From Peptococcaceae bacterium (lineage in GTDB: Bacteria > Bacillota > Peptococcia > DRI-13), in NCBI GenBank assembly GCA_020054815.1, contig JAIHAN010000002.1:1-57626 (forward strand): a stretch of DNA of 57,626 bases, written 5' to 3'. Positions 1 to 57,626 of the stretch are shown piece by piece. The notes beneath the pieces are model-generated. The model had not been told where the DNA came from. It worked only from the letters and a program-made list of their open reading frames with translations, and made no database searches. The first letter of the stretch is position 1, and each line of letters opens with the position of its first letter. Made by a program: the position numbers and the translations under genes.

Positions 1-998
1 CCGCAGGCAAGGATAAAGAGGGCCGCCGTAATAACGTAAGGACTTGCGCTTTGCCCCATGGCGCCAATCACTACATTAGCAATCATTTTACCGGCACCGG
101 TTTTGTCAAGGGCTTGGGCCAGAGGCAGCATACCTGCAAAAAGGAAGATGGTGGTCCAGTCAATGGCCCGGTAAGCCTGCTTATCTGTCATAACCTTGGT
201 AATAACGAGGACTAAAGCGCCAACTACTGCCGAAACGTGGAGGGGAACATTGATTTGTTTTTCAAAGACCATGGCTAGCACAGTGCCGATCAAGACAACT
301 AAAGAGATCATTTGTTTAGTAGAACTGACTTCTTTAACTGTCCCACCCTCAGCCTTCACAGCGGCATCAACTTCCTGTTCGTTTATAACCCTGTCGGGAA
401 TCAGCTTGTAGCCGAGGGTTACCATATAAATGATACCGGCAATTGTTAAAGGAATCCCGATCCAGGCAAACTCGAAGAAACTGAATGTCCCCAGTTTAGC
501 TGTTTCCAGAGCACCTTTGACAATCAGGTTAGGCGGTGTACCAACCAGGCTAATAATACCACCGAGACCGGCTGCCAGAGCCAAAGGCATTAAAAGCTTA
601 GAACGGCTGTAGCCGGCAGAGGCCGCAATACCTAAGGTCACAGGCATCAAGACGGCAGTGGTACCAGTGTTGGATAATACGGAAGACAAAGCAGCAGCTA
701 TCGCCATAATGGCAACAATTAATCCCTTTTCACTTTTACCTGCTACCTTAACAACACTATCACCAATCTTCTTGGCAACCCCGGTTTCAAAAAGAGCCTG
801 ACCTACAACAAACATACCGGCAAAAAGAATAACGTTGCTGTCCATCAGTCCACTAAAAGCTGTCTTAGCGTCTAATACACCAGTGAGGTGCAGGGCCATG
901 GCCACAGACATAGCAGTAACAGCCAGAGGTATAATTTCTGTCACGAAGAGAACCGCGGCAACCGCCAGAATAAGCAACGTAATTGTTGCTGCTGTCAT
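1..998 (-). CDS. DASS/SLC13-family sodium:carboxylate symporter, partial (C-terminus beyond left edge)
   Basis: Minus-strand translation from ATG at 998 (MTAATITLLILAVAAVLFVTE...) is near-identical to the 4205..5491 protein. It carries SNTGTTAVLMPVT and VGTPPNLIVKGALE motifs. It is missing from the ORF track because it is open at the window edge. Confidence 0.9.
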   Translation of the reverse strand, partial: MTAATITLLILAVAAVLFVTEIIPLAVTAMSVAMALHLTGVLDAKTAFSGLMDSNVILFAGMFVVGQALFETGVAKKIGDSVVKVAGKSEKGLIVAIMAIAAALSSVLSNTGTTAVLMPVTLGIAASAGYSRSKLLMPLALAAGLGGIISLVGTPPNLIVKGALETAKLGTFSFFEFAWIGIPLTIAGIIYMVTLGYKLIPDRVINEQEVDAAVKAEGGTVKEVSSTKQMISLVVLIGTVLAMVFEKQINVPLHVSAVVGALVLVITKVMTDKQAYRAIDWTTIFLFAGMLPLAQALDKTGAGKMIANVVIGAMGQSASPYVITAALFILAC

Positions 999-1089
999 TA
1001 ACATCAACCTCCACTTTCTTTTTTCTTTAGTTCAGCTCAAACATGGTGCTAAACTAGAGTTATCCAGGGAGTCAACCCAGCCCGACCTT

Positions 1090-1320
1090 GGTTAAGGCCG
1101 AGCAGCATTGTCAGGGGTGTTGGCCATCACCCTTCTTGCCTACGCGGATTCACACTTTACCGCCTCAGTAAGACGATGTGTGGCCGCTTTCCTTTGAAGG
1201 AAAGCGACACTGAGCAACCTGCTCTATTTAAATCGGTGTTATTTTAACCGATTTAAATCTCCTCCAAGGGGACCCAGTTACTTTGCTTATCCTTTGGGTA
1301 CCCCTCAATTAGTTGGCAGT
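1090..1320 (-). promoter_or_regulatory. Candidate structured 5' leader RNA with putative pseudoknot, upstream of the partial DASS gene
   Basis: Nested helices 1100-1105/1219-1224, 1164-1169/1209-1214, 1186-1192/1199-1205, 1144-1147/1160-1163, plus loop pairing 1151-1155/1178-1182. Confidence 0.5.
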
Positions 1321-1340
1321 TCGCAGTTGGCAGTTGATAG
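1313..1340. repeat. Heptamer-period repeat (ttggcag ttcgcag ttggcag ttgatag)
   Basis: Four consecutive 7-nt units. Confidence 0.6.
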
Positions 1341-1403
1341 TATTATTACTGCACCGCTTCTGTGTCCTGACCATTTTTTCTAAATTTGCTACAGCTATAT
1401 ATT

Positions 1404-2915
1404 TTATTTAATTTTCATGGTGCCGGTTTCGATAAAACGCTGGTGCCAGGAAAGAGCTTCACTTAAAAGATGGGGTGTATGGGCCTGTTTTCCTAAGGTC
1501 TTAATCGCTCTTTCATAGTAATCTAAAAGCATGGGTCTGAAATCGGGATGGGCACAATTGTTGATGATTTCCAGGGCCCTTTCTCTGGGGGATTTATTAC
1601 GGAGGTCAGCCACGCCGATTTCTGTGACAATGACGTTGACATCGTGTTCTGTATGGTCAATGTGCGAGCACATAGGAACAATACTGGAGATTTCCCCGTT
1701 TTTTGCCGTAGAGGCGGTAGTGAAGATGGAGAGGTAAGCATTTCTGGTGAAGTCTCCGGACCCACCTATACCGTTCATCATGCGGGTTCCCATAATGTGT
1801 GTAGAATTAACATGCCCGTAAATATCCACTTCTATTGCAGTATTCATACTAATAACGCCAAGACGGCGGGCAACTTCGGGGTTGTTGCTGATTTCCTGAG
1901 GACGAAGAATGATAGTCTTCTTATAGTTCTCAATATTGGCGTAGAATCTCTTTAAGCCTTCAGCCGAAGGGGTCATGGAAGTACCGGAACAGACTTTGAA
2001 TTTCCCGGCATCAATCAGGTCCAGGGCAGAATCCTGGATCACTTCGGAGTAGAATTCCAGGTCGGTGAAATCGGATTCTAAAAGACCTGCCAGTACAGCG
2101 TTGGCTACGCTGCCTACCCCCGATTGTAAGGGAAGGAGATTTTTGGGGAGACGACCGGCGGCTACTTCCTTCTTGAGGAAACCAATAAGGTTTTTGGCCA
2201 TAGCCCTGGATTCGTCATCAAGGGGCGCCAGGGGCCGAACATTGTCGGGAATATCTGTGACCACAATGGCAGCAATCTTTTCAGGACCACACTCAATGTA
2301 AGGAGTACCAATTCTCTGCCCAGCTTTGGTGATAGGAATGGGTTCCCGGTTAGGGGGATCCTGGGGAATATAGACATCGTGCATTCCCTCTAGCTCAAGG
2401 GGCTGGCTGGTATTCAATTCGATGATAACCTTTTTCGCCACTTTTACAAAGGTAGGGGAATTACCCAGGGAAGTAGTAGGAACAATATGGCCTTCCTCAG
2501 TAATCGCACAGGCTTCAACAATAGCAAAGTCAATATCGCCAAAATACCCGTAGCGCACCTGCTGGGGAGTATGGCTCAAATGCTGGTCCTGATACTGGAC
2601 TCCATTAGGATCATTTAAGGCTTTACGCATTTCATTACTGGTCTGATAGGGCAGGCGCTTATTCACCACACCGGCGCGGGCCAGAGCCCCGTCTAATTCA
2701 TCACCCACGGAGGCACCGGTTAATAAATTGATTTTCAGCTTTTCTCCTGTCTCCTGAACCCGCTTGGCCAGGGCCAAAGGTACGGCTTTAGGATAACCGG
2801 ACGGGGTAAAACCGCTTGTACCGATATTCATGCCGTCTTTGATCATGGCAGCTGCCTGCTCTGCAGACATTACTTTATCAAGAAGCTTTTTGTTTCTAAT
2901 ACGCTCTTGATACAT
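1404..2915 (-). CDS. Acetyl-CoA hydrolase/transferase family protein (succinate/propionate:acetate CoA-transferase type)
   Basis: 503 aa; contains GIGGSGDFTRNAYLSIFTT and MEGHIVPTTSLGNSP-like segments typical of family I CoA-transferases; RBS ggaggg before ATG. Confidence 0.88.
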   Translation of the reverse strand: MYQERIRNKKLLDKVMSAEQAAAMIKDGMNIGTSGFTPSGYPKAVPLALAKRVQETGEKLKINLLTGASVGDELDGALARAGVVNKRLPYQTSNEMRKALNDPNGVQYQDQHLSHTPQQVRYGYFGDIDFAIVEACAITEEGHIVPTTSLGNSPTFVKVAKKVIIELNTSQPLELEGMHDVYIPQDPPNREPIPITKAGQRIGTPYIECGPEKIAAIVVTDIPDNVRPLAPLDDESRAMAKNLIGFLKKEVAAGRLPKNLLPLQSGVGSVANAVLAGLLESDFTDLEFYSEVIQDSALDLIDAGKFKVCSGTSMTPSAEGLKRFYANIENYKKTIILRPQEISNNPEVARRLGVISMNTAIEVDIYGHVNSTHIMGTRMMNGIGGSGDFTRNAYLSIFTTASTAKNGEISSIVPMCSHIDHTEHDVNVIVTEIGVADLRNKSPRERALEIINNCAHPDFRPMLLDYYERAIKTLGKQAHTPHLLSEALSWHQRFIETGTMKIK

Positions 2916-2975
2916 CTTTTTCCCTCCTTGTAAATGTTTTATATATCTTAAGTTTATATATCTTAAGCCTGAGGC

Positions 2976-3305
2976 TTAAGTGACACTGGGTTGAGCATTA
3001 CGCCATGCTACATAATCCCGGTATATTTTCTTAATTCCCACAATCAGGGCCTTCCTCACTTCACCCTTATATCTTTTTTCAATGCTCTTAAGGATATTCT
3101 CTATATCATTCAATAGATTCTTTTGCACAAGAAGATTGCTGAAAAAGGTCTTGGCCACTTCAGTACTGAAAGTGCATTCTGCATCCAGTATACGTGAATC
3201 TTCTGGGTCAATCTCCATGGCAATGGTTAAAACACCATAGAGCTTTTCCGCCGTTAGCCCTGCGGCGGGTTTGGTTTGAGCACTGAAAAACAAGGTATCG
3301 GCCAT
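2976..3305 (-). CDS. DUF3870 domain-containing protein (copy 1)
   Basis: 109 aa; clearly homologous to 3586..3960 (TLFFS..TKP...TAEKLY...EIDP.D..I.DA.CT.....K.FF..L). Confidence 0.7.
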   Translation of the reverse strand: MADTLFFSAQTKPAAGLTAEKLYGVLTIAMEIDPEDSRILDAECTFSTEVAKTFFSNLLVQKNLLNDIENILKSIEKRYKGEVRKALIVGIKKIYRDYVAWRNAQPSVT

Positions 3306-3421
3306 TTTATCACCTCCGTAGGAACGGTTACCACCACTTCTATCCTTAAAACGGAAAGGAGATTGAAAATGATTTCACGAAAACACGGCAAATTTAGATT
3401 ATTATAGCTTCTAATTGCCAT

Positions 3422-3580
3422 AAAAAAACCTGGCAAGATATGCGGCTAAAATACAATAAGCAGCATAACCAGCCAGGTTTTACTTACTTTCTGCCGGTGA
3501 TGGTATTCACCCTGCCGTAAGCAAAATGGTAGTTCCAATCAAGTAGCGACCCGCCTCTAGAGAGGCGTAGACCATACTCT
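3422..3580 (-). promoter_or_regulatory. Candidate structured leader/attenuator between the two DUF3870 genes
   Basis: Helices 3483-3487/3517-3521, 3496-3500/3507-3511, 3552-3558/3561-3567, 3526-3530/3571-3575, then terminator AACCTGGC..GCCAGGTT with a U-tract (3422-3479, minus strand). Confidence 0.5.
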
Positions 3581-3585
3581 TTTAG

Positions 3586-3960
3586 TTATTTATTTACACA
3601 TGAAACCTGGGACTTGTTTTCATAGTAAGTAAGCCATTTTTCGTACATAATCTTAAGACCTGTGACGATGGCTTTTCGTGCACTGCCATAATACCTCTTC
3701 TCAAAACGTTCCACGAGATTTTCAATCCCATCAGTTAAGCGGTACCCTATGACCAGCTTTCGGAAGAAGTTCTTCCCCACGTTCGTAGCAAGGGTACAAT
3801 CAGCATCGATAATTGTACCATCACAGGGATTTACTTCCACACCCACTGCTATTACTTCATACAGCTTCTCAGCAGTGATCGAGGAAGGTAGTTTGGCATA
3901 GCCTGTAAAAAATAAAGTTTCTACAACTTCAGCCTGCCCAGAGCTTTCTGGACTTTTCAC
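3586..3960 (-). CDS. DUF3870 domain-containing protein (copy 2)
   Basis: 124 aa; paralogue of 2976..3305. Confidence 0.7.
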   Translation of the reverse strand: MKSPESSGQAEVVETLFFTGYAKLPSSITAEKLYEVIAVGVEVNPCDGTIIDADCTLATNVGKNFFRKLVIGYRLTDGIENLVERFEKRYYGSARKAIVTGLKIMYEKWLTYYENKSQVSCVNK

Positions 3961-4168
3961 CTATCCCCCTCCTCCCCATAGTCCTATTCTTCAATAACAT
4001 TATATAGCAGTGTGAAATAATGTTCAATGGTACAAAATTGCTATTATTATCTCAATGTTAACTCATCGTTTGCCAATTGTACATATTCGCTATTTAACGA
4101 CAAAATCCTCTTATAAAAAATTTTTTTATAAAATATCTCTCCGGTAAAAATTCAAATAAAAATTAGAA

Positions 4169-4190
4169 AAGGGGGAATCCCCCTTTCTAA
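4169..4190 (-). terminator. Intrinsic terminator after DASS transporter
   Basis: agaaagggggattccccctttt inverted repeat just downstream of the stop at 4205. Confidence 0.65.
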
Positions 4191-4204
4191 TTAATACATA
4201 TATA

Positions 4205-5491
4205 TTACTTAGGGAAGAAAGGCCAGATCATAGGAATGAGAATGACGGAAACCACAAACATAACGAGGATTAAAGGGACACCCACTTTAACATAGTCCAT
4301 AAACCTATAGTTGCCAGGGCCCAAAACCAGAGTGTTAGGCGGGGTACCTACAGGTGTGGCAAAGGCACAGGAAGCAGCAATACCAACGGCCATCAACACC
4401 GCTCTGGGGTCTGCACCCAGACCTTTAGCAATAGCAATACCGATGGGGGCCAGAAGAGCAGCACTGGCAGTATTGGACATGAACTGAGTCAAACCGCAGG
4501 AGAGAATGAACAAGCCGCCAGTGATGACATAGGGACTGGCATCCTGACCAATAGCTCCGATAACCACATTGGCAATCATCTTGCCGGCGCCTGTTTTATC
4601 CAGAGCCTGAGCCATGGGAAGCATACCCGCAAAAAGGAAAATGGTGGTCCAGTCGATGGCGCGGTAAGCTTGTTTATCTGTTAAAACGCCGGTAATTACC
4701 AGAATGAGGGCACCAATAGTGGCAGAAACGTGAAGACCTACACCCAGCTGTTTTTCAAAAATCATAGCGAAAACTGTGCCAAGCATGACAACGACAGAGA
4801 TCATCTGTTTTGTAGGGCTAACCGCAGATTTACTGCCTGCCTCAGCTTTAACGGCAGCAGCCACTTCGCTTTCATCCACCCCCCGGTCGGGAAGGAGTTT
4901 ATAACCGATAAGAACCATATAAATAATACCGGCAATAGTAAGCGGAATACCAATAAGTCCATATTCGAAGAAACCAAAGGTTCCCAGCTTAGCAGTTTCA
5001 AGGGCCCCTTTAACGATAAGGTTGGGAGGGGTACCTACCAGGGTAATCATACCGCCGAGTCCGGCACCGAGAGCTAAAGGCATCAACAATTTTCCACGGC
5101 TATAACCGGCGGCAGCAGCGATACTGATGGTGACAGGCATTAAGACGGCAGTGGTACCTGTATTGGAAAGTACCGAAGAAAGCCCCGCGGCTACGACCAT
5201 AACCGCAACCAAAAGCGCTTTCTCATTTCTACCGGCAATTTTAACGACACTGTTACCGATTTTTTCGGCAACGCCTGTTTCAAAGAGAGCCTGACCAACA
5301 ACAAACATACCGGCAAAAAGAATAACGTTACTGTCCATGAGTCCACTGAAAGCTGCCTTGGCATCCAGCACACCCGTTAGGGTTAATGCTACCGCCACGG
5401 ACATGGCTGTAACAGCCAGGGGAATAACTTCAGTAACAAAAAGTACTGCAGCACCAGCCAGAATGAGCAACGTAATCGTTGCAGCTGTCAT
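4205..5491 (-). CDS. DASS/SLC13-family sodium:carboxylate symporter
   Basis: 428 aa; multi-TM, duplicated SNTGTTAVLMP / SNTASAALLAP and TPPNLI / TPPNTL hairpin motifs; RBS ggaggg. Confidence 0.9.
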   Translation of the reverse strand: MTAATITLLILAGAAVLFVTEVIPLAVTAMSVAVALTLTGVLDAKAAFSGLMDSNVILFAGMFVVGQALFETGVAEKIGNSVVKIAGRNEKALLVAVMVVAAGLSSVLSNTGTTAVLMPVTISIAAAAGYSRGKLLMPLALGAGLGGMITLVGTPPNLIVKGALETAKLGTFGFFEYGLIGIPLTIAGIIYMVLIGYKLLPDRGVDESEVAAAVKAEAGSKSAVSPTKQMISVVVMLGTVFAMIFEKQLGVGLHVSATIGALILVITGVLTDKQAYRAIDWTTIFLFAGMLPMAQALDKTGAGKMIANVVIGAIGQDASPYVITGGLFILSCGLTQFMSNTASAALLAPIGIAIAKGLGADPRAVLMAVGIAASCAFATPVGTPPNTLVLGPGNYRFMDYVKVGVPLILVMFVVSVILIPMIWPFFPK

Positions 5492-5551
5492 TTAAATCAC
5501 CCTCCAAAAAATTTTTTTCTTCACTTTTTTACTTCTTTTTTTCTAAACCAT

Positions 5552-5587
5552 CTAAATCTTCCTTACTTCAGCAACCTGTTTCATCAT
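5552..5587 (-). CDS. Possible leader peptide (11 aa: MMKQVAEVRKI)
   Basis: Strong SD (aaggaggtg) directly before ATGATG; lies between the leader terminator and the transporter start. Confidence 0.35.
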   Translation of the reverse strand: MMKQVAEVRKI

Positions 5588-5619
5588 CACCTCCTTGAAT
5601 CGTGAAAGAATAAAAAACC

Positions 5620-5840
5620 GACCTAGCTACTTGTTTAAGTAGCTGGTCGGGCTTTTGCAAAAACAGGTACACGCCAAAGGTACCTGTGGGTCCCACTATT
5701 GACCCGGGCCAAGCTATTTAAACATACAAGCACTTATTAAGATAAGCACTCCCATGTTACTTAGCCGGGTCTTGCTCCTTAGGCGCCGCACAGGGTCGCT
5801 TGGGGCAGAACTCGTCTACCTCGCAAGGGGTGTATGAAAT
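5620..5840 (-). promoter_or_regulatory. Candidate structured cis-regulatory RNA leader with intrinsic terminator, upstream of DASS transporter
   Basis: Minus-strand motif CCTTGCGAGGTAGACG (5813-5828); helix gacccgg/ccgggtc (5701-5707/5765-5771); terminator-like CCGACCAGCTACTT..AAGTAGCTAGGTCGGTTTTTT. Shares motifs with 26330-26440. Confidence 0.6.
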
Positions 5841-5925
5841 TTAGAATAACTATTCGTTGTCTCTTTGTGAAATCCTTCTTTATACTATAATCTACATTAT
5901 TTTTAACATTTTCACAAGACATTAA

Positions 5926-6915
5926 TTATAGGTAACGGCCATCTTTACCACGGAGGGAAACATCTCCCACCATCACAGAACGTAGCTTACCTTCTTTTGT
6001 TCTTACCACAAGACAGCCTTCTTCGTTAATATCTTCAGCTATTCCGCTAAAACTCTCCTCGGTGGAAGACACCATTACTTCTTGTCCCAGTGTCGAAGTT
6101 AAGCTCCGCCAGTGCTTAAGTACCGCCGGAAAACCCTCGGTTAGATATATTTCGTATTCCTTTTCCAATTCTTTTAAGATGGCCTTCAGGAGTCCCACCC
6201 TGTTATATGTGGTATTCCCGGCCACAGCCAGGGAAATCGCTTTTTCCTGCAATTCGGGGGGAAAGTCAGCCATCTCCTGGTTCACATTAATACCAATACC
6301 TACAACTACATAATTAATGATGTCTATTTCGGCACTTAGCTCAGTCAATATACCACAAACTTTTTTACCCGAGAAGAGGATATCATTAGGCCATTTTATG
6401 GTGACCGGAAGCCCCGTATAATCCCGGATAGCACGGCAAACAGCCACAGCTGAGACAAAGATTAGCTGTGGGGCAAGAAATGGTTTAAGAGGAGGGCGCA
6501 ATACCACGGAAAACCAAAGACCAGTGCCCGGGGGAGAAGCCCAGGGACGGCCTAAACGGCCCCTGCCGCTGAGTTGCTGGTCAGCTACTACCACCGTACC
6601 GTGAGATGCTCCTTCGGCAGCCTTTTTTTTCGCTAAATCATTCGTAGAATTAACTTGTTCAAAAACATAAAGTTCCCGGCCTAAAATTTCCGTCGCTAAG
6701 CCGATTTTTATCTCTTCCGGCTTAAGAATATCGGGACGGGAGAGCAGGCGGTAGCCCAGGCGGGGCGAAGAATCAATCTCATACCCCTCTTGTTTTAAAT
6801 TGTTTATTTGCTTCCAAATAGCCGTTCTTGTTACATGAAGCGTTTTACTGATTTGTTCCCCGGAAACATATTCCCCCTGGTTCTCGATAAGCATTTGTAA
6901 TATGGCTTGTTTCAT
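5926..6915 (-). CDS. birA: Bifunctional biotin--[acetyl-CoA-carboxylase] ligase / biotin operon repressor
   Basis: N-terminal HTH plus GRGRLGRPWASPPGTGLWFSVVLRP and KWPNDI ligase motifs. Confidence 0.95.
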   Translation of the reverse strand: MKQAILQMLIENQGEYVSGEQISKTLHVTRTAIWKQINNLKQEGYEIDSSPRLGYRLLSRPDILKPEEIKIGLATEILGRELYVFEQVNSTNDLAKKKAAEGASHGTVVVADQQLSGRGRLGRPWASPPGTGLWFSVVLRPPLKPFLAPQLIFVSAVAVCRAIRDYTGLPVTIKWPNDILFSGKKVCGILTELSAEIDIINYVVVGIGINVNQEMADFPPELQEKAISLAVAGNTTYNRVGLLKAILKELEKEYEIYLTEGFPAVLKHWRSLTSTLGQEVMVSSTEESFSGIAEDINEEGCLVVRTKEGKLRSVMVGDVSLRGKDGRYL

Positions 6916-7060
6916 GTCTTTTTCCCCTTGTCTTGTACTTGTTTCCTAAAACCAGCTTATCCTAAGAGAGAAATTGTTGCAATAGCGTAGTGTTTCTGAT
7001 AAAATAACAAGAGTGATGCTATTTCTAGGTATTTCCACAGGCTCAAAGGAGGTGGATTCT

Positions 7061-7252
7061 ATGTCATTCAAATGCGACGTTTGCGGCAAAGGTAAAGCTA
7101 CCGGTATGCAGGTTAGTCACTCCCACATCAGAACAAAAAAGACCTGGTCACCTAACCTTCAACCTGTGCGAGCTATCGTTAACGGTACTCCTAAAAAATT
7201 AAGAGTGTGCACTCGCTGCCTCCGTTCCGGCAAGGTACAAAGGGCCATCTAA
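7061..7252 (+). CDS. rpmB: 50S ribosomal protein L28
   Basis: MSFKCDVCGKGKATGMQVSHSHIRTKKTWSPNLQ...; start re-set to 7061, which has RBS aaaggaggtgg, instead of track start 7013. Confidence 0.95.
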   Translation: MSFKCDVCGKGKATGMQVSHSHIRTKKTWSPNLQPVRAIVNGTPKKLRVCTRCLRSGKVQRAI

Positions 7253-7254
7253 TT

Positions 7255-7309
7255 TAGTTGATAGTTGATAGTTGGTAGCCAATTAGTAACTAGTTATTAG
7301 CTGCTAGTG
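7255..7309. repeat. TAGTTGATAGTTGGTAG-type heptamer-period repeat
   Basis: Direct inspection: ttgatag ttgatag ttggtag. Confidence 0.6.
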
Positions 7310-7345
7310 AAATTAAATTTAAGTATTTTTATTACTGTCTAAATA

Positions 7346-7372
7346 AAGAAGCGGGATTGTCCCGCTTCTTTT
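7346..7372 (+). terminator. rpmB intrinsic terminator
   Basis: gaagcggga-ttg-tcccgcttc followed by ttttgttt. Confidence 0.8.
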
Positions 7373-7433
7373 GTTTATTCTCCCATTCACGCTACTAACA
7401 CGTCGGAATTCGAAAAGCGGACGTCGGATATCG

Positions 7434-8318
7434 CTAATAGCTTCTAATTTCCTCCAGCAAAGCCTCAATCTCCTCCCGGGAAAAATGATACTGCTTATTA
7501 CAGAAATGGCAGCGCAGCTCGGCGCCCTGCTCTTTCTCCAGCATATCTTTCAATTCTTCGGGCCCCAGGCTGATTAAGATTTTTTCCAGGCGTTCTTTCC
7601 TGCAGCGACACGAGAAGCGCCAGTCTTCTTCCGCCAGTACTTCAAAAGGGATGTTGCCAAAAACCTTCTGCAAAATCTCAACTTCCTGGAACCCATCGGC
7701 AATGAGATTTGTAACAGGTGGTACCTCCCCAATGTTTTTTTCGAGCTGAGCGAGGGTGTCTTCTTGGGCTCCGGGAAAAGCCTGGATAAAATATCCCCCT
7801 GCTGCAATGCAAGTATGGTCCCGGTCAATTAACACTCCCAGAGCAACGACAGCAGGAGTTTGTTCCGACTGGTGAAGAAAATAGGCAAAGTCTTCCGCAA
7901 TTTCCCCACTGACCAGCGGGCTGCTCCCTGTATAAGGTTCTTTAAGACCTAAGTCTTTGGTAACATAGATAAATCCATCCTTGCCCACAGCTCTTCCCAC
8001 ATCCAGTTTGCCCTGGGATGTAGGCGGCAGATGGACATGGGGTTCCTGCACATATCCACGTACGGCGTAATTGGCATCTGCCTGGGTAATAATGCCTCCC
8101 AGGGGACCATCGCCGAAAATGCGGACTGTAAGGGTATCCTCACCTTTAAGATTCAGTCCCAAAAACATTGTCCCAATCAGTGCCCTTCCCAAGGCCGCGG
8201 TAGCCGTTGGCGAGGTCTTATGGCACCGTCTTGCCGTTTCTACCAGCTCTGTGGCTATACAGGCCGCTGCTCTTATGGAACCGTCCCGGGTAGCGGCCCG
8301 GATCAACCTGTTATGCAA
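7434..8318 (-). CDS. hslO: Hsp33-family redox chaperone
   Basis: C-terminal zinc motif SCRCR...CHFCNKQY and GGYFIQAFPGA. Confidence 0.95.
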   Translation of the reverse strand: MHNRLIRAATRDGSIRAAACIATELVETARRCHKTSPTATAALGRALIGTMFLGLNLKGEDTLTVRIFGDGPLGGIITQADANYAVRGYVQEPHVHLPPTSQGKLDVGRAVGKDGFIYVTKDLGLKEPYTGSSPLVSGEIAEDFAYFLHQSEQTPAVVALGVLIDRDHTCIAAGGYFIQAFPGAQEDTLAQLEKNIGEVPPVTNLIADGFQEVEILQKVFGNIPFEVLAEEDWRFSCRCRKERLEKILISLGPEELKDMLEKEQGAELRCHFCNKQYHFSREEIEALLEEIRSY

Positions 8319-8346
8319 AATAGACCCTCCTTGTCACCAAATAAAT

Positions 8347-9000
8347 TTAAATCCTTTCCTCCCTCAACCTGATGACCAGCAATAGACCTTCTCCTATTTC
8401 AATACTCACGCGCTTTTCCGCAAAGACATTACTGATCCCGTTAGGGACCCCCATGGTAAAAGTTCCTCCCGGTACCTGGTAGAGAAGGCCTTCAGTGCGA
8501 ATCCCTGTGACAACCTGGCTTAATGGTAAGAGGGATACCTGATTACCCCGCTCCCCTTCTAGAACCATGGTCCGGGAAACCAGCATAATCTCCTGAGTTT
8601 CATCCACAATGCGGATTTTAGCGTGTCTGCCCTGGGGTAAAGCCAGTAACATGACATTGGCATAAGTATGGTCGAAACGTCCACCCAGGCAGCCCAACAA
8701 ATCCACCTGTGTGTATCCCATTTCCAGGGCTTTTAGAAGGGCCAGGTGAGTATCGGTAAAATCTTTCTCCCGGGGATATTGCTCTAACGGCACACCGGCT
8801 ATCCATAATTCCTCCAGTTCCAGTTCGGTAAGGGTATCAAAGTCCCCCACTACCAAATCGGGTAAAAGGCCCATTCTTTTAGCGTGTCTCGCGCCGCCAT
8901 CGGCACATATGAGGAAATCGGCCTGAGCCACAATCTCTTTATGAAACTCTACATCGTTGAGGGAGCCGCCGGCTATGATCACACATTTCTTGTCAGACAT
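8347..9000 (-). CDS. thiN: Thiamine diphosphokinase
   Basis: CADGGARHAKRMGLLPDLVVGDFDTL, EKDFTDTHLALLKA, GGRFDHTYANV. Confidence 0.93.
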   Translation of the reverse strand: MSDKKCVIIAGGSLNDVEFHKEIVAQADFLICADGGARHAKRMGLLPDLVVGDFDTLTELELEELWIAGVPLEQYPREKDFTDTHLALLKALEMGYTQVDLLGCLGGRFDHTYANVMLLALPQGRHAKIRIVDETQEIMLVSRTMVLEGERGNQVSLLPLSQVVTGIRTEGLLYQVPGGTFTMGVPNGISNVFAEKRVSIEIGEGLLLVIRLREERI

Positions 9001-9014
9001 GGTTTCACCCCGTT

Positions 9015-9126
9015 TTAGTTGATAGTTGTTAGTTGTTAGTTGGTAGCAGTTTAGTTACTAGTTATTAGTTACACGGTAAGCGGTAGTCGGAATTCGGTGG
9101 TCGGTTAACGGTTTACGGTTCACGAT
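9015..9126. repeat. Composite heptamer-period repeat block upstream of thiN
   Basis: ttgatag ttgttag ttgttag ttggtag ... cggtagtcggaattcggtggtcggttaacggtttacggttcacg. Confidence 0.65.
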
Positions 9127-9210
9127 TATGCTCAGGTAGCAAAACCTTCATTCTAATTGATAATTTCAGGGTATTTTCGGAGAGCGGATATCGGAAATCG
9201 GATAGTCGAA

Positions 9211-9232
9211 AAAAAGCCGCACAAGGCGGCTT
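9211..9232 (-). terminator. rpe terminator
   Basis: aagccgcc-ttgtg-cggctttttt on the minus strand. Confidence 0.7.
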
Positions 9233-9234
9233 AT

Positions 9235-9891
9235 TTACGTCTGGGCGTATTCCATCAGCTGGGCCACGGCCTGAGCAGGATTGGGATGATTAAAGACAAA
9301 AGAACCTGCTACCAATACATTGGCCCCCGCTTCTACCACCAGGGGAGCAGTTTCTTTATTGATACCACCGTCCACCTGTATATACAGTTCCGGATTTCTC
9401 TCCTTAGCCCATTCCTTGAGCAGGCTAATCTTTGGCAAAACATTGGGAATGAAACTCTGGCCGCCGAAACCGGGATTGACACTCATCAACAGCACCATAT
9501 CCAGGTCCTCCAATACGTACTGGATAATATCAAGAGGCGTGTGGGGATTGAGGGCTACACCCGCTTTAGCCCCTGTTTCTTTAATGGCCTGGATAACCCG
9601 GTGCAAATGAGGGCAAACCTCGGCGTGTACGGTTAACAAGTCCGCTCCTGCAGCCCGGAAATCCCGGAGGTACATTTCCGGGCGCTCCACCATTAAATGC
9701 ACATCAAATAAAAGCTGGCTTTTGGGTCTTAAGGCTTTGACCACTCCGGGGCCGATGGTGATATTGGGGACAAAGTGACCGTCCATCACATCGATGTGCA
9801 GCCAGTGGGCACCGGCCTTCTCTACATATTGAACAGCCTCACCCAAACGGCTGAAATCAGCGGATAAGATCGATGGGGCCAGTAAAACCAT
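9235..9891 (-). CDS. rpe: Ribulose-phosphate 3-epimerase
   Basis: [44 protein letters not shown]; start set at MVLLAPS. Confidence 0.96.
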
Positions 9892-9892
9892 G

Positions 9893-10789
9893 TTAGTACC
9901 TCCTCTCCTGTTCAATAACCTCTTCTAAAATACCTATATACCTCTCGTATCTCATTTTATCCAAATTCCCCAAGGCTACTGCTTCTTTGACGGCACATTG
10001 GGGTTCATCACGGTGTAAACAGGTCGTAAAACGGCACAGTTGTTGATACTCAAAAAAATCGGGATAATACTTGATCAACTCTTCCCGCTTTAATTCTTTG
10101 GGTAGATAAATACTGCTAAAGCCAGGGGTATCAGCAATGAAGCCGCCTGAAGACAAGTGAATCAGTTCCACATGACGGGTAGTATGTTTTCCCCGTCTCA
10201 TTTTTTCACTGATTGCTCCTGTTTTTAGAGAAAGACCGGCTTCTAAAGCATTGAGCAAACTTGACTTGCCCACTCCCGAAGGACCGGCAAAAACTGAGAT
10301 TTTATCTTGGAGAACCTCTTTTAGCTGGTCCAGTCCCCAGCCTTTTTTGGCACTGGCCAGAATAGAGGAGAACCCAGCTTTTTCATATACTTCTTTTACC
10401 CTTTGGGCCTCATCGGGAGATACCATATCACATTTATTAAAACAAAGTATGGGAACAACTAAATTGTACTGGACCATCACCAGCAGTCTGTCTAAAAGCC
10501 AAAAATCCGGTTCCGGATTGGCCAGGGCGGTAACAATCACAGCCTGGTCTACATTGGCAACAGTTGGCCGCACCAGCTCCGTTTTGCGGGGCAGCACCTG
10601 TTCGATCACTGCCTTCTTCCGGTCTTCATCGAGGATAGTCATGATGACACGGTCCCCAGGAAGAAACGTCTGCTTCTTTACCCGGAATTTACCCCGTAAG
10701 GAACATTCCCAGAGGCTGTTCCCATCCCACACATAGTAAAAACCGCTATAACCTTTGGTTATAATTCCTTCTCTGGTCATAACCATCAC
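9893..10789 (-). CDS. rsgA: Ribosome small-subunit-dependent GTPase A
   Basis: Circularly permuted GTPase: [23 protein letters not shown]-terminal zinc finger [14 protein letters not shown]. Confidence 0.96.
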
Positions 10790-12637
10790 CTAGCTTACCG
10801 GAACCGGTTTCCGTTCCACCAATCTTTCGTTTACATAGACTTCAATAAAGCCGGAACCGAAATAACTGATACGCCGCTTCACGATTTCTCCTCCGCTGTG
10901 TTTTTTTTCATAAGCCACATTAACCCCCCGGTCATCGTTGACAACAATTCTAACAAGACCGTCGTTAGGGAGCGTTACCGTAACATTGGCCTGTTCTCCT
11001 GTGGGACCAGGCCCTGCACTGACCACCAGGTTGACAGTGGAACCCTGCAATATTTCGCTTTCCGGCCCAGGATCCTGGCGAATGACCTGATCTTTGGGGT
11101 ATTTATAATTAGTTTCCGGTTGAACCACACCAAGGATTAGTTTATTATTCTCCAGAATAACCTTGGCCTGGTAAAGGGGCAGACCAGTGAGATTTGGCAT
11201 CTTAATCCAGATAGGTTCGGGGCCTTTGCTAACCACAAGGTTTACGGCAGTCCCCTTCGCCACCTGTTTATCTTTGGCCGGTTCCTGGTGAATCACTTCA
11301 TTGGCGGGAATCTGTTTATGATAAACCCGCGTCACTTCCCCCACCACTAACCCTTCATTGCCCAGGGTAACTTGAGCCACTGTAAAAGAACTGTTCACCA
11401 CATTAGGAACAGTGACCATGGTCGGCCCTTCGCTGACGAGCACATCCACGGTGCGGCTTTTTTTCACAATTTCACTGGCACCGGGGGATTGAGAAGTAAT
11501 TAGTCCTTTGGCAATGGTGGGATGGTTCACGGATTGTACCTCACCAAGGCTTAAACCCACTTTTTCCAGTTCTTCCCTAGCTTGTTCCACGTTCATTTCC
11601 ACGATATTGGGCACAGTCACATCACCTCTGGCCAAGACCGTTGCCGATAAGTACATCCCAATGGCAAAACCCAAAATGAGGAGGACAATCATGACCCAGG
11701 TCCACAGCTTCAAGGGGGCAGCCAGGTCATTTTTTCTGGGCTGCTCCCTATGCAACTGGGGTATGGCAATAGTATCCTCGGTTACGGTTTTATCCACCGG
11801 TTTATGTTCCAGCCGGTTGTAAAGAAGCGCGGAGATCAGATCCTGGCGCAGTTCCCGCACGGAAGGGTAACGGTGAAGGGGCTCCTTGTCCATAGCTCTC
11901 AGGATCACCTGTTCCATAGCCTCACTGATAGCCGGATTTATCTTACGGGGAGGGACAGGGTCAGATTGTAACTTCTTCAAGGCAATACTGATAGGGGACT
12001 CGCCTTCGAAAGGCAGTACGCCTGTCAGCATCTCATAAAGCACAACTCCCAGGGAATAAATATCGGATTTTTCATCGGCAATTTCTCCCTTGGCCTGTTC
12101 CGGGGAAAAGTAATGAACAGAGCCCATGATACTGCCGGTATGAGTCACCGTCGCCGTGGTCATGGCCCGCGCAATACCAAAATCCGTGACCTTCACTTTT
12201 CCGTGGGCAGTGATGATAATGTTATGGGGTTTTATATCACGATGAATAATCTGGTTGTCATGGGCGTGTTCCAAAGCATCACAAATCTGCTTAGCAATAT
12301 CAACAGCATCTTTAGGTGAAAGAGGCCCTTCTTCTTTAATAATCTCTTTAAGATTTCGCCCCTGAATGAATTCCATCACCAGGTAATAGGTTTCTTTTTC
12401 TTGCCCCACATCATATATGCTGACGATATTGGCATGAGAGAGACTGGCGACAGCCTGGGCTTCCCGCCTAAAACGAGCCACAAATTCTTCATCACTGGTA
12501 AATTGCTCCCGCAAAACTTTAACAGCTACCAACCTATTCAGATAAATATCCCTTGCCCGGTAAACCAGGGACATACCCCCGCCACCGATTTGTTCTAATA
12601 TTTCATAACGGTTACCCAACAGCCGACCAATCACCAT
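10790..12637 (-). CDS. prkC: Stk1/PrkC-family Ser/Thr protein kinase with PASTA repeats
   Basis: IGGGGMSLVYRARD, HRDIKPHNI, TDFGIAR, one TM segment, three PASTA-like repeats; start likely MVIGRLLGNRYEIL. Confidence 0.93.
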   Translation of the reverse strand: MVIGRLLGNRYEILEQIGGGGMSLVYRARDIYLNRLVAVKVLREQFTSDEEFVARFRREAQAVASLSHANIVSIYDVGQEKETYYLVMEFIQGRNLKEIIKEEGPLSPKDAVDIAKQICDALEHAHDNQIIHRDIKPHNIIITAHGKVKVTDFGIARAMTTATVTHTGSIMGSVHYFSPEQAKGEIADEKSDIYSLGVVLYEMLTGVLPFEGESPISIALKKLQSDPVPPRKINPAISEAMEQVILRAMDKEPLHRYPSVRELRQDLISALLYNRLEHKPVDKTVTEDTIAIPQLHREQPRKNDLAAPLKLWTWVMIVLLILGFAIGMYLSATVLARGDVTVPNIVEMNVEQAREELEKVGLSLGEVQSVNHPTIAKGLITSQSPGASEIVKKSRTVDVLVSEGPTMVTVPNVVNSSFTVAQVTLGNEGLVVGEVTRVYHKQIPANEVIHQEPAKDKQVAKGTAVNLVVSKGPEPIWIKMPNLTGLPLYQAKVILENNKLILGVVQPETNYKYPKDQVIRQDPGPESEILQGSTVNLVVSAGPGPTGEQANVTVTLPNDGLVRIVVNDDRGVNVAYEKKHSGGEIVKRRISYFGSGFIEVYVNERLVERKPVPVS

Positions 12638-12678
12638 CTCACCCCTTTCTGTCTGACAGTTCATTGTTCCACAGGGTT

Positions 12679-13389
12679 TTATTCATACTGGACAAGCACA
12701 ACTGTAATATTATCGTTTCCACCGCGTTCCAGGGCCAGGTTCACCAAATGCTTGACTTTTTCTTTTAAATTGCTTTCCTCACTAAGGACCGTCTTAATTT
12801 CCTGGTCCGACACGTGATTGGACAGTCCGTCTGTGCATAAAAGCAACATATCCCCCGGTAAAGCCGGCGTTGTGGTAAAGTCAATCTGGGGCAGCACCTG
12901 GGTTCCCAAAGCTCTCGTTAAGATATTACGCTGCGGATGATACTGGGCTTCTTCCACGGTGATACCTCCTTTTTGCAGGAGTTCGTTCACCAGGGAATGG
13001 TCCTGGGTCAGTAAAGTAAGAGCCTGGTCACGGTATAAATAAGCTCGACTATCACCGATATGGGCGATGTAAATTGAGCCTTTTTGAAACAAAGCCGCAG
13101 TGACGGTAGTTCCCATTCCACAAAGATTCTCACTCTGACCTTGCTGCAAAATTAAAGAATTAGCTTTTAACAGCGCCGTGTGGAGTAAACGACTGGGATT
13201 CTCCTCCAGATGGGGTTCCCGTATTTCTTCATCTATCACTTTAATAGCCATACTGCTGGCCACAGCCCCTCCCAAATGGCCGCCCATACCGTCGGCCACG
13301 ACAAAGAGGCCTCTGTCAGCAGAGACCAGATAGTTATCCTCATTATCTTTACGGACAAGTCCTACATCTGTTAAAGCATTCACATGCAT
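12679..13389 (-). CDS. prpC: PP2C-family Ser/Thr phosphatase
   Basis: DVGLVRKDNEDNYL, VADGMGGHLGG, GDSRAYLYR, LLCTDGLSNHV, GGNDNITVVLV. Confidence 0.92.
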   Translation of the reverse strand: MHVNALTDVGLVRKDNEDNYLVSADRGLFVVADGMGGHLGGAVASSMAIKVIDEEIREPHLEENPSRLLHTALLKANSLILQQGQSENLCGMGTTVTAALFQKGSIYIAHIGDSRAYLYRDQALTLLTQDHSLVNELLQKGGITVEEAQYHPQRNILTRALGTQVLPQIDFTTTPALPGDMLLLCTDGLSNHVSDQEIKTVLSEESNLKEKVKHLVNLALERGGNDNITVVLVQYE

Positions 13390-13404
13390 ACTCTCACCTC
13401 ACAC

Positions 13405-14496
13405 CTACCGAGGTGCAGCATTGGCGGGATAAGTCCCTGCCAATTGTCCACACGCAGCCTGGATGTCGCTACCTTTTTCTTCCCGGATGACAGCTTTGAT
13501 ACCGTTATCCTCCAGGGCTTTTACAAACCTGTACACTTCCGTTAAGGCCGGGCGCTGGTAAACATTATTGTCTGTAGTATTCACAGGAATAATATTGACA
13601 TTGGCTTCCAGGCCCCGGAGAAGTTTTACCAGAGCATGGACTTCCTTAAGCCCGTCATTAAATCCTTTTACCAAAGCATATTCAAAGGTAATTCTTCGCC
13701 CCGTGAGTTCTATGTATTCACGACAGGCCTTAATTAGTTCCTCTAAAGGATATTTTTGATTAACCGGCATGATCTGATTGCGCAACTCATTGGTGGGCGC
13801 ATGGAGGGAGACAGCCAGGACAATATCCAGTTTCTCCAGGGCTAATTCTCTAATCTGGGGTACCAAACCGCAAGTAGATATGGTAAAGCGGCGGATGCCA
13901 ATATTTTGTCCTTGTTCATTATGCAAAATGCGAATACTTTTTAGAACAGCTGCTAAGTTAAGGAGGGGTTCTCCCATCCCCATATAGACCACGTTATTAA
14001 TTTTAAAGTCATTCTCGACCTTGCGCCTGTAATAAGTAATATCCAGCACCTGCCCAGCGATTTCACCGGCCGTGAGATTCCTGGTAAACTTTAGTTTACC
14101 CGTGGCACAGAAACCGCAGCCCATGGGACAACCCACTTGTGTGGAAAGGCAAACTGTATAGCGTGTCTTCGTGATATCGCCCGTATGGTGTAGTAACACG
14201 CTTTCGATATTACATCCATCTTTTAATTCCCATAGAAATTTTCTTGTGCCATCATGGCTTACCCGTTCTATAAGCAGTTTATGAGGTATCAATTCAGCAT
14301 ATTGTTCCAGCTTTTTTTTTGTTTCTTGACCGATATTGCGCATTTCCGTCCAGTTCTGGACTGCTTTATCCTGGACCCACTGAAATATTTGCTGACCTCG
14401 AAAAGATTTTTCCCCCAAAGAAGTTAATAACTCTTTCATTTCCTCTAATGTTAGTCCCCGGATGTCAGTTTTTGCTTCCTTCATGGCCCTCTCCAT
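13405..14496 (-). CDS. rlmN: 23S rRNA (A2503-C2)-methyltransferase, radical SAM
   Basis: CLSTQVGCPMGCGFCATG, YMGMGEPLLN, C-terminal GSDIQAACGQL. Confidence 0.96.
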   Translation of the reverse strand: MERAMKEAKTDIRGLTLEEMKELLTSLGEKSFRGQQIFQWVQDKAVQNWTEMRNIGQETKKKLEQYAELIPHKLLIERVSHDGTRKFLWELKDGCNIESVLLHHTGDITKTRYTVCLSTQVGCPMGCGFCATGKLKFTRNLTAGEIAGQVLDITYYRRKVENDFKINNVVYMGMGEPLLNLAAVLKSIRILHNEQGQNIGIRRFTISTCGLVPQIRELALEKLDIVLAVSLHAPTNELRNQIMPVNQKYPLEELIKACREYIELTGRRITFEYALVKGFNDGLKEVHALVKLLRGLEANVNIIPVNTTDNNVYQRPALTEVYRFVKALEDNGIKAVIREEKGSDIQAACGQLAGTYPANAAPR

Positions 14497-14523
14497 TATC
14501 TTTACTCGGGTTTACTAATATTA

Positions 14524-15879
14524 TCAACTTGGTAAAGGCTTTTCTAAACCTGCGATAAAGAAACCGTCCATACCATCCACAAAGGGTAAAAACTGCACCA
14601 TTCCTCGTTCCAGTTGGGCTAGTTTTTCTTGACCAGCGGGTTCATAGGGAAGGTATGGTTTAAGATTGATGCTTTTGAGTTCGGGATGAGAGGCTTTAAT
14701 GGCTTCAATGACGCCAAAATTTTCTTCCGGTTCTATAGTACAGGTGCTGTAAATAAGCCTTCCCCCCGGTGCCAATACTTTTAAAACACTCTCTAAAATT
14801 GCCTTCTGCAGGCTCGCAAGTATTGTAATATCCTCAGGCTTCTTCCGCCAGCGGGCATCGGGACGCCGGCGGATGACACCCAGACCGGAACAGGGGGCGT
14901 CAACCAAAATCAGCGGATAATGGGCTTTCGCTATTTCACCGATTTTGGTGGCATCTTGCAGTTGGGTCCTAATGATCGTAATTCCTAACCGCCTGGCATT
15001 TTCGTTGATCAAATTAAGACGGTGCTCATGAACATCACAGGCCACAATGAGTCCTTTATCCTCCATGAGCTGGGCTAAATGGGTAGTCTTGCCGCCCGGG
15101 CCTGCACACACGTCCAAAACCGTCTGATGGGGCTTAGGTTTTAACATGTGGGCCACTAACATAGAACTTTCATCTTGTACTGTAAACAATCCTGCTTGAA
15201 ACGCGGACAATTTATTTAAGGGCGGTGCTGATTTTAAAAGAAGCCCCTCGGGAACTTTATGGCTTAAAGCGACCTCACACCCCTCCGTCGCCAGGCGGTC
15301 CTGTAATGACTCTCTGGTTGTCCGCAGGGTATTTGTCCTGATCCATAAATCTGCCGGCGCATTATTGAATTCACAAAGTTTAATGGTATTCTCCAGCCCG
15401 TAACGGTCTAGCCAGCGCCGTACCATCCAGCGGGGGTGGGAATAAACCACTTCCAAATATAAAAGAGGGTCATCCTCTTGGCGGGGGAGTTTGACTTGTC
15501 CGGGATTTCGCAGGTAGTTACGTAAAACACCATTGATTAAACCGGCTACCCCCCTATGAAACAGCTTCTTGGCCAGTTTAACCGCTTCATCGGTAACGGC
15601 GGCCGGTGGCACTCTATCCATGTGGTTCAACTGGTAAAAAGCCAGACGTAACAAAAGGCGGGGTCCTGTTTCCAGTTTACCCGCTTTTTTCACCAGTTGA
15701 TGAATGAACCAGTCCAGCCTGGCCTGGTATTTAATTGTACCATAAACCAGTTCGGTCACAAAAGCCCGGTCCAGGGAGGATAGTTCATACTTATTTAAAT
15801 ACTCGTCGAGGAGGAGGTTGGCATAGCCCCCCTCCTCGACCTTTAAAAGAACCCTGTAAGCTAGTTCTCTAGCTTTCAT
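14524..15879 (-). CDS. rsmB: 16S rRNA (C967-C5)-methyltransferase
   Basis: NusB-like N-terminus; DVCAGPGGKTTHLAQ, VDAPCSGLGVIRRRPDARW, YSTCTIEPEEN. Confidence 0.95.
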   Translation of the reverse strand: MKARELAYRVLLKVEEGGYANLLLDEYLNKYELSSLDRAFVTELVYGTIKYQARLDWFIHQLVKKAGKLETGPRLLLRLAFYQLNHMDRVPPAAVTDEAVKLAKKLFHRGVAGLINGVLRNYLRNPGQVKLPRQEDDPLLYLEVVYSHPRWMVRRWLDRYGLENTIKLCEFNNAPADLWIRTNTLRTTRESLQDRLATEGCEVALSHKVPEGLLLKSAPPLNKLSAFQAGLFTVQDESSMLVAHMLKPKPHQTVLDVCAGPGGKTTHLAQLMEDKGLIVACDVHEHRLNLINENARRLGITIIRTQLQDATKIGEIAKAHYPLILVDAPCSGLGVIRRRPDARWRKKPEDITILASLQKAILESVLKVLAPGGRLIYSTCTIEPEENFGVIEAIKASHPELKSINLKPYLPYEPAGQEKLAQLERGMVQFLPFVDGMDGFFIAGLEKPLPS

Positions 15880-15886
15880 CTACCTG

Positions 15887-16588
15887 CTATTCTTCCCTTC
15901 GTCCCAATAATCCAGATAACAATAATAGTCTAACCAAATTTAAAACGGCTACTAAAGCAGCTGCTACATAGGTTAGGGCGGCAGCATCAAGGACAGCTTT
16001 AGTTCCTGGCACTTCTGCACGGGAAATAAAACCCCGCCCTTCCAGGACAGCAAGAGCCCGGCTGGAGGCATTAAATTCAACGGGAAGGGTCACCAATTGA
16101 AAGAGTACTACGGCAGAAAAGAGATACACCCCAAACTTAACCAGAGTAGGACTGGCCAGAATCAGCCCCAGGATGAAAAGGGGCAGGGCCAGGTTTGAGC
16201 CGAAGGAGGCTACAGGCAACAGGCTGTGCCTGATATTCAGGGGCAAATAGCCCACATCATGCTGGATGGCATGACCCGTTTCGTGGGCAGCCACACCTAA
16301 GGCGGCCAGGGAAGTACCACGGTAGACCTGGGGTGACAGTCTTACTACTTTCGTTCGGGGATCATAGTGGTCACTGAGATGCCCCTCGGTCATCTCCACT
16401 TCCACATGGTCCAGGCCCTGCTGTCTTAAAATTTCCCTGGCCACGGCTGCACCTGTCAGGCCACGGCTTGAGGCTACACGGGAGAAATGCTCAAAGGCAG
16501 ACGATACTTTGTACTGGGCATACATAGCTAACAGGATGCCGGGAATCACTATGAGCATGGTAGGATCAAAAAATGGACCGTAAAACAT
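15887..16588 (-). CDS. YugP-like neutral zinc metallopeptidase
   Basis: AAHETGHAIQHD, VEFNASSRAL, multi-TM. Confidence 0.9.
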   Translation of the reverse strand: MFYGPFFDPTMLIVIPGILLAMYAQYKVSSAFEHFSRVASSRGLTGAAVAREILRQQGLDHVEVEMTEGHLSDHYDPRTKVVRLSPQVYRGTSLAALGVAAHETGHAIQHDVGYLPLNIRHSLLPVASFGSNLALPLFILGLILASPTLVKFGVYLFSAVVLFQLVTLPVEFNASSRALAVLEGRGFISRAEVPGTKAVLDAAALTYVAAALVAVLNLVRLLLLSGLLGRREE

Positions 16589-16591
16589 TCT

Positions 16592-17371
16592 CTAACCTCC
16601 TTGTTGAAAAAATTTAATAGCTTCCTCTACTTTACCAAGGTCAACCAGGGTATTACAACAAGGCCCTTCGGGACGTTGGTTGACCACACCCATGACAGGT
16701 AAACCCACTGTATCCTGGAGACCACTGGTCAAATCCCGTTCACAGGCAATGGCCACTACAGCTTCCGGCCTGTATTCTTTAATAAACTTACGGGCGAAGG
16801 TCCCGCCTGTGGCTACCACCAGGTTCACCTGATACTGTCGGGCAATCTTTAGGAGACTCTCCACCGGGCATTTACCACATTCTCTGCAGTTATTGACGTC
16901 AATAGTAATTTTATGCGGGCACTCCACCCATTGTAAACAGTGGGGCGCCAGGATCAGAATGCGCTTTTTCGGTTGAGATTTTACCGTTGTCTTGACAAGC
17001 TGGTTGGATACCTGGATATAGGAATTTTTAATTTTATCCTCATCCACACCCAGCCATTTGCCAAACTGGGGGGCAAAGGGGAATAGGACATTGGTGGCTG
17101 TGTACATGACATTTTCCAAAGAGGGAATGGTTTTGGCGTGCCAAATGCTCCAGACCAGGGCCACCAGGCCCAGGCCCAGCACCAGGAAGAAACAGATAAT
17201 AACCGCCACGATCACAGTAAGAATGACTTTGTTCAGCAATAGCCCCTGGCGTGCCACAATCCACCAGGCCAGAAAAAGTATAGAGATTAAAATGGTTAGA
17301 CTGAGAGCCAAAAGACCGATAAATAGTCTTTTTCTGATATGCTGGTCAATTTTAAGATGTTCCGAAAACAT
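16592..17371 (-). CDS. DUF116 domain-containing membrane protein
   Basis: LAPHCLQWVECPHKITIDVNNCRECGKC, VNQRPEGPCCNT Cys motifs. Confidence 0.85.
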   Translation of the reverse strand: MFSEHLKIDQHIRKRLFIGLLALSLTILISILFLAWWIVARQGLLLNKVILTVIVAVIICFFLVLGLGLVALVWSIWHAKTIPSLENVMYTATNVLFPFAPQFGKWLGVDEDKIKNSYIQVSNQLVKTTVKSQPKKRILILAPHCLQWVECPHKITIDVNNCRECGKCPVESLLKIARQYQVNLVVATGGTFARKFIKEYRPEAVVAIACERDLTSGLQDTVGLPVMGVVNQRPEGPCCNTLVDLGKVEEAIKFFQQGG

Positions 17372-18293
17372 AGCCTACCTCGAGATGATAACCATTACAA
17401 AAACTTGCGGCAGCCATAGTCTGTTTGCCAAAGGGCTGTACTTTTGTGACTAAAATACTCCCTTCCCCCGTTTGCACAACAAGCCCCTGATCCTTCACAA
17501 TCTTAAGAACTGTACCGGGCTGGGCTTTTTGTTCCGTCTGGTGATAAACTTGGGCTCCCCTTATTTTCAGAATACTGCCTTTATACATGGTATATGCCCC
17601 CGGCCAGGGTTCCAGACCCCTAATCTGGTTAACAATAGTCTCGGCGCTTTTTTCCCAGTGGATTAATTCATGCTCCTTTGTTAAAAGAGGAGCATAGCTA
17701 AAGGCTAACCCTCTTTGGGAGACAGGTGAAATCTTCTTATCCCGCCAGAGTTCAATGGTTTTTACCAGAAGACCGGCGCCAACCTGGGCTAAAAGGTCAT
17801 GGAGCTCCCCTGTGGTCATGTCCGAAGGAATAGAAACCTCTTCCTTTAAGAGCATATCTCCTGTATCCAGACCGGTATCCATCAGCATAGTCGTAATACC
17901 GGTAACCTTTTCACCGTTCATAATCGCCCAATGAATGGGAGCAGGGCCACGATAAGCAGGCAAAAGTGAAGCATGAACATTAATACAGCCGTAAGGCGGC
18001 ATACTTAAAATATTTGGGGTTAAAATCTGGCCAAAAGCCACCACCACGATTAAATCCGGTGAAAGATCCTTCAGTATCTCCACAAACCCTTGTTCTCTGA
18101 TTTTTTGCGGTTGATAAATGTTTAATCCCAAGGCTAAAGCAGCCTCTTTTACCGGAGAATAACTTAGTTTTTGCCCCCTCCCTCTGGGACGATCCGGCTG
18201 GGTAATTACCGCAATAATCTCATGTCCCGCCTCATATAAGGCTTTAAGGGAAGGTACGGCAAACTCCGGTGTTCCCATGAAAACTATGCGCAT
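17352..18293 (-). CDS. fmt: Methionyl-tRNA formyltransferase
   Basis: MRIVFMGTPEFAVPSL, NVHASLLPAYRGPAPIHWAI. Confidence 0.96.
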   Translation of the reverse strand: MRIVFMGTPEFAVPSLKALYEAGHEIIAVITQPDRPRGRGQKLSYSPVKEAALALGLNIYQPQKIREQGFVEILKDLSPDLIVVVAFGQILTPNILSMPPYGCINVHASLLPAYRGPAPIHWAIMNGEKVTGITTMLMDTGLDTGDMLLKEEVSIPSDMTTGELHDLLAQVGAGLLVKTIELWRDKKISPVSQRGLAFSYAPLLTKEHELIHWEKSAETIVNQIRGLEPWPGAYTMYKGSILKIRGAQVYHQTEQKAQPGTVLKIVKDQGLVVQTGEGSILVTKVQPFGKQTMAAASFCNGYHLEVGYVFGTS

Positions 18294-18301
18294 TGTGCCT
18301 C

Positions 18302-18760
18302 CTACTCCACAGTTCGTAAATTCTGAGCTTTATCGATAAACAGTATCCCTTCCAAATGATCCATCTCATGCTGAAAGGCTCTGGCCAATAAGTCTTCGGC
18401 TTTTATTTCCACGGTTTTTCCCTGACGGTTGAGACCCTTTATTTTAATCTTTTTTGCCCTGGCTACCTCTCCCACTATACCAGGTACACTGAGACATCCT
18501 TCTGTATCGGTTTCCAGACCCTCGCTGAAGACAATTTGCGGGTTAATCAGCTCGAATAATTCTTCATCTCCGATATCCACAACGATGACACGTTTGGAAA
18601 CACCTATCTGGGGTGCAGCCAAACCCACACCGTTAGCGGCATACATGGTCTCTTTCATATTGTCTAATAATCTTAGGATGCTGTCATTGATCTCTTTCAC
18701 TTCTTTGGCTTTTTCCCTCAGGATGGGATCACCTTTTTTTACAATTTGATAGACGGCCAT
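18302..18760 (-). CDS. def: Peptide deformylase
   Basis: GVGLAAPQIG, EGCLSVPG, QHEMDHLEGILFID. Confidence 0.96.
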   Translation of the reverse strand: MAVYQIVKKGDPILREKAKEVKEINDSILRLLDNMKETMYAANGVGLAAPQIGVSKRVIVVDIGDEELFELINPQIVFSEGLETDTEGCLSVPGIVGEVARAKKIKIKGLNRQGKTVEIKAEDLLARAFQHEMDHLEGILFIDKAQNLRTVE

Positions 18761-18771
18761 TCTTACACTCC

Positions 18772-21195
18772 TTACAGTATACTTTGCGGTTCAATATCGA
18801 TAATTATCCTGGGTTCCAGGGGTAACTCCCCGGCTTTATCCTTAATTAGCCTGGCAAGCTTTTGTAGAAAGGTGAGGTTTTCGCTTTTAAGCAGGAGATG
18901 ATAGCGGTAGCGCCCCCTAATGATAGCAATGGGAGCAGGCGTAGGCCCTAACAATTCGGTTTTATACCGGGAGCTATTTATCTCTATTTTAAGCATTTTC
19001 GCAAAAAATTCCACCCTTTCTACTACTTTTTTCTCAACAAAGCCACTTACTAAGACGCGTGTCAGGTAATGATAAGGGGGATATTGGAGAATTAAGCGAT
19101 TCTGCATTTCCTGTTGAAAGAACAGCCTGTAATCATTTTGCACAACCGTTGGAAAAAGGTAATGTTCCGGGTAATGGGTTTGCACCAGGACTTCTCCCTT
19201 TTTCTCGCCCCGCCCCGCCCTGCCCGCTACCTGGATCAGAAGCTGGAAAGTTCTCTCTGCCGCCTGGAAATCCGGCATATTGAGGAGTGTATCGGCATTG
19301 ATCACTCCCACCAGGGTCACAGCGGGAAAATCAAAACCTTTCGCTACCATCTGGGTGCCTATGAGAATCTGGGCTTTCCCCTCGGCAAACTCTTTGAGAA
19401 TGGCGGCATGACTCCCTTTGTTCTGGGTAGTATCCGTGTCCATCCGCACATAACGGGCCTGGGGGAAGAGTCTACTGCACTCCCGCTCTACCCTTTCCGT
19501 TCCTGTACCAAAAAAACGGATAAAGCCGCTCCCACAGGCAGGACAGCTTCGCGGCACTGTCCTCTTAAAGCCGCAGTAATGGCAGGTTAACACTTGTCCG
19601 GAAGCATGATAGGTTAAGCTAATGCTGCAGTGAGGACACATCAGGGGATGCCCGCACTCCCGGCATAAAACAAAAGTATGATATCCCCGCCTATTGATAA
19701 AAAGAATGGCCTGTTCCCCGGAAGCCAGGACCCTTTTCAGGGAACCAATCAGGGCGCTGCTGAAAAGGCCCGTATTTCCTTCCTTAATTTCTTTTTTCAT
19801 ATCAATAATTGTAATATCCGGTAAGAGATGTTGGCCCGCTCTTTGGGGAAGTTCCAGCAGCCGGTATTGTCCTTCGGTGGCTTTATAAAAGCCCTGCAGG
19901 GAAGGCGTGGCTGATCCAAAAACCAGTGTAGCCTGATAATACTTTGCCAACTCTAAGGCAACCTGCCTGGCATCATAGCGGGGGTCTGGTTCATTCTGTT
20001 TGTAGGTATTCTCATGTTCTTCATCTATGATAATCAAGCCCAAATCGGAAAAAGGTGCAAACACAGCAGATCGGGGACCTAAAATCACCCGGGCCTCTCC
20101 CCCGCGAATCCTCATCCATTCATCATATCTTTCCCCGGCCGATAAGGCACTATGTAGCACAGCTACTTCAGGGCCAAAGGCGTCTAGCAAGATTGAGGTT
20201 ATCTGCGGCGTCAGGGCTATTTCGGGGACAAGATATAAGGTTTGCTTGCCCAGACTCAGGGCCTCCTCCACTGCTTTGAGATAGACCTCTGTCTTCCCAC
20301 TGCCCGTAACCCCAAATAGATAAAAGGTTTGAGAATCCTGCTTTCTGATAGACTCACAGATGGCCTGGCAGGCGGCCTGCTGGTCACCGTTAAGCATGGG
20401 CGGTCTTTTCGTCTCCAGGACCACGCTTTTAGGATCCCGTCCAGCATCTACCTCAAATGTTTCAACCCATCCTTTTTCTTTTAAAGCTTTTAATACAGGG
20501 CTTACACTTTTACCGTCCTTTTGCAGTTCTGAAATAAGTTTCGGGCCTGCCTTTAGCATTTCTATAATTTCAGCCTGGCGCGGCGCCTTTCTCCTGATGG
20601 TCTCCCCATCCTTACACTGGCCTGTTAAACGGACAGCCCTTATCTTTTTGGCAAGAACCCTTGGAGCAAAGACTTTGTTTACCTGCAAACAGCCGGCTTT
20701 CTTAAGGCTTTCCAGGGCAGCTTTAGCCTCTATCCCGTACTTCTCCACGATCTGCCGGCGGGTAATTCCCCGAGCCTCATTATCCATTACTTCTTGAAAG
20801 ATAGCTTTCTCCATTTCGCTTAGAAACAAATGCGCCTCCGGTTTAGCCGGCCCGGGCAGCAAAACCTCCTTTTCTTTCTGCCGGACAGGGGGGGGTAAAA
20901 AAACTTGCACCGCTTTATTTAAGGAACATACATAATAATCTGAAAGCCAGGAAGCCAGCTTAAGCCCAGTAGAACTGAGGAGAGGTCGGTCACTCAATAC
21001 TTCTTTAAGGGGCTTTATCATCTTGAGCTGGGGTTTTTCTTCGTAAATCTTCAGGATAAGGCCCTGCAGCAAGTGCTGGCGGACAGGCACGGAAACCAAA
21101 GAACCTACTTGAGCTTCCACCTTTTCCGGGAGAAGATAGGTATATATTTGGTCATGGTTGCTTTCCGGTTGTAAGATTAAGACATCGCAGAACAT
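18772..21195 (-). CDS. priA: Primosomal protein N' (PriA helicase)
   Basis: GVTGSGKTEVYL, DEEH, C-terminal zinc cysteines (CRECGHPLMCPHCSISL...CHYCG...CPACGS). Confidence 0.95.
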   Translation of the reverse strand: MFCDVLILQPESNHDQIYTYLLPEKVEAQVGSLVSVPVRQHLLQGLILKIYEEKPQLKMIKPLKEVLSDRPLLSSTGLKLASWLSDYYVCSLNKAVQVFLPPPVRQKEKEVLLPGPAKPEAHLFLSEMEKAIFQEVMDNEARGITRRQIVEKYGIEAKAALESLKKAGCLQVNKVFAPRVLAKKIRAVRLTGQCKDGETIRRKAPRQAEIIEMLKAGPKLISELQKDGKSVSPVLKALKEKGWVETFEVDAGRDPKSVVLETKRPPMLNGDQQAACQAICESIRKQDSQTFYLFGVTGSGKTEVYLKAVEEALSLGKQTLYLVPEIALTPQITSILLDAFGPEVAVLHSALSAGERYDEWMRIRGGEARVILGPRSAVFAPFSDLGLIIIDEEHENTYKQNEPDPRYDARQVALELAKYYQATLVFGSATPSLQGFYKATEGQYRLLELPQRAGQHLLPDITIIDMKKEIKEGNTGLFSSALIGSLKRVLASGEQAILFINRRGYHTFVLCRECGHPLMCPHCSISLTYHASGQVLTCHYCGFKRTVPRSCPACGSGFIRFFGTGTERVERECSRLFPQARYVRMDTDTTQNKGSHAAILKEFAEGKAQILIGTQMVAKGFDFPAVTLVGVINADTLLNMPDFQAAERTFQLLIQVAGRAGRGEKKGEVLVQTHYPEHYLFPTVVQNDYRLFFQQEMQNRLILQYPPYHYLTRVLVSGFVEKKVVERVEFFAKMLKIEINSSRYKTELLGPTPAPIAIIRGRYRYHLLLKSENLTFLQKLARLIKDKAGELPLEPRIIIDIEPQSIL

Positions 21196-21247
21196 ACCTT
21201 TTCTCCCTTTATTGAGATTAATTCTTAGTTAATTATAGCATAGTTGC

Positions 21248-21288
21248 CGTTTAAAAAAGCATGGCTTTTGCCATGCTTTTTTAAAGAT
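21248..21288 (-). terminator. metK terminator
   Basis: aaaaaagcatgg-cttttg-ccatgctttttt inverted repeat; overlaps the last metK codons. Confidence 0.75.
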
Positions 21289-22471
21289 TAAAGTATTTCT
21301 TTAATACTTCTACTTTGTCTAAACGTTCCCAGGGCAAATCCAGGTCAAGGCGGCCAAAGTGCCCGTAAGCGGCAGTCTGCTTATAAATGGGCCTGCGCAG
21401 GTCTAATTCCTTGATGATTCCGGCAGGACGCAGGTCAAAAATCTCTTTGATGGCGGCCACAATCTTTTCTTCATCCACTTTGCCTGTTCCCTGGGTATCC
21501 ACCATGATGCTGACAGGATGGGCTACACCGATGGCGTAAGCCAGCTGGATTTCGCATTTATCGGCAAGACCGGCGGCGACAATATTTTTAGCTACGTGCC
21601 GCGCGGCATAAGCAGCAGAACGGTCCACCTTGGTGGGGTCTTTCCCGGAGAAAGCTCCACCGCCGTGACGGGCCATACCGCCGTATGTATCCACAATAAT
21701 CTTTCTTCCCGTTAAGCCCGCATCACCCTGGGGTCCGCCAATGACAAATCTTCCTGTGGGGTTAATAAAGTAGCGGGTCTTCCGGTCAATGAGTTCACCG
21801 GGAACTATGGGAAGAATGACTTCCTCCATGATATCATCCCGAATTTCTTCAGTTTCCACATTAGGGCTGTGCTGGGTAGAAATAACGATGGTATCAACTC
21901 TGACAGGTTTTCCTTCTACATATTCTACCGTAACCTGAGACTTCCCATCAGGACGCAGGTAAGGTATAATTGCTTTCTTTCTCACCTCGGCCAGGCGGCG
22001 GGTCAATTTATGGGCCAGGGAAATGGTCAGGGGCATGTATTCCGGTGTTTCGTTGGTAGCATAACCAAACATCATACCCTGGTCGCCAGCACCGATGGCT
22101 TCGATCTGGGCATCGCTCATTTCCCCTGTTTTAGCTTCCAGGGCTTTATCCACTCCCATGGCAATGTCCGGAGATTGTTCATCAATAGAGGTTAGGACAG
22201 CACAAGTATCGCCATCAAACCCATATTTAGCTCTGGTATACCCGATATCCTTGATGGTCTGGCGTACCAGCTTGGGAATATCCACATAACACTTGGTGGT
22301 TATTTCCCCCATGACCAGGACAAGACCGGTAGTAACAGAAGTTTCACAGGCGACCCGGGCCATAGGGTCTTCGGCAATGATGGCATCAAGCACAGCATCT
22401 GATATCTGGTCGGCAATTTTATCGGGATGGCCTTCCGTAACAGATTCAGAGGTAAATAATTTTTTCACCAA
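21281..22471 (-). CDS. metK: S-adenosylmethionine synthetase
   Basis: [52 protein letters not shown]. Confidence 0.97.
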
Positions 22472-22477
22472 ATTAAC

Positions 22478-23683
22478 TCACTCCTCAGTTTTGTTTAAAT
22501 GTTTTGCAGCTACCAGAAGAATCTCACGGGCTGCCTCTTCTTTATCCATTTGCGGGAAACTCTTTATTTGCCCATTAGGGAAGACCAGGGAAATAATATT
22601 GGTGTCCACACCAAACCCTGCGCCGGGTTGGGTCAGGTCGTTGGCCACTATAAAGTCCAGGTTTTTCCGTTTGGCTTTCTCTGCCGCATAGGCTAAAACA
22701 TTATTAGTTTCCGCGGCAAATCCGATTAAAATACGACTTCCCTTATTTTGACCCAACTCAGCCAGGATATCAGGATTCCGTTCCAGTTCCAGCACCATTT
22801 CGCCGGGCTGCTTTTTAATTTTGTGTTCTGCTGAATTTTTCGGCCGGTAATCGGCTACGGCCGCCGCCTTGATGACGATATCCTGATTTTCATAAGTTTT
22901 TAGCACAATATCATGCATCTCCCGGGCCGATTCAATATTAATCCGTTTTACCCCCGGAAAAGGCCGGAGGCTGGTGGGACCGCTGATTAAGGTTACTTCA
23001 GCTCCCAAAAGATAAGCCTGTTTGGCCAGGGCATAGCCCATCTTGCCTGAACTCCGGTTGGTAATATAACGTACGGGATCGAGGTTTTCCCGGGTAGGCC
23101 CCGCCGTGATTAATACTTTCTTCCCTTTTAAAGGCTTGTCCCGAACCAGGAGTTCCTCGGCCTTAGCCAGGATGTCCTCCAATTCAGCCAGGCGTCCCTG
23201 TCCCTGATAGCCGCAGGCTAAATCACCAAACCCCGGCTCGACAAAATGATAGTTTAATTCCTTTAATTTTTTAATATTTTCCTGGGTAATAGGATTTAAA
23301 TACATATTCACATTCATGGCCGGGGCAATTAACACGGGAGCCCTGGTGGCCATGACAGTTGTACTCAAAAAGTCATCGGCTATGCCGTGGCTGATCTTCC
23401 CGATCGTATTGGCGGAAGCGGGAACAATCATAAACAAATCTGCCCTGTCAGCGAGGGAGATATGCTCCACATTCCACTGACGGGGCTCTGCAAACATATC
23501 AGTATACACTGGATTACGGGAAAGGGTTTGTAAAGTGAGGGGCGTGATAAATTCCCGGGCCGACCTGGTCATAATACAGTAGACCTGGGCCCCTTTTTTA
23601 CAGAGACGGCTTACCAAATCCGCCGCTTTATAAGCTGCTATCCCTCCCGTAATACCCACAATAATTACTTTATCTTGAAACAC
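22478..23683 (-). CDS. coaBC: Phosphopantothenoylcysteine decarboxylase / phosphopantothenate-cysteine ligase
   Basis: GITGGIAAYKAADLVSRL, APAMNVNMY, TAGPTRENLDPVRYITNRSSGKMGYALA. Confidence 0.96.
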   Translation of the reverse strand: MFQDKVIIVGITGGIAAYKAADLVSRLCKKGAQVYCIMTRSAREFITPLTLQTLSRNPVYTDMFAEPRQWNVEHISLADRADLFMIVPASANTIGKISHGIADDFLSTTVMATRAPVLIAPAMNVNMYLNPITQENIKKLKELNYHFVEPGFGDLACGYQGQGRLAELEDILAKAEELLVRDKPLKGKKVLITAGPTRENLDPVRYITNRSSGKMGYALAKQAYLLGAEVTLISGPTSLRPFPGVKRINIESAREMHDIVLKTYENQDIVIKAAAVADYRPKNSAEHKIKKQPGEMVLELERNPDILAELGQNKGSRILIGFAAETNNVLAYAAEKAKRKNLDFIVANDLTQPGAGFGVDTNIISLVFPNGQIKSFPQMDKEEAAREILLVAAKHLNKTEE

Positions 23684-23695
23684 AACAAAACCTCC

Positions 23696-23911
23696 CTACT
23701 TAATACCACCCTTGGGAGATTCCACATTTATTTTACCGGCAGCAATTTCCTCCAGAGCAATAGAGACCGGCTTGTTTGCTTCATTAGGTGTAACATTGAT
23801 TAGTGCTTCAGCACCGTCTGTTAATAACCTGGCCCTTTTGGCGGCAGCCACCACAAGAGCATACTTGGATTCCATTTTCCCCATTAATATATCCAGCGAG
23901 GGTTGGCGCAT
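23696..23911 (-). CDS. rpoZ: DNA-directed RNA polymerase omega subunit
   Basis: KYALVVAAAKRARLLTDG...NKPVSIALEEIAAGKI. Confidence 0.92.
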   Translation of the reverse strand: MRQPSLDILMGKMESKYALVVAAAKRARLLTDGAEALINVTPNEANKPVSIALEEIAAGKINVESPKGGIK

Positions 23912-23914
23912 GGT

Positions 23915-24523
23915 CTACACCTCCATATTAATTAGTTTACACATTCTTGATGAGCGGCATCTTTCCGCTACGATAATAGCGCGGACCTTTTCTACTGCGC
24001 TGGGTACTTCATCATTTACCACAATATAATCGTAGTCCTGCAGGTGAGACATTTCCTCAGAGACTTGACTCATACGTTTTTCTATTTCTGAAGGATCCTC
24101 TGTACCACGGCAGGTTATGCGTCTAATCAGTTCTTGCAGGGAGGGCGGCACCACGAAGATAAAGATTCCCTCAGGCATCTTTTGCTTAACCTGAAGAGCC
24201 CCCTGGATATCAATCTCCAAAATACAGTCTTTGCCCGCCTGAAGAATTTCCTCCACATACTGGCGGGGTGTGCCGTAATAGTTACCATAGACTTGGGCCC
24301 ATTCCAAAAAGGCATCTTGAGCAATAAGCTTTTTGAATTCTTCTTCTGTAGTAAAAAAATAATGTCTGCCTTCCACCTCACCTGGCCGGGGTTTCCGGGT
24401 AGTGGTAGAAACGGAATATACAATATCATTATAGTGATTAAAAAGCTCACGGCAAATGGTGCCTTTGCCGACTCCTGAGGGACCAGAGATGACAATCAAT
24501 AAACCTTTTTTAGGGTCATGCAT
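23915..24523 (-). CDS. gmk: Guanylate kinase
   Basis: ISGPSGVGKGTICREL, STTTRKPRPGEVEGRHYFF. Confidence 0.96.
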   Translation of the reverse strand: MHDPKKGLLIVISGPSGVGKGTICRELFNHYNDIVYSVSTTTRKPRPGEVEGRHYFFTTEEEFKKLIAQDAFLEWAQVYGNYYGTPRQYVEEILQAGKDCILEIDIQGALQVKQKMPEGIFIFVVPPSLQELIRRITCRGTEDPSEIEKRMSQVSEEMSHLQDYDYIVVNDEVPSAVEKVRAIIVAERCRSSRMCKLINMEV

Positions 24524-24534
24524 AATTTTTCCCC

Positions 24535-24807
24535 TTATAATGAAGCTTCCTCACCATGAGTTGTATCTTTAGCATTTAGCCGGTGAGCTACCGTTTCCGG
24601 CTGCACAGCCGAGAGTACCACGTGGTCACTGTCAGTAATGACAACAGCTCTGGTCCGGCGCCCGTATGTGGCATCGATGAGCATACCCCTGTCTCTTGCT
24701 TCTTGAATTATTCTTTTGATGGGAGCCGATTCGGGGCTAACGATAGCAACTATCCGGTTAGCCGAAACAATATTACCAAACCCAATATTAATCAACTTAA
24801 TATCCAT
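24535..24807 (-). CDS. remA: RemA-family extracellular matrix regulator (DUF370)
   Basis: [60 protein letters not shown]; start trimmed to 24807. Confidence 0.93.
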
Positions 24808-24823
24808 GATGATACCCTCCCGC

Positions 24824-25702
24824 TTACTCAATATTTTGTACCTGTTCACGCATCTTCTCCAGTTCACTTTTAACTTCCACCACATACTGGGTTATCTCCA
24901 GGTCATTGGCCTTGGAGCCGATGGTATTGATTTCCCTGTTTAATTCCTGGAGCAGGAAATCCAGCTTTCGACCAACGGGGTTGTTTTCCTGTAAAATGCC
25001 GGCAAATTGGGAAAGATGGCTTTCCATTCTTACCAGTTCTTCGTTAATACTGCTTCTATCGGCAAAAAGGGCTACTTCCATGGTTAGACGGTTCTCATCT
25101 ATCTTAACATCATCCAGCAGTTCTTTTAACCGGCTCTGCAGTTTTTCCCGGTACAGGGTCACAACCTTGGGACTTTTTTCGCACAATTTTACATGGAGGG
25201 CCTTGATATCTTTTAAGCGCTCGAGCAGGTCAAGATGAAGTTTTTCCCCTTCCTTTTCCCGCATGCTCATTAAAGCATCGGCAGCTTGACTCAAGGCAGG
25301 CAACATATCCTGCCAGATAATTTCCAAATCCTCTTCTTCCTCTTCAACTTTTAAGACGTTAGGAAGTTGGGCCAGTTGAATAACACCCACATCCAGGAAG
25401 GTTTCAGTAATTCCTGCCAATTCCTTCAATGCTTTATAATACGCTAAGGCCAATTCTTTGTCAACCTGAACATCCCGGGGTTTGGTAACAGCCTCATCAA
25501 CTTTCATAAATACTTCAATACGTCCCCGTGAAATCCGGCTCAAAATGTACCGTCGAACGGCGTCCTCTAACAAATTATACTGTCGCGGCATTTTTACCAG
25601 CACTTCATTATACCTATGATTCACTGATTTAATTTCCACAACCACATGCTTTAATTTTCCCGCATGTTCACCGCGACCGAAGCCTGTCATACTCTTAATC
25701 AA
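24824..25702 (-). CDS. YicC/YloC-family endoribonuclease
   Basis: [12 protein letters not shown]...[13 protein letters not shown]...[12 protein letters not shown]. Confidence 0.93.
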
Positions 25703-25857
25703 TCAGTTCACCCTCGCTTTATATCCTTACTATTATTAACCATTTTGGTATAAAAGTTTCTATTCTACTTTTTAAAGTATTATTCCTCCCTCATCACTCA
25801 GAAAAAAAACTGCTGCAAAATTTGCAGCAATACAATGTCAATATTATTTACTTAAGG

Positions 25858-25892
25858 ACTAGCAACTAGCAACTAACAACTACCAACTAATA
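25858..25892. repeat. AACTAGC/AACTAAC/AACTACC heptamer repeat
   Basis: ctagcaactagcaactaacaactaccaactaa. Confidence 0.6.
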
Positions 25893-26255
25893 AAATGACA
25901 GGCGCTCATTCATCAACTGCTGGCGTCCGGCGGCAAACCAGGGACTGGAATAAAGGGCGGGTGCACGTTTAATATTGGTGATCCGGTAAGTACTTCCCGA
26001 TGCCAACCCATAGGCAAAAATTGCAGCAGAAATTACAGCAGCAATCTCCGTATCATCTTCCTCAATTTTAGCCGCTGCCACCTGAGCAGGAGCTGCCTTC
26101 ATCCCAGCTTCAGGCTTCTTAATTTGCTTTGACGAAAACAGCGCTTTAACTGCATATTCCAGGAAACTAATCATAAGACTTAAACCATAGAGGGCAACAA
26201 AAACCACACCCATTCCTATTAAAGCCACCGTCAAACCAAAAATTAATGTTTGCAC
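25887..26255 (-). CDS. OadG-like sodium-pump decarboxylase gamma subunit (copy 1)
   Basis: N-terminal TM (FGLTVALIGMGVVFVALYGL), charged linker, IAAVISAAIFAY; C-terminal tail shared with 26572..26952. Confidence 0.75.
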   Translation of the reverse strand: MQTLIFGLTVALIGMGVVFVALYGLSLMISFLEYAVKALFSSKQIKKPEAGMKAAPAQVAAAKIEEDDTEIAAVISAAIFAYGLASGSTYRITNIKRAPALYSSPWFAAGRQQLMNERLSFY

Positions 26256-26329
26256 TTTTTCCCCCCCTTTCTTATTCAGATGACTTTTTTAAATCCCTTT
26301 ATCTCTCTTTAGGGAAAAACAGTCATACA

Positions 26330-26440
26330 AAGAAAAAACCGCCCCGAACACAGTACAAGCACTTATCAAAGTACTTCCACCATGCTGCATAGGCGGGTTT
26401 GCCTTCATGAGGAAAGACCACGTCTACCTCGCAAGGGAAG
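26330..26440 (-). promoter_or_regulatory. Candidate structured cis-regulatory RNA leader/terminator upstream of OadG-like copy 1
   Basis: CCTTGCGAGGTAGACG (26421-26436, minus) identical to the 5813-5828 motif; TACAAGCACTTAT (plus notation) shared; ends in GGGGCGGTTTTTT pairing with ACCCGCC. Confidence 0.6.
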
Positions 26441-26571
26441 GCTATTTACATTGACTTAGTCAGCTAACCTGACTGGCTAAGGAGCAACTCATAGCAATAT
26501 ATTTTATTCTTCATTTGATTGTTAATTCCTGTCAGGCCACTTCAAGAATAAATCATCTTCTTTCGACATTT

Positions 26572-26952
26572 TTACCCGTAGTAACTAAGTCTTTCCTGCA
26601 TGATTTGCTGGCGCCCGGCAGTTTGCCAAGCATTATTGAGACGAGCAGGTAACCTTTTAATGGTTGTGATACGATATTGTTTTTCATCGAGAGCAGCATA
26701 TTGTGCAATAGCAGCGGCTATAACCGCAATAATTTCCAAGTCATATTCCTCATTTGTCGCAGCAACTTCGACTATTTCTTCTTTTGTTAGTCTTTTCTCC
26801 ACTGTCATTTCAGTTTTAACCGGCTTTTCTGGCTTCTTGGTCAAAGAGTTAACCGATTTTGAAAGTAAAACGATGCAGACATTGATAAATAGCAAGACAC
26901 TGAAAACTACCCCGATTCCAATGAGAGCTACGCCTAAGCCAAATCCGAACAT
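26572..26952 (-). CDS. OadG-like sodium-pump decarboxylase gamma subunit (copy 2)
   Basis: FGLGVALIGIGVVFSVLLF...IIAVIAAAIAQY...RQQIMQERLSYYG; paralogue of copy 1. Confidence 0.75.
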   Translation of the reverse strand: MFGFGLGVALIGIGVVFSVLLFINVCIVLLSKSVNSLTKKPEKPVKTEMTVEKRLTKEEIVEVAATNEEYDLEIIAVIAAAIAQYAALDEKQYRITTIKRLPARLNNAWQTAGRQQIMQERLSYYG

Positions 26953-27043
26953 TCCCTCATCACTCCAACTTACAACTTATTTTTATTATATAATATGTAT
27001 TCTCCCTAAAGTTGGATTTTACCTTCTTTTTTAGTAAAAAAAA

Positions 27044-27070
27044 AACGGAGTTTGAACTCCGGGGATGTAT
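27044..27070 (-). terminator. dapF terminator
   Basis: ccggagtt-caa-actccgttttttttt on the minus strand. Confidence 0.7.
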
Positions 27071-27113
27071 ACTAAAATTCAACTTTTCCTAAATGTTTTC
27101 CAAACGGGCGATA

Positions 27114-27977
27114 CTATTTTATTAACGAAACATCCTTGACTTCACCGGCAAAGACTGTTTGGGCAGGGCCAGTCATATACACATGGTTATTCAGAGCCCA
27201 TTCAATATTCAGGGTGCCGCCTGGTAAATGTATTTTAGCCTTGCGGCCTGTCTTGTTATTCAGAACAGCGGCGACCAAGGATGCACAAGCACCTGTACCA
27301 CAAGCGAGAGTGAGACCTGCACCCCTTTCCCAAACCCGCATCTTCATTTCCCGGTCGTTGAGGACCTCAATAAAGTGTACATTGGTTTTCCTGGGAAATA
27401 CTGGGTGGCATTCAATGGCTGGTCCGTATTTTTCCAGGTCAATTCTTTCCACATCATCCACGAAAATTATACAGTGGGGGACCCCTAAAAGAAGTGCCGT
27501 CACATAAAATACGGTATCCAGCACCGGCAGAGGTTCGTTGATGGCTCGTCCTTTAGGCCCGGACATGGGAACCTTTTCCCTTTCCAGGGAAGGTTCCCCC
27601 ATATCCACCGTAACCGCGGTAACTTTCCCATCCCGGAGGACCAGCCGGGGCAGCATCACCCCGGCCAGGGTTTCCACCGTAAAACTTTCCTTATGTACCA
27701 ATCCCTCTTCGAAGGCATATTTAGCAAAACAGCGAATGGCATTCCCGCACATTTCACCTTCGCTGCCGTCAGAATTGAAATATCTCATCCTGATATCAGC
27801 CTTTTCCGAAGGGAGAAGGAAAACCAATCCATCAGCCCCTATGCCAAAATGGCGGTCACACAAATTTTGCGCAGTTAAAGGGATGTTTGGGGGCATCTGT
27901 TCCTTAAACCCGTTTACCAAAATAAAATCGTTTCCTATTCCGTGCATTTTTACAAACTTCACTGGTGAACACCTCAC
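27114..27977 (-). CDS. dapF: Diaminopimelate epimerase
   Basis: VKFVKMHGIGNDFILVNG, GEMCGNAIRCFAKY, ACGTGACAS. Confidence 0.96.
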   Translation of the reverse strand: MRCSPVKFVKMHGIGNDFILVNGFKEQMPPNIPLTAQNLCDRHFGIGADGLVFLLPSEKADIRMRYFNSDGSEGEMCGNAIRCFAKYAFEEGLVHKESFTVETLAGVMLPRLVLRDGKVTAVTVDMGEPSLEREKVPMSGPKGRAINEPLPVLDTVFYVTALLLGVPHCIIFVDDVERIDLEKYGPAIECHPVFPRKTNVHFIEVLNDREMKMRVWERGAGLTLACGTGACASLVAAVLNNKTGRKAKIHLPGGTLNIEWALNNHVYMTGPAQTVFAGEVKDVSLIK

Positions 27978-30736
27978 TAAGCACGCAAAGTAATAATTCG
28001 TCTCTTTCTCCTGATTTTAACAGTACGGTACAAACCCTGCAAGAGGGTTGTTCCTCCGGATAAACCAATTATCAAAATCCAATGCCACGCTTCCAGGGAA
28101 ACTGTTTTAAAGATGGGCTGGAAGAAGGGTATATAGATAACGGCAAGCTGCATCAGTACTGAAGTGGTCACTGCTGCTACGAGGTAAGGATTGGAAAAAA
28201 GCCCCAATTCGAAAATAGAATAACGTTCGGAACGGCAATCAAAAACATAGAAGAGCTGAGCAAAGACTAAAGTTGAAAAAGCCATAGTTCTGGCTAAATC
28301 CAGGTTTTTCCCCCCCAGATAAAAACCAGCTATATAGGTGATGAGGGTAATAATGGTAATAAGGGTACCTCTCACTAATATTCTCCTGGTTAAGCCATGA
28401 GCAAATATGCTTTCTTGTGGATCCCGGGGTTTACGTGTCATAATATCCGGATCTGAAGTATCAACCCCTAAGGCCATGGCGGGCAGACCATCCGTCACAA
28501 GATTCATCCAGAGGATTTGAATGGGGATTAAAGGAAGGGGTAAGCCCATCAAGGCTGCAAAAAACATAGTCAACACTTCCCCCACATTACATGAAAGCAG
28601 GTAACGAATAAATTTTCTAATATTATCATAGATAGCCCGGCCTTCTTCTACAGCTGCCACAATAGTAGCAAAATCGTCATTGCCCAAAATCATAGCCGAA
28701 GCTTCTTTTGTCACATCGGTACCGGTAATTCCCATGCTCACACCGATATCTGCCTCTTTTACAGCTGGAGCGTCGTTCACACCATCCCCAGTCATCGCTA
28801 CAATGTGTCCCGCTCCTTTAAGCGCTTTCACGATACGGAGCTTGTGTTTAGGAGAAACCCGGGCATAAACCGCTATCTGATTCACTTCCTTTAACAACTG
28901 GTTATCGCTTAACCCATCGAGTTCGGGACCTGCTAAAACTTTTTGCTGGCTACTTGCGATGATGCCTAATTCTTTAGCTACTGCCTCCGCTGTATTTTTG
29001 TGATCGCCTGTAATCATCACAGTTTTGATGCCTGCCGTTTTACAAAGCTTCACAGCCTTTTTAGCGGACAACCTGGGCGGGTCAATCATTCCCGCCAGGG
29101 CCACAAAAGTCAAGTTTTCCTCTAATCTGCTCTCATCCTTTTCCCAGTTTAACTTCTGGGGAATGTCCCGGAAGGCCAAACCTAATACGCGCAAGGCCTG
29201 GGCAGCCATCCTATCATTAGCCCGCAATATTTCTTCTTTGAGTTCTTTCGTCAAGGGTATTATTTTCCCCTGCCAAAAGGCACTTGTACAAAGATTTAAT
29301 ATGACATCGGGAGCACCTTTACAGTAGACCAGAGGTCCATTTTTTGTTAAGTAGACCACACTCATGCGTTTACGTTCCGAATCAAAAGGAATTTCATAAA
29401 CCCGTCTTTCCGACTTTTCTAAAGTCTCACGCCAGATTCCTGCTTTGGCAGCGGCCACCAGCAATGCGCCCTCTGTAGGATCACCTAAAACTTTCCATGT
29501 ACCCTGTTTTTTATTTCTGAAAAGTCCCTGCACTACGGTATCGTTCTTTTGCAGGTCGGCATTATTACAAAGCGCGGCAATCTTAAAGGCCATTTCCAAA
29601 CCATATTTATTTTCTTTACGCCATTTATCCATCTCAGGATAAACAAATTTGCCCCGGGGTTCGTACCCTTCACCTGTAACATGCACAAAATCTCCGGAAG
29701 AAAAAATCTGGCGCACTGTCATTTCGTTCTGGGTTAAGGTACCGGTTTTATCGGAACAAATCACGGTAGCGCACCCCAAAGTCTCCACTGCTGGCAATTT
29801 ACGGACAATGGCCTGCCTTTTCACCATCTTCTGTACACCCACAGCCAGGGCGATGGTCACAATGGCCGGTAAACCCTCCGGTATGGCCGCCACAGCCAGG
29901 CTTACCCCTGTTAGAAACATGCGATAAACGGGTTCACCCCGCAGCACGCCTGTCACTACGACCACAGCCACAATAGCCAGGCAGAACAAGACAAGCCAAC
30001 GCCCCAGTTGGGCTAATCTCTTTTGCAGGGGTGTATCTTCTTCCTCAGCCTTTTGGATATAGTCTGCAATTTGACCCATTTCCGTACTCATGCCTGTCTC
30101 TACTGCTATTCCCCAGCCTTTACCCCTGGTAACCACGGTACCCATAAATCCCATGTTCCTTCTGTCTCCCAGCGGGGTATCGGCTAAGTATATTTCCTGG
30201 GGTCTTTTTTTCACAGGCACTGATTCACCGGTCAGAGCCGCTTCTTCTACTTCCAGCTGATGAGCCTCCATAATGCGTAAGTCTGCCGGTATAATATCAC
30301 CAGTATCTAATATTACGATATCCCCCGGAACTAACTGGCTGGCAGGAATCCGCAATATCTCTCCCTCTCTTTTCACAGTGGCTTCGGGGGCAATCAATTT
30401 TTTCAGTGCCTCCATAGATTTTTCAGCACGAAATTCCTGTATGAAACCTAGGATAGCATTGATGATGACAATGGCCATAATGGTAATGGCATCGGCATAT
30501 TCACCCAATAACCCTGAAATGACGGTGGCCGCAATTAAAACCAAAACCATAAAGTCCCTAAATTGGGATAAAAAAATAGCTACAGGAGATATTCGTTTCT
30601 GTTGTACCAATTGATTGGGCCCAACGAGTTCCAATCTCCTGGCTGCTTCCTTCTCCTCCAGACCTTTTTCTCTATCTGTTTGTAATTTTAACACTACCTC
30701 TTCCTGCCCCAGGGCATGCCAGTTACTCTTTTCCAT
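27977..30736 (-). CDS. Cation-transporting P-type ATPase (Ca2+-ATPase, SERCA-like PII)
   Basis: [48 protein letters not shown]4 PEGLP. Confidence 0.93.
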
Positions 30737-30879
30737 ACGCGAGCCTCCTCTGCTGCCTAATCTTATTTTCTATTCTTTAATTCTTATTCGCAGGAGGAGA
30801 CAAAAATGACGAGAAGTAGCTGACAACTCTTGATGCAGAAAAGAGGAAGATGGGATATACTGATGTATAGCGATTATCC

Positions 30880-31069
30880 GACTTCCGCTTTCCGATTTTC
30901 ATTTCGTAAAACGTTAACAGTTAACCGTAAACCGTAAACCGTAAACCGTAAACCGTAAAATATTTCATTAGTCTTCACCGTTCACGGTTCACGTTCAATC
31001 ATTACCCACTACCAACTATCAACTATCAACTAACAACTAACAACTATCAACTAACAACTAACAACTAAC
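30880..31069. repeat. Composite heptamer repeat block: 5x CCGTAAA (30925-30959) and 8x AACTANC (31014-31069)
   Basis: Units counted directly from the sequence. Confidence 0.8.
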
Positions 31070-31083
31070 TCTGGAGGTAAACT

Positions 31084-32847
31084 ATGTCTTTTGATGGAAT
31101 TGTGATGCGTGCCGTAAGCCTGGAACTGGACCAGTTGCTCTGTGGCGCACGTATCGATAAAATATACCAGCCCCTGCCCCATGAAATTATTATTTTGCTT
31201 AGACAAAAGGGGCAAAATTATAAACTCCTTATTTCCGCCCATGCCCAAGAGGCCCGCATTCATTTGGTAACCCAGAATAAACCCAACCCTGCCGAACCTC
31301 CCCTCTTCTGTATGGTTTTGCGCAAACACCTGGAAGGAGGAAAAATCATCTCCATCACCCAGCAGGGCCTGGAACGCATCCTGGACATCACCTGTGAAGT
31401 AATCGACGAACTTGGTGATCTGGTGGAACGCAAGCTTATGGTGGAAATCATGGGGCGACACAGCAATATTATTCTAATCAATCCCCAAAATAACAAAATC
31501 CTCGATGCCATCCATAGAGTACCCCTCAGTGTGAGCCGCTACCGCCAGGTCTTACCCGGTTTACCCTACCAGGCTCCTCCTCCCCAGGAGAAAATCACTC
31601 CCTGGGAGGTAAGGGAAGAAGAATTCTTTTCCCGGTTATTGTCCACCCCCCTTTCCCAGAGTTTAAGTAAAGCCATCTTACACACTTACAGCGGCCTTGG
31701 TCCCCAGACCGTTGAGGAAATCATTACCAGGGCAGGTTTAAATCCCTCCCTACCTCTGGAATACTGCGGCCAATATGAGCTGACCAACTTGTGGCTAGCA
31801 TTTAAGGAGGCTGCTGAATCCATCCGTAACGGCAAGTTTACGCCAGAAGTACTGGTACTTAATAAGAAACCCCGGACCTTTTCTGCTCTGGCTTTAATCC
31901 ACTTTACCAGTGGTGAACGCATCTCCTTCCCGACCATGAATGAAGCGCTGGATTATTTCTACCGTCATAAAGAAGAGACCAATACCTTCCAACAAAAAAA
32001 GGCAGATATCGAACACCTGCTCAAAAAAGAAATCGAGCGCTGTGAGAAAAAGGCAGGACTCCAGGAGCAAACGGTGCTGGAAGCCCAGGATACAGAAAAA
32101 TACCGGCTCTGGGGCGAACTGTTGATGGCTCACCTCCACCAGTTGAAACCGGGAAAAGAAGTGCAGGTAATCAATTACTATTCTCCTGCCAGTGAGGCCT
32201 TAACTATTCCCTTAGATGAGCATCTTTCCGTCTTAGAAAATGCACAAGTCTATTTCAACAAGTATCAAAAAGCCAAAAATGCTGCCCATAAAGCAAAGGA
32301 GCATTTGGCCGAAACCCGGGCAGAACTTGACTATCTCTACAGCCTCTCTGCCTCTTTAGACACAGTAACCAGTGTCCAGGAAGTTGATGAGATCAAGGAA
32401 GAGTTCCGCGAGGCCGGTTACTTGAAAACCGTTACTCCTCAAAAAGGAAAAATACCCGTGAAAGAAAACACTTCTCCCCAAAAGGTTATCGTTGATGGCT
32501 GGGAAATCTATTACGGGAAAAATAACAAACAAAATGACCTTCTAACCATGAAAATGGCCAAAGCCGATGATATCTGGCTTCACGCCAAAGATATACCCGG
32601 TTCCCATGTGATCATTAAAAATCCCGAAGGTAAAGCTGTCCCGGACAACATCCTGGAAGCAGCAGCTTTATTGGCCGCTTATCATTCCAAAGCCCGTAAT
32701 TCCACCCATGTACCTATTGATTATACTTTGCGTAAACATGTACGTAAGCCTAAGGGGGCCAAACCCGGCATGGTCATTTATGAGAACCAGCGAACCATCT
32801 ATATAACACCGGAACTAGAAAGAATAAAAAACATTCTAGGTGAATGA
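31084..32847 (+). CDS. rqcH: NFACT/FbpA-family Rqc2 homologue RqcH
   Basis: MSFDGIVMRAVSLELDQLL...KIYQP; DIWLHAKDIPGSHVIIK; HVRKPKGAKPGMV. Confidence 0.93.
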   Translation: MSFDGIVMRAVSLELDQLLCGARIDKIYQPLPHEIIILLRQKGQNYKLLISAHAQEARIHLVTQNKPNPAEPPLFCMVLRKHLEGGKIISITQQGLERILDITCEVIDELGDLVERKLMVEIMGRHSNIILINPQNNKILDAIHRVPLSVSRYRQVLPGLPYQAPPPQEKITPWEVREEEFFSRLLSTPLSQSLSKAILHTYSGLGPQTVEEIITRAGLNPSLPLEYCGQYELTNLWLAFKEAAESIRNGKFTPEVLVLNKKPRTFSALALIHFTSGERISFPTMNEALDYFYRHKEETNTFQQKKADIEHLLKKEIERCEKKAGLQEQTVLEAQDTEKYRLWGELLMAHLHQLKPGKEVQVINYYSPASEALTIPLDEHLSVLENAQVYFNKYQKAKNAAHKAKEHLAETRAELDYLYSLSASLDTVTSVQEVDEIKEEFREAGYLKTVTPQKGKIPVKENTSPQKVIVDGWEIYYGKNNKQNDLLTMKMAKADDIWLHAKDIPGSHVIIKNPEGKAVPDNILEAAALLAAYHSKARNSTHVPIDYTLRKHVRKPKGAKPGMVIYENQRTIYITPELERIKNILGE

Positions 32848-32864
32848 AATACACCATCAAATTA

Positions 32865-32890
32865 GAGCCCAGGCTTAAATGCCTGGGCTC
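32865..32890 (+). terminator. rqcH terminator
   Basis: gagcccaggc-ttaaat-gcctgggctc followed by a T-rich tract. Confidence 0.75.
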
Positions 32891-32904
32891 AGGTTTATTT
32901 TTTT

Positions 32905-32985
32905 CGCCTTATCAATGTATTTAACTAGCATTGAGGGAAGCCACAAGGCCTTTCCCCACCGCCTTAGCCAACTGGTAAGGTATCC
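32905..32985 (-). pseudogene. Decayed 3' fragment of a thioredoxin-reductase-like gene
   Basis: Minus translation WIPYQLAKAVGKGLVASLNAS*IH** matches the functional gene's GAPYQLAKAVGEGLVAALSAVKYID, with in-frame stops. Confidence 0.7.
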
Positions 32986-33147
32986 AGAGAAAGGCAAAAA
33001 GAGACGGCAGGCTGTGTAAAAAGTGAACTTAATTAACTACTTTTCCACTCCAGTCTGCCTTCCCCACTTACTCCTTTGCTCAAAAAGTTGTCTTTTTCTT
33101 TCCTAAGGGCCAATATTGCCTGTCGATAACGCCTTCTTGACAGATTA

Positions 33148-33179
33148 ATGCGACACGGGAACCGTCCCCCTGTCGCAGA
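33148..33179. repeat. Imperfect palindromic repeat (REP-like)
   Basis: aTGCGACAcGGGAACCGTCCCCCTGTCGCA: inverted arms TGCGACA/TGTCGCA; the GGGACGGTT..TGTCGC wording is recurrent in many Firmicutes (from memory). Confidence 0.5.
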
Positions 33180-33233
33180 AATAGAACATATATTAACATG
33201 TATAAAGATGTTTAATCTCCAGTGTTACTCAAA

Positions 33234-34109
33234 CTACTTCTTCCCCATATCAATATACTTGACGGCACTGAGGGCGGCTACCAGGCCTTCCCCCACCGCT
33301 TTCGCCAGCTGGTAGGGAGCCCCTGTGCAGTCGCCGGCAGCATAGACCCCCGGGATGTTGGTGGCCATGGCCCGGTCTACCTTAATGACATTGCCCTCGA
33401 ATTCCAAACCCGGCAAGATTTCCTGGACAGGTGTGACTTGACGAATGATAAAAAGCCCATCGGCTTCGTATTTCCCCCGGTCGGTTTCTAAGGCTGTAAA
33501 ATGTCCTTCACCGTGAATAGCTCTGGGTTTTCCCTCCTGGGCCTTCACTTTGTCTTTGAGATGTTTGGGTTCACCATAACGGGGTATATAGAGAACCTCT
33601 TGGCAAATATCGGCTAAGAAGTTGGCCTCTTCTTCAGCCTCCTCCACTTCACCGATCATGATGACTTTTTTCCCCTTATATAAAGGCCCGTCACAGGTAG
33701 CACAATAGCCTACCCCTTTACCCAGGAGTTCCTGTTCTCCCGGCAAATATTTAGGGCTGGAGAGGCCCGTAGCCAGAATGACAACCCGGGCGGTAAAAAC
33801 GTCTGTTTTACTTAATACTTGAAAGGTTTCCCCCACAGGATAGATGGTATCCACTCTGCGGTGATGAATTTTAATGTCCAGAGCTTTCAGGTGCTTGAGA
33901 TAATTCTGTCTCAATTCTTCACCTGTGAGATGGTAGATACCTAAATAATTATCGATCCAGGGAGCCTTGTGGAGTTTAGGTGAACAGAAATCTCCACCCA
34001 AAAGGAGGAAATCCTTTTCGCGAATCCTGGCGTTAACGGCTGCGGAAAGACCGGCGGGCCCACAGCCTACAATAATAAGATCATAAATTTTGTTCATATC
34101 CATTGACAA
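33234..34109 (-). CDS. Thioredoxin-reductase-like NAD(P)/FAD oxidoreductase
   Basis: IVGCGPAGLSAAVNAR, GVGYCATCDGPLYKGKKVIMIG (CxxC), GVYAAGDCTGAPYQLAKAVGEG. Confidence 0.88.
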   Translation of the reverse strand: MSMDMNKIYDLIIVGCGPAGLSAAVNARIREKDFLLLGGDFCSPKLHKAPWIDNYLGIYHLTGEELRQNYLKHLKALDIKIHHRRVDTIYPVGETFQVLSKTDVFTARVVILATGLSSPKYLPGEQELLGKGVGYCATCDGPLYKGKKVIMIGEVEEAEEEANFLADICQEVLYIPRYGEPKHLKDKVKAQEGKPRAIHGEGHFTALETDRGKYEADGLFIIRQVTPVQEILPGLEFEGNVIKVDRAMATNIPGVYAAGDCTGAPYQLAKAVGEGLVAALSAVKYIDMGKK

Positions 34110-34167
34110 GCCTCACCTCTATATAAAGATTACCCCGTCAGGAAGAAATTCATGCTAAAGACATCCT

Positions 34168-35517
34168 TCAATCTGTCCCAAAATACTGATCAATAGCAGC
34201 AAAAGCTGTATTGATCATAAGCTCAATCTCTTTCTCCCCTACCACATAGGGAGGCATGAAATAAATCACATTGCCCAGGGGTCGAAGCAATACGCCTTTT
34301 TCCAGGGCAATTTTATAGATATTGTACCCTACCCTTTTTCGCCAATCAAAGGCCTTTTTTGTAGCCTTGTCCTCTACCAGTTCCAGGGCACCCACCATGC
34401 CTAGCTGACGAAATTCCCCGATATAACGGTGGTTTTCTGCCTTTTCCCTGGCTAAAAGACCCATGAGCCGGGATTTGTGAAGGTTTTTCTCCAAAACGTT
34501 TTCATCCCGAAAAATGTTGAGGGATTCATTGGCCACAGCACAGGCTATAGGGTTGCCGGTATAACTGTGGCTGTGCATAAAGGCTTTCATTTCCGTATAA
34601 TCGGCGTAAAAAGCCTGGTAAATTTCCTCCGTCACCAGGGTCAGGGCCAGGGGAAGATACCCGGCCGTTAATCCTTTGGAAAGGCACATAATATCTGGAC
34701 TGACACCTGCATGTTCACAAGCAAACATTTTTCCCGTACGGCCAAAACCCACAGCAATCTCATCAGCAATGAAATGGATATGATACCGACTGCACAGTTC
34801 TCGCAATTTTTGCAAGTAAACAGGTGGATAAATCTTCATCCCGGCAGCTCCCTGGATTAAAGGCTCAATGATGACACCGCAAATCTCCCGGTGTTTTTTT
34901 TCTACCAGTTTTTCCAGGTTCTCAAAACACGGAGCGCAACAATCTTCTCTCCTGTGGCCATAAAAACAGCGATAACAATCTGGCCCCAGGGCTTTATAAG
35001 TCTTCATTGTCAACTTCTTAAAGATTCTGCTATAAAGATCTAAATCCCCTACGGCCAGAGCCCCTAATGTCTCGCCGTGATAAGAATCCGTAATAGCCAC
35101 AAATTTCGTCTTGGCTACAGCCCCCCTCTGCCGGTGATACTGGTAACTCAATTTCAAGGCTACCTCAATCGCAGAGGAACCGTTATCGGCAAAGAAGACC
35201 TTTTTTAATTCCGCAGGTGTTATCTGAACAATTCTTTCAGCCAGTTCTATGGCTGGCTTATGAGAAAAGTTGGCAAAAATCACATGCTCCAAACGATCAC
35301 ACTGGTCCTTGATGGCCTTATTAATCCTCTTGTTACTGTGGCCGAATAGATTCACCCACCAGGACGATACGGCATCCAGGTAAGCTTTTCCCTCCATGTC
35401 ATATATATAAGGTCCTTCCCCTCTTTCAATGACAATGGGAGGAAAATCCTCATAGTCTTTCATCTGGGAACAGGGATGCCAGATATACTGCAAATCCTTT
35501 TGTTGCCAGTACTTCAT
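34168..35517 (-). CDS. bioA: Adenosylmethionine-8-amino-7-oxononanoate aminotransferase
   Basis: LQYIWHPCSQMKDYEDFPPIVIERGEGPYIYDMEGKAYLDAVSSWW...; PLP aminotransferase class III. Confidence 0.95.
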   Translation of the reverse strand: MKYWQQKDLQYIWHPCSQMKDYEDFPPIVIERGEGPYIYDMEGKAYLDAVSSWWVNLFGHSNKRINKAIKDQCDRLEHVIFANFSHKPAIELAERIVQITPAELKKVFFADNGSSAIEVALKLSYQYHRQRGAVAKTKFVAITDSYHGETLGALAVGDLDLYSRIFKKLTMKTYKALGPDCYRCFYGHRREDCCAPCFENLEKLVEKKHREICGVIIEPLIQGAAGMKIYPPVYLQKLRELCSRYHIHFIADEIAVGFGRTGKMFACEHAGVSPDIMCLSKGLTAGYLPLALTLVTEEIYQAFYADYTEMKAFMHSHSYTGNPIACAVANESLNIFRDENVLEKNLHKSRLMGLLAREKAENHRYIGEFRQLGMVGALELVEDKATKKAFDWRKRVGYNIYKIALEKGVLLRPLGNVIYFMPPYVVGEKEIELMINTAFAAIDQYFGTD

Positions 35518-35555
35518 TTAAGTTCACTCCCACAGGTTTTTTGTCAATAGAGGGG

Positions 35556-35820
35556 TTATTTCAACAATAAAGAAAAATCTATATTATCCTGTATTATTTC
35601 CAGGCAATTCCCTACCTGGCCTGTTTCCACGTCAATATTACGCCCTCTGGGAATTATTCCCAAAGTGGGTACGCCGGTGATCTGTTCAATAATGTTGGGG
35701 TTGGTCTTTTCTGCTAATGTAGCTTTTTTTTCATCATAGCCATTATAAATAATACCTTTAATCCTCAGTCCAAGTTTTGGAACCCATACCTTTATAAACG
35801 TAGTAATTGCTATGACTTTC
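35556..35820 (-). pseudogene. bioD: 3' fragment of dethiobiotin synthetase (bioD)
   Basis: C-terminal KLGLRIKGIIYNGYDEKKATLAEKTNPNIIEQITGVPTLGIIP is BioD-like. The ORF upstream of about 35820 is only antisense of the plus-strand ORF. No N-terminal P-loop found. Confidence 0.65.
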
Positions 35821-36078
35821 CGCCTAGTGGCAGGTGGAGCCATTGCCCTTTTTGGCCCCCGTTTCTGGGTTATTTGTCTGGCTGGGCCCCTCGGTTCTAC
35901 TGCCGCCCGCATAGTGGTATGGTTACTGTTGGGTAAAGGATTGCTGCCCATGCTGGTGGCAAGCCTGCCCGGCATGCTGTTCACAGTCCTGACCTCATGG
36001 CCCCTGACAAAGGTCCTGACCAGGATTAAAAAAAACACCCCCTGGAGGGATGTGCCTTATGCAGAAAAAACTGTATAA
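35812..36078 (+). CDS. Small hydrophobic membrane protein or C-terminal remnant of one
   Basis: 88 aa with two or three TM segments, overlapping the start of bioW; the 5' side abuts the bioD breakpoint. Confidence 0.45.
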   Translation: MTFRLVAGGAIALFGPRFWVICLAGPLGSTAARIVVWLLLGKGLLPMLVASLPGMLFTVLTSWPLTKVLTRIKKNTPWRDVPYAEKTV

Positions 36079-36895
36079 CATCAAGATGAGAAGCGCCCAG
36101 GGCGGCAACCATAAAAAAGGCGGCCAGCACATCTCCGGGGCGGAAAGGATTGTACCGGAAGAAGATATTTTTTCCACTGTATCCAGTCTTTTAAAACGCT
36201 CTTTAACCCACAGCAAAGGAAAGGCTGATTTTATTAATATCTCCCTGGAAGAAATAAAAAGAGAGGAGATCATTTATCTCTCCTCATTACCTATCACCAC
36301 CCTGGAAGTGAGAAACTACAAAGAAGGAAGAGCAGGAGCAATTCAGTGCTTGCACACAGCAGGGCTCTCCCTCCCGCAAGCCCGGGCCATTTTAAATCTT
36401 TTAGCTGAAGCCCCCTCTCTCCGAGGAGCTATGTTAATTGACATCCATACCTTAAAGCGCCTGGAACCCGACCTTCAGCGGGGAGTAAGGGCTACTGGCA
36501 TGGACTGGGCCCCGGAAATTTACCCCCGGTTAGAAGCCTTCCTGGAAAAAGAAGGTCTGAACAATATTCATGTCAGGGAAGCTCTCGCCTTAGCCAGCAA
36601 AGTAGCCAGAGCTCCGGGCATTGTAGCCGAAATATGCTGGTCAGATGATCCCGAATACACCGCAGGTTATGTAGCATCCCCCAGCCTTGGCTATATGCGA
36701 CTAACCCATTTAAAGCCTGCCGGTGTTGCCAAAGGAGGCAGAATTTTTTGCTTTGATCCATGCCAAGCCAATTTGCAGCAATGTCTCCACTGGCTGGAAG
36801 AGCAGATAACCGTCATCAATGAAATTGGCCCCTGTAAGGGAATATTTTCCCTAAACAATTACTTTGGAGAAAACAAGTATGGAGTTAATCGCTGA
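36059..36895 (+). CDS. bioW: 6-carboxyhexanoate--CoA ligase (pimeloyl-CoA synthetase)
   Basis: LYNIKMRSAQGGNHKKGGQHISGAERI, RGVRATGMDW, SPSLGYMRLTHLK. Confidence 0.93.
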   Translation: MQKKLYNIKMRSAQGGNHKKGGQHISGAERIVPEEDIFSTVSSLLKRSLTHSKGKADFINISLEEIKREEIIYLSSLPITTLEVRNYKEGRAGAIQCLHTAGLSLPQARAILNLLAEAPSLRGAMLIDIHTLKRLEPDLQRGVRATGMDWAPEIYPRLEAFLEKEGLNNIHVREALALASKVARAPGIVAEICWSDDPEYTAGYVASPSLGYMRLTHLKPAGVAKGGRIFCFDPCQANLQQCLHWLEEQITVINEIGPCKGIFSLNNYFGENKYGVNR

Positions 36896-38042
36896 CCGTT
36901 TAAATGAAATAAAAAAACAAAAAATGTATAGAGTATTAACCTACTTAAACGCACCTCAAGGCCCCCGTACCATCATAGACGGACGCGAAGTTTTATTACT
37001 AGCTTCCAACAGTTACCTGGGCCTTTGTAACGATGAACGGCTCAAAGCCGCAGCCATCAAGGCCATTCATGAATACGGCGTTGGCTCTGGAGGTTCCCGT
37101 TTAACCACTGGAAGCTACCAGCTTCACCGGGAACTGGAACTGGCCCTGGCCCGTTTCAAAGGTACGGAGGCCGCACTGGTCTTCAATACGGGCTATATGG
37201 CCAACCTGGGCGCCGTCGCCGCTTTAGCAGATAAATCATGGGTTGTTTTTAGCGATGAGTTAAACCATGCCAGCATTATCGACGGCTGTAAATTAAGCGG
37301 CGCCAAAATTGTCATTTATAAACATTGTCATATGGGAGATCTGTACCAGAAGTTAAAAGAATTCCAGGGCTATCCAAGCCTCATTGTCACCGACGGCGTT
37401 TTTAGTATGGATGGAGATATTGCTCCGCTAGAGGACATTGTTCAAATTGCTAATCAATTTGGCGCCCTCATCATGGTAGATGATGCCCATGCGACAGGGG
37501 TCCTGGGTGCCAACGGCGGAGGAACGGTAGAACTCTTCGGTTTAAAAGACAGGATAGACATACAAATGGGTACCCTAAGCAAAGCCTTAGCCAGTGAGGG
37601 CGGCTATATTGCTGGCCGGCAATGCCTCATCGATTATTTACGAAACCGGGCCAGAAGTTTTATTTTTACCACTGCCCTGTCCCCCGCCACTATTGCCGTG
37701 GCTTTGGCAGCACTGGACATCGTGGAAAAGGAGCCGGCAAGGCGTAAGGTCCTTCTGGAAAACACCCAATGGCTATGCTCCCGGCTTAAAGAGGCGGGAC
37801 TGCAAATACACGAGAATAAAACTCCCATCATCCCCATTATAATAGGTGAAGCAGAGAGAGCTCTGCAGTTCAGTCAAATACTGCTGGCAAAGGGGATCTT
37901 CATTCCTGCCATTCGCCCGCCCACTGTCCCTCCTGGCACCAGTCGTCTGAGGCTGACCTTAATGGCTACCCATAGTTACGAGGATTTAAATTATGCCCTG
38001 GAAAAAATAATTGAAGCAGCCAGGGAACTTGAGATTATATAA
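36879..38042 (+). CDS. bioF: 8-amino-7-oxononanoate synthase / KBL-like PLP enzyme
   Basis: GVGSGGSRLTTGSYQLHRELE, DDAHATGVLG, GTLSKALASEGGYIAG; adjacent to bioW. Start chosen at MELIADRLN. Confidence 0.93.
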   Translation: MELIADRLNEIKKQKMYRVLTYLNAPQGPRTIIDGREVLLLASNSYLGLCNDERLKAAAIKAIHEYGVGSGGSRLTTGSYQLHRELELALARFKGTEAALVFNTGYMANLGAVAALADKSWVVFSDELNHASIIDGCKLSGAKIVIYKHCHMGDLYQKLKEFQGYPSLIVTDGVFSMDGDIAPLEDIVQIANQFGALIMVDDAHATGVLGANGGGTVELFGLKDRIDIQMGTLSKALASEGGYIAGRQCLIDYLRNRARSFIFTTALSPATIAVALAALDIVEKEPARRKVLLENTQWLCSRLKEAGLQIHENKTPIIPIIIGEAERALQFSQILLAKGIFIPAIRPPTVPPGTSRLRLTLMATHSYEDLNYALEKIIEAARELEII

Positions 38043-38059
38043 TTTTACACATTATCTGT

Positions 38060-39748
38060 TTACGACTCCTTATTCCCCGTTTCTTTTTCGTAAGGATAAA
38101 CCTCCAGACCGCCTTCCAGGATTTTTACATTATTGAATCCTAATTCCTGGAGAATCTTGTAGGTCAGGTAGGCCCGTTTGCCCAGTTTACATACTACGAC
38201 AATCTCCTGGTCCGGATCCATTTCTTCGGCTTCCATGCGGACATAGCTCAAAGGAATATTATCGGAACCAGGCAGGTGAACACTCTTAAATTCATCTTCA
38301 ATACGCACATCTAAGAGGTAAGTATCCGGGTTTTCTTTGAGCTTGTCGGCCAACTCCTGGTAAGTGAGCCCGGAAAACTTCCCCGCCAGCTTGTTGGCCA
38401 TGACATGGGAAGCCACCAGGGTATTGGCCATGGCCATAGAAAAGGGAGGAGCATAAGCCAAATCCAGATTGCTTAAATCGTCAACAGTGGCCCCTAAAGA
38501 GATGGCTGTAACGTAGATATCAATGGGTTTATCTACTACGCCGTCCCCGACAATCTGAGCTCCCAAGATTTTACGGGTCTTTTTGTCTACCACCAGTTTC
38601 GTAATAATATCAGCGCAATCCTCGTAGAAATGGGACTTGTCATGGGTTGGCACCCAAACCATTTCCGGTTCAAAACCGGCCTTTTTGGCCTCTTCTACAG
38701 TGAGTCCTGTCCTGGCCCCATTCATGTGAAAGACTTTGACAATAGCTGTACCCAGGACACCCGGAAACTTTTCGGCTTTTTTGTCAAGGGCAATGTTGAT
38801 GCCGGCTATACGACCTGTTTTATTGGCTGTAGAACCCATGGGATACCAGACAGGTTTGCCGGTAAGCAGGTGGTAATTCTCGGCGCAATCCCCCACGGCA
38901 AAAATTCCCGGGATACTCGTTTCCTGGAAGGGGTCTACGGCAATAGCACCGGTAGGTCCAATCTTTATACCTGCCTCCCGGGCCAGCTCCACATTCGGCT
39001 TAATGCCCGTGGCTAAGACCACCAACTGGGCCGGTATTTCCTCATAAGGTAAACGGGCAGCCTGGACGTTACCTTCCTCGTTCCCGGTAAAGCCCACTAC
39101 TTTCGTACCCGTTCTTATTTTCAGGCCGCACTGGGCAATGTTGCGTGTGACGAAAAGAGCCATTTCCTGATCAAACCCCGGCATAATGGTGGGAGCCATT
39201 TCCACCAGGGTGGTTTTAATACCCTGCCGTACCAGGTTTTCCGCCGTTTCCAGGCCGATGAATCCTCCCCCTACCACCAGGGCCTCTTTAACAGTACCGC
39301 CCTCTACCAGCTTACGAATATTCTCCGCATCCAAAACGGTGCGTAAAGTAAAGATATTACCCAAATCTACTCCCGGTATGGGCGGTACAATGGGCGAAGC
39401 ACCTGTGGCCAGGACCAGGTAATCATAAGCATACTCTTTCTCCTGGTTTTTCTTTGAATCCGTAACAAGAACCTTTTTCTCGGCGGGAAGGATTTGGGTC
39501 ACTTCATGATTGACGAAAATCTGGATCCCCTGTTCCAGTTTGAACTCATGAGGGGCCCGCACTACCAGCTCCCGGCGCTCTTTCATCATACCCCCGATGT
39601 AATAGGGCAGCCCGCACCCGGCATAAGAAACATCTCCTTCGCGGGTAAAAATAAAAACTTCAAGATGGGGGTTTTCTCTTTTAGCTTTGCTGGCCGCCTT
39701 GGTCCCGGCTGCCACTCCCCCAATCACGATCAGCCGTTTTTTCTCCAC
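38060..39748 (-). CDS. CoA-disulfide reductase / NADH-dependent persulfide reductase with C-terminal rhodanese domain
   Basis: GGVAAGTKAASKAKRENP, SYAGCGLPYYIGG (catalytic Cys), rhodanese loop VVCKLGKRAY. GTG start at 39748 with SD gaggagg; the track's extra 40 N-terminal aa come from intergenic repeats. Confidence 0.9.
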   Translation of the reverse strand: MEKKRLIVIGGVAAGTKAASKAKRENPHLEVFIFTREGDVSYAGCGLPYYIGGMMKERRELVVRAPHEFKLEQGIQIFVNHEVTQILPAEKKVLVTDSKKNQEKEYAYDYLVLATGASPIVPPIPGVDLGNIFTLRTVLDAENIRKLVEGGTVKEALVVGGGFIGLETAENLVRQGIKTTLVEMAPTIMPGFDQEMALFVTRNIAQCGLKIRTGTKVVGFTGNEEGNVQAARLPYEEIPAQLVVLATGIKPNVELAREAGIKIGPTGAIAVDPFQETSIPGIFAVGDCAENYHLLTGKPVWYPMGSTANKTGRIAGINIALDKKAEKFPGVLGTAIVKVFHMNGARTGLTVEEAKKAGFEPEMVWVPTHDKSHFYEDCADIITKLVVDKKTRKILGAQIVGDGVVDKPIDIYVTAISLGATVDDLSNLDLAYAPPFSMAMANTLVASHVMANKLAGKFSGLTYQELADKLKENPDTYLLDVRIEDEFKSVHLPGSDNIPLSYVRMEAEEMDPDQEIVVVCKLGKRAYLTYKILQELGFNNVKILEGGLEVYPYEKETGNKES

Positions 39749-39774
39749 TCTATTTCCTCCTCTCTCTTCTATGA

Positions 39775-39895
39775 CTTCCGCTTTCCGACATCCGACATCC
39801 AATTTATCGGTGACCAGAGCCCAGTGTCCGGTTAATTTACTGGTCACTGGTAACAGGTCACCGGTCACGGAACGGAGCTGCCAACTATCAACTTA
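39775..39895. repeat. Composite heptamer-type repeat block (ccgacatccgacatcc; cagtgtccggt...ggtcactggtaacaggtcaccggtcacgg; aactatcaac)
   Basis: Direct inspection; overlaps the cbiA 3' end. Confidence 0.6.
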
Positions 39896-41262
39896 TACTG
39901 CCTGGCCTTCTCCACCAGGGCCGGCGCCCATTCCGGCGTGCTCAAGGCATGGATATGGGTATAGGTGGCAAAGGTATTCTTATAGGTTAAGCCCTCCAGC
40001 TTTCCGGTAATACCGTTCCCCCGTTCCAGGCTGCAGGAGAGGCTTGTCATTTGTTCATCCAGGTTGATGACCTTAGAATGATGGAACTTGTGTCCCACCA
40101 CCAGGCAGCCCTGGGGATAAAAAGAAGATTTCTCTCCCACCCGCATGGCCACATACCCGTGGGCCTGGGGTTTATCACCAAAGACCGTATCACAGGCCAA
40201 AGCCCCCACCATGGCATAGGTCTGTCCATGTATCCGGATGGAGCGGGTCAAATACATGAGTCCGCCGCACTCGGCATAAACGGGCAGTCCCTTTTCAATT
40301 AAATCTTTAATATTCTTCCTTAAGGACTGGTTAGCTTCCAGTTCCTTGGCAAACATTTCGGGGAAACCCCCACCGATGTATAAACCATGGACTTCCGGCA
40401 ATTCCGGCTGACTGAAGCTGTCTACAAAAACCAGTTCAGCTCCGGCCCTTTCCAGCGCTTCTAAATTCTCGGGATAGTAGAAAGAAAAGGCTGCATCCTT
40501 CAAGACCCCAATTCTTACTTTATCTAACGTGATCTCTGTCGCTGCAGACACGGACAGGGGTAAGTCTTCCTGATTCCGGGCAATCTCCAGGAGTTTGGGT
40601 ATGTCTACATTTTCCTTGATTAAATTGGCTGCCCTTATTCTCAAATCCTGGGCAGCGGAATTTTCCTGGGTTGGCACCAAACCCAGATGCCTTTCGGGCA
40701 ATTCCAGCCATTTTTCTTTGGGTACTGCTCCCAGCACCGGCACGGGACAATAATCAGCGATGGCTTTCCGCAGTTTACTTTCATGGCGGGGATTGGCCAC
40801 TTTATTTAGAATAACCCCCACCACATTTAATTCCGGGTCGAAATGCACAAACCCGTTCACCAGAGCGGCTACACTGCGGGTCATGCGTTCCGTACTGACA
40901 ACCAAAATTACTGGACTTTTCGTTATTTTGGCTAATTCCGCCGTAGAGCCTTCTCCCCGGTCCCCCAGGCCATCATATAACCCCATAGCGCCTTCAATCA
41001 CGGCAATATCCGCCTGAGAACCTTTTCTCGCCAGGGAATCTATGATCACTTCTGGTTTCATTAAATATGGGTCCAGGTTACGGCAGGGCATCCCTGCAGC
41101 CACCGTTAACCAGCCGGGATCAATATAGTCGGGCCCTTTTTTAAAAGGCTGCACCTTTAACCCCTCCAGGCTTAGGGCTGCCACCAGGCCAAAAACTACC
41201 GTAGTCTTTCCGGAGCGGCCATGGGAAGCCGATAAAAGCAAACGGGGTACTTTAACGTTCAT
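39865..41262 (-). CDS. Cobyrinate a,c-diamide synthase family; likely DsrN-type siroheme amidase given context
   Basis: SHGRSGKTTVVFGLVAAL, KKGPDYIDPGWL, class-I GATase GGGFPE, YAECGGLMYL. Confidence 0.88.
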   Translation of the reverse strand: MNVKVPRLLLSASHGRSGKTTVVFGLVAALSLEGLKVQPFKKGPDYIDPGWLTVAAGMPCRNLDPYLMKPEVIIDSLARKGSQADIAVIEGAMGLYDGLGDRGEGSTAELAKITKSPVILVVSTERMTRSVAALVNGFVHFDPELNVVGVILNKVANPRHESKLRKAIADYCPVPVLGAVPKEKWLELPERHLGLVPTQENSAAQDLRIRAANLIKENVDIPKLLEIARNQEDLPLSVSAATEITLDKVRIGVLKDAAFSFYYPENLEALERAGAELVFVDSFSQPELPEVHGLYIGGGFPEMFAKELEANQSLRKNIKDLIEKGLPVYAECGGLMYLTRSIRIHGQTYAMVGALACDTVFGDKPQAHGYVAMRVGEKSSFYPQGCLVVGHKFHHSKVINLDEQMTSLSCSLERGNGITGKLEGLTYKNTFATYTHIHALSTPEWAPALVEKARQYKLIVGSSVP

Positions 41263-41345
41263 GTATATATCACCTATTTCTGTTTAACTTGTATCACATT
41301 TACATCATAGCTTGTAAAGTCCCCATGCACAATATAATCTTGCCT

Positions 41346-41425
41346 TCAGTGACCAGTGTCCAGTGACCAGAAATTAATAGTCTAATTTATGTTCACTTCT
41401 CCTGGACTCCGGTCACCGGCCACAG
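41346..41425. repeat. Heptamer-period repeat (cagtgac cagtgtc cagtgac cag) and ggtcaccggccac
   Basis: Direct inspection. Confidence 0.6.
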
Positions 41426-41430
41426 AGAAA

Positions 41431-41462
41431 AGAACAGCCAGTACTAACCGTACTGGCTGTTC
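41431..41462 (-). terminator. Terminator after dsrC
   Basis: aacagccagtac-ggtta-gtactggctgttcttttc, 12-bp perfect stem. Confidence 0.85.
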
Positions 41463-41474
41463 TTTTGTTTTAAA

Positions 41475-41795
41475 TTAAACGCAACCTGTGGGTTTGGGTA
41501 AACCAGCCAGTTTACATGCACCTTTGGCGGGGCCAGTGGGGAACAGGTCATAAATTTCCTTTAAGCTGAAACCTGTTTCCTTAGTGAGTTTTCTAATCAT
41601 AGGTGCAATACCAAACTGGAGATAGTAGTTGCGGAGATAATTGATGACTTTCCAGTGGTCTTCAGTTAATTCACCGGTGACCTCTTCTGTAGGAGCTAAA
41701 GCTTTAGCTACAGCTTCGTTCCAAAGATCAGGGTTTACCATGAAACCATCCTCATCAAGTTCTATCACAACACCATTTACTTCAATACTTGCCAT
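41475..41795 (-). CDS. dsrC: DsrC/TusE-family sulfur-carrier protein with both conserved Cys
   Basis: C-terminal arm GACKLAGLPKPTGCV (Cys-X10-Cys), ELTEDHWKVINYLRNYY. Confidence 0.95.
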   Translation of the reverse strand: MASIEVNGVVIELDEDGFMVNPDLWNEAVAKALAPTEEVTGELTEDHWKVINYLRNYYLQFGIAPMIRKLTKETGFSLKEIYDLFPTGPAKGACKLAGLPKPTGCV

Positions 41796-41819
41796 AAGAC
41801 AACACCTCACTGTTTTTTA

Positions 41820-43175
41820 TTATTCTAAAACTAAGGCATAACCAACCAAATCCATGAGCCCGCCAATCTTAAAGCCGGGAACTTCTTTCTCATAACCTTC
41901 GAAGGCTACAGGGAACTGGGCTTTACAGATTGAGCAAGGTGCACAGAGATAATTGGCGCCTGTAGCTCTCACCTGGTCCCGTTTAACTTGAGTGACCTTT
42001 TTTCGCCACTCAATCATTTCTTCCATGAGGATGCCCCCACCGGAGCCACAGCAGAAATTCTTCTCCCGGTTAGGATACATCTCCACGAAATTATTGACAC
42101 AGGCTCTTAGTACAATACGGGGTTCCTCCATGAGATTACTGGAACGCACCGCATTGCAGGGATCGTGTAAAGTAACAATTTTGTCATCGTTTTTGGAAGG
42201 ATCAAGCTTAAGCTGACCCCGCTGGATGGCTGCTGCAGCTTCTTCGATGATATGGGTGATTTCAAAGGGTACAGGCCCGCTTAAACTGGGTGTGTACATT
42301 CTGGCAGCCCGCCAGCCGTGTCCACACTCCCCCTGCACAACTTTTTTAACCCCCAGTTTCTTAGCAATCCTAACCAGACGGTTATTATGGGACTTCATAG
42401 TGAAGTCATGGTCAAAGAAGAGCCCAAAATTACCTGCTTCCAGAATCTCGGAAGAGATAGTCCAGTTGGCCCCGATAGCATGGAAGAATTTTGCCGCTCC
42501 CACCATGGTATCAAAGTTGGTAAAAAAGTCGGCAGAAGAAGGAACATACAGGATTTCAGCCTTTTGGTCCACGGGTATTTTGACATCAACACCCGTTTCC
42601 TCTCTGATCTCATCTTCAATAAATTCACAGCTGTCAATGCAGGCCCCTTTGGGTATGCCCATGTTATTCCCAGTCTTATCTACCTGCTTGGCGATACTCA
42701 TATGAAACTTGGGTACGAGACCAAGATACACCAGGATTTGTCGCGCCATGATGGTAACTTCTGCCGTATCTATGCCCAGGGGACAGAATACGGCACAGCG
42801 CCGGCATTCGTTGCACTGGTAGAAATAGTTAACCCATTTTTCCAGGAGTTCATCATCAAGTTCCCTGGCACCGACGAAACTTCCCAGGAGCTTTCCGCCG
42901 GCAGTAAAATACTTTTTATAAACAGCCCTCATCAAATCAGCTCTGGCTGCAGGTATATTATCAGGATCACCTGTACCAAGGTAAACGTGGCACTCTTTGG
43001 CACAACGCCCGCACTTGGTACAGTTTTCCATGGCCATCACCACAGCCCGGCACTGGTTTTTCATTCTCTCAAAGAGCTGTTTGGTTCTTTCTACTCTTTT
43101 CTCAGGTTCCGTTGTGGTAACCGGAATGGGATGCAAGTCAGTTTCCAAATGAATGATGGTTTTAATAGCTGACAC
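41820..43175 (-). CDS. dsrK: DsrK-like heterodisulfide-reductase-type Fe-S subunit
   Basis: Two 4Fe-4S motifs (CTKCGRCAKEC, CNECRRCAVFC) and CCG motif NFCCGSGGG; in dsr cluster. Confidence 0.92.
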   Translation of the reverse strand: MSAIKTIIHLETDLHPIPVTTTEPEKRVERTKQLFERMKNQCRAVVMAMENCTKCGRCAKECHVYLGTGDPDNIPAARADLMRAVYKKYFTAGGKLLGSFVGARELDDELLEKWVNYFYQCNECRRCAVFCPLGIDTAEVTIMARQILVYLGLVPKFHMSIAKQVDKTGNNMGIPKGACIDSCEFIEDEIREETGVDVKIPVDQKAEILYVPSSADFFTNFDTMVGAAKFFHAIGANWTISSEILEAGNFGLFFDHDFTMKSHNNRLVRIAKKLGVKKVVQGECGHGWRAARMYTPSLSGPVPFEITHIIEEAAAAIQRGQLKLDPSKNDDKIVTLHDPCNAVRSSNLMEEPRIVLRACVNNFVEMYPNREKNFCCGSGGGILMEEMIEWRKKVTQVKRDQVRATGANYLCAPCSICKAQFPVAFEGYEKEVPGFKIGGLMDLVGYALVLE

Positions 43176-43947
43176 CCCCTTTTTGAGTTGTGACCACCTT
43201 GGCAGAGGTTCCTTTTTCCACTTTCAGAGAAGCAGGTTTCGGGGGCGCTATTTTCGTAGAAATAGCCTGCGTATAGAAAGTACCGATAAAATGGAAAAGC
43301 TTACTAAAGGGGAAATAAATCAGAAGGATCATGACCAGAGTAAAGTGCAGGACAAACCAGCCGTTAGAAGGTAAAGCAACCGGTGAAAAACTTAAAATTC
43401 CTATGACAAAATTTTTGGCCTCTACGTATTCTAACGGCGCCAGGAACCGCATGTAATTCCCGGTAAAGGCGATTGCCAATAAGAGAATAGCATCAAAATA
43501 ATCACTGGGATCAGAGATTTTCTTCACTTCTAAAATGGTTAAACGTCGGATTAAAAGGTAAATGAGTCCGACAAACATGAAGATTCCGGCAACTGAACCA
43601 AGGATATGGGACAACTCTTTGGACAATTCTACGGAAGTCCCGAAATAAATGAATTGTTTTCCTTCAAAGGGGATACCCACCAGGTGTCCTCCCAGAGCAA
43701 GGAATAAACCGATGTGAAAAAACCAGGAGCCAAACCAGAGGGCCTTATCAGTATTAAAAATCTTTTTAAAGAAGATGGCTTCCGTGGCAATTTCCACGAC
43801 GACGTCTTTGGTTGTTTCCGGGGCAGGATACAAAACCTGTTCATGGGGTATGGGAGCACTGTTCCATCTCCCTATACGATAAATCAAACCTACCACAAAG
43901 CAGGTTACAGCCAGATAAGGAAGAATTCGTCCAATAAAAAACTCCAT
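43162..43947 (-). CDS. dsrM: DsrM-like cytochrome b (NarI-type) membrane subunit
   Basis: Multi-TM with conserved His; adjacent to and overlapping dsrK. Confidence 0.9.
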   Translation of the reverse strand: MEFFIGRILPYLAVTCFVVGLIYRIGRWNSAPIPHEQVLYPAPETTKDVVVEIATEAIFFKKIFNTDKALWFGSWFFHIGLFLALGGHLVGIPFEGKQFIYFGTSVELSKELSHILGSVAGIFMFVGLIYLLIRRLTILEVKKISDPSDYFDAILLLAIAFTGNYMRFLAPLEYVEAKNFVIGILSFSPVALPSNGWFVLHFTLVMILLIYFPFSKLFHFIGTFYTQAISTKIAPPKPASLKVEKGTSAKVVTTQKGGVSY

Positions 43948-43985
43948 ATTTCACCTCCGGGGGTATTACTCACCCTGGGCAATTA

Positions 43986-44147
43986 TTACTTGCTGTACTC
44001 TTCCAGTATTACCTCAATGGCTTCAATGGCCATGGCCAGTCCCTCGGCCATGCCTTTTTTGTATTCATTTGACTTGTAGGCTCTCATCTCATTAAGAATA
44101 GGTTTATACATAGCCAAAAAATCTTTCAGGGCTTCTTCTAAAGTCAT
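43986..44147 (-). CDS. Uncharacterised 53-aa protein in dsr cluster
   Basis: MTLEEALKDFLAMYKPILNEMRAYKSNEYKKGMAEGLAMAIEAIEVILEEYSK*; SD-like gggagaag upstream; co-directional between dsrD and dsrM. Below the ORF-track length cutoff. Confidence 0.65.
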   Translation of the reverse strand: MTLEEALKDFLAMYKPILNEMRAYKSNEYKKGMAEGLAMAIEAIEVILEEYSK

Positions 44148-44281
44148 AGCTGTCTTCTCCCCAAGTTTTTAAGCTTAGGTTTTCCCAACGATGGTAAATA
44201 TAATACTTTAACACCGGTATTCAAGCCTACTGATATGTTAAAGTACGGGACCGCCGCCCAGGAAGCAGCGGCCCGGAAATG

Positions 44282-44488
44282 TCATTCTTTACCCTTTATT
44301 CTGACGTATGATGTGCCCAGATAGAGGAATTCAAGAATATCTTCTTTGGCCAACTCGTTAATTACTTTGTCTACGTCACGCTTAACAGCGCCAATGGCTG
44401 TAGCGATGTCTTTATTCTTAGCCTTGTCAACCTTGTTGAGATATTCAAGGATTTTGGCCCGCAATTCCTCATTTGTAAATTCAGCCAT
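44282..44488 (-). CDS. dsrD: DsrD winged-helix protein
   Basis: 68 aa, EELRAKILEYLNKVDKAKNKDIATAIGAVKRDVDKVINELAKED; directly after dsrB. Confidence 0.93.
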   Translation of the reverse strand: MAEFTNEELRAKILEYLNKVDKAKNKDIATAIGAVKRDVDKVINELAKEDILEFLYLGTSYVRIKGKE

Positions 44489-44507
44489 TTTTTACACCAC
44501 CTATTTT

Positions 44508-45587
44508 TTAGTACTTAAAGTTAGTGGTTGTTCTGAAGGTGGGCACGGAGAAAATAAAGTCGTCGATATGCTTGTCGGTGAAAGGCAGATTGGCCATTTC
44601 AAAGAATTTTTCCCAGCCAATTCTTTCTATCCACTCGCCGTAACGCTCACCTTTACGAGCATCCTTCACCCAAATCTCCACCAGGTTACGAATAGCAACT
44701 ACTAATTCATCCCATCTGGGCGGAGTATTGGGTACCCAGGGAATAGCCAGCCTGGAGAAAGCAGGACCGCTCCTGGCATTTGCTACTTTTCCGCCTACGA
44801 AGATGGCCACACCATCGTTGACAGGGTCCATAATTTTCATGGAAGGACATACTGTATAGCAGTTACCGCAGTACATACATTTCTCTTCGTTGACCATAAC
44901 GCTCTTGGCTTTGGGATTGGGACGGATAGCTCCAGTAGGACAGCTGGCAATAACGTTAGGTATTTCACAGCCCTTAGCGACACCGGCATCATCAATGGTG
45001 GGAACGGTTCTATGAATTCCTACAAAAGCGATGTCGGAGCAGTGAACAGCACCGCACATGTTCAAGCAGCAGGCCATGGAAATTTTTAGTTTAGCAGGAA
45101 GATCGTCTTTTTTGAAATACTCAAAGAGATCATCCATTACTGCTTTCACGGGGCCGGAAGCATCGGTAGCCGCACTGTGGCAGTGAATCCAGCCCTGGGT
45201 ATGGATAATATTGTTGAGACAGTCGCCGGTACCGCCGACAGGATAGCCTTTGGCCTCTAACTCAGCAATCAGTGGTTCGATATTAGCAGGGTCAGAGAGT
45301 AAAAACTCCACGTTATGACGGCTGGTGAAGCGCAGATGCCCTCCGCTGTATTTGTCTGCCAGGTCTGCATACTCTCTGATGGTAACAATACTCAAAAGGC
45401 GGGGTGAACCGGCTCTTACGGTGTATAACTCAGCCCCGTTCTCGGATACATGCTTCAATACGCCGGGTTTGATCTTTTCATGATACTTCCATTTGCCATA
45501 GTTTTCTTTGATGATTTCGGGAAGCATATCATAGTAATAAGGAGGTCCAATGTCTGTTTTAGGCTTTTTTACAGGTACGCTACACAT
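44508..45587 (-). CDS. dsrB: Dissimilatory sulfite reductase beta subunit
   Basis: [20 protein letters not shown], ferredoxin motif [12 protein letters not shown]. Confidence 0.96.
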
Positions 45588-46831
45588 TATTTCTCCACCT
45601 CCGCTCCGGCAGCAGCTTCTGCCTCAGCATCGCCGCTGGCACTGGATATAATTTCATCAGGCCACCAGAAGAAATAGGGGTTGGCTCTGGGGTGTTTGAC
45701 CATCTGAGGTACGGGTGGTAAGCCAACGGCTTTCAGGAATTCCCTCATGCCCTTTCTGTAGATCAACTCGCCCACTCTTTCACGTACCTTACCGTTTTCA
45801 TCCCACCATTCCCAGATGCGCTCGATGAGATCTTTCAGTTCTGCATAATCGTCTTCTTTTTCCAGTTTCATGAAGGGAACAATAACCCAGGATAAGAAGG
45901 CCGACTGCACAATCGTAGCTTTACCGCCGATCAAGATGGTAGCGCCTGTTTCCTTACCAATGCGTAAAGCTTTGGGCATCTTGTTGATACAGTGCATACA
46001 TCTTACACAGTTAGGATTGTCTACAGTAAACTCTTGAATTTCAGCGTTGTAAGTGCAAGCCTGGCTGGGGCACTTGTCTACAACCAGACCTTGGATATCA
46101 TAACCCTGAGCAGCATATTCCTTAACAGCTTCTTGATCAATACGAATGGCATCCCGCCAGGTACCGATGATAGAAAGATCTGCCCGGGCAATGGAGGCTA
46201 CACAGTCGTTGGCACAGCCCGAAATCTTAATTTTAAATTTATAGGGAAAACTGGGTCTGTGTAAATAATCCTGGAAGGTGTTGGTTAAATTGTGGCAAAG
46301 GTCTAAAGTATCGATACAGGCATTCTGGCAGCGGGCAGGACCTGCGCAGCAGCTGGGAGTTCTCATATTAGAACCGGAACCGCCCAGGTCAAAACCAGCC
46401 TCAGAGAGATCATTGAAGCAGGGTTGGAGATGTTCGGTGGTAGTACCGAGTAAGATTGCATCCCCGGTAGCACCGTGCATGTTGGTAAGACCGCTACCAT
46501 GCTTTTCCCAGATATCACAAAGAGTTCTTAACGCGTCACTGGTGTAATACCAACCACTGGGCTGGTTCACTCGCATGGTGTGGAATTCCCTTACTTCAGG
46601 AAATTCTTCGGGTAAATCGGTATATCTACCGATTACACCTCCACCATAACCAGTTACCCCTACGATACCACCATGTTTCCAGTGACCGGTTTTGTCTTCG
46701 TAGGAGCGTTCCAGGAGATCCAGGAGTTCCGCCGTCTTGGAGTTATGGGCTGATTTCTCCATCTCTTTGACGAAACTAGGCCAAGGACCTTTTTTCAGCT
46801 CCTCTAAAAGAGGCCTTTTCTTTTCAGACAA
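45587..46831 (-). CDS. dsrA: Dissimilatory sulfite reductase alpha subunit
   Basis: [64 protein letters not shown]. Confidence 0.97.
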
Positions 46832-46918
46832 ATTAAACCCACCTTTCCTTGATAACTTTATTTTAAATAGTAATGATATTTTTACTATTTAGTACAGGAA
46901 AGTTTATCTTTCCTCAGT

Positions 46919-47107
46919 TTATAGTTCACGAATTTCCACAGCACCGTTAGGGCACATAGCAACACAGCTTTCGCAGCCCAGGCATTCATCGGAGCCATTG
47001 GGAAGGTCGGCTTTGTCACCTACTAATTCAATGATTTGCGCAGGACATGCATTGGCACAGGCGCTGCAGCCGTCACATTTGTCCTGGTCAATGGTTACTA
47101 AATACAT
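46919..47107 (-). CDS. 2[4Fe-4S] ferredoxin
   Basis: CDGCSACANACP and CLGCESCVAMCP; upstream of dsrA. Confidence 0.93.
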   Translation of the reverse strand: MYLVTIDQDKCDGCSACANACPAQIIELVGDKADLPNGSDECLGCESCVAMCPNGAVEIREL

Positions 47108-47518
47108 TTTATACTCCTCCTTTTCTGAGTATATAAAAATAAAAGCACAGGAAGTTAAATGGTTAGTTCCAAATAGTACTAAGTTCCTGAAATCAACCTT
47201 TAATCACCTATGGCTTTGTCTTGATTATATGCTATTGTTTCTCTCTCCCAACACCCCCCAGATAGGCCATTTTGTGAAATCAGGCACACTCAAATCTAGT
47301 ACTTTTTGGCCATAAATATATTTTATGAACTTGACATAACCCTTTGATAGTGAGGTTTTCGGCAATCTATAAGGTTCTATGTTTACCGTACGATAACACA
47401 ATGTAGTACTTATTTACCATTTTTGTTCTCGCCTTTTTGCACTTACTCGTCCAAAAACGCTACCTAATCTTTATAATGATTATTTATAGAGTACATAAAC
47501 GGTCTTTGCGATGGAAAA

Positions 47519-47547
47519 AACCGCCCAGTTCATGAACTAGACGGTTT
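47519..47547 (-). terminator. Terminator overlapping the response-regulator stop codon
   Basis: aaaccgtcTAGttcatgaactgggcggttttttcc; the TAG stop lies in the 5' arm. Confidence 0.7.
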
Positions 47548-48202
47548 CATCTTCTACTAATCCTTCACGCATGGCAAAAGTGGCCAGCTGAACCCTGTTT
47601 TCCAAATGGAGTTTTTCCATAATATTGCACAGGTGGTTTTTTACCGTATTTTCCGTAATGGCCAAACGGCTCGCTATCTCCCTGTTAGTAATACCCTGGG
47701 CCACCAGGGAGAGAACTTCTTTCTCCCTGCTAGTCAGATTCTCCGTAGTAGGGGATTGCTTTACCGGCCTATGGGATAACTCGGCAAATTCCTTTAAAAT
47801 TTTGGAAGCCATGAGTGGAGATAAAGCAGCTTCTCCTTTACGCAAGCCCCTGATCTGTTTCAAGAGATCATCAGGTTCCATGTTTTTTAAAAGATAGCCT
47901 TGGGCCCCATTCTTAATGGCCTGGAAAAGGTCCTCATCGTCTTCGGAAATACTAAACATTACCACTATGCATTTAGGATATTCTTTCCTAATGATCCGTA
48001 CCGCCTCAATCCCCGACATCACAGGCATGTGTACGTCCATTAAGACCAGATCGGGATTACATTCCTGTATTTTATTGATGGCTTCCATCCCATTAGCAGC
48101 TTCGGCTACCACCTTAATGTCAGGCTGGCCTTCCAGGAAGCTGGCTATCCCTTTACGAAAAAGCAGGTGATCATCTACCAGTAAAATTCTAATTTGTTTC
48201 AT
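47537..48202 (-). CDS. NarL/LuxR-family response regulator
   Basis: ILLVDDHLLFRKG, DVHMPVMSG, LTSREKEVLSLVAQGITNREIASRL. Confidence 0.94.
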   Translation of the reverse strand: MKQIRILLVDDHLLFRKGIASFLEGQPDIKVVAEAANGMEAINKIQECNPDLVLMDVHMPVMSGIEAVRIIRKEYPKCIVVMFSISEDDEDLFQAIKNGAQGYLLKNMEPDDLLKQIRGLRKGEAALSPLMASKILKEFAELSHRPVKQSPTTENLTSREKEVLSLVAQGITNREIASRLAITENTVKNHLCNIMEKLHLENRVQLATFAMREGLVEDETV

Positions 48203-49518
48203 TTGTCGCCTCCCTTTAACGAGACCTTTTCTGTTCTTTTTCCCGTCCGGGGAATCGTTAAACAAATGGTTGTACCGGCAGGTTCATTAGGAAGTATGGT
48301 CAGCCTCCCCCCAATGAGACCTGCTCTTTCTTCCATAATCGAAAGTCCAAAATGTTTCTTGCCGATTCTTTCCATTTTTTCCTTGACAAAACCAATGCCG
48401 TTATCCGAGATGACAAGTACCAAGTCGCCAGACTCTTCGGTAAGCTCAATCTTTACTTTTGTGGCCTGGGCATGTTTGCGCACATTGGTTAAGGCTTCCT
48501 GTACAATCCTTGTCACATGAATTTTTACAGCAGTGGACAATTCCCACTCATCTGGTACATTGATGATTACCTCCACCAAGATACGGAAGTTATCGGCAAA
48601 TTTACTTCCATAATCCTTAAGCCAAAGACTAAAGGACTGCTGCAACTGAGGGTTTGCTTTCAGGTCAAAAATATTAAAGCGAACTTCTTCCAGGGCTTCC
48701 TGGATCACAGATTTTACTTCAGATATTTCATGCAACAGCTCCCCGTTCTTGGAAAGCTTATTTTCAATGGTTTTACACTTCAAATTAAGGAAACATAAAG
48801 TTTGGGCCAAACCGTCATGCATTTCCCGGGCTAAACGGTAGCGTTCCTCCAGAACGGTCATATCATGCATGGCTTTCTCCAATTCCTTACGTTCCGTGAT
48901 GTCACGCAGGATGATTTCTACCTGGGGTTCATTATAGCCGTCACCGGGGATATAGGAATAACTTACGGCCACCGGTTTACTACAGCCTTCCCGGTCACTA
49001 ATACACATCTCTATATAAGGTATAGCACACTGTTTTTCAAAAACCAGTCTTCCCCAGCACTGACTATGACCACACTGAGGATTAAGACATGCTTCGGAAC
49101 AGTATTTTTTTGTGGGGTCGGTTTCAAATTTACACTTATTTATTTCTGAACAAGTTAGCTTGCCAATGGTCTCATCGGCACGCCAACCCGTAATTTTTTC
49201 CGCCGCAGGGTTGATGGAAAGAATCTTCAAATTGCGGTCGATCATAATAATACCGTCTGAAGTATAAGTAAAGGCGCTTTGCAGCTTTTGCCTCTCTCTT
49301 ATGATTTCATGGTGCTGGTTATCTATGATTTTAAAAACACCATGGGAGAAAATGGCCCCTCCGGCCAGTACAAATAAAAGCAAGATTGCACTCCCCCCCC
49401 ATCCGTCGGAAGATAGGCCGGGAAACAACACAGGTACTACTGTAAACCTTAATATTTCGAAAATTGCTGCTCCTACCACGGGAACTACAATCGTCAGCCA
49501 GCGAAGATGCCTGTACAT
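48199..49518 (-). CDS. Sensor histidine kinase (DegS/NarX type) with TM region and Cys-rich PAS domain
   Basis: HisKA_3 RLAREMHDGLAQTLCFL; HATPase ALTNVRKHAQATKV; PAS segment with multiple Cys. Confidence 0.92.
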   Translation of the reverse strand: MYRHLRWLTIVVPVVGAAIFEILRFTVVPVLFPGLSSDGWGGSAILLLFVLAGGAIFSHGVFKIIDNQHHEIIRERQKLQSAFTYTSDGIIMIDRNLKILSINPAAEKITGWRADETIGKLTCSEINKCKFETDPTKKYCSEACLNPQCGHSQCWGRLVFEKQCAIPYIEMCISDREGCSKPVAVSYSYIPGDGYNEPQVEIILRDITERKELEKAMHDMTVLEERYRLAREMHDGLAQTLCFLNLKCKTIENKLSKNGELLHEISEVKSVIQEALEEVRFNIFDLKANPQLQQSFSLWLKDYGSKFADNFRILVEVIINVPDEWELSTAVKIHVTRIVQEALTNVRKHAQATKVKIELTEESGDLVLVISDNGIGFVKEKMERIGKKHFGLSIMEERAGLIGGRLTILPNEPAGTTICLTIPRTGKRTEKVSLKGGDK

Positions 49519-49605
49519 TACACCCTCCCATGTAGCGATTTATTACTACTATTAATATTAGCATAAATAGTAGTATAATACTACGCCCTGACCAGTCCTT
49601 CTTGT

Positions 49606-50304
49606 TTATTTATCATTACTGTTTTCGGCCGTAAGTTCAGCCACTTTTTGTAAGATCTGCTGCCGTGCAGAAGGGGTTAACCCCTGAAAGAACCGGTTGA
49701 TGTCACGATTGAACCCGCATATATCCGAGTCTTTTACAAGAGAACGTAATAAAACAATTATTTTGTTAATAATTTCTAATTCTCTGACAGTAAAACCCAA
49801 GAGATTTTCTCTGATGGCATGCAGCATGGCAATCTCATCTTCTGACTGCTGGATAGCCATGCCGCCAATCCCCTCGTTAAGGAGAAAGTAAGAAGTACTG
49901 ATTCCCAGCCTGCGGGCTATTTTCTGTAATGTAAGCAGAGAAGGTTTAACACGCCCTGTTTCAATCTGGGCTATCAGGCTCAAAGACACTCCCACCGCCT
50001 CCCCCAATTGAGCCTGGGTCAAGCCATGGCTTTCCCTGAGCCGTCGAATCCGTTCTCCCAGATTGAGCACTTCCTCGGAAACAACAAAATGACTAAGGGG
50101 TACATCCAGTACCTTCGCCAATTTTTCCAATGTCTTGAGAGAAGCACAGGTCTTCCCACGCTCTATTTCACTGATATGGGTGTAAGAAACCCCTGACTGG
50201 TTACCTAATTCCATCAACGTTAAACCTTTAGCCTCACGAAGCTGTCTTAATTCCGCACCTAAATAGGTATAGATACTTTCGGGATTATCCACCGCCCCCA
50301 CCAC
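49606..50304 (-). CDS. Tandem double XRE-family HTH transcriptional regulator
   Basis: Two HTH_3 units: LRQLREAKGLTLMELGNQSGVSYTHISEIERGK and IRRLRESHGLTQAQLGEAVGVSLSLIAQIETGRVKPS. Confidence 0.88.
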   Translation of the reverse strand: MVGAVDNPESIYTYLGAELRQLREAKGLTLMELGNQSGVSYTHISEIERGKTCASLKTLEKLAKVLDVPLSHFVVSEEVLNLGERIRRLRESHGLTQAQLGEAVGVSLSLIAQIETGRVKPSLLTLQKIARRLGISTSYFLLNEGIGGMAIQQSEDEIAMLHAIRENLLGFTVRELEIINKIIVLLRSLVKDSDICGFNRDINRFFQGLTPSARQQILQKVAELTAENSNDK

Positions 50305-50305
50305 C

Positions 50306-51217
50306 TTATTCGGCTAATAATTGGCGAACCTCTTCTGAACGTAAGTATTTTAAAAACTCCTCTACGGCCTGGGTACGAAACTTTTTCCGATGATAAATCA
50401 AGGTAAATTCCCGATGAAATTTTAGATCTTTAATATTAACAGTATCAATAAACCCGGCTTTCTTTCTAGCTTTTCCGGCATATTTTGAGACCAGCGAGAT
50501 ACCTAATCCTTTCTGAACTGCTTCTAAAATTGCTGAAGTACTGCCTATTTCCATAATGACATCTAATTTTTCATGTGGATATCCTGCCAAATCTAAAGCC
50601 TTCTCCATAACTACCCGGGTCCCTGAACCTTTTTCTCTAAGAATAAAGGGATAATTAACAAAGTCCGATACAGAAACCTCTTCTTTTTTTGATAGAGGAT
50701 GTCCCGGAGGAATTACTAAAACTAATTCATCATCAATAAATTTTTCCTTAACAATTTCCTTGCCATGTACAGGTCCTTCTACAAAACCTATATCTAATTC
50801 TCCCTCTAAAAGTCTATGTTCTATATCTTCTGTGTTGTGAATTTCTAAACTTAATTCTACATCAGAATGTTTTTTCTTAAAGGAACCAACAATAATTGGA
50901 AGCACCCATTCGCCTATGGTGGTACTGGCACCAATGATGAGCTTACCCCGGATCTTACCAGTAAGTTCCTGCATTTCCCTTTCCAACTGGGCCTGAAGAA
51001 TACTCATTTCATTGGCGTATTTTAACAAAAGTTCACCGGCAGCCGTCAGGTTGATAGTCCGGTTCACCCTGTCAAAAAGCCTGGTTCCATAGTATTCCTC
51101 CAGCATCTGGATTTGAAAACTGACAGCAGGCTGGGTTAAAAAAAGTGCTTTGGCTGCCTTGGAAAAGCTCTTTTTTTCCACCACAGTTAAAAATACTTTA
51201 ATGCCATTATCAAGCAT
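50306..51217 (-). CDS. LysR-family transcriptional regulator (CysB/CysL-like)
   Basis: N-terminal HTH KSFSKAAKALFLTQPAVSFQIQMLEEYYGTRLFDR, substrate-binding domain. Confidence 0.9.
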   Translation of the reverse strand: MLDNGIKVFLTVVEKKSFSKAAKALFLTQPAVSFQIQMLEEYYGTRLFDRVNRTINLTAAGELLLKYANEMSILQAQLEREMQELTGKIRGKLIIGASTTIGEWVLPIIVGSFKKKHSDVELSLEIHNTEDIEHRLLEGELDIGFVEGPVHGKEIVKEKFIDDELVLVIPPGHPLSKKEEVSVSDFVNYPFILREKGSGTRVVMEKALDLAGYPHEKLDVIMEIGSTSAILEAVQKGLGISLVSKYAGKARKKAGFIDTVNIKDLKFHREFTLIYHRKKFRTQAVEEFLKYLRSEEVRQLLAE

Positions 51218-51244
51218 TTTACACCAACACTCCCCTTCATCTAC

Positions 51245-52734
<1,490 letters not shown>

Positions 52735-52742
52735 AACCTCTC

Positions 52743-53198
52743 CTAAATTTTATCAGATTTCAGCACATGGTAAGCCAACAGGATCATACCCACAACAATG
52801 GCCGAATCCGCCATATTAAATACGAAAGGCCAGATTCCGCGAAAATCAATGTAATCGATTACCAGCCCCGTTTGCATACGATCGATAAGGTTACCGATTG
52901 CTCCTCCCGCTACCAGACCCAGGGTAAGAGCTAAAAAGAGGCTTTTTTCCCCTTCTGTATAAGCCAGGTAGAAAAGGGCCGCTAAAATAAGAATGGTAAT
53001 AACAATAAAAAACCAGGTTTTCTCAGCCAATATACCAAAAGCTGCCCCGGGGTTTTTTACATAAGTGATGTGGAGAAAGTTAGGAATTAGCGGGATGGTT
53101 TGTCCCAGCAGCATTTGCGTGGTCACCAGATACTTGGTAAACCTATCTATAACTAGTGTTAAAACTAACGTTGTCCAAAAATACATTGTCCACTCCAT
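52743..53198 (-). CDS. lspA: Lipoprotein signal peptidase
   Basis: DRFTKYLV, VKNPGAAFGI, GGAIGNLIDRMQTGLVIDYID, FVFNMADSAIVVG. Confidence 0.95.
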   Translation of the reverse strand: MEWTMYFWTTLVLTLVIDRFTKYLVTTQMLLGQTIPLIPNFLHITYVKNPGAAFGILAEKTWFFIVITILILAALFYLAYTEGEKSLFLALTLGLVAGGAIGNLIDRMQTGLVIDYIDFRGIWPFVFNMADSAIVVGMILLAYHVLKSDKI

Positions 53199-53329
53199 AA
53201 ATATTTCTTATTATAATTCAATTTACTATATTATATTAACACAATTAGCAAGCAAGGCGCAATCAACCGCATCTTCCTATACCGGATACTCAGAGTATTA
53301 ATTAAAAAGCAGCCGGTCTTAACCTGCTG

Positions 53330-53425
53330 CTATTCTACAACATATACTGTCTCTGCCAAAGAGCGCCTGGAGGGTTGATTTGGTTCCATTTCGCCATAAC
53401 CCAAAGCAATAATATCTTTAGTCAT
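53330..53425 (-). CDS. Putative 31-aa mini-protein
   Basis: MTKDIIALGYGEMEPNQPSRRSLAETVYVVE*; SD gggaggt upstream; hairpin agcag..ctgcttttt immediately downstream. Confidence 0.4.
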   Translation of the reverse strand: MTKDIIALGYGEMEPNQPSRRSLAETVYVVE

Positions 53426-53448
53426 GCTGGTACCTCCCTAACTAAATA

Positions 53449-53748
53449 TTAAGGTTTAGTCTGCATATGTTCATTGACCATTTCTACAATTTCCGCAATA
53501 AAGTTACCGATAAGCGGCAGGTTTAACAATACTATTTTTTGGAGCAAGTAAAGAACTACTGCACCTAAAATAGTAAAACCTATGGCCATACCCAACCCCC
53601 GGGCTACACCGGCCATTAAGTTGATTGCCAGCATTTTTCGGGTATTGTGCAGGTATTCCACATATTCGGCCAGCTTCATTTTTTCCATGGCAATGACGAG
53701 TTCGTCAACCTTGGCCTCTAATCGGTGTTTTGCTTCCTGCTCCGGCAT
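53449..53748 (-). CDS. DUF5665-like membrane protein
   Basis: 99 aa: coil, then LAINLMAGVARGLGMAIGFTILGAVVLYLLQKI. Confidence 0.65.
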   Translation of the reverse strand: MPEQEAKHRLEAKVDELVIAMEKMKLAEYVEYLHNTRKMLAINLMAGVARGLGMAIGFTILGAVVLYLLQKIVLLNLPLIGNFIAEIVEMVNEHMQTKP

Positions 53749-53761
53749 TAATCATCCCTCA

Positions 53762-53792
53762 TAGTTGGTAGTTGGTAGTGAGTAGTTTGTGC
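53762..53792. repeat. Short heptamer repeat (agttggtagttggtagtgagtag)
   Basis: Direct inspection; next to the start of the DUF5665-like gene. Confidence 0.55.
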
Positions 53793-53819
53793 AAAAACTA
53801 TAATAACTATTTGGCACAA

Positions 53820-53856
53820 AAGACTTAAGGTTGTGCAAAACCTTAAGTCTTTTTTC
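53820..53856 (-). terminator. Terminator after the DUF711 gene
   Basis: agacttaaggtt-ttgcac-aaccttaagtctttt. Confidence 0.75.
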
Positions 53857-53955
53857 TTACCAGTTTCTTGGCTTGCAAATTATTTCGTGAATCTTTGTCT
53901 CAAAGAAATTATGGGAAAGTACATTGGAACACCTCCGGAAACACTGTATTTTCTA

Positions 53956-55323
53956 TCAGTTATTCAAGGCCAGAATAGGCGCAGGAATACGGCCGCCCCT
54001 TTTCACAAAGGTCTCAGCACTGTATTGATGGACAGGCATAATAGGACCAGTACCCAACAAGCCGCCAAATTCTACCCTTTCCCCAACCTTCTTACCGGGA
54101 ACGGGAATAATACGCACGGCGGTAGTCTTTTTATTGATCATGCCGATGGCGGCTTCGTCAGCAATAATGGCCGCTATCGTTTCAGCCGAGGTGTCGCCTG
54201 GGATGGCAATCATATCCAGGCCTACGGAACAGACACAGGTCATAGCTTCTAACTTATCTATACTTAAACTTCCTTCTTCCACGGCTCTAATCATTCCCGC
54301 ATCCTCACTAACCGGGATAAAGGCTCCGCTCAAACCGCCTACATAAGAGGAAGCCATGGCCCCGCCTTTCTTTACGGCATCATTTAAGAGGGCTAAGGCA
54401 GCCGTAGTACCGTGGGTGCCTACTTTCTCCAGGCCCATGGCCTCAAGAATATCGGCCACACTATCCCCAATAGCCGGGGTAGGTGCCAGGGATAAGTCAA
54501 CAATACCAAAGGGAACCTTTAGTCTCTTAGCAGCTTCTCTTCCCACCAGTTCTCCCATGCGTGTGACTTTAAAGGCTGTATGTTTGATAATGGTAGCCAG
54601 ACTGCCAAAATCCACATTAGGATTCTGTCTTACTGCATTTAAGACAACACCGGGTCCGCTCACCCCTACATTGATTACTGTCTCCGGTTCACCGATACCA
54701 TGGAAGGCCCCCGCCATAAAGGGGTTGTCCTCCGGTACGTTGCAGAATACCACCAGCTTAGCACAGCCCAGGGCTCCCTGCTCTTTGGTCAACTCTGCTG
54801 TCTCTTTAATAATCTGCCCCATGCGATAGACGGCATCCATATTAATACCTGCTTTAGTAGAAGCTACATTAACCGAGGAACATACCCTTTCTGTTTCAGC
54901 TAAACTTTGGGCAATAGAATTAAATAAATTTTCATCACCCTTGGTAAAGCCTTTATGCACTAAAGCAGAAAACCCACCGATAAAGTTCACTCCCACTTCC
55001 CGGGCCGCTCTGTCCATGGCCTTAGCCAGGATAAGGTAATCCCCGCTCTCACACCCTTCACCAACGATGGCAATGGGTGTGACGGAAATTCTTTTGTTGA
55101 TAATAGGGATGCCATACTCCCGCGAAATGGCTTCACCTACATTTACCAGATTTTCTGCTTTTTTTGTTATTTTATCATATATTTTCCTGGCTACTACCTG
55201 AATATCGCTGTGGGTACAGTCACGCAGGCTGATCCCCATGGTAATGGTACGTATATCTAAATTTTCCGCTTGAACCATACGGATTGTTTCCATAATTTCC
55301 GCGGGTGAAAAAGCAATTGGCAT
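53956..55323 (-). CDS. PFL/DUF711 (UPF0210) family protein
   Basis: 455 aa; [55 protein letters not shown]. Confidence 0.9.
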
Positions 55324-55334
55324 GATCCTACCTC

Positions 55335-55643
55335 CTAAATACGGTGCATGTATTTGAAGACATCCTCGTGCTGTGCGTTAATACTAACTCCGATTTCTTC
55401 CCCTTTATCTTTCAGTAATAATTGAAGTTCCTGGAGACTCACCTTACAGTGGGCAATATCCACCACCATGATCATGGTAAAGAAATCCTGGAGAATGGTT
55501 TGACTAATGTCCAAAATATTAACGCCCTGAGCGGCTAATATACCGGAAACCCCGGCAATAATACCCACTCTGTCCTGCCCTACCACTGTAACAATCACGC
55601 GCTGTTGTTCAGGCTGTGGCTGTTGTGCCTTCCATTGATTCAT
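55335..55643 (-). CDS. ACT-domain protein (UPF0237)
   Basis: [37 protein letters not shown]. Confidence 0.9.
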
Positions 55644-55743
55644 AAACTTTAACCTCCTTGGTATAACCTAATATTAAGTTATTATAACAGCTTATCATTA
55701 ATATTTCCCACTTTTTTTTCCCATTTTAGAAAAAAACATCAAA

Positions 55744-55769
55744 AAGCTCTTACACTTCTGTAAGAGCTT
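55744..55769 (-). terminator. Terminator overlapping the stop codon of the HAD-like gene
   Basis: gctcttaca-gaag-TGTAAgagcttttt; the TAA stop lies inside the hairpin. Confidence 0.7.
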
Positions 55770-56232
55770 TCCTATTTAACGCAACGCTGAAGGCCGCCGA
55801 ATAGATGTTTTTACATATGTCTGTTACACCAGGTCCCTCGCTTAAATCAAGAGAATTAAGAGTGCAAACACCTTTACCTGTGAGAACGAGCAAAATCCTG
55901 CAGCCCATACTTTCCAGCAGCTTAAGATAGGGACCGTCAGTGATCAAACAACTTTCTTTTAGTTCAATATCTTTTTCCGAGAGGAGCCGGTTTAACTCCT
56001 CCATTTCCCCATTCCAGTGAGAGAGTTCTATAGTCTTATCCTTAAAACAGGTGAGGAAATTTTTGAATTCCTGCCGGTCAGACGTTATTAAGACCAGGCA
56101 AAACCCCCTCCGCCTCAAGAATCTTAAGGCCGGCAATGTTTCCGGATAAACTTCCAAAGCCTGCTCGCTGCCCTCTTTAACGGTATATGCATATGCAGTT
56201 CCAGGACCGGAAAAAAAGACTGCCCTATTCAT
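55750..56232 (-). CDS. Degenerate HAD-superfamily (GmhB/histidinol-phosphatase-like) protein
   Basis: MNRAVFFSGPGTAY...YPETLPALRFLRRRGFCLVLITSDRQ; start re-set to 56232 (track start runs through intergenic repeats). Confidence 0.6.
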   Translation of the reverse strand: MNRAVFFSGPGTAYAYTVKEGSEQALEVYPETLPALRFLRRRGFCLVLITSDRQEFKNFLTCFKDKTIELSHWNGEMEELNRLLSEKDIELKESCLITDGPYLKLLESMGCRILLVLTGKGVCTLNSLDLSEGPGVTDICKNIYSAAFSVALNRKALTEV

Positions 56233-56292
56233 GAAATCCCCCCCTGCCCCGTCCCTTCTAATATATGTTGGAGAGAGGGCAGAGGTGCAAGG

Positions 56293-56345
56293 TTCAGTTG
56301 TTAGTTGGTAGTTGTTAGTTGGTAGTAGGAAAGCGGGAGTCGTAA
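56293..56345. repeat. Heptamer repeat (ttgttag ttggtag ttgttag ttggtag)
   Basis: Direct inspection; between gcvPB and the HAD-like gene. Confidence 0.6.
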
Positions 56346-56351
56346 TAATGA

Positions 56352-57626
56352 CTACTCCCCGCTCCCCGGTCGCCACCTGAGGACCGGTTTACGGGCGGCT
56401 GCCGCTTCATCCAAACGACTGACAGGAGTTATGTGAGGTGCTTCCTGGAGCAGTCCAGGATTTACCTTTGCCTCTTCGGCAATTTTTAATAAAGTTTTAG
56501 CAAATTCATCCAGTGTCTCCTTACTTTCTGTCTCCGTAGGTTCGATCATTAAGGCTTCTTCCACGATAAGCGGGAAATAGACGGTAGGCGGGTGAAAACC
56601 GTAATCGATGAGGCGTTTCGCAATATCCATGGTGTGAATCCCGGTTTCCTTCAGGGTTTTGGGTGTAATGATGAATTCGTGTTTGCATGGCCCGTTAAAG
56701 GGCTGATGGTAAGTGGGACTTAAGAGACTCATTAAGTAGTTAGCATTCAAGACGGCTTTTTCACTGACCTCTTTTAACCCCGCACGGCCCATCATAATTA
56801 AATAAGTGTAGGCTTTGACTACCACGCCAAAATTACCGTAAAAAGCCTTGACCTTACCAATGGAATGGGGCCGGTCATAATCCAGGTAGTAAAAACCGCT
56901 TTCTTCCTTTCTCGCTACCACCGGTTTGGGCAGGTAAGGTTCCAGGAAGGCCTTGACGCCTACCGGACCTGAACCGGGTCCGCCGCCGCCGTGGGGAGTG
57001 GAGAAGGTCTTATGCAGGTTAAAATGTACTACATCAAAACCCATATCGCCGGGACGGGCATAGCCCATAATGGCGTTCATATTAGCCCCGTCATAGTACA
57101 GTAACCCTCCTGCCTCATGCACAATTCTTGCAATCTCCAGGATTCGTGTTTCAAAGAGCCCTAAGGTACTGGGATTGGTTAACATCAAGGCCGCTGTATC
57201 CTCGCCTACCGCTGCCCGTAAAGCATCCAGGTTTACACTGCCATCTTCATTAGAGGGTATTTGTATAATGCTGCAGCCGCATAATGCTGCCGTAGCCGGG
57301 TTAGTACCGTGGGAGGAATCGGGAACGATGACTTTGGTCCGTTTATGGTCTCCCCGGGCAGCGTGATAGGCCATAATAATCAGTAACCCGGTAAATTCCC
57401 CATGGGCTCCCGCCGCAGGCTGGAGAGTAAACGCATCCATACCGGCAATTTCGGCTAAATACTGCTGAGTAGTATACATCAGCTCCAGGGCGCCTTGGGT
57501 ATATTCCTCGGGCTGGTATGGATGAAGCTGGCTGAATCCAGGTAAATTGGCAGCATCCTCATTAATTTTAGGATTATACTTCATAGTACAGCTGCCCAGG
57601 GGATAAAAACCTGTATCTACACCATA
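56352..57626 (-). CDS. gcvPB: Glycine dehydrogenase (decarboxylating) subunit 2, partial (5' end beyond right edge)
   Basis: [43 protein letters not shown]-site [22 protein letters not shown]. Confidence 0.95.

Follow-up and report, generated by a model that had tools for sequence, protein, structure and literature searches.

The 57.6-kb window (the whole stretch of DNA that was analysed) carries two similar 5' leaders on the minus strand, here called A and B. Leader A precedes a gene for a DASS-family Na+/dicarboxylate symporter, and leader B precedes a stand-alone oadG/mmdD-like gene for the small subunit of a Na+-pumping decarboxylase (Table 1). The symporter is VcINDY-like, matching the solved VcINDY chains at E values of about 3e-35 and containing two SNT motifs, and its orthologue in a second species of the genus (G001) passes the NCBIfam model dass. 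Behind it lie a pair of DUF3870 genes, a gene for a succinate-type CoA transferase and another DASS gene, which the contig edge truncates; the same cluster in the second species runs on into genes for methylmalonyl-CoA mutase, MeaB, an epimerase and subunits of a Na+-pumping methylmalonyl-CoA decarboxylase. The gene contents of the two loci thus place both leaders on one pathway of dicarboxylate uptake, activation and Na+-pumping decarboxylation, in which the dicarboxylate taken up is probably succinate. The sequence-only reading had called both downstream genes plausibly Na+-coupled, and this link is strengthened by the succinate/methylmalonyl-CoA/Na+-decarboxylase cluster at A, by the oadG/mmdD-type gene at B and by oadG being a published target of the Na+-I and nhaA-I riboswitches (PMC9646797).

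Another oadG/mmdD-like gene lies 5' of leader B and has no such leader before it, the covariance model described below finding only two copies in the genome. In the second species the leader B locus has been lost and an oadG remnant kept, which indicates that B is older than the divergence of the two species; the remnant adjoins a gene that reads like the hydrogenase maturation gene hypE. An oadG-like gene is also found in that species directly behind the DASS gene, that is, under leader A (L014:11067-11417(-)). The second DASS gene of the window (3-998) is mostly gone there. It is preceded by a different leader (1040-1310, minus strand), which is Rfam-negative, has a strong fold (z -5.2) and includes one hairpin with a compensatory change in G001 (AUUUAAAUCGGU/ACCGAUUUAAAU vs AUUUAAACUGGU/GCCGGUUUAAAU).

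Leaders A and B share an exact 16-mer (CCTTGCGAGGTAGACG, block M1), then GCAA-ACCCG(G/C)CTA ... CATGG in identical order, and a 13-mer (ATAAGTGCTTGTA; TACAAGCACTTAT on the plus strand) at 5725-5737 and 26354-26366; these blocks had been listed in the sequence-only reading, and all were recovered in place and in the same order. The 16-mer has no third match in the window even when 3 mismatches are allowed (0.17 expected from shuffles), and its 15-base core has one extra site within 2 mismatches in the host genome, on another contig, with none of the remaining blocks of the motif downstream of it. With leader A alone as the query, nhmmer finds leader B in the window at 26439-26353 (E = 1.8e-5), and the local alignment of the two leaders scores 60, where shuffles average 17 and 0 of 400 reach that value. 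The alignment score and the nhmmer E value together establish homology well beyond chance, and the best explanation is that A and B are paralogues within one small family of cis-regulatory RNAs.

Table 1. Features of the two leader loci (positions in the window).
Feature	Positions	Strand	Basis
DASS-family Na+/dicarboxylate symporter gene, 3' of leader A	4205..5491	-	Pfam CitMHS and Na_sulph_symp
Promoter of leader A, predicted, sigma-70-like, TTCACA-17-TATTCT	5843..5871	-	consensus scan, 9/12
Conserved core of leader A (aptamer-like domain and P4 hairpin)	5701..5836	-	134/136 identical in G001
Aptamer-like fold, leader A (predicted)	5747..5832	-	MFE of truncated transcript
Block M1, copy A, CCTTGCGAGGTAGACG	5813..5828	-	exact sequence match
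P4 long hairpin, leader A, GACCCGGCUA...UAGCUUGGCCCGGGUC	5701..5771	-	fold; excludes aptamer-like fold
T1 terminator-like hairpin, leader A, CAGGTAC...GTACCTG-T5	5659..5686	-	read from sequence
T2 intrinsic-terminator-like hairpin with T6 tract, leader A	5612..5650	-	fold
oadG/mmdD-like Na+-pump decarboxylase small subunit gene, stand-alone, 3' of leader B	25887..26255	-	Pfam OAD_gamma 3.7e-17; TIGR01195 above cut-off
Second oadG/mmdD-like gene, 5' of leader B	26572..26952	-	OAD_gamma/TIGR01195 searches
Aptamer-like domain, leader B (predicted)	26374..26440	-	fold with UAG/CUA enforced
Block M1, copy B, CCTTGCGAGGTAGACG	26421..26436	-	exact sequence match
P4 hairpin and intrinsic terminator, leader B, CCGCC...GGCGG-T6	26333..26398	-	fold

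Comparison of leader A between the host and the second species delimits a core of 136 nt, of which 134 are identical (98.5%). Both substitutions, one in a hairpin loop and one turning a G-C into a G-U pair, are tolerated by the predicted fold, and the conserved block is bounded by the start of P1 on one side and by the end of P4 on the other. Identity is 86% in the promoter region, 69% in the spacer with T1, about 50% in the remaining leader and 80% in the DASS gene. The birA gene upstream of leader A is 94% identical and the other neighbouring genes 92-98%, so the core stands out most clearly when compared with the remaining leader and the DASS gene. Leader A is in this respect a structured 5' leader conserved above its surroundings, as is looked for in a riboswitch, and the comparison shows purifying selection on the core and is good evidence for a function of the leader A RNA, or of something read from exactly that stretch. 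The promoter match in front of it is weak when taken alone (shuffles give 1.1 sites); both hexamers are unchanged in the second species, and the predicted start, at about 5836, lies just 5' of P1. Just 5' of leader B, an inverted repeat without a T-run (TTAGCCAG...CTGACTAA, 26456-26480, minus strand) could be an operator.

Compared with dinucleotide shuffles, folding gives z-scores of -6.1 for a long stretch of leader A and -4.6 for leader B, with the terminators contributing to both values. The minimum free energy structure of a truncated A transcript is a closed imperfect helix with M1 facing M2, with predicted pairs CACCCC/GGGaGUG (P1), UG/CA, UAG/CUA and CG/CG, and with the conserved GCGAGG placed opposite AGUAA across an internal loop. 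The pairing probability of P1 in this leader is about 0.95-0.97 at transcript lengths of 90-102 nt and is lost by 110 nt. Leader B adopts the fold seen in A when only UAG/CUA is enforced (P1 CUUCC/GGAAG, UGC/GCA, GUAG/CUAU and CG/CG, all predicted), at 2.7 kcal/mol above the minimum for the truncated RNA, and the state is a minority one, populated to at most 8% unaided. P1 alone is no better than shuffles (p 0.19 and 0.30). The P4 hairpin and the aptamer-like fold are predicted to be mutually exclusive in both A and B. The stem arms of P4 differ between the two leaders by G-U/A-U exchanges only, and two pairs at its base have changed in a compensatory way (G-C to C-G, and G-C to A-U), among three sequences in total; RNAalifold gives an unfavourable net covariation term for these three sequences, two of which are nearly identical. 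In these models the backing for the aptamer-like state is weaker than that for P4.

The two copies end in different ways. In leader A, P4 contains a GACCCGG/CCGGGTC helix (5771-5765 / 5707-5701) around a conserved hairpin, while in leader B the arms CCGCC (26396-26392) and GGCGG (26343-26339) run directly into T6, with block M2 and CATGG predicted to be locked inside the hairpin. It had been proposed for the leader upstream of the symporter gene that an outer helix encloses a conserved hairpin and is followed by a hairpin with a U-tract; the description fits A, where T1 and T2 lie further downstream, and fails for B, where the enclosing helix is itself the terminator. The expression platforms of the two copies therefore differ. 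A simple terminator scan reported none of T1, T2 and the leader B terminator, all three of which were read from the sequence and the folds. The 5' arm of T2 has an alternative predicted partner in the 3' strand of P4 (5719-5701), and this arm with its loop is 92.6% conserved in the second species, in contrast to the T2 3' arm, which is not conserved. The resulting anti-T2 duplex is predicted at -15.3 kcal/mol in the host (G000) and -17.0 kcal/mol in G001, values matched by 110/5000 and 6/5000 shuffles (p 0.022 and 0.0012). Given this alternative pairing and the conservation of the T2 5' arm, the same logic is predicted for A, as a relay, and for B, directly, namely that the aptamer-like fold would mean read-through. 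T1, which together with the spacer is poorly conserved (68.8% identical in G001), does not fit a simple ON relay and may be either a dead element or a second stage.

A switching model can be built from these elements. M1 (CCUUGCGAGGUAGACG) and M2 (ACCCGsCUA...CAUGG) would be opposed in the aptamer-like fold, which would form early in transcription. If no ligand is bound, the 3' segment that has just been transcribed (AUAAGUGCUUGUA and the P4 3' strand) would invade this fold, and M2 and CAUGG would be drawn into P4; in B, where P4 is the terminator, transcription would stop, and in A, P4 would tie up the strand able to pair with the T2 5' arm, so that T2 would form. With ligand bound, the aptamer-like fold would be held, the terminator of B could not be built, and the P4 3' strand, left free in A, would act as an antiterminator. 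Both leaders would then switch on their genes, which serve succinate uptake and Na+-pumping methylmalonyl-CoA decarboxylation. The analysis shows homology, selection on the core, a lack of Rfam matches, the gene context and predicted folds that exclude each other; we infer that the RNA senses unaided, that the switch is of the ON type and that A works through a relay.

The distribution of the family was searched with a covariance model (R1) made from A, B and the leader A of G001, an imperfect alignment of three sequences. Across about 485 genomes of the phylum, it finds three copies, all in this genus and two of them in the host genome. Outside the genus it matches 0/23 other genomes of the order, 0/45 of the class, 0/397 of the phylum sample and 0/43 of the class of G329, groups that overlap in part, and searches over more than 40 genomes used stricter filters, with which distant members may be missed. 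Pattern searches in relatives give no copy outside the genus, plasmid records hold none, and the DASS and oadG homologue loci retrieved from elsewhere show no match to the model up to E 10; the nearest DASS orthologue (G003, 78%) keeps at most the short word CCCCTGCGAG. Within the genomes that could be searched, the RNA family thus appears restricted to this genus. The idea of a ligand-sensing leader RNA, put forward in the sequence-only reading, stands as the best account of Rfam-negative leaders in which conserved blocks, variable stems and a terminator are combined in a riboswitch-like manner; the copies found number three, in one genus. We consider it somewhat better than an even prospect that A and B are an orphan riboswitch candidate restricted to this lineage, acting through transcription termination and of the ON type.

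The strongest rival, itself rather unlikely, is that a protein (an antiterminator or a repressor) senses the metabolic state and binds the leaders, the RNA site being the conserved blocks and the AUAAGUGCUUGUA hairpin. The narrow distribution, the presence of just two copies and the long conserved P4 with its near-invariant 13-mer would suit such a protein, which could use the two-state fold equally well. Against this, the conserved bases of M1 and M2 lie in small internal loops of a compact predicted fold, as in an aptamer, and no candidate RNA-binding regulator is found beside either leader among the genes examined.

It is improbable that the leaders instead belong, in diverged form, to a known class (Na+-I/nhaA or a reduced cobalamin riboswitch, for example), even though oadG is a known Na+-I/nhaA-I associated gene and the pathway includes an AdoCbl-dependent mutase. 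Rfam cmscan, run at gathering thresholds and up to E 10, gives no riboswitch match for leader A or B, the output consisting of eukaryotic microRNA/snoRNA-type noise and similar sub-threshold matches, so that no Rfam family matches either leader. Simple membership of the Na+-I (DUF1646-type) family, a sensor type raised as one hypothesis in the sequence-only reading, was rejected, as RF03071 (gathering score 40.5) has nothing at either leader to E 10 and its consensus boxes, CUUUCAAGA after P1 and GGGGUG in the P2 loop, are absent from both; the genome search with this model gave sub-threshold matches only, elsewhere. One of the sub-threshold Na+-I-like matches in the host genome (L095:1501-1552(-), 20.4 bits) has AAGAU and GGGGUG boxes and could be a diverged Na+ riboswitch. 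The cobalamin model (RF00174, gathering score 31.5) likewise fails at A and B and has no match in this contig; its six matches in G000 up to E 10, five of them over the cut-off, are all elsewhere, and pairwise scores of leader A against the native cobalamin riboswitches are no better than those of shuffles. In a genome of another class (G329), the leader of a DASS orthologue (L039:1138-1248(+)) contains, inside a closed stem, words resembling the cobalamin core, GGAA-hairpin-CGGUCACUGUGC...AAGUCAGAUACAUGG. These words lend the diverged-class reading some support and are striking by eye, but Rfam is negative and the pairwise scores do not exceed those of shuffles; a cobalamin relationship through this leader was rejected. 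Two other candidates were also discarded, a T-box, for which cmscan gives no match, and a leader peptide with attenuation, as the 14-codon ATG frame of A (MGVLILISACMFK plus stop) meets an early stop in B, and no good ribosome-binding site lies in front of it.

More improbable still is a duplicated upstream region, in which A and B would be similar by recent ancestry and would sense nothing, serving as plain operon leaders with terminators. The copies lie 21 kb apart in the same genome, and in G001 an oadG-like gene stands right behind the DASS gene; however, conservation between A and B comes in islands and shows no gradient, the terminators differ, and change in the A core is far slower than in the DASS gene or the remaining leader. 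The remnant in G001 also indicates that the genus had the B locus ancestrally, which speaks against a recent duplication. A DNA-level element, either an operator palindrome or a small mobile repeat, is very improbable in spite of the inverted repeats in both copies, since the hairpin arms contain G-U pairs and are poor as DNA palindromes, and the genome holds only two copies, always between a predicted promoter and a gene.

With the orphan riboswitch candidate as the preferred reading, several guesses at the ligand can be ranked. A dicarboxylate or acyl-CoA of the pathway is the first choice, a tentative one; Na+ is a more doubtful candidate, and another metabolite, or AdoCbl or biotin, seems unlikely, to the same degree as a protein effector. 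The fullest form of the proposal is a new riboswitch class, confined to one genus, that would sense a substrate of Na+-coupled succinate/methylmalonyl-CoA metabolism (dicarboxylate or acyl-CoA) and turn on uptake and the Na+ pump, and in all its parts together it is a long shot. According to riboswitch surveys there should be thousands of very rare classes, and ligands such as CoA esters and biotin are listed as missing, there being no validated natural riboswitch for CoA or its acyl derivatives (PMC10043782); if the ligand is an acyl-CoA, A and B would be the first natural riboswitches for such a compound, filling a gap stated in the same source. A two-copy leader placed exactly on the succinate/methylmalonyl-CoA/Na+-pump pathway is a compact and testable candidate for a rare class, and the different terminators of the two copies allow straightforward in vitro tests of the switching model. 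If true, it would reveal how Na+-coupled energy conservation is tuned in an anaerobe.

Among known systems, a cobalamin riboswitch would suit the methylmalonyl-CoA mutase cluster, but its core boxes cannot be aligned with A or B beyond chance. The orphan candidates restricted to single genera or families, including nqrA-II (PMC11109978), resemble A and B as rare, narrow and unvalidated leader RNAs, and nqrA-II precedes a Na+-pump gene; those candidates have at least 32 representatives, several with covariation support, whereas the A/B family has three sequences. The nhaA-I and nhaA-II (Li+ and Na+-II) riboswitches share the alkali-ion gene context, nhaA-I occasionally occurring with oadG, but neither family has an Rfam match to either leader. 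The Na+-I riboswitch differs from A and B in its length of about 66 nt, its two hairpins P1 and P2 and its CUUUCAAGA and GGGGUG boxes. It resembles them in heading Na+-related genes, including oxaloacetate decarboxylase/oadG, and is a terminator ON switch whose aptamer excludes the terminator (PMC9337991, PMC9646797), the logic predicted for A and B; by this analogy leaders A and B would work like Na+-I while standing outside that family.
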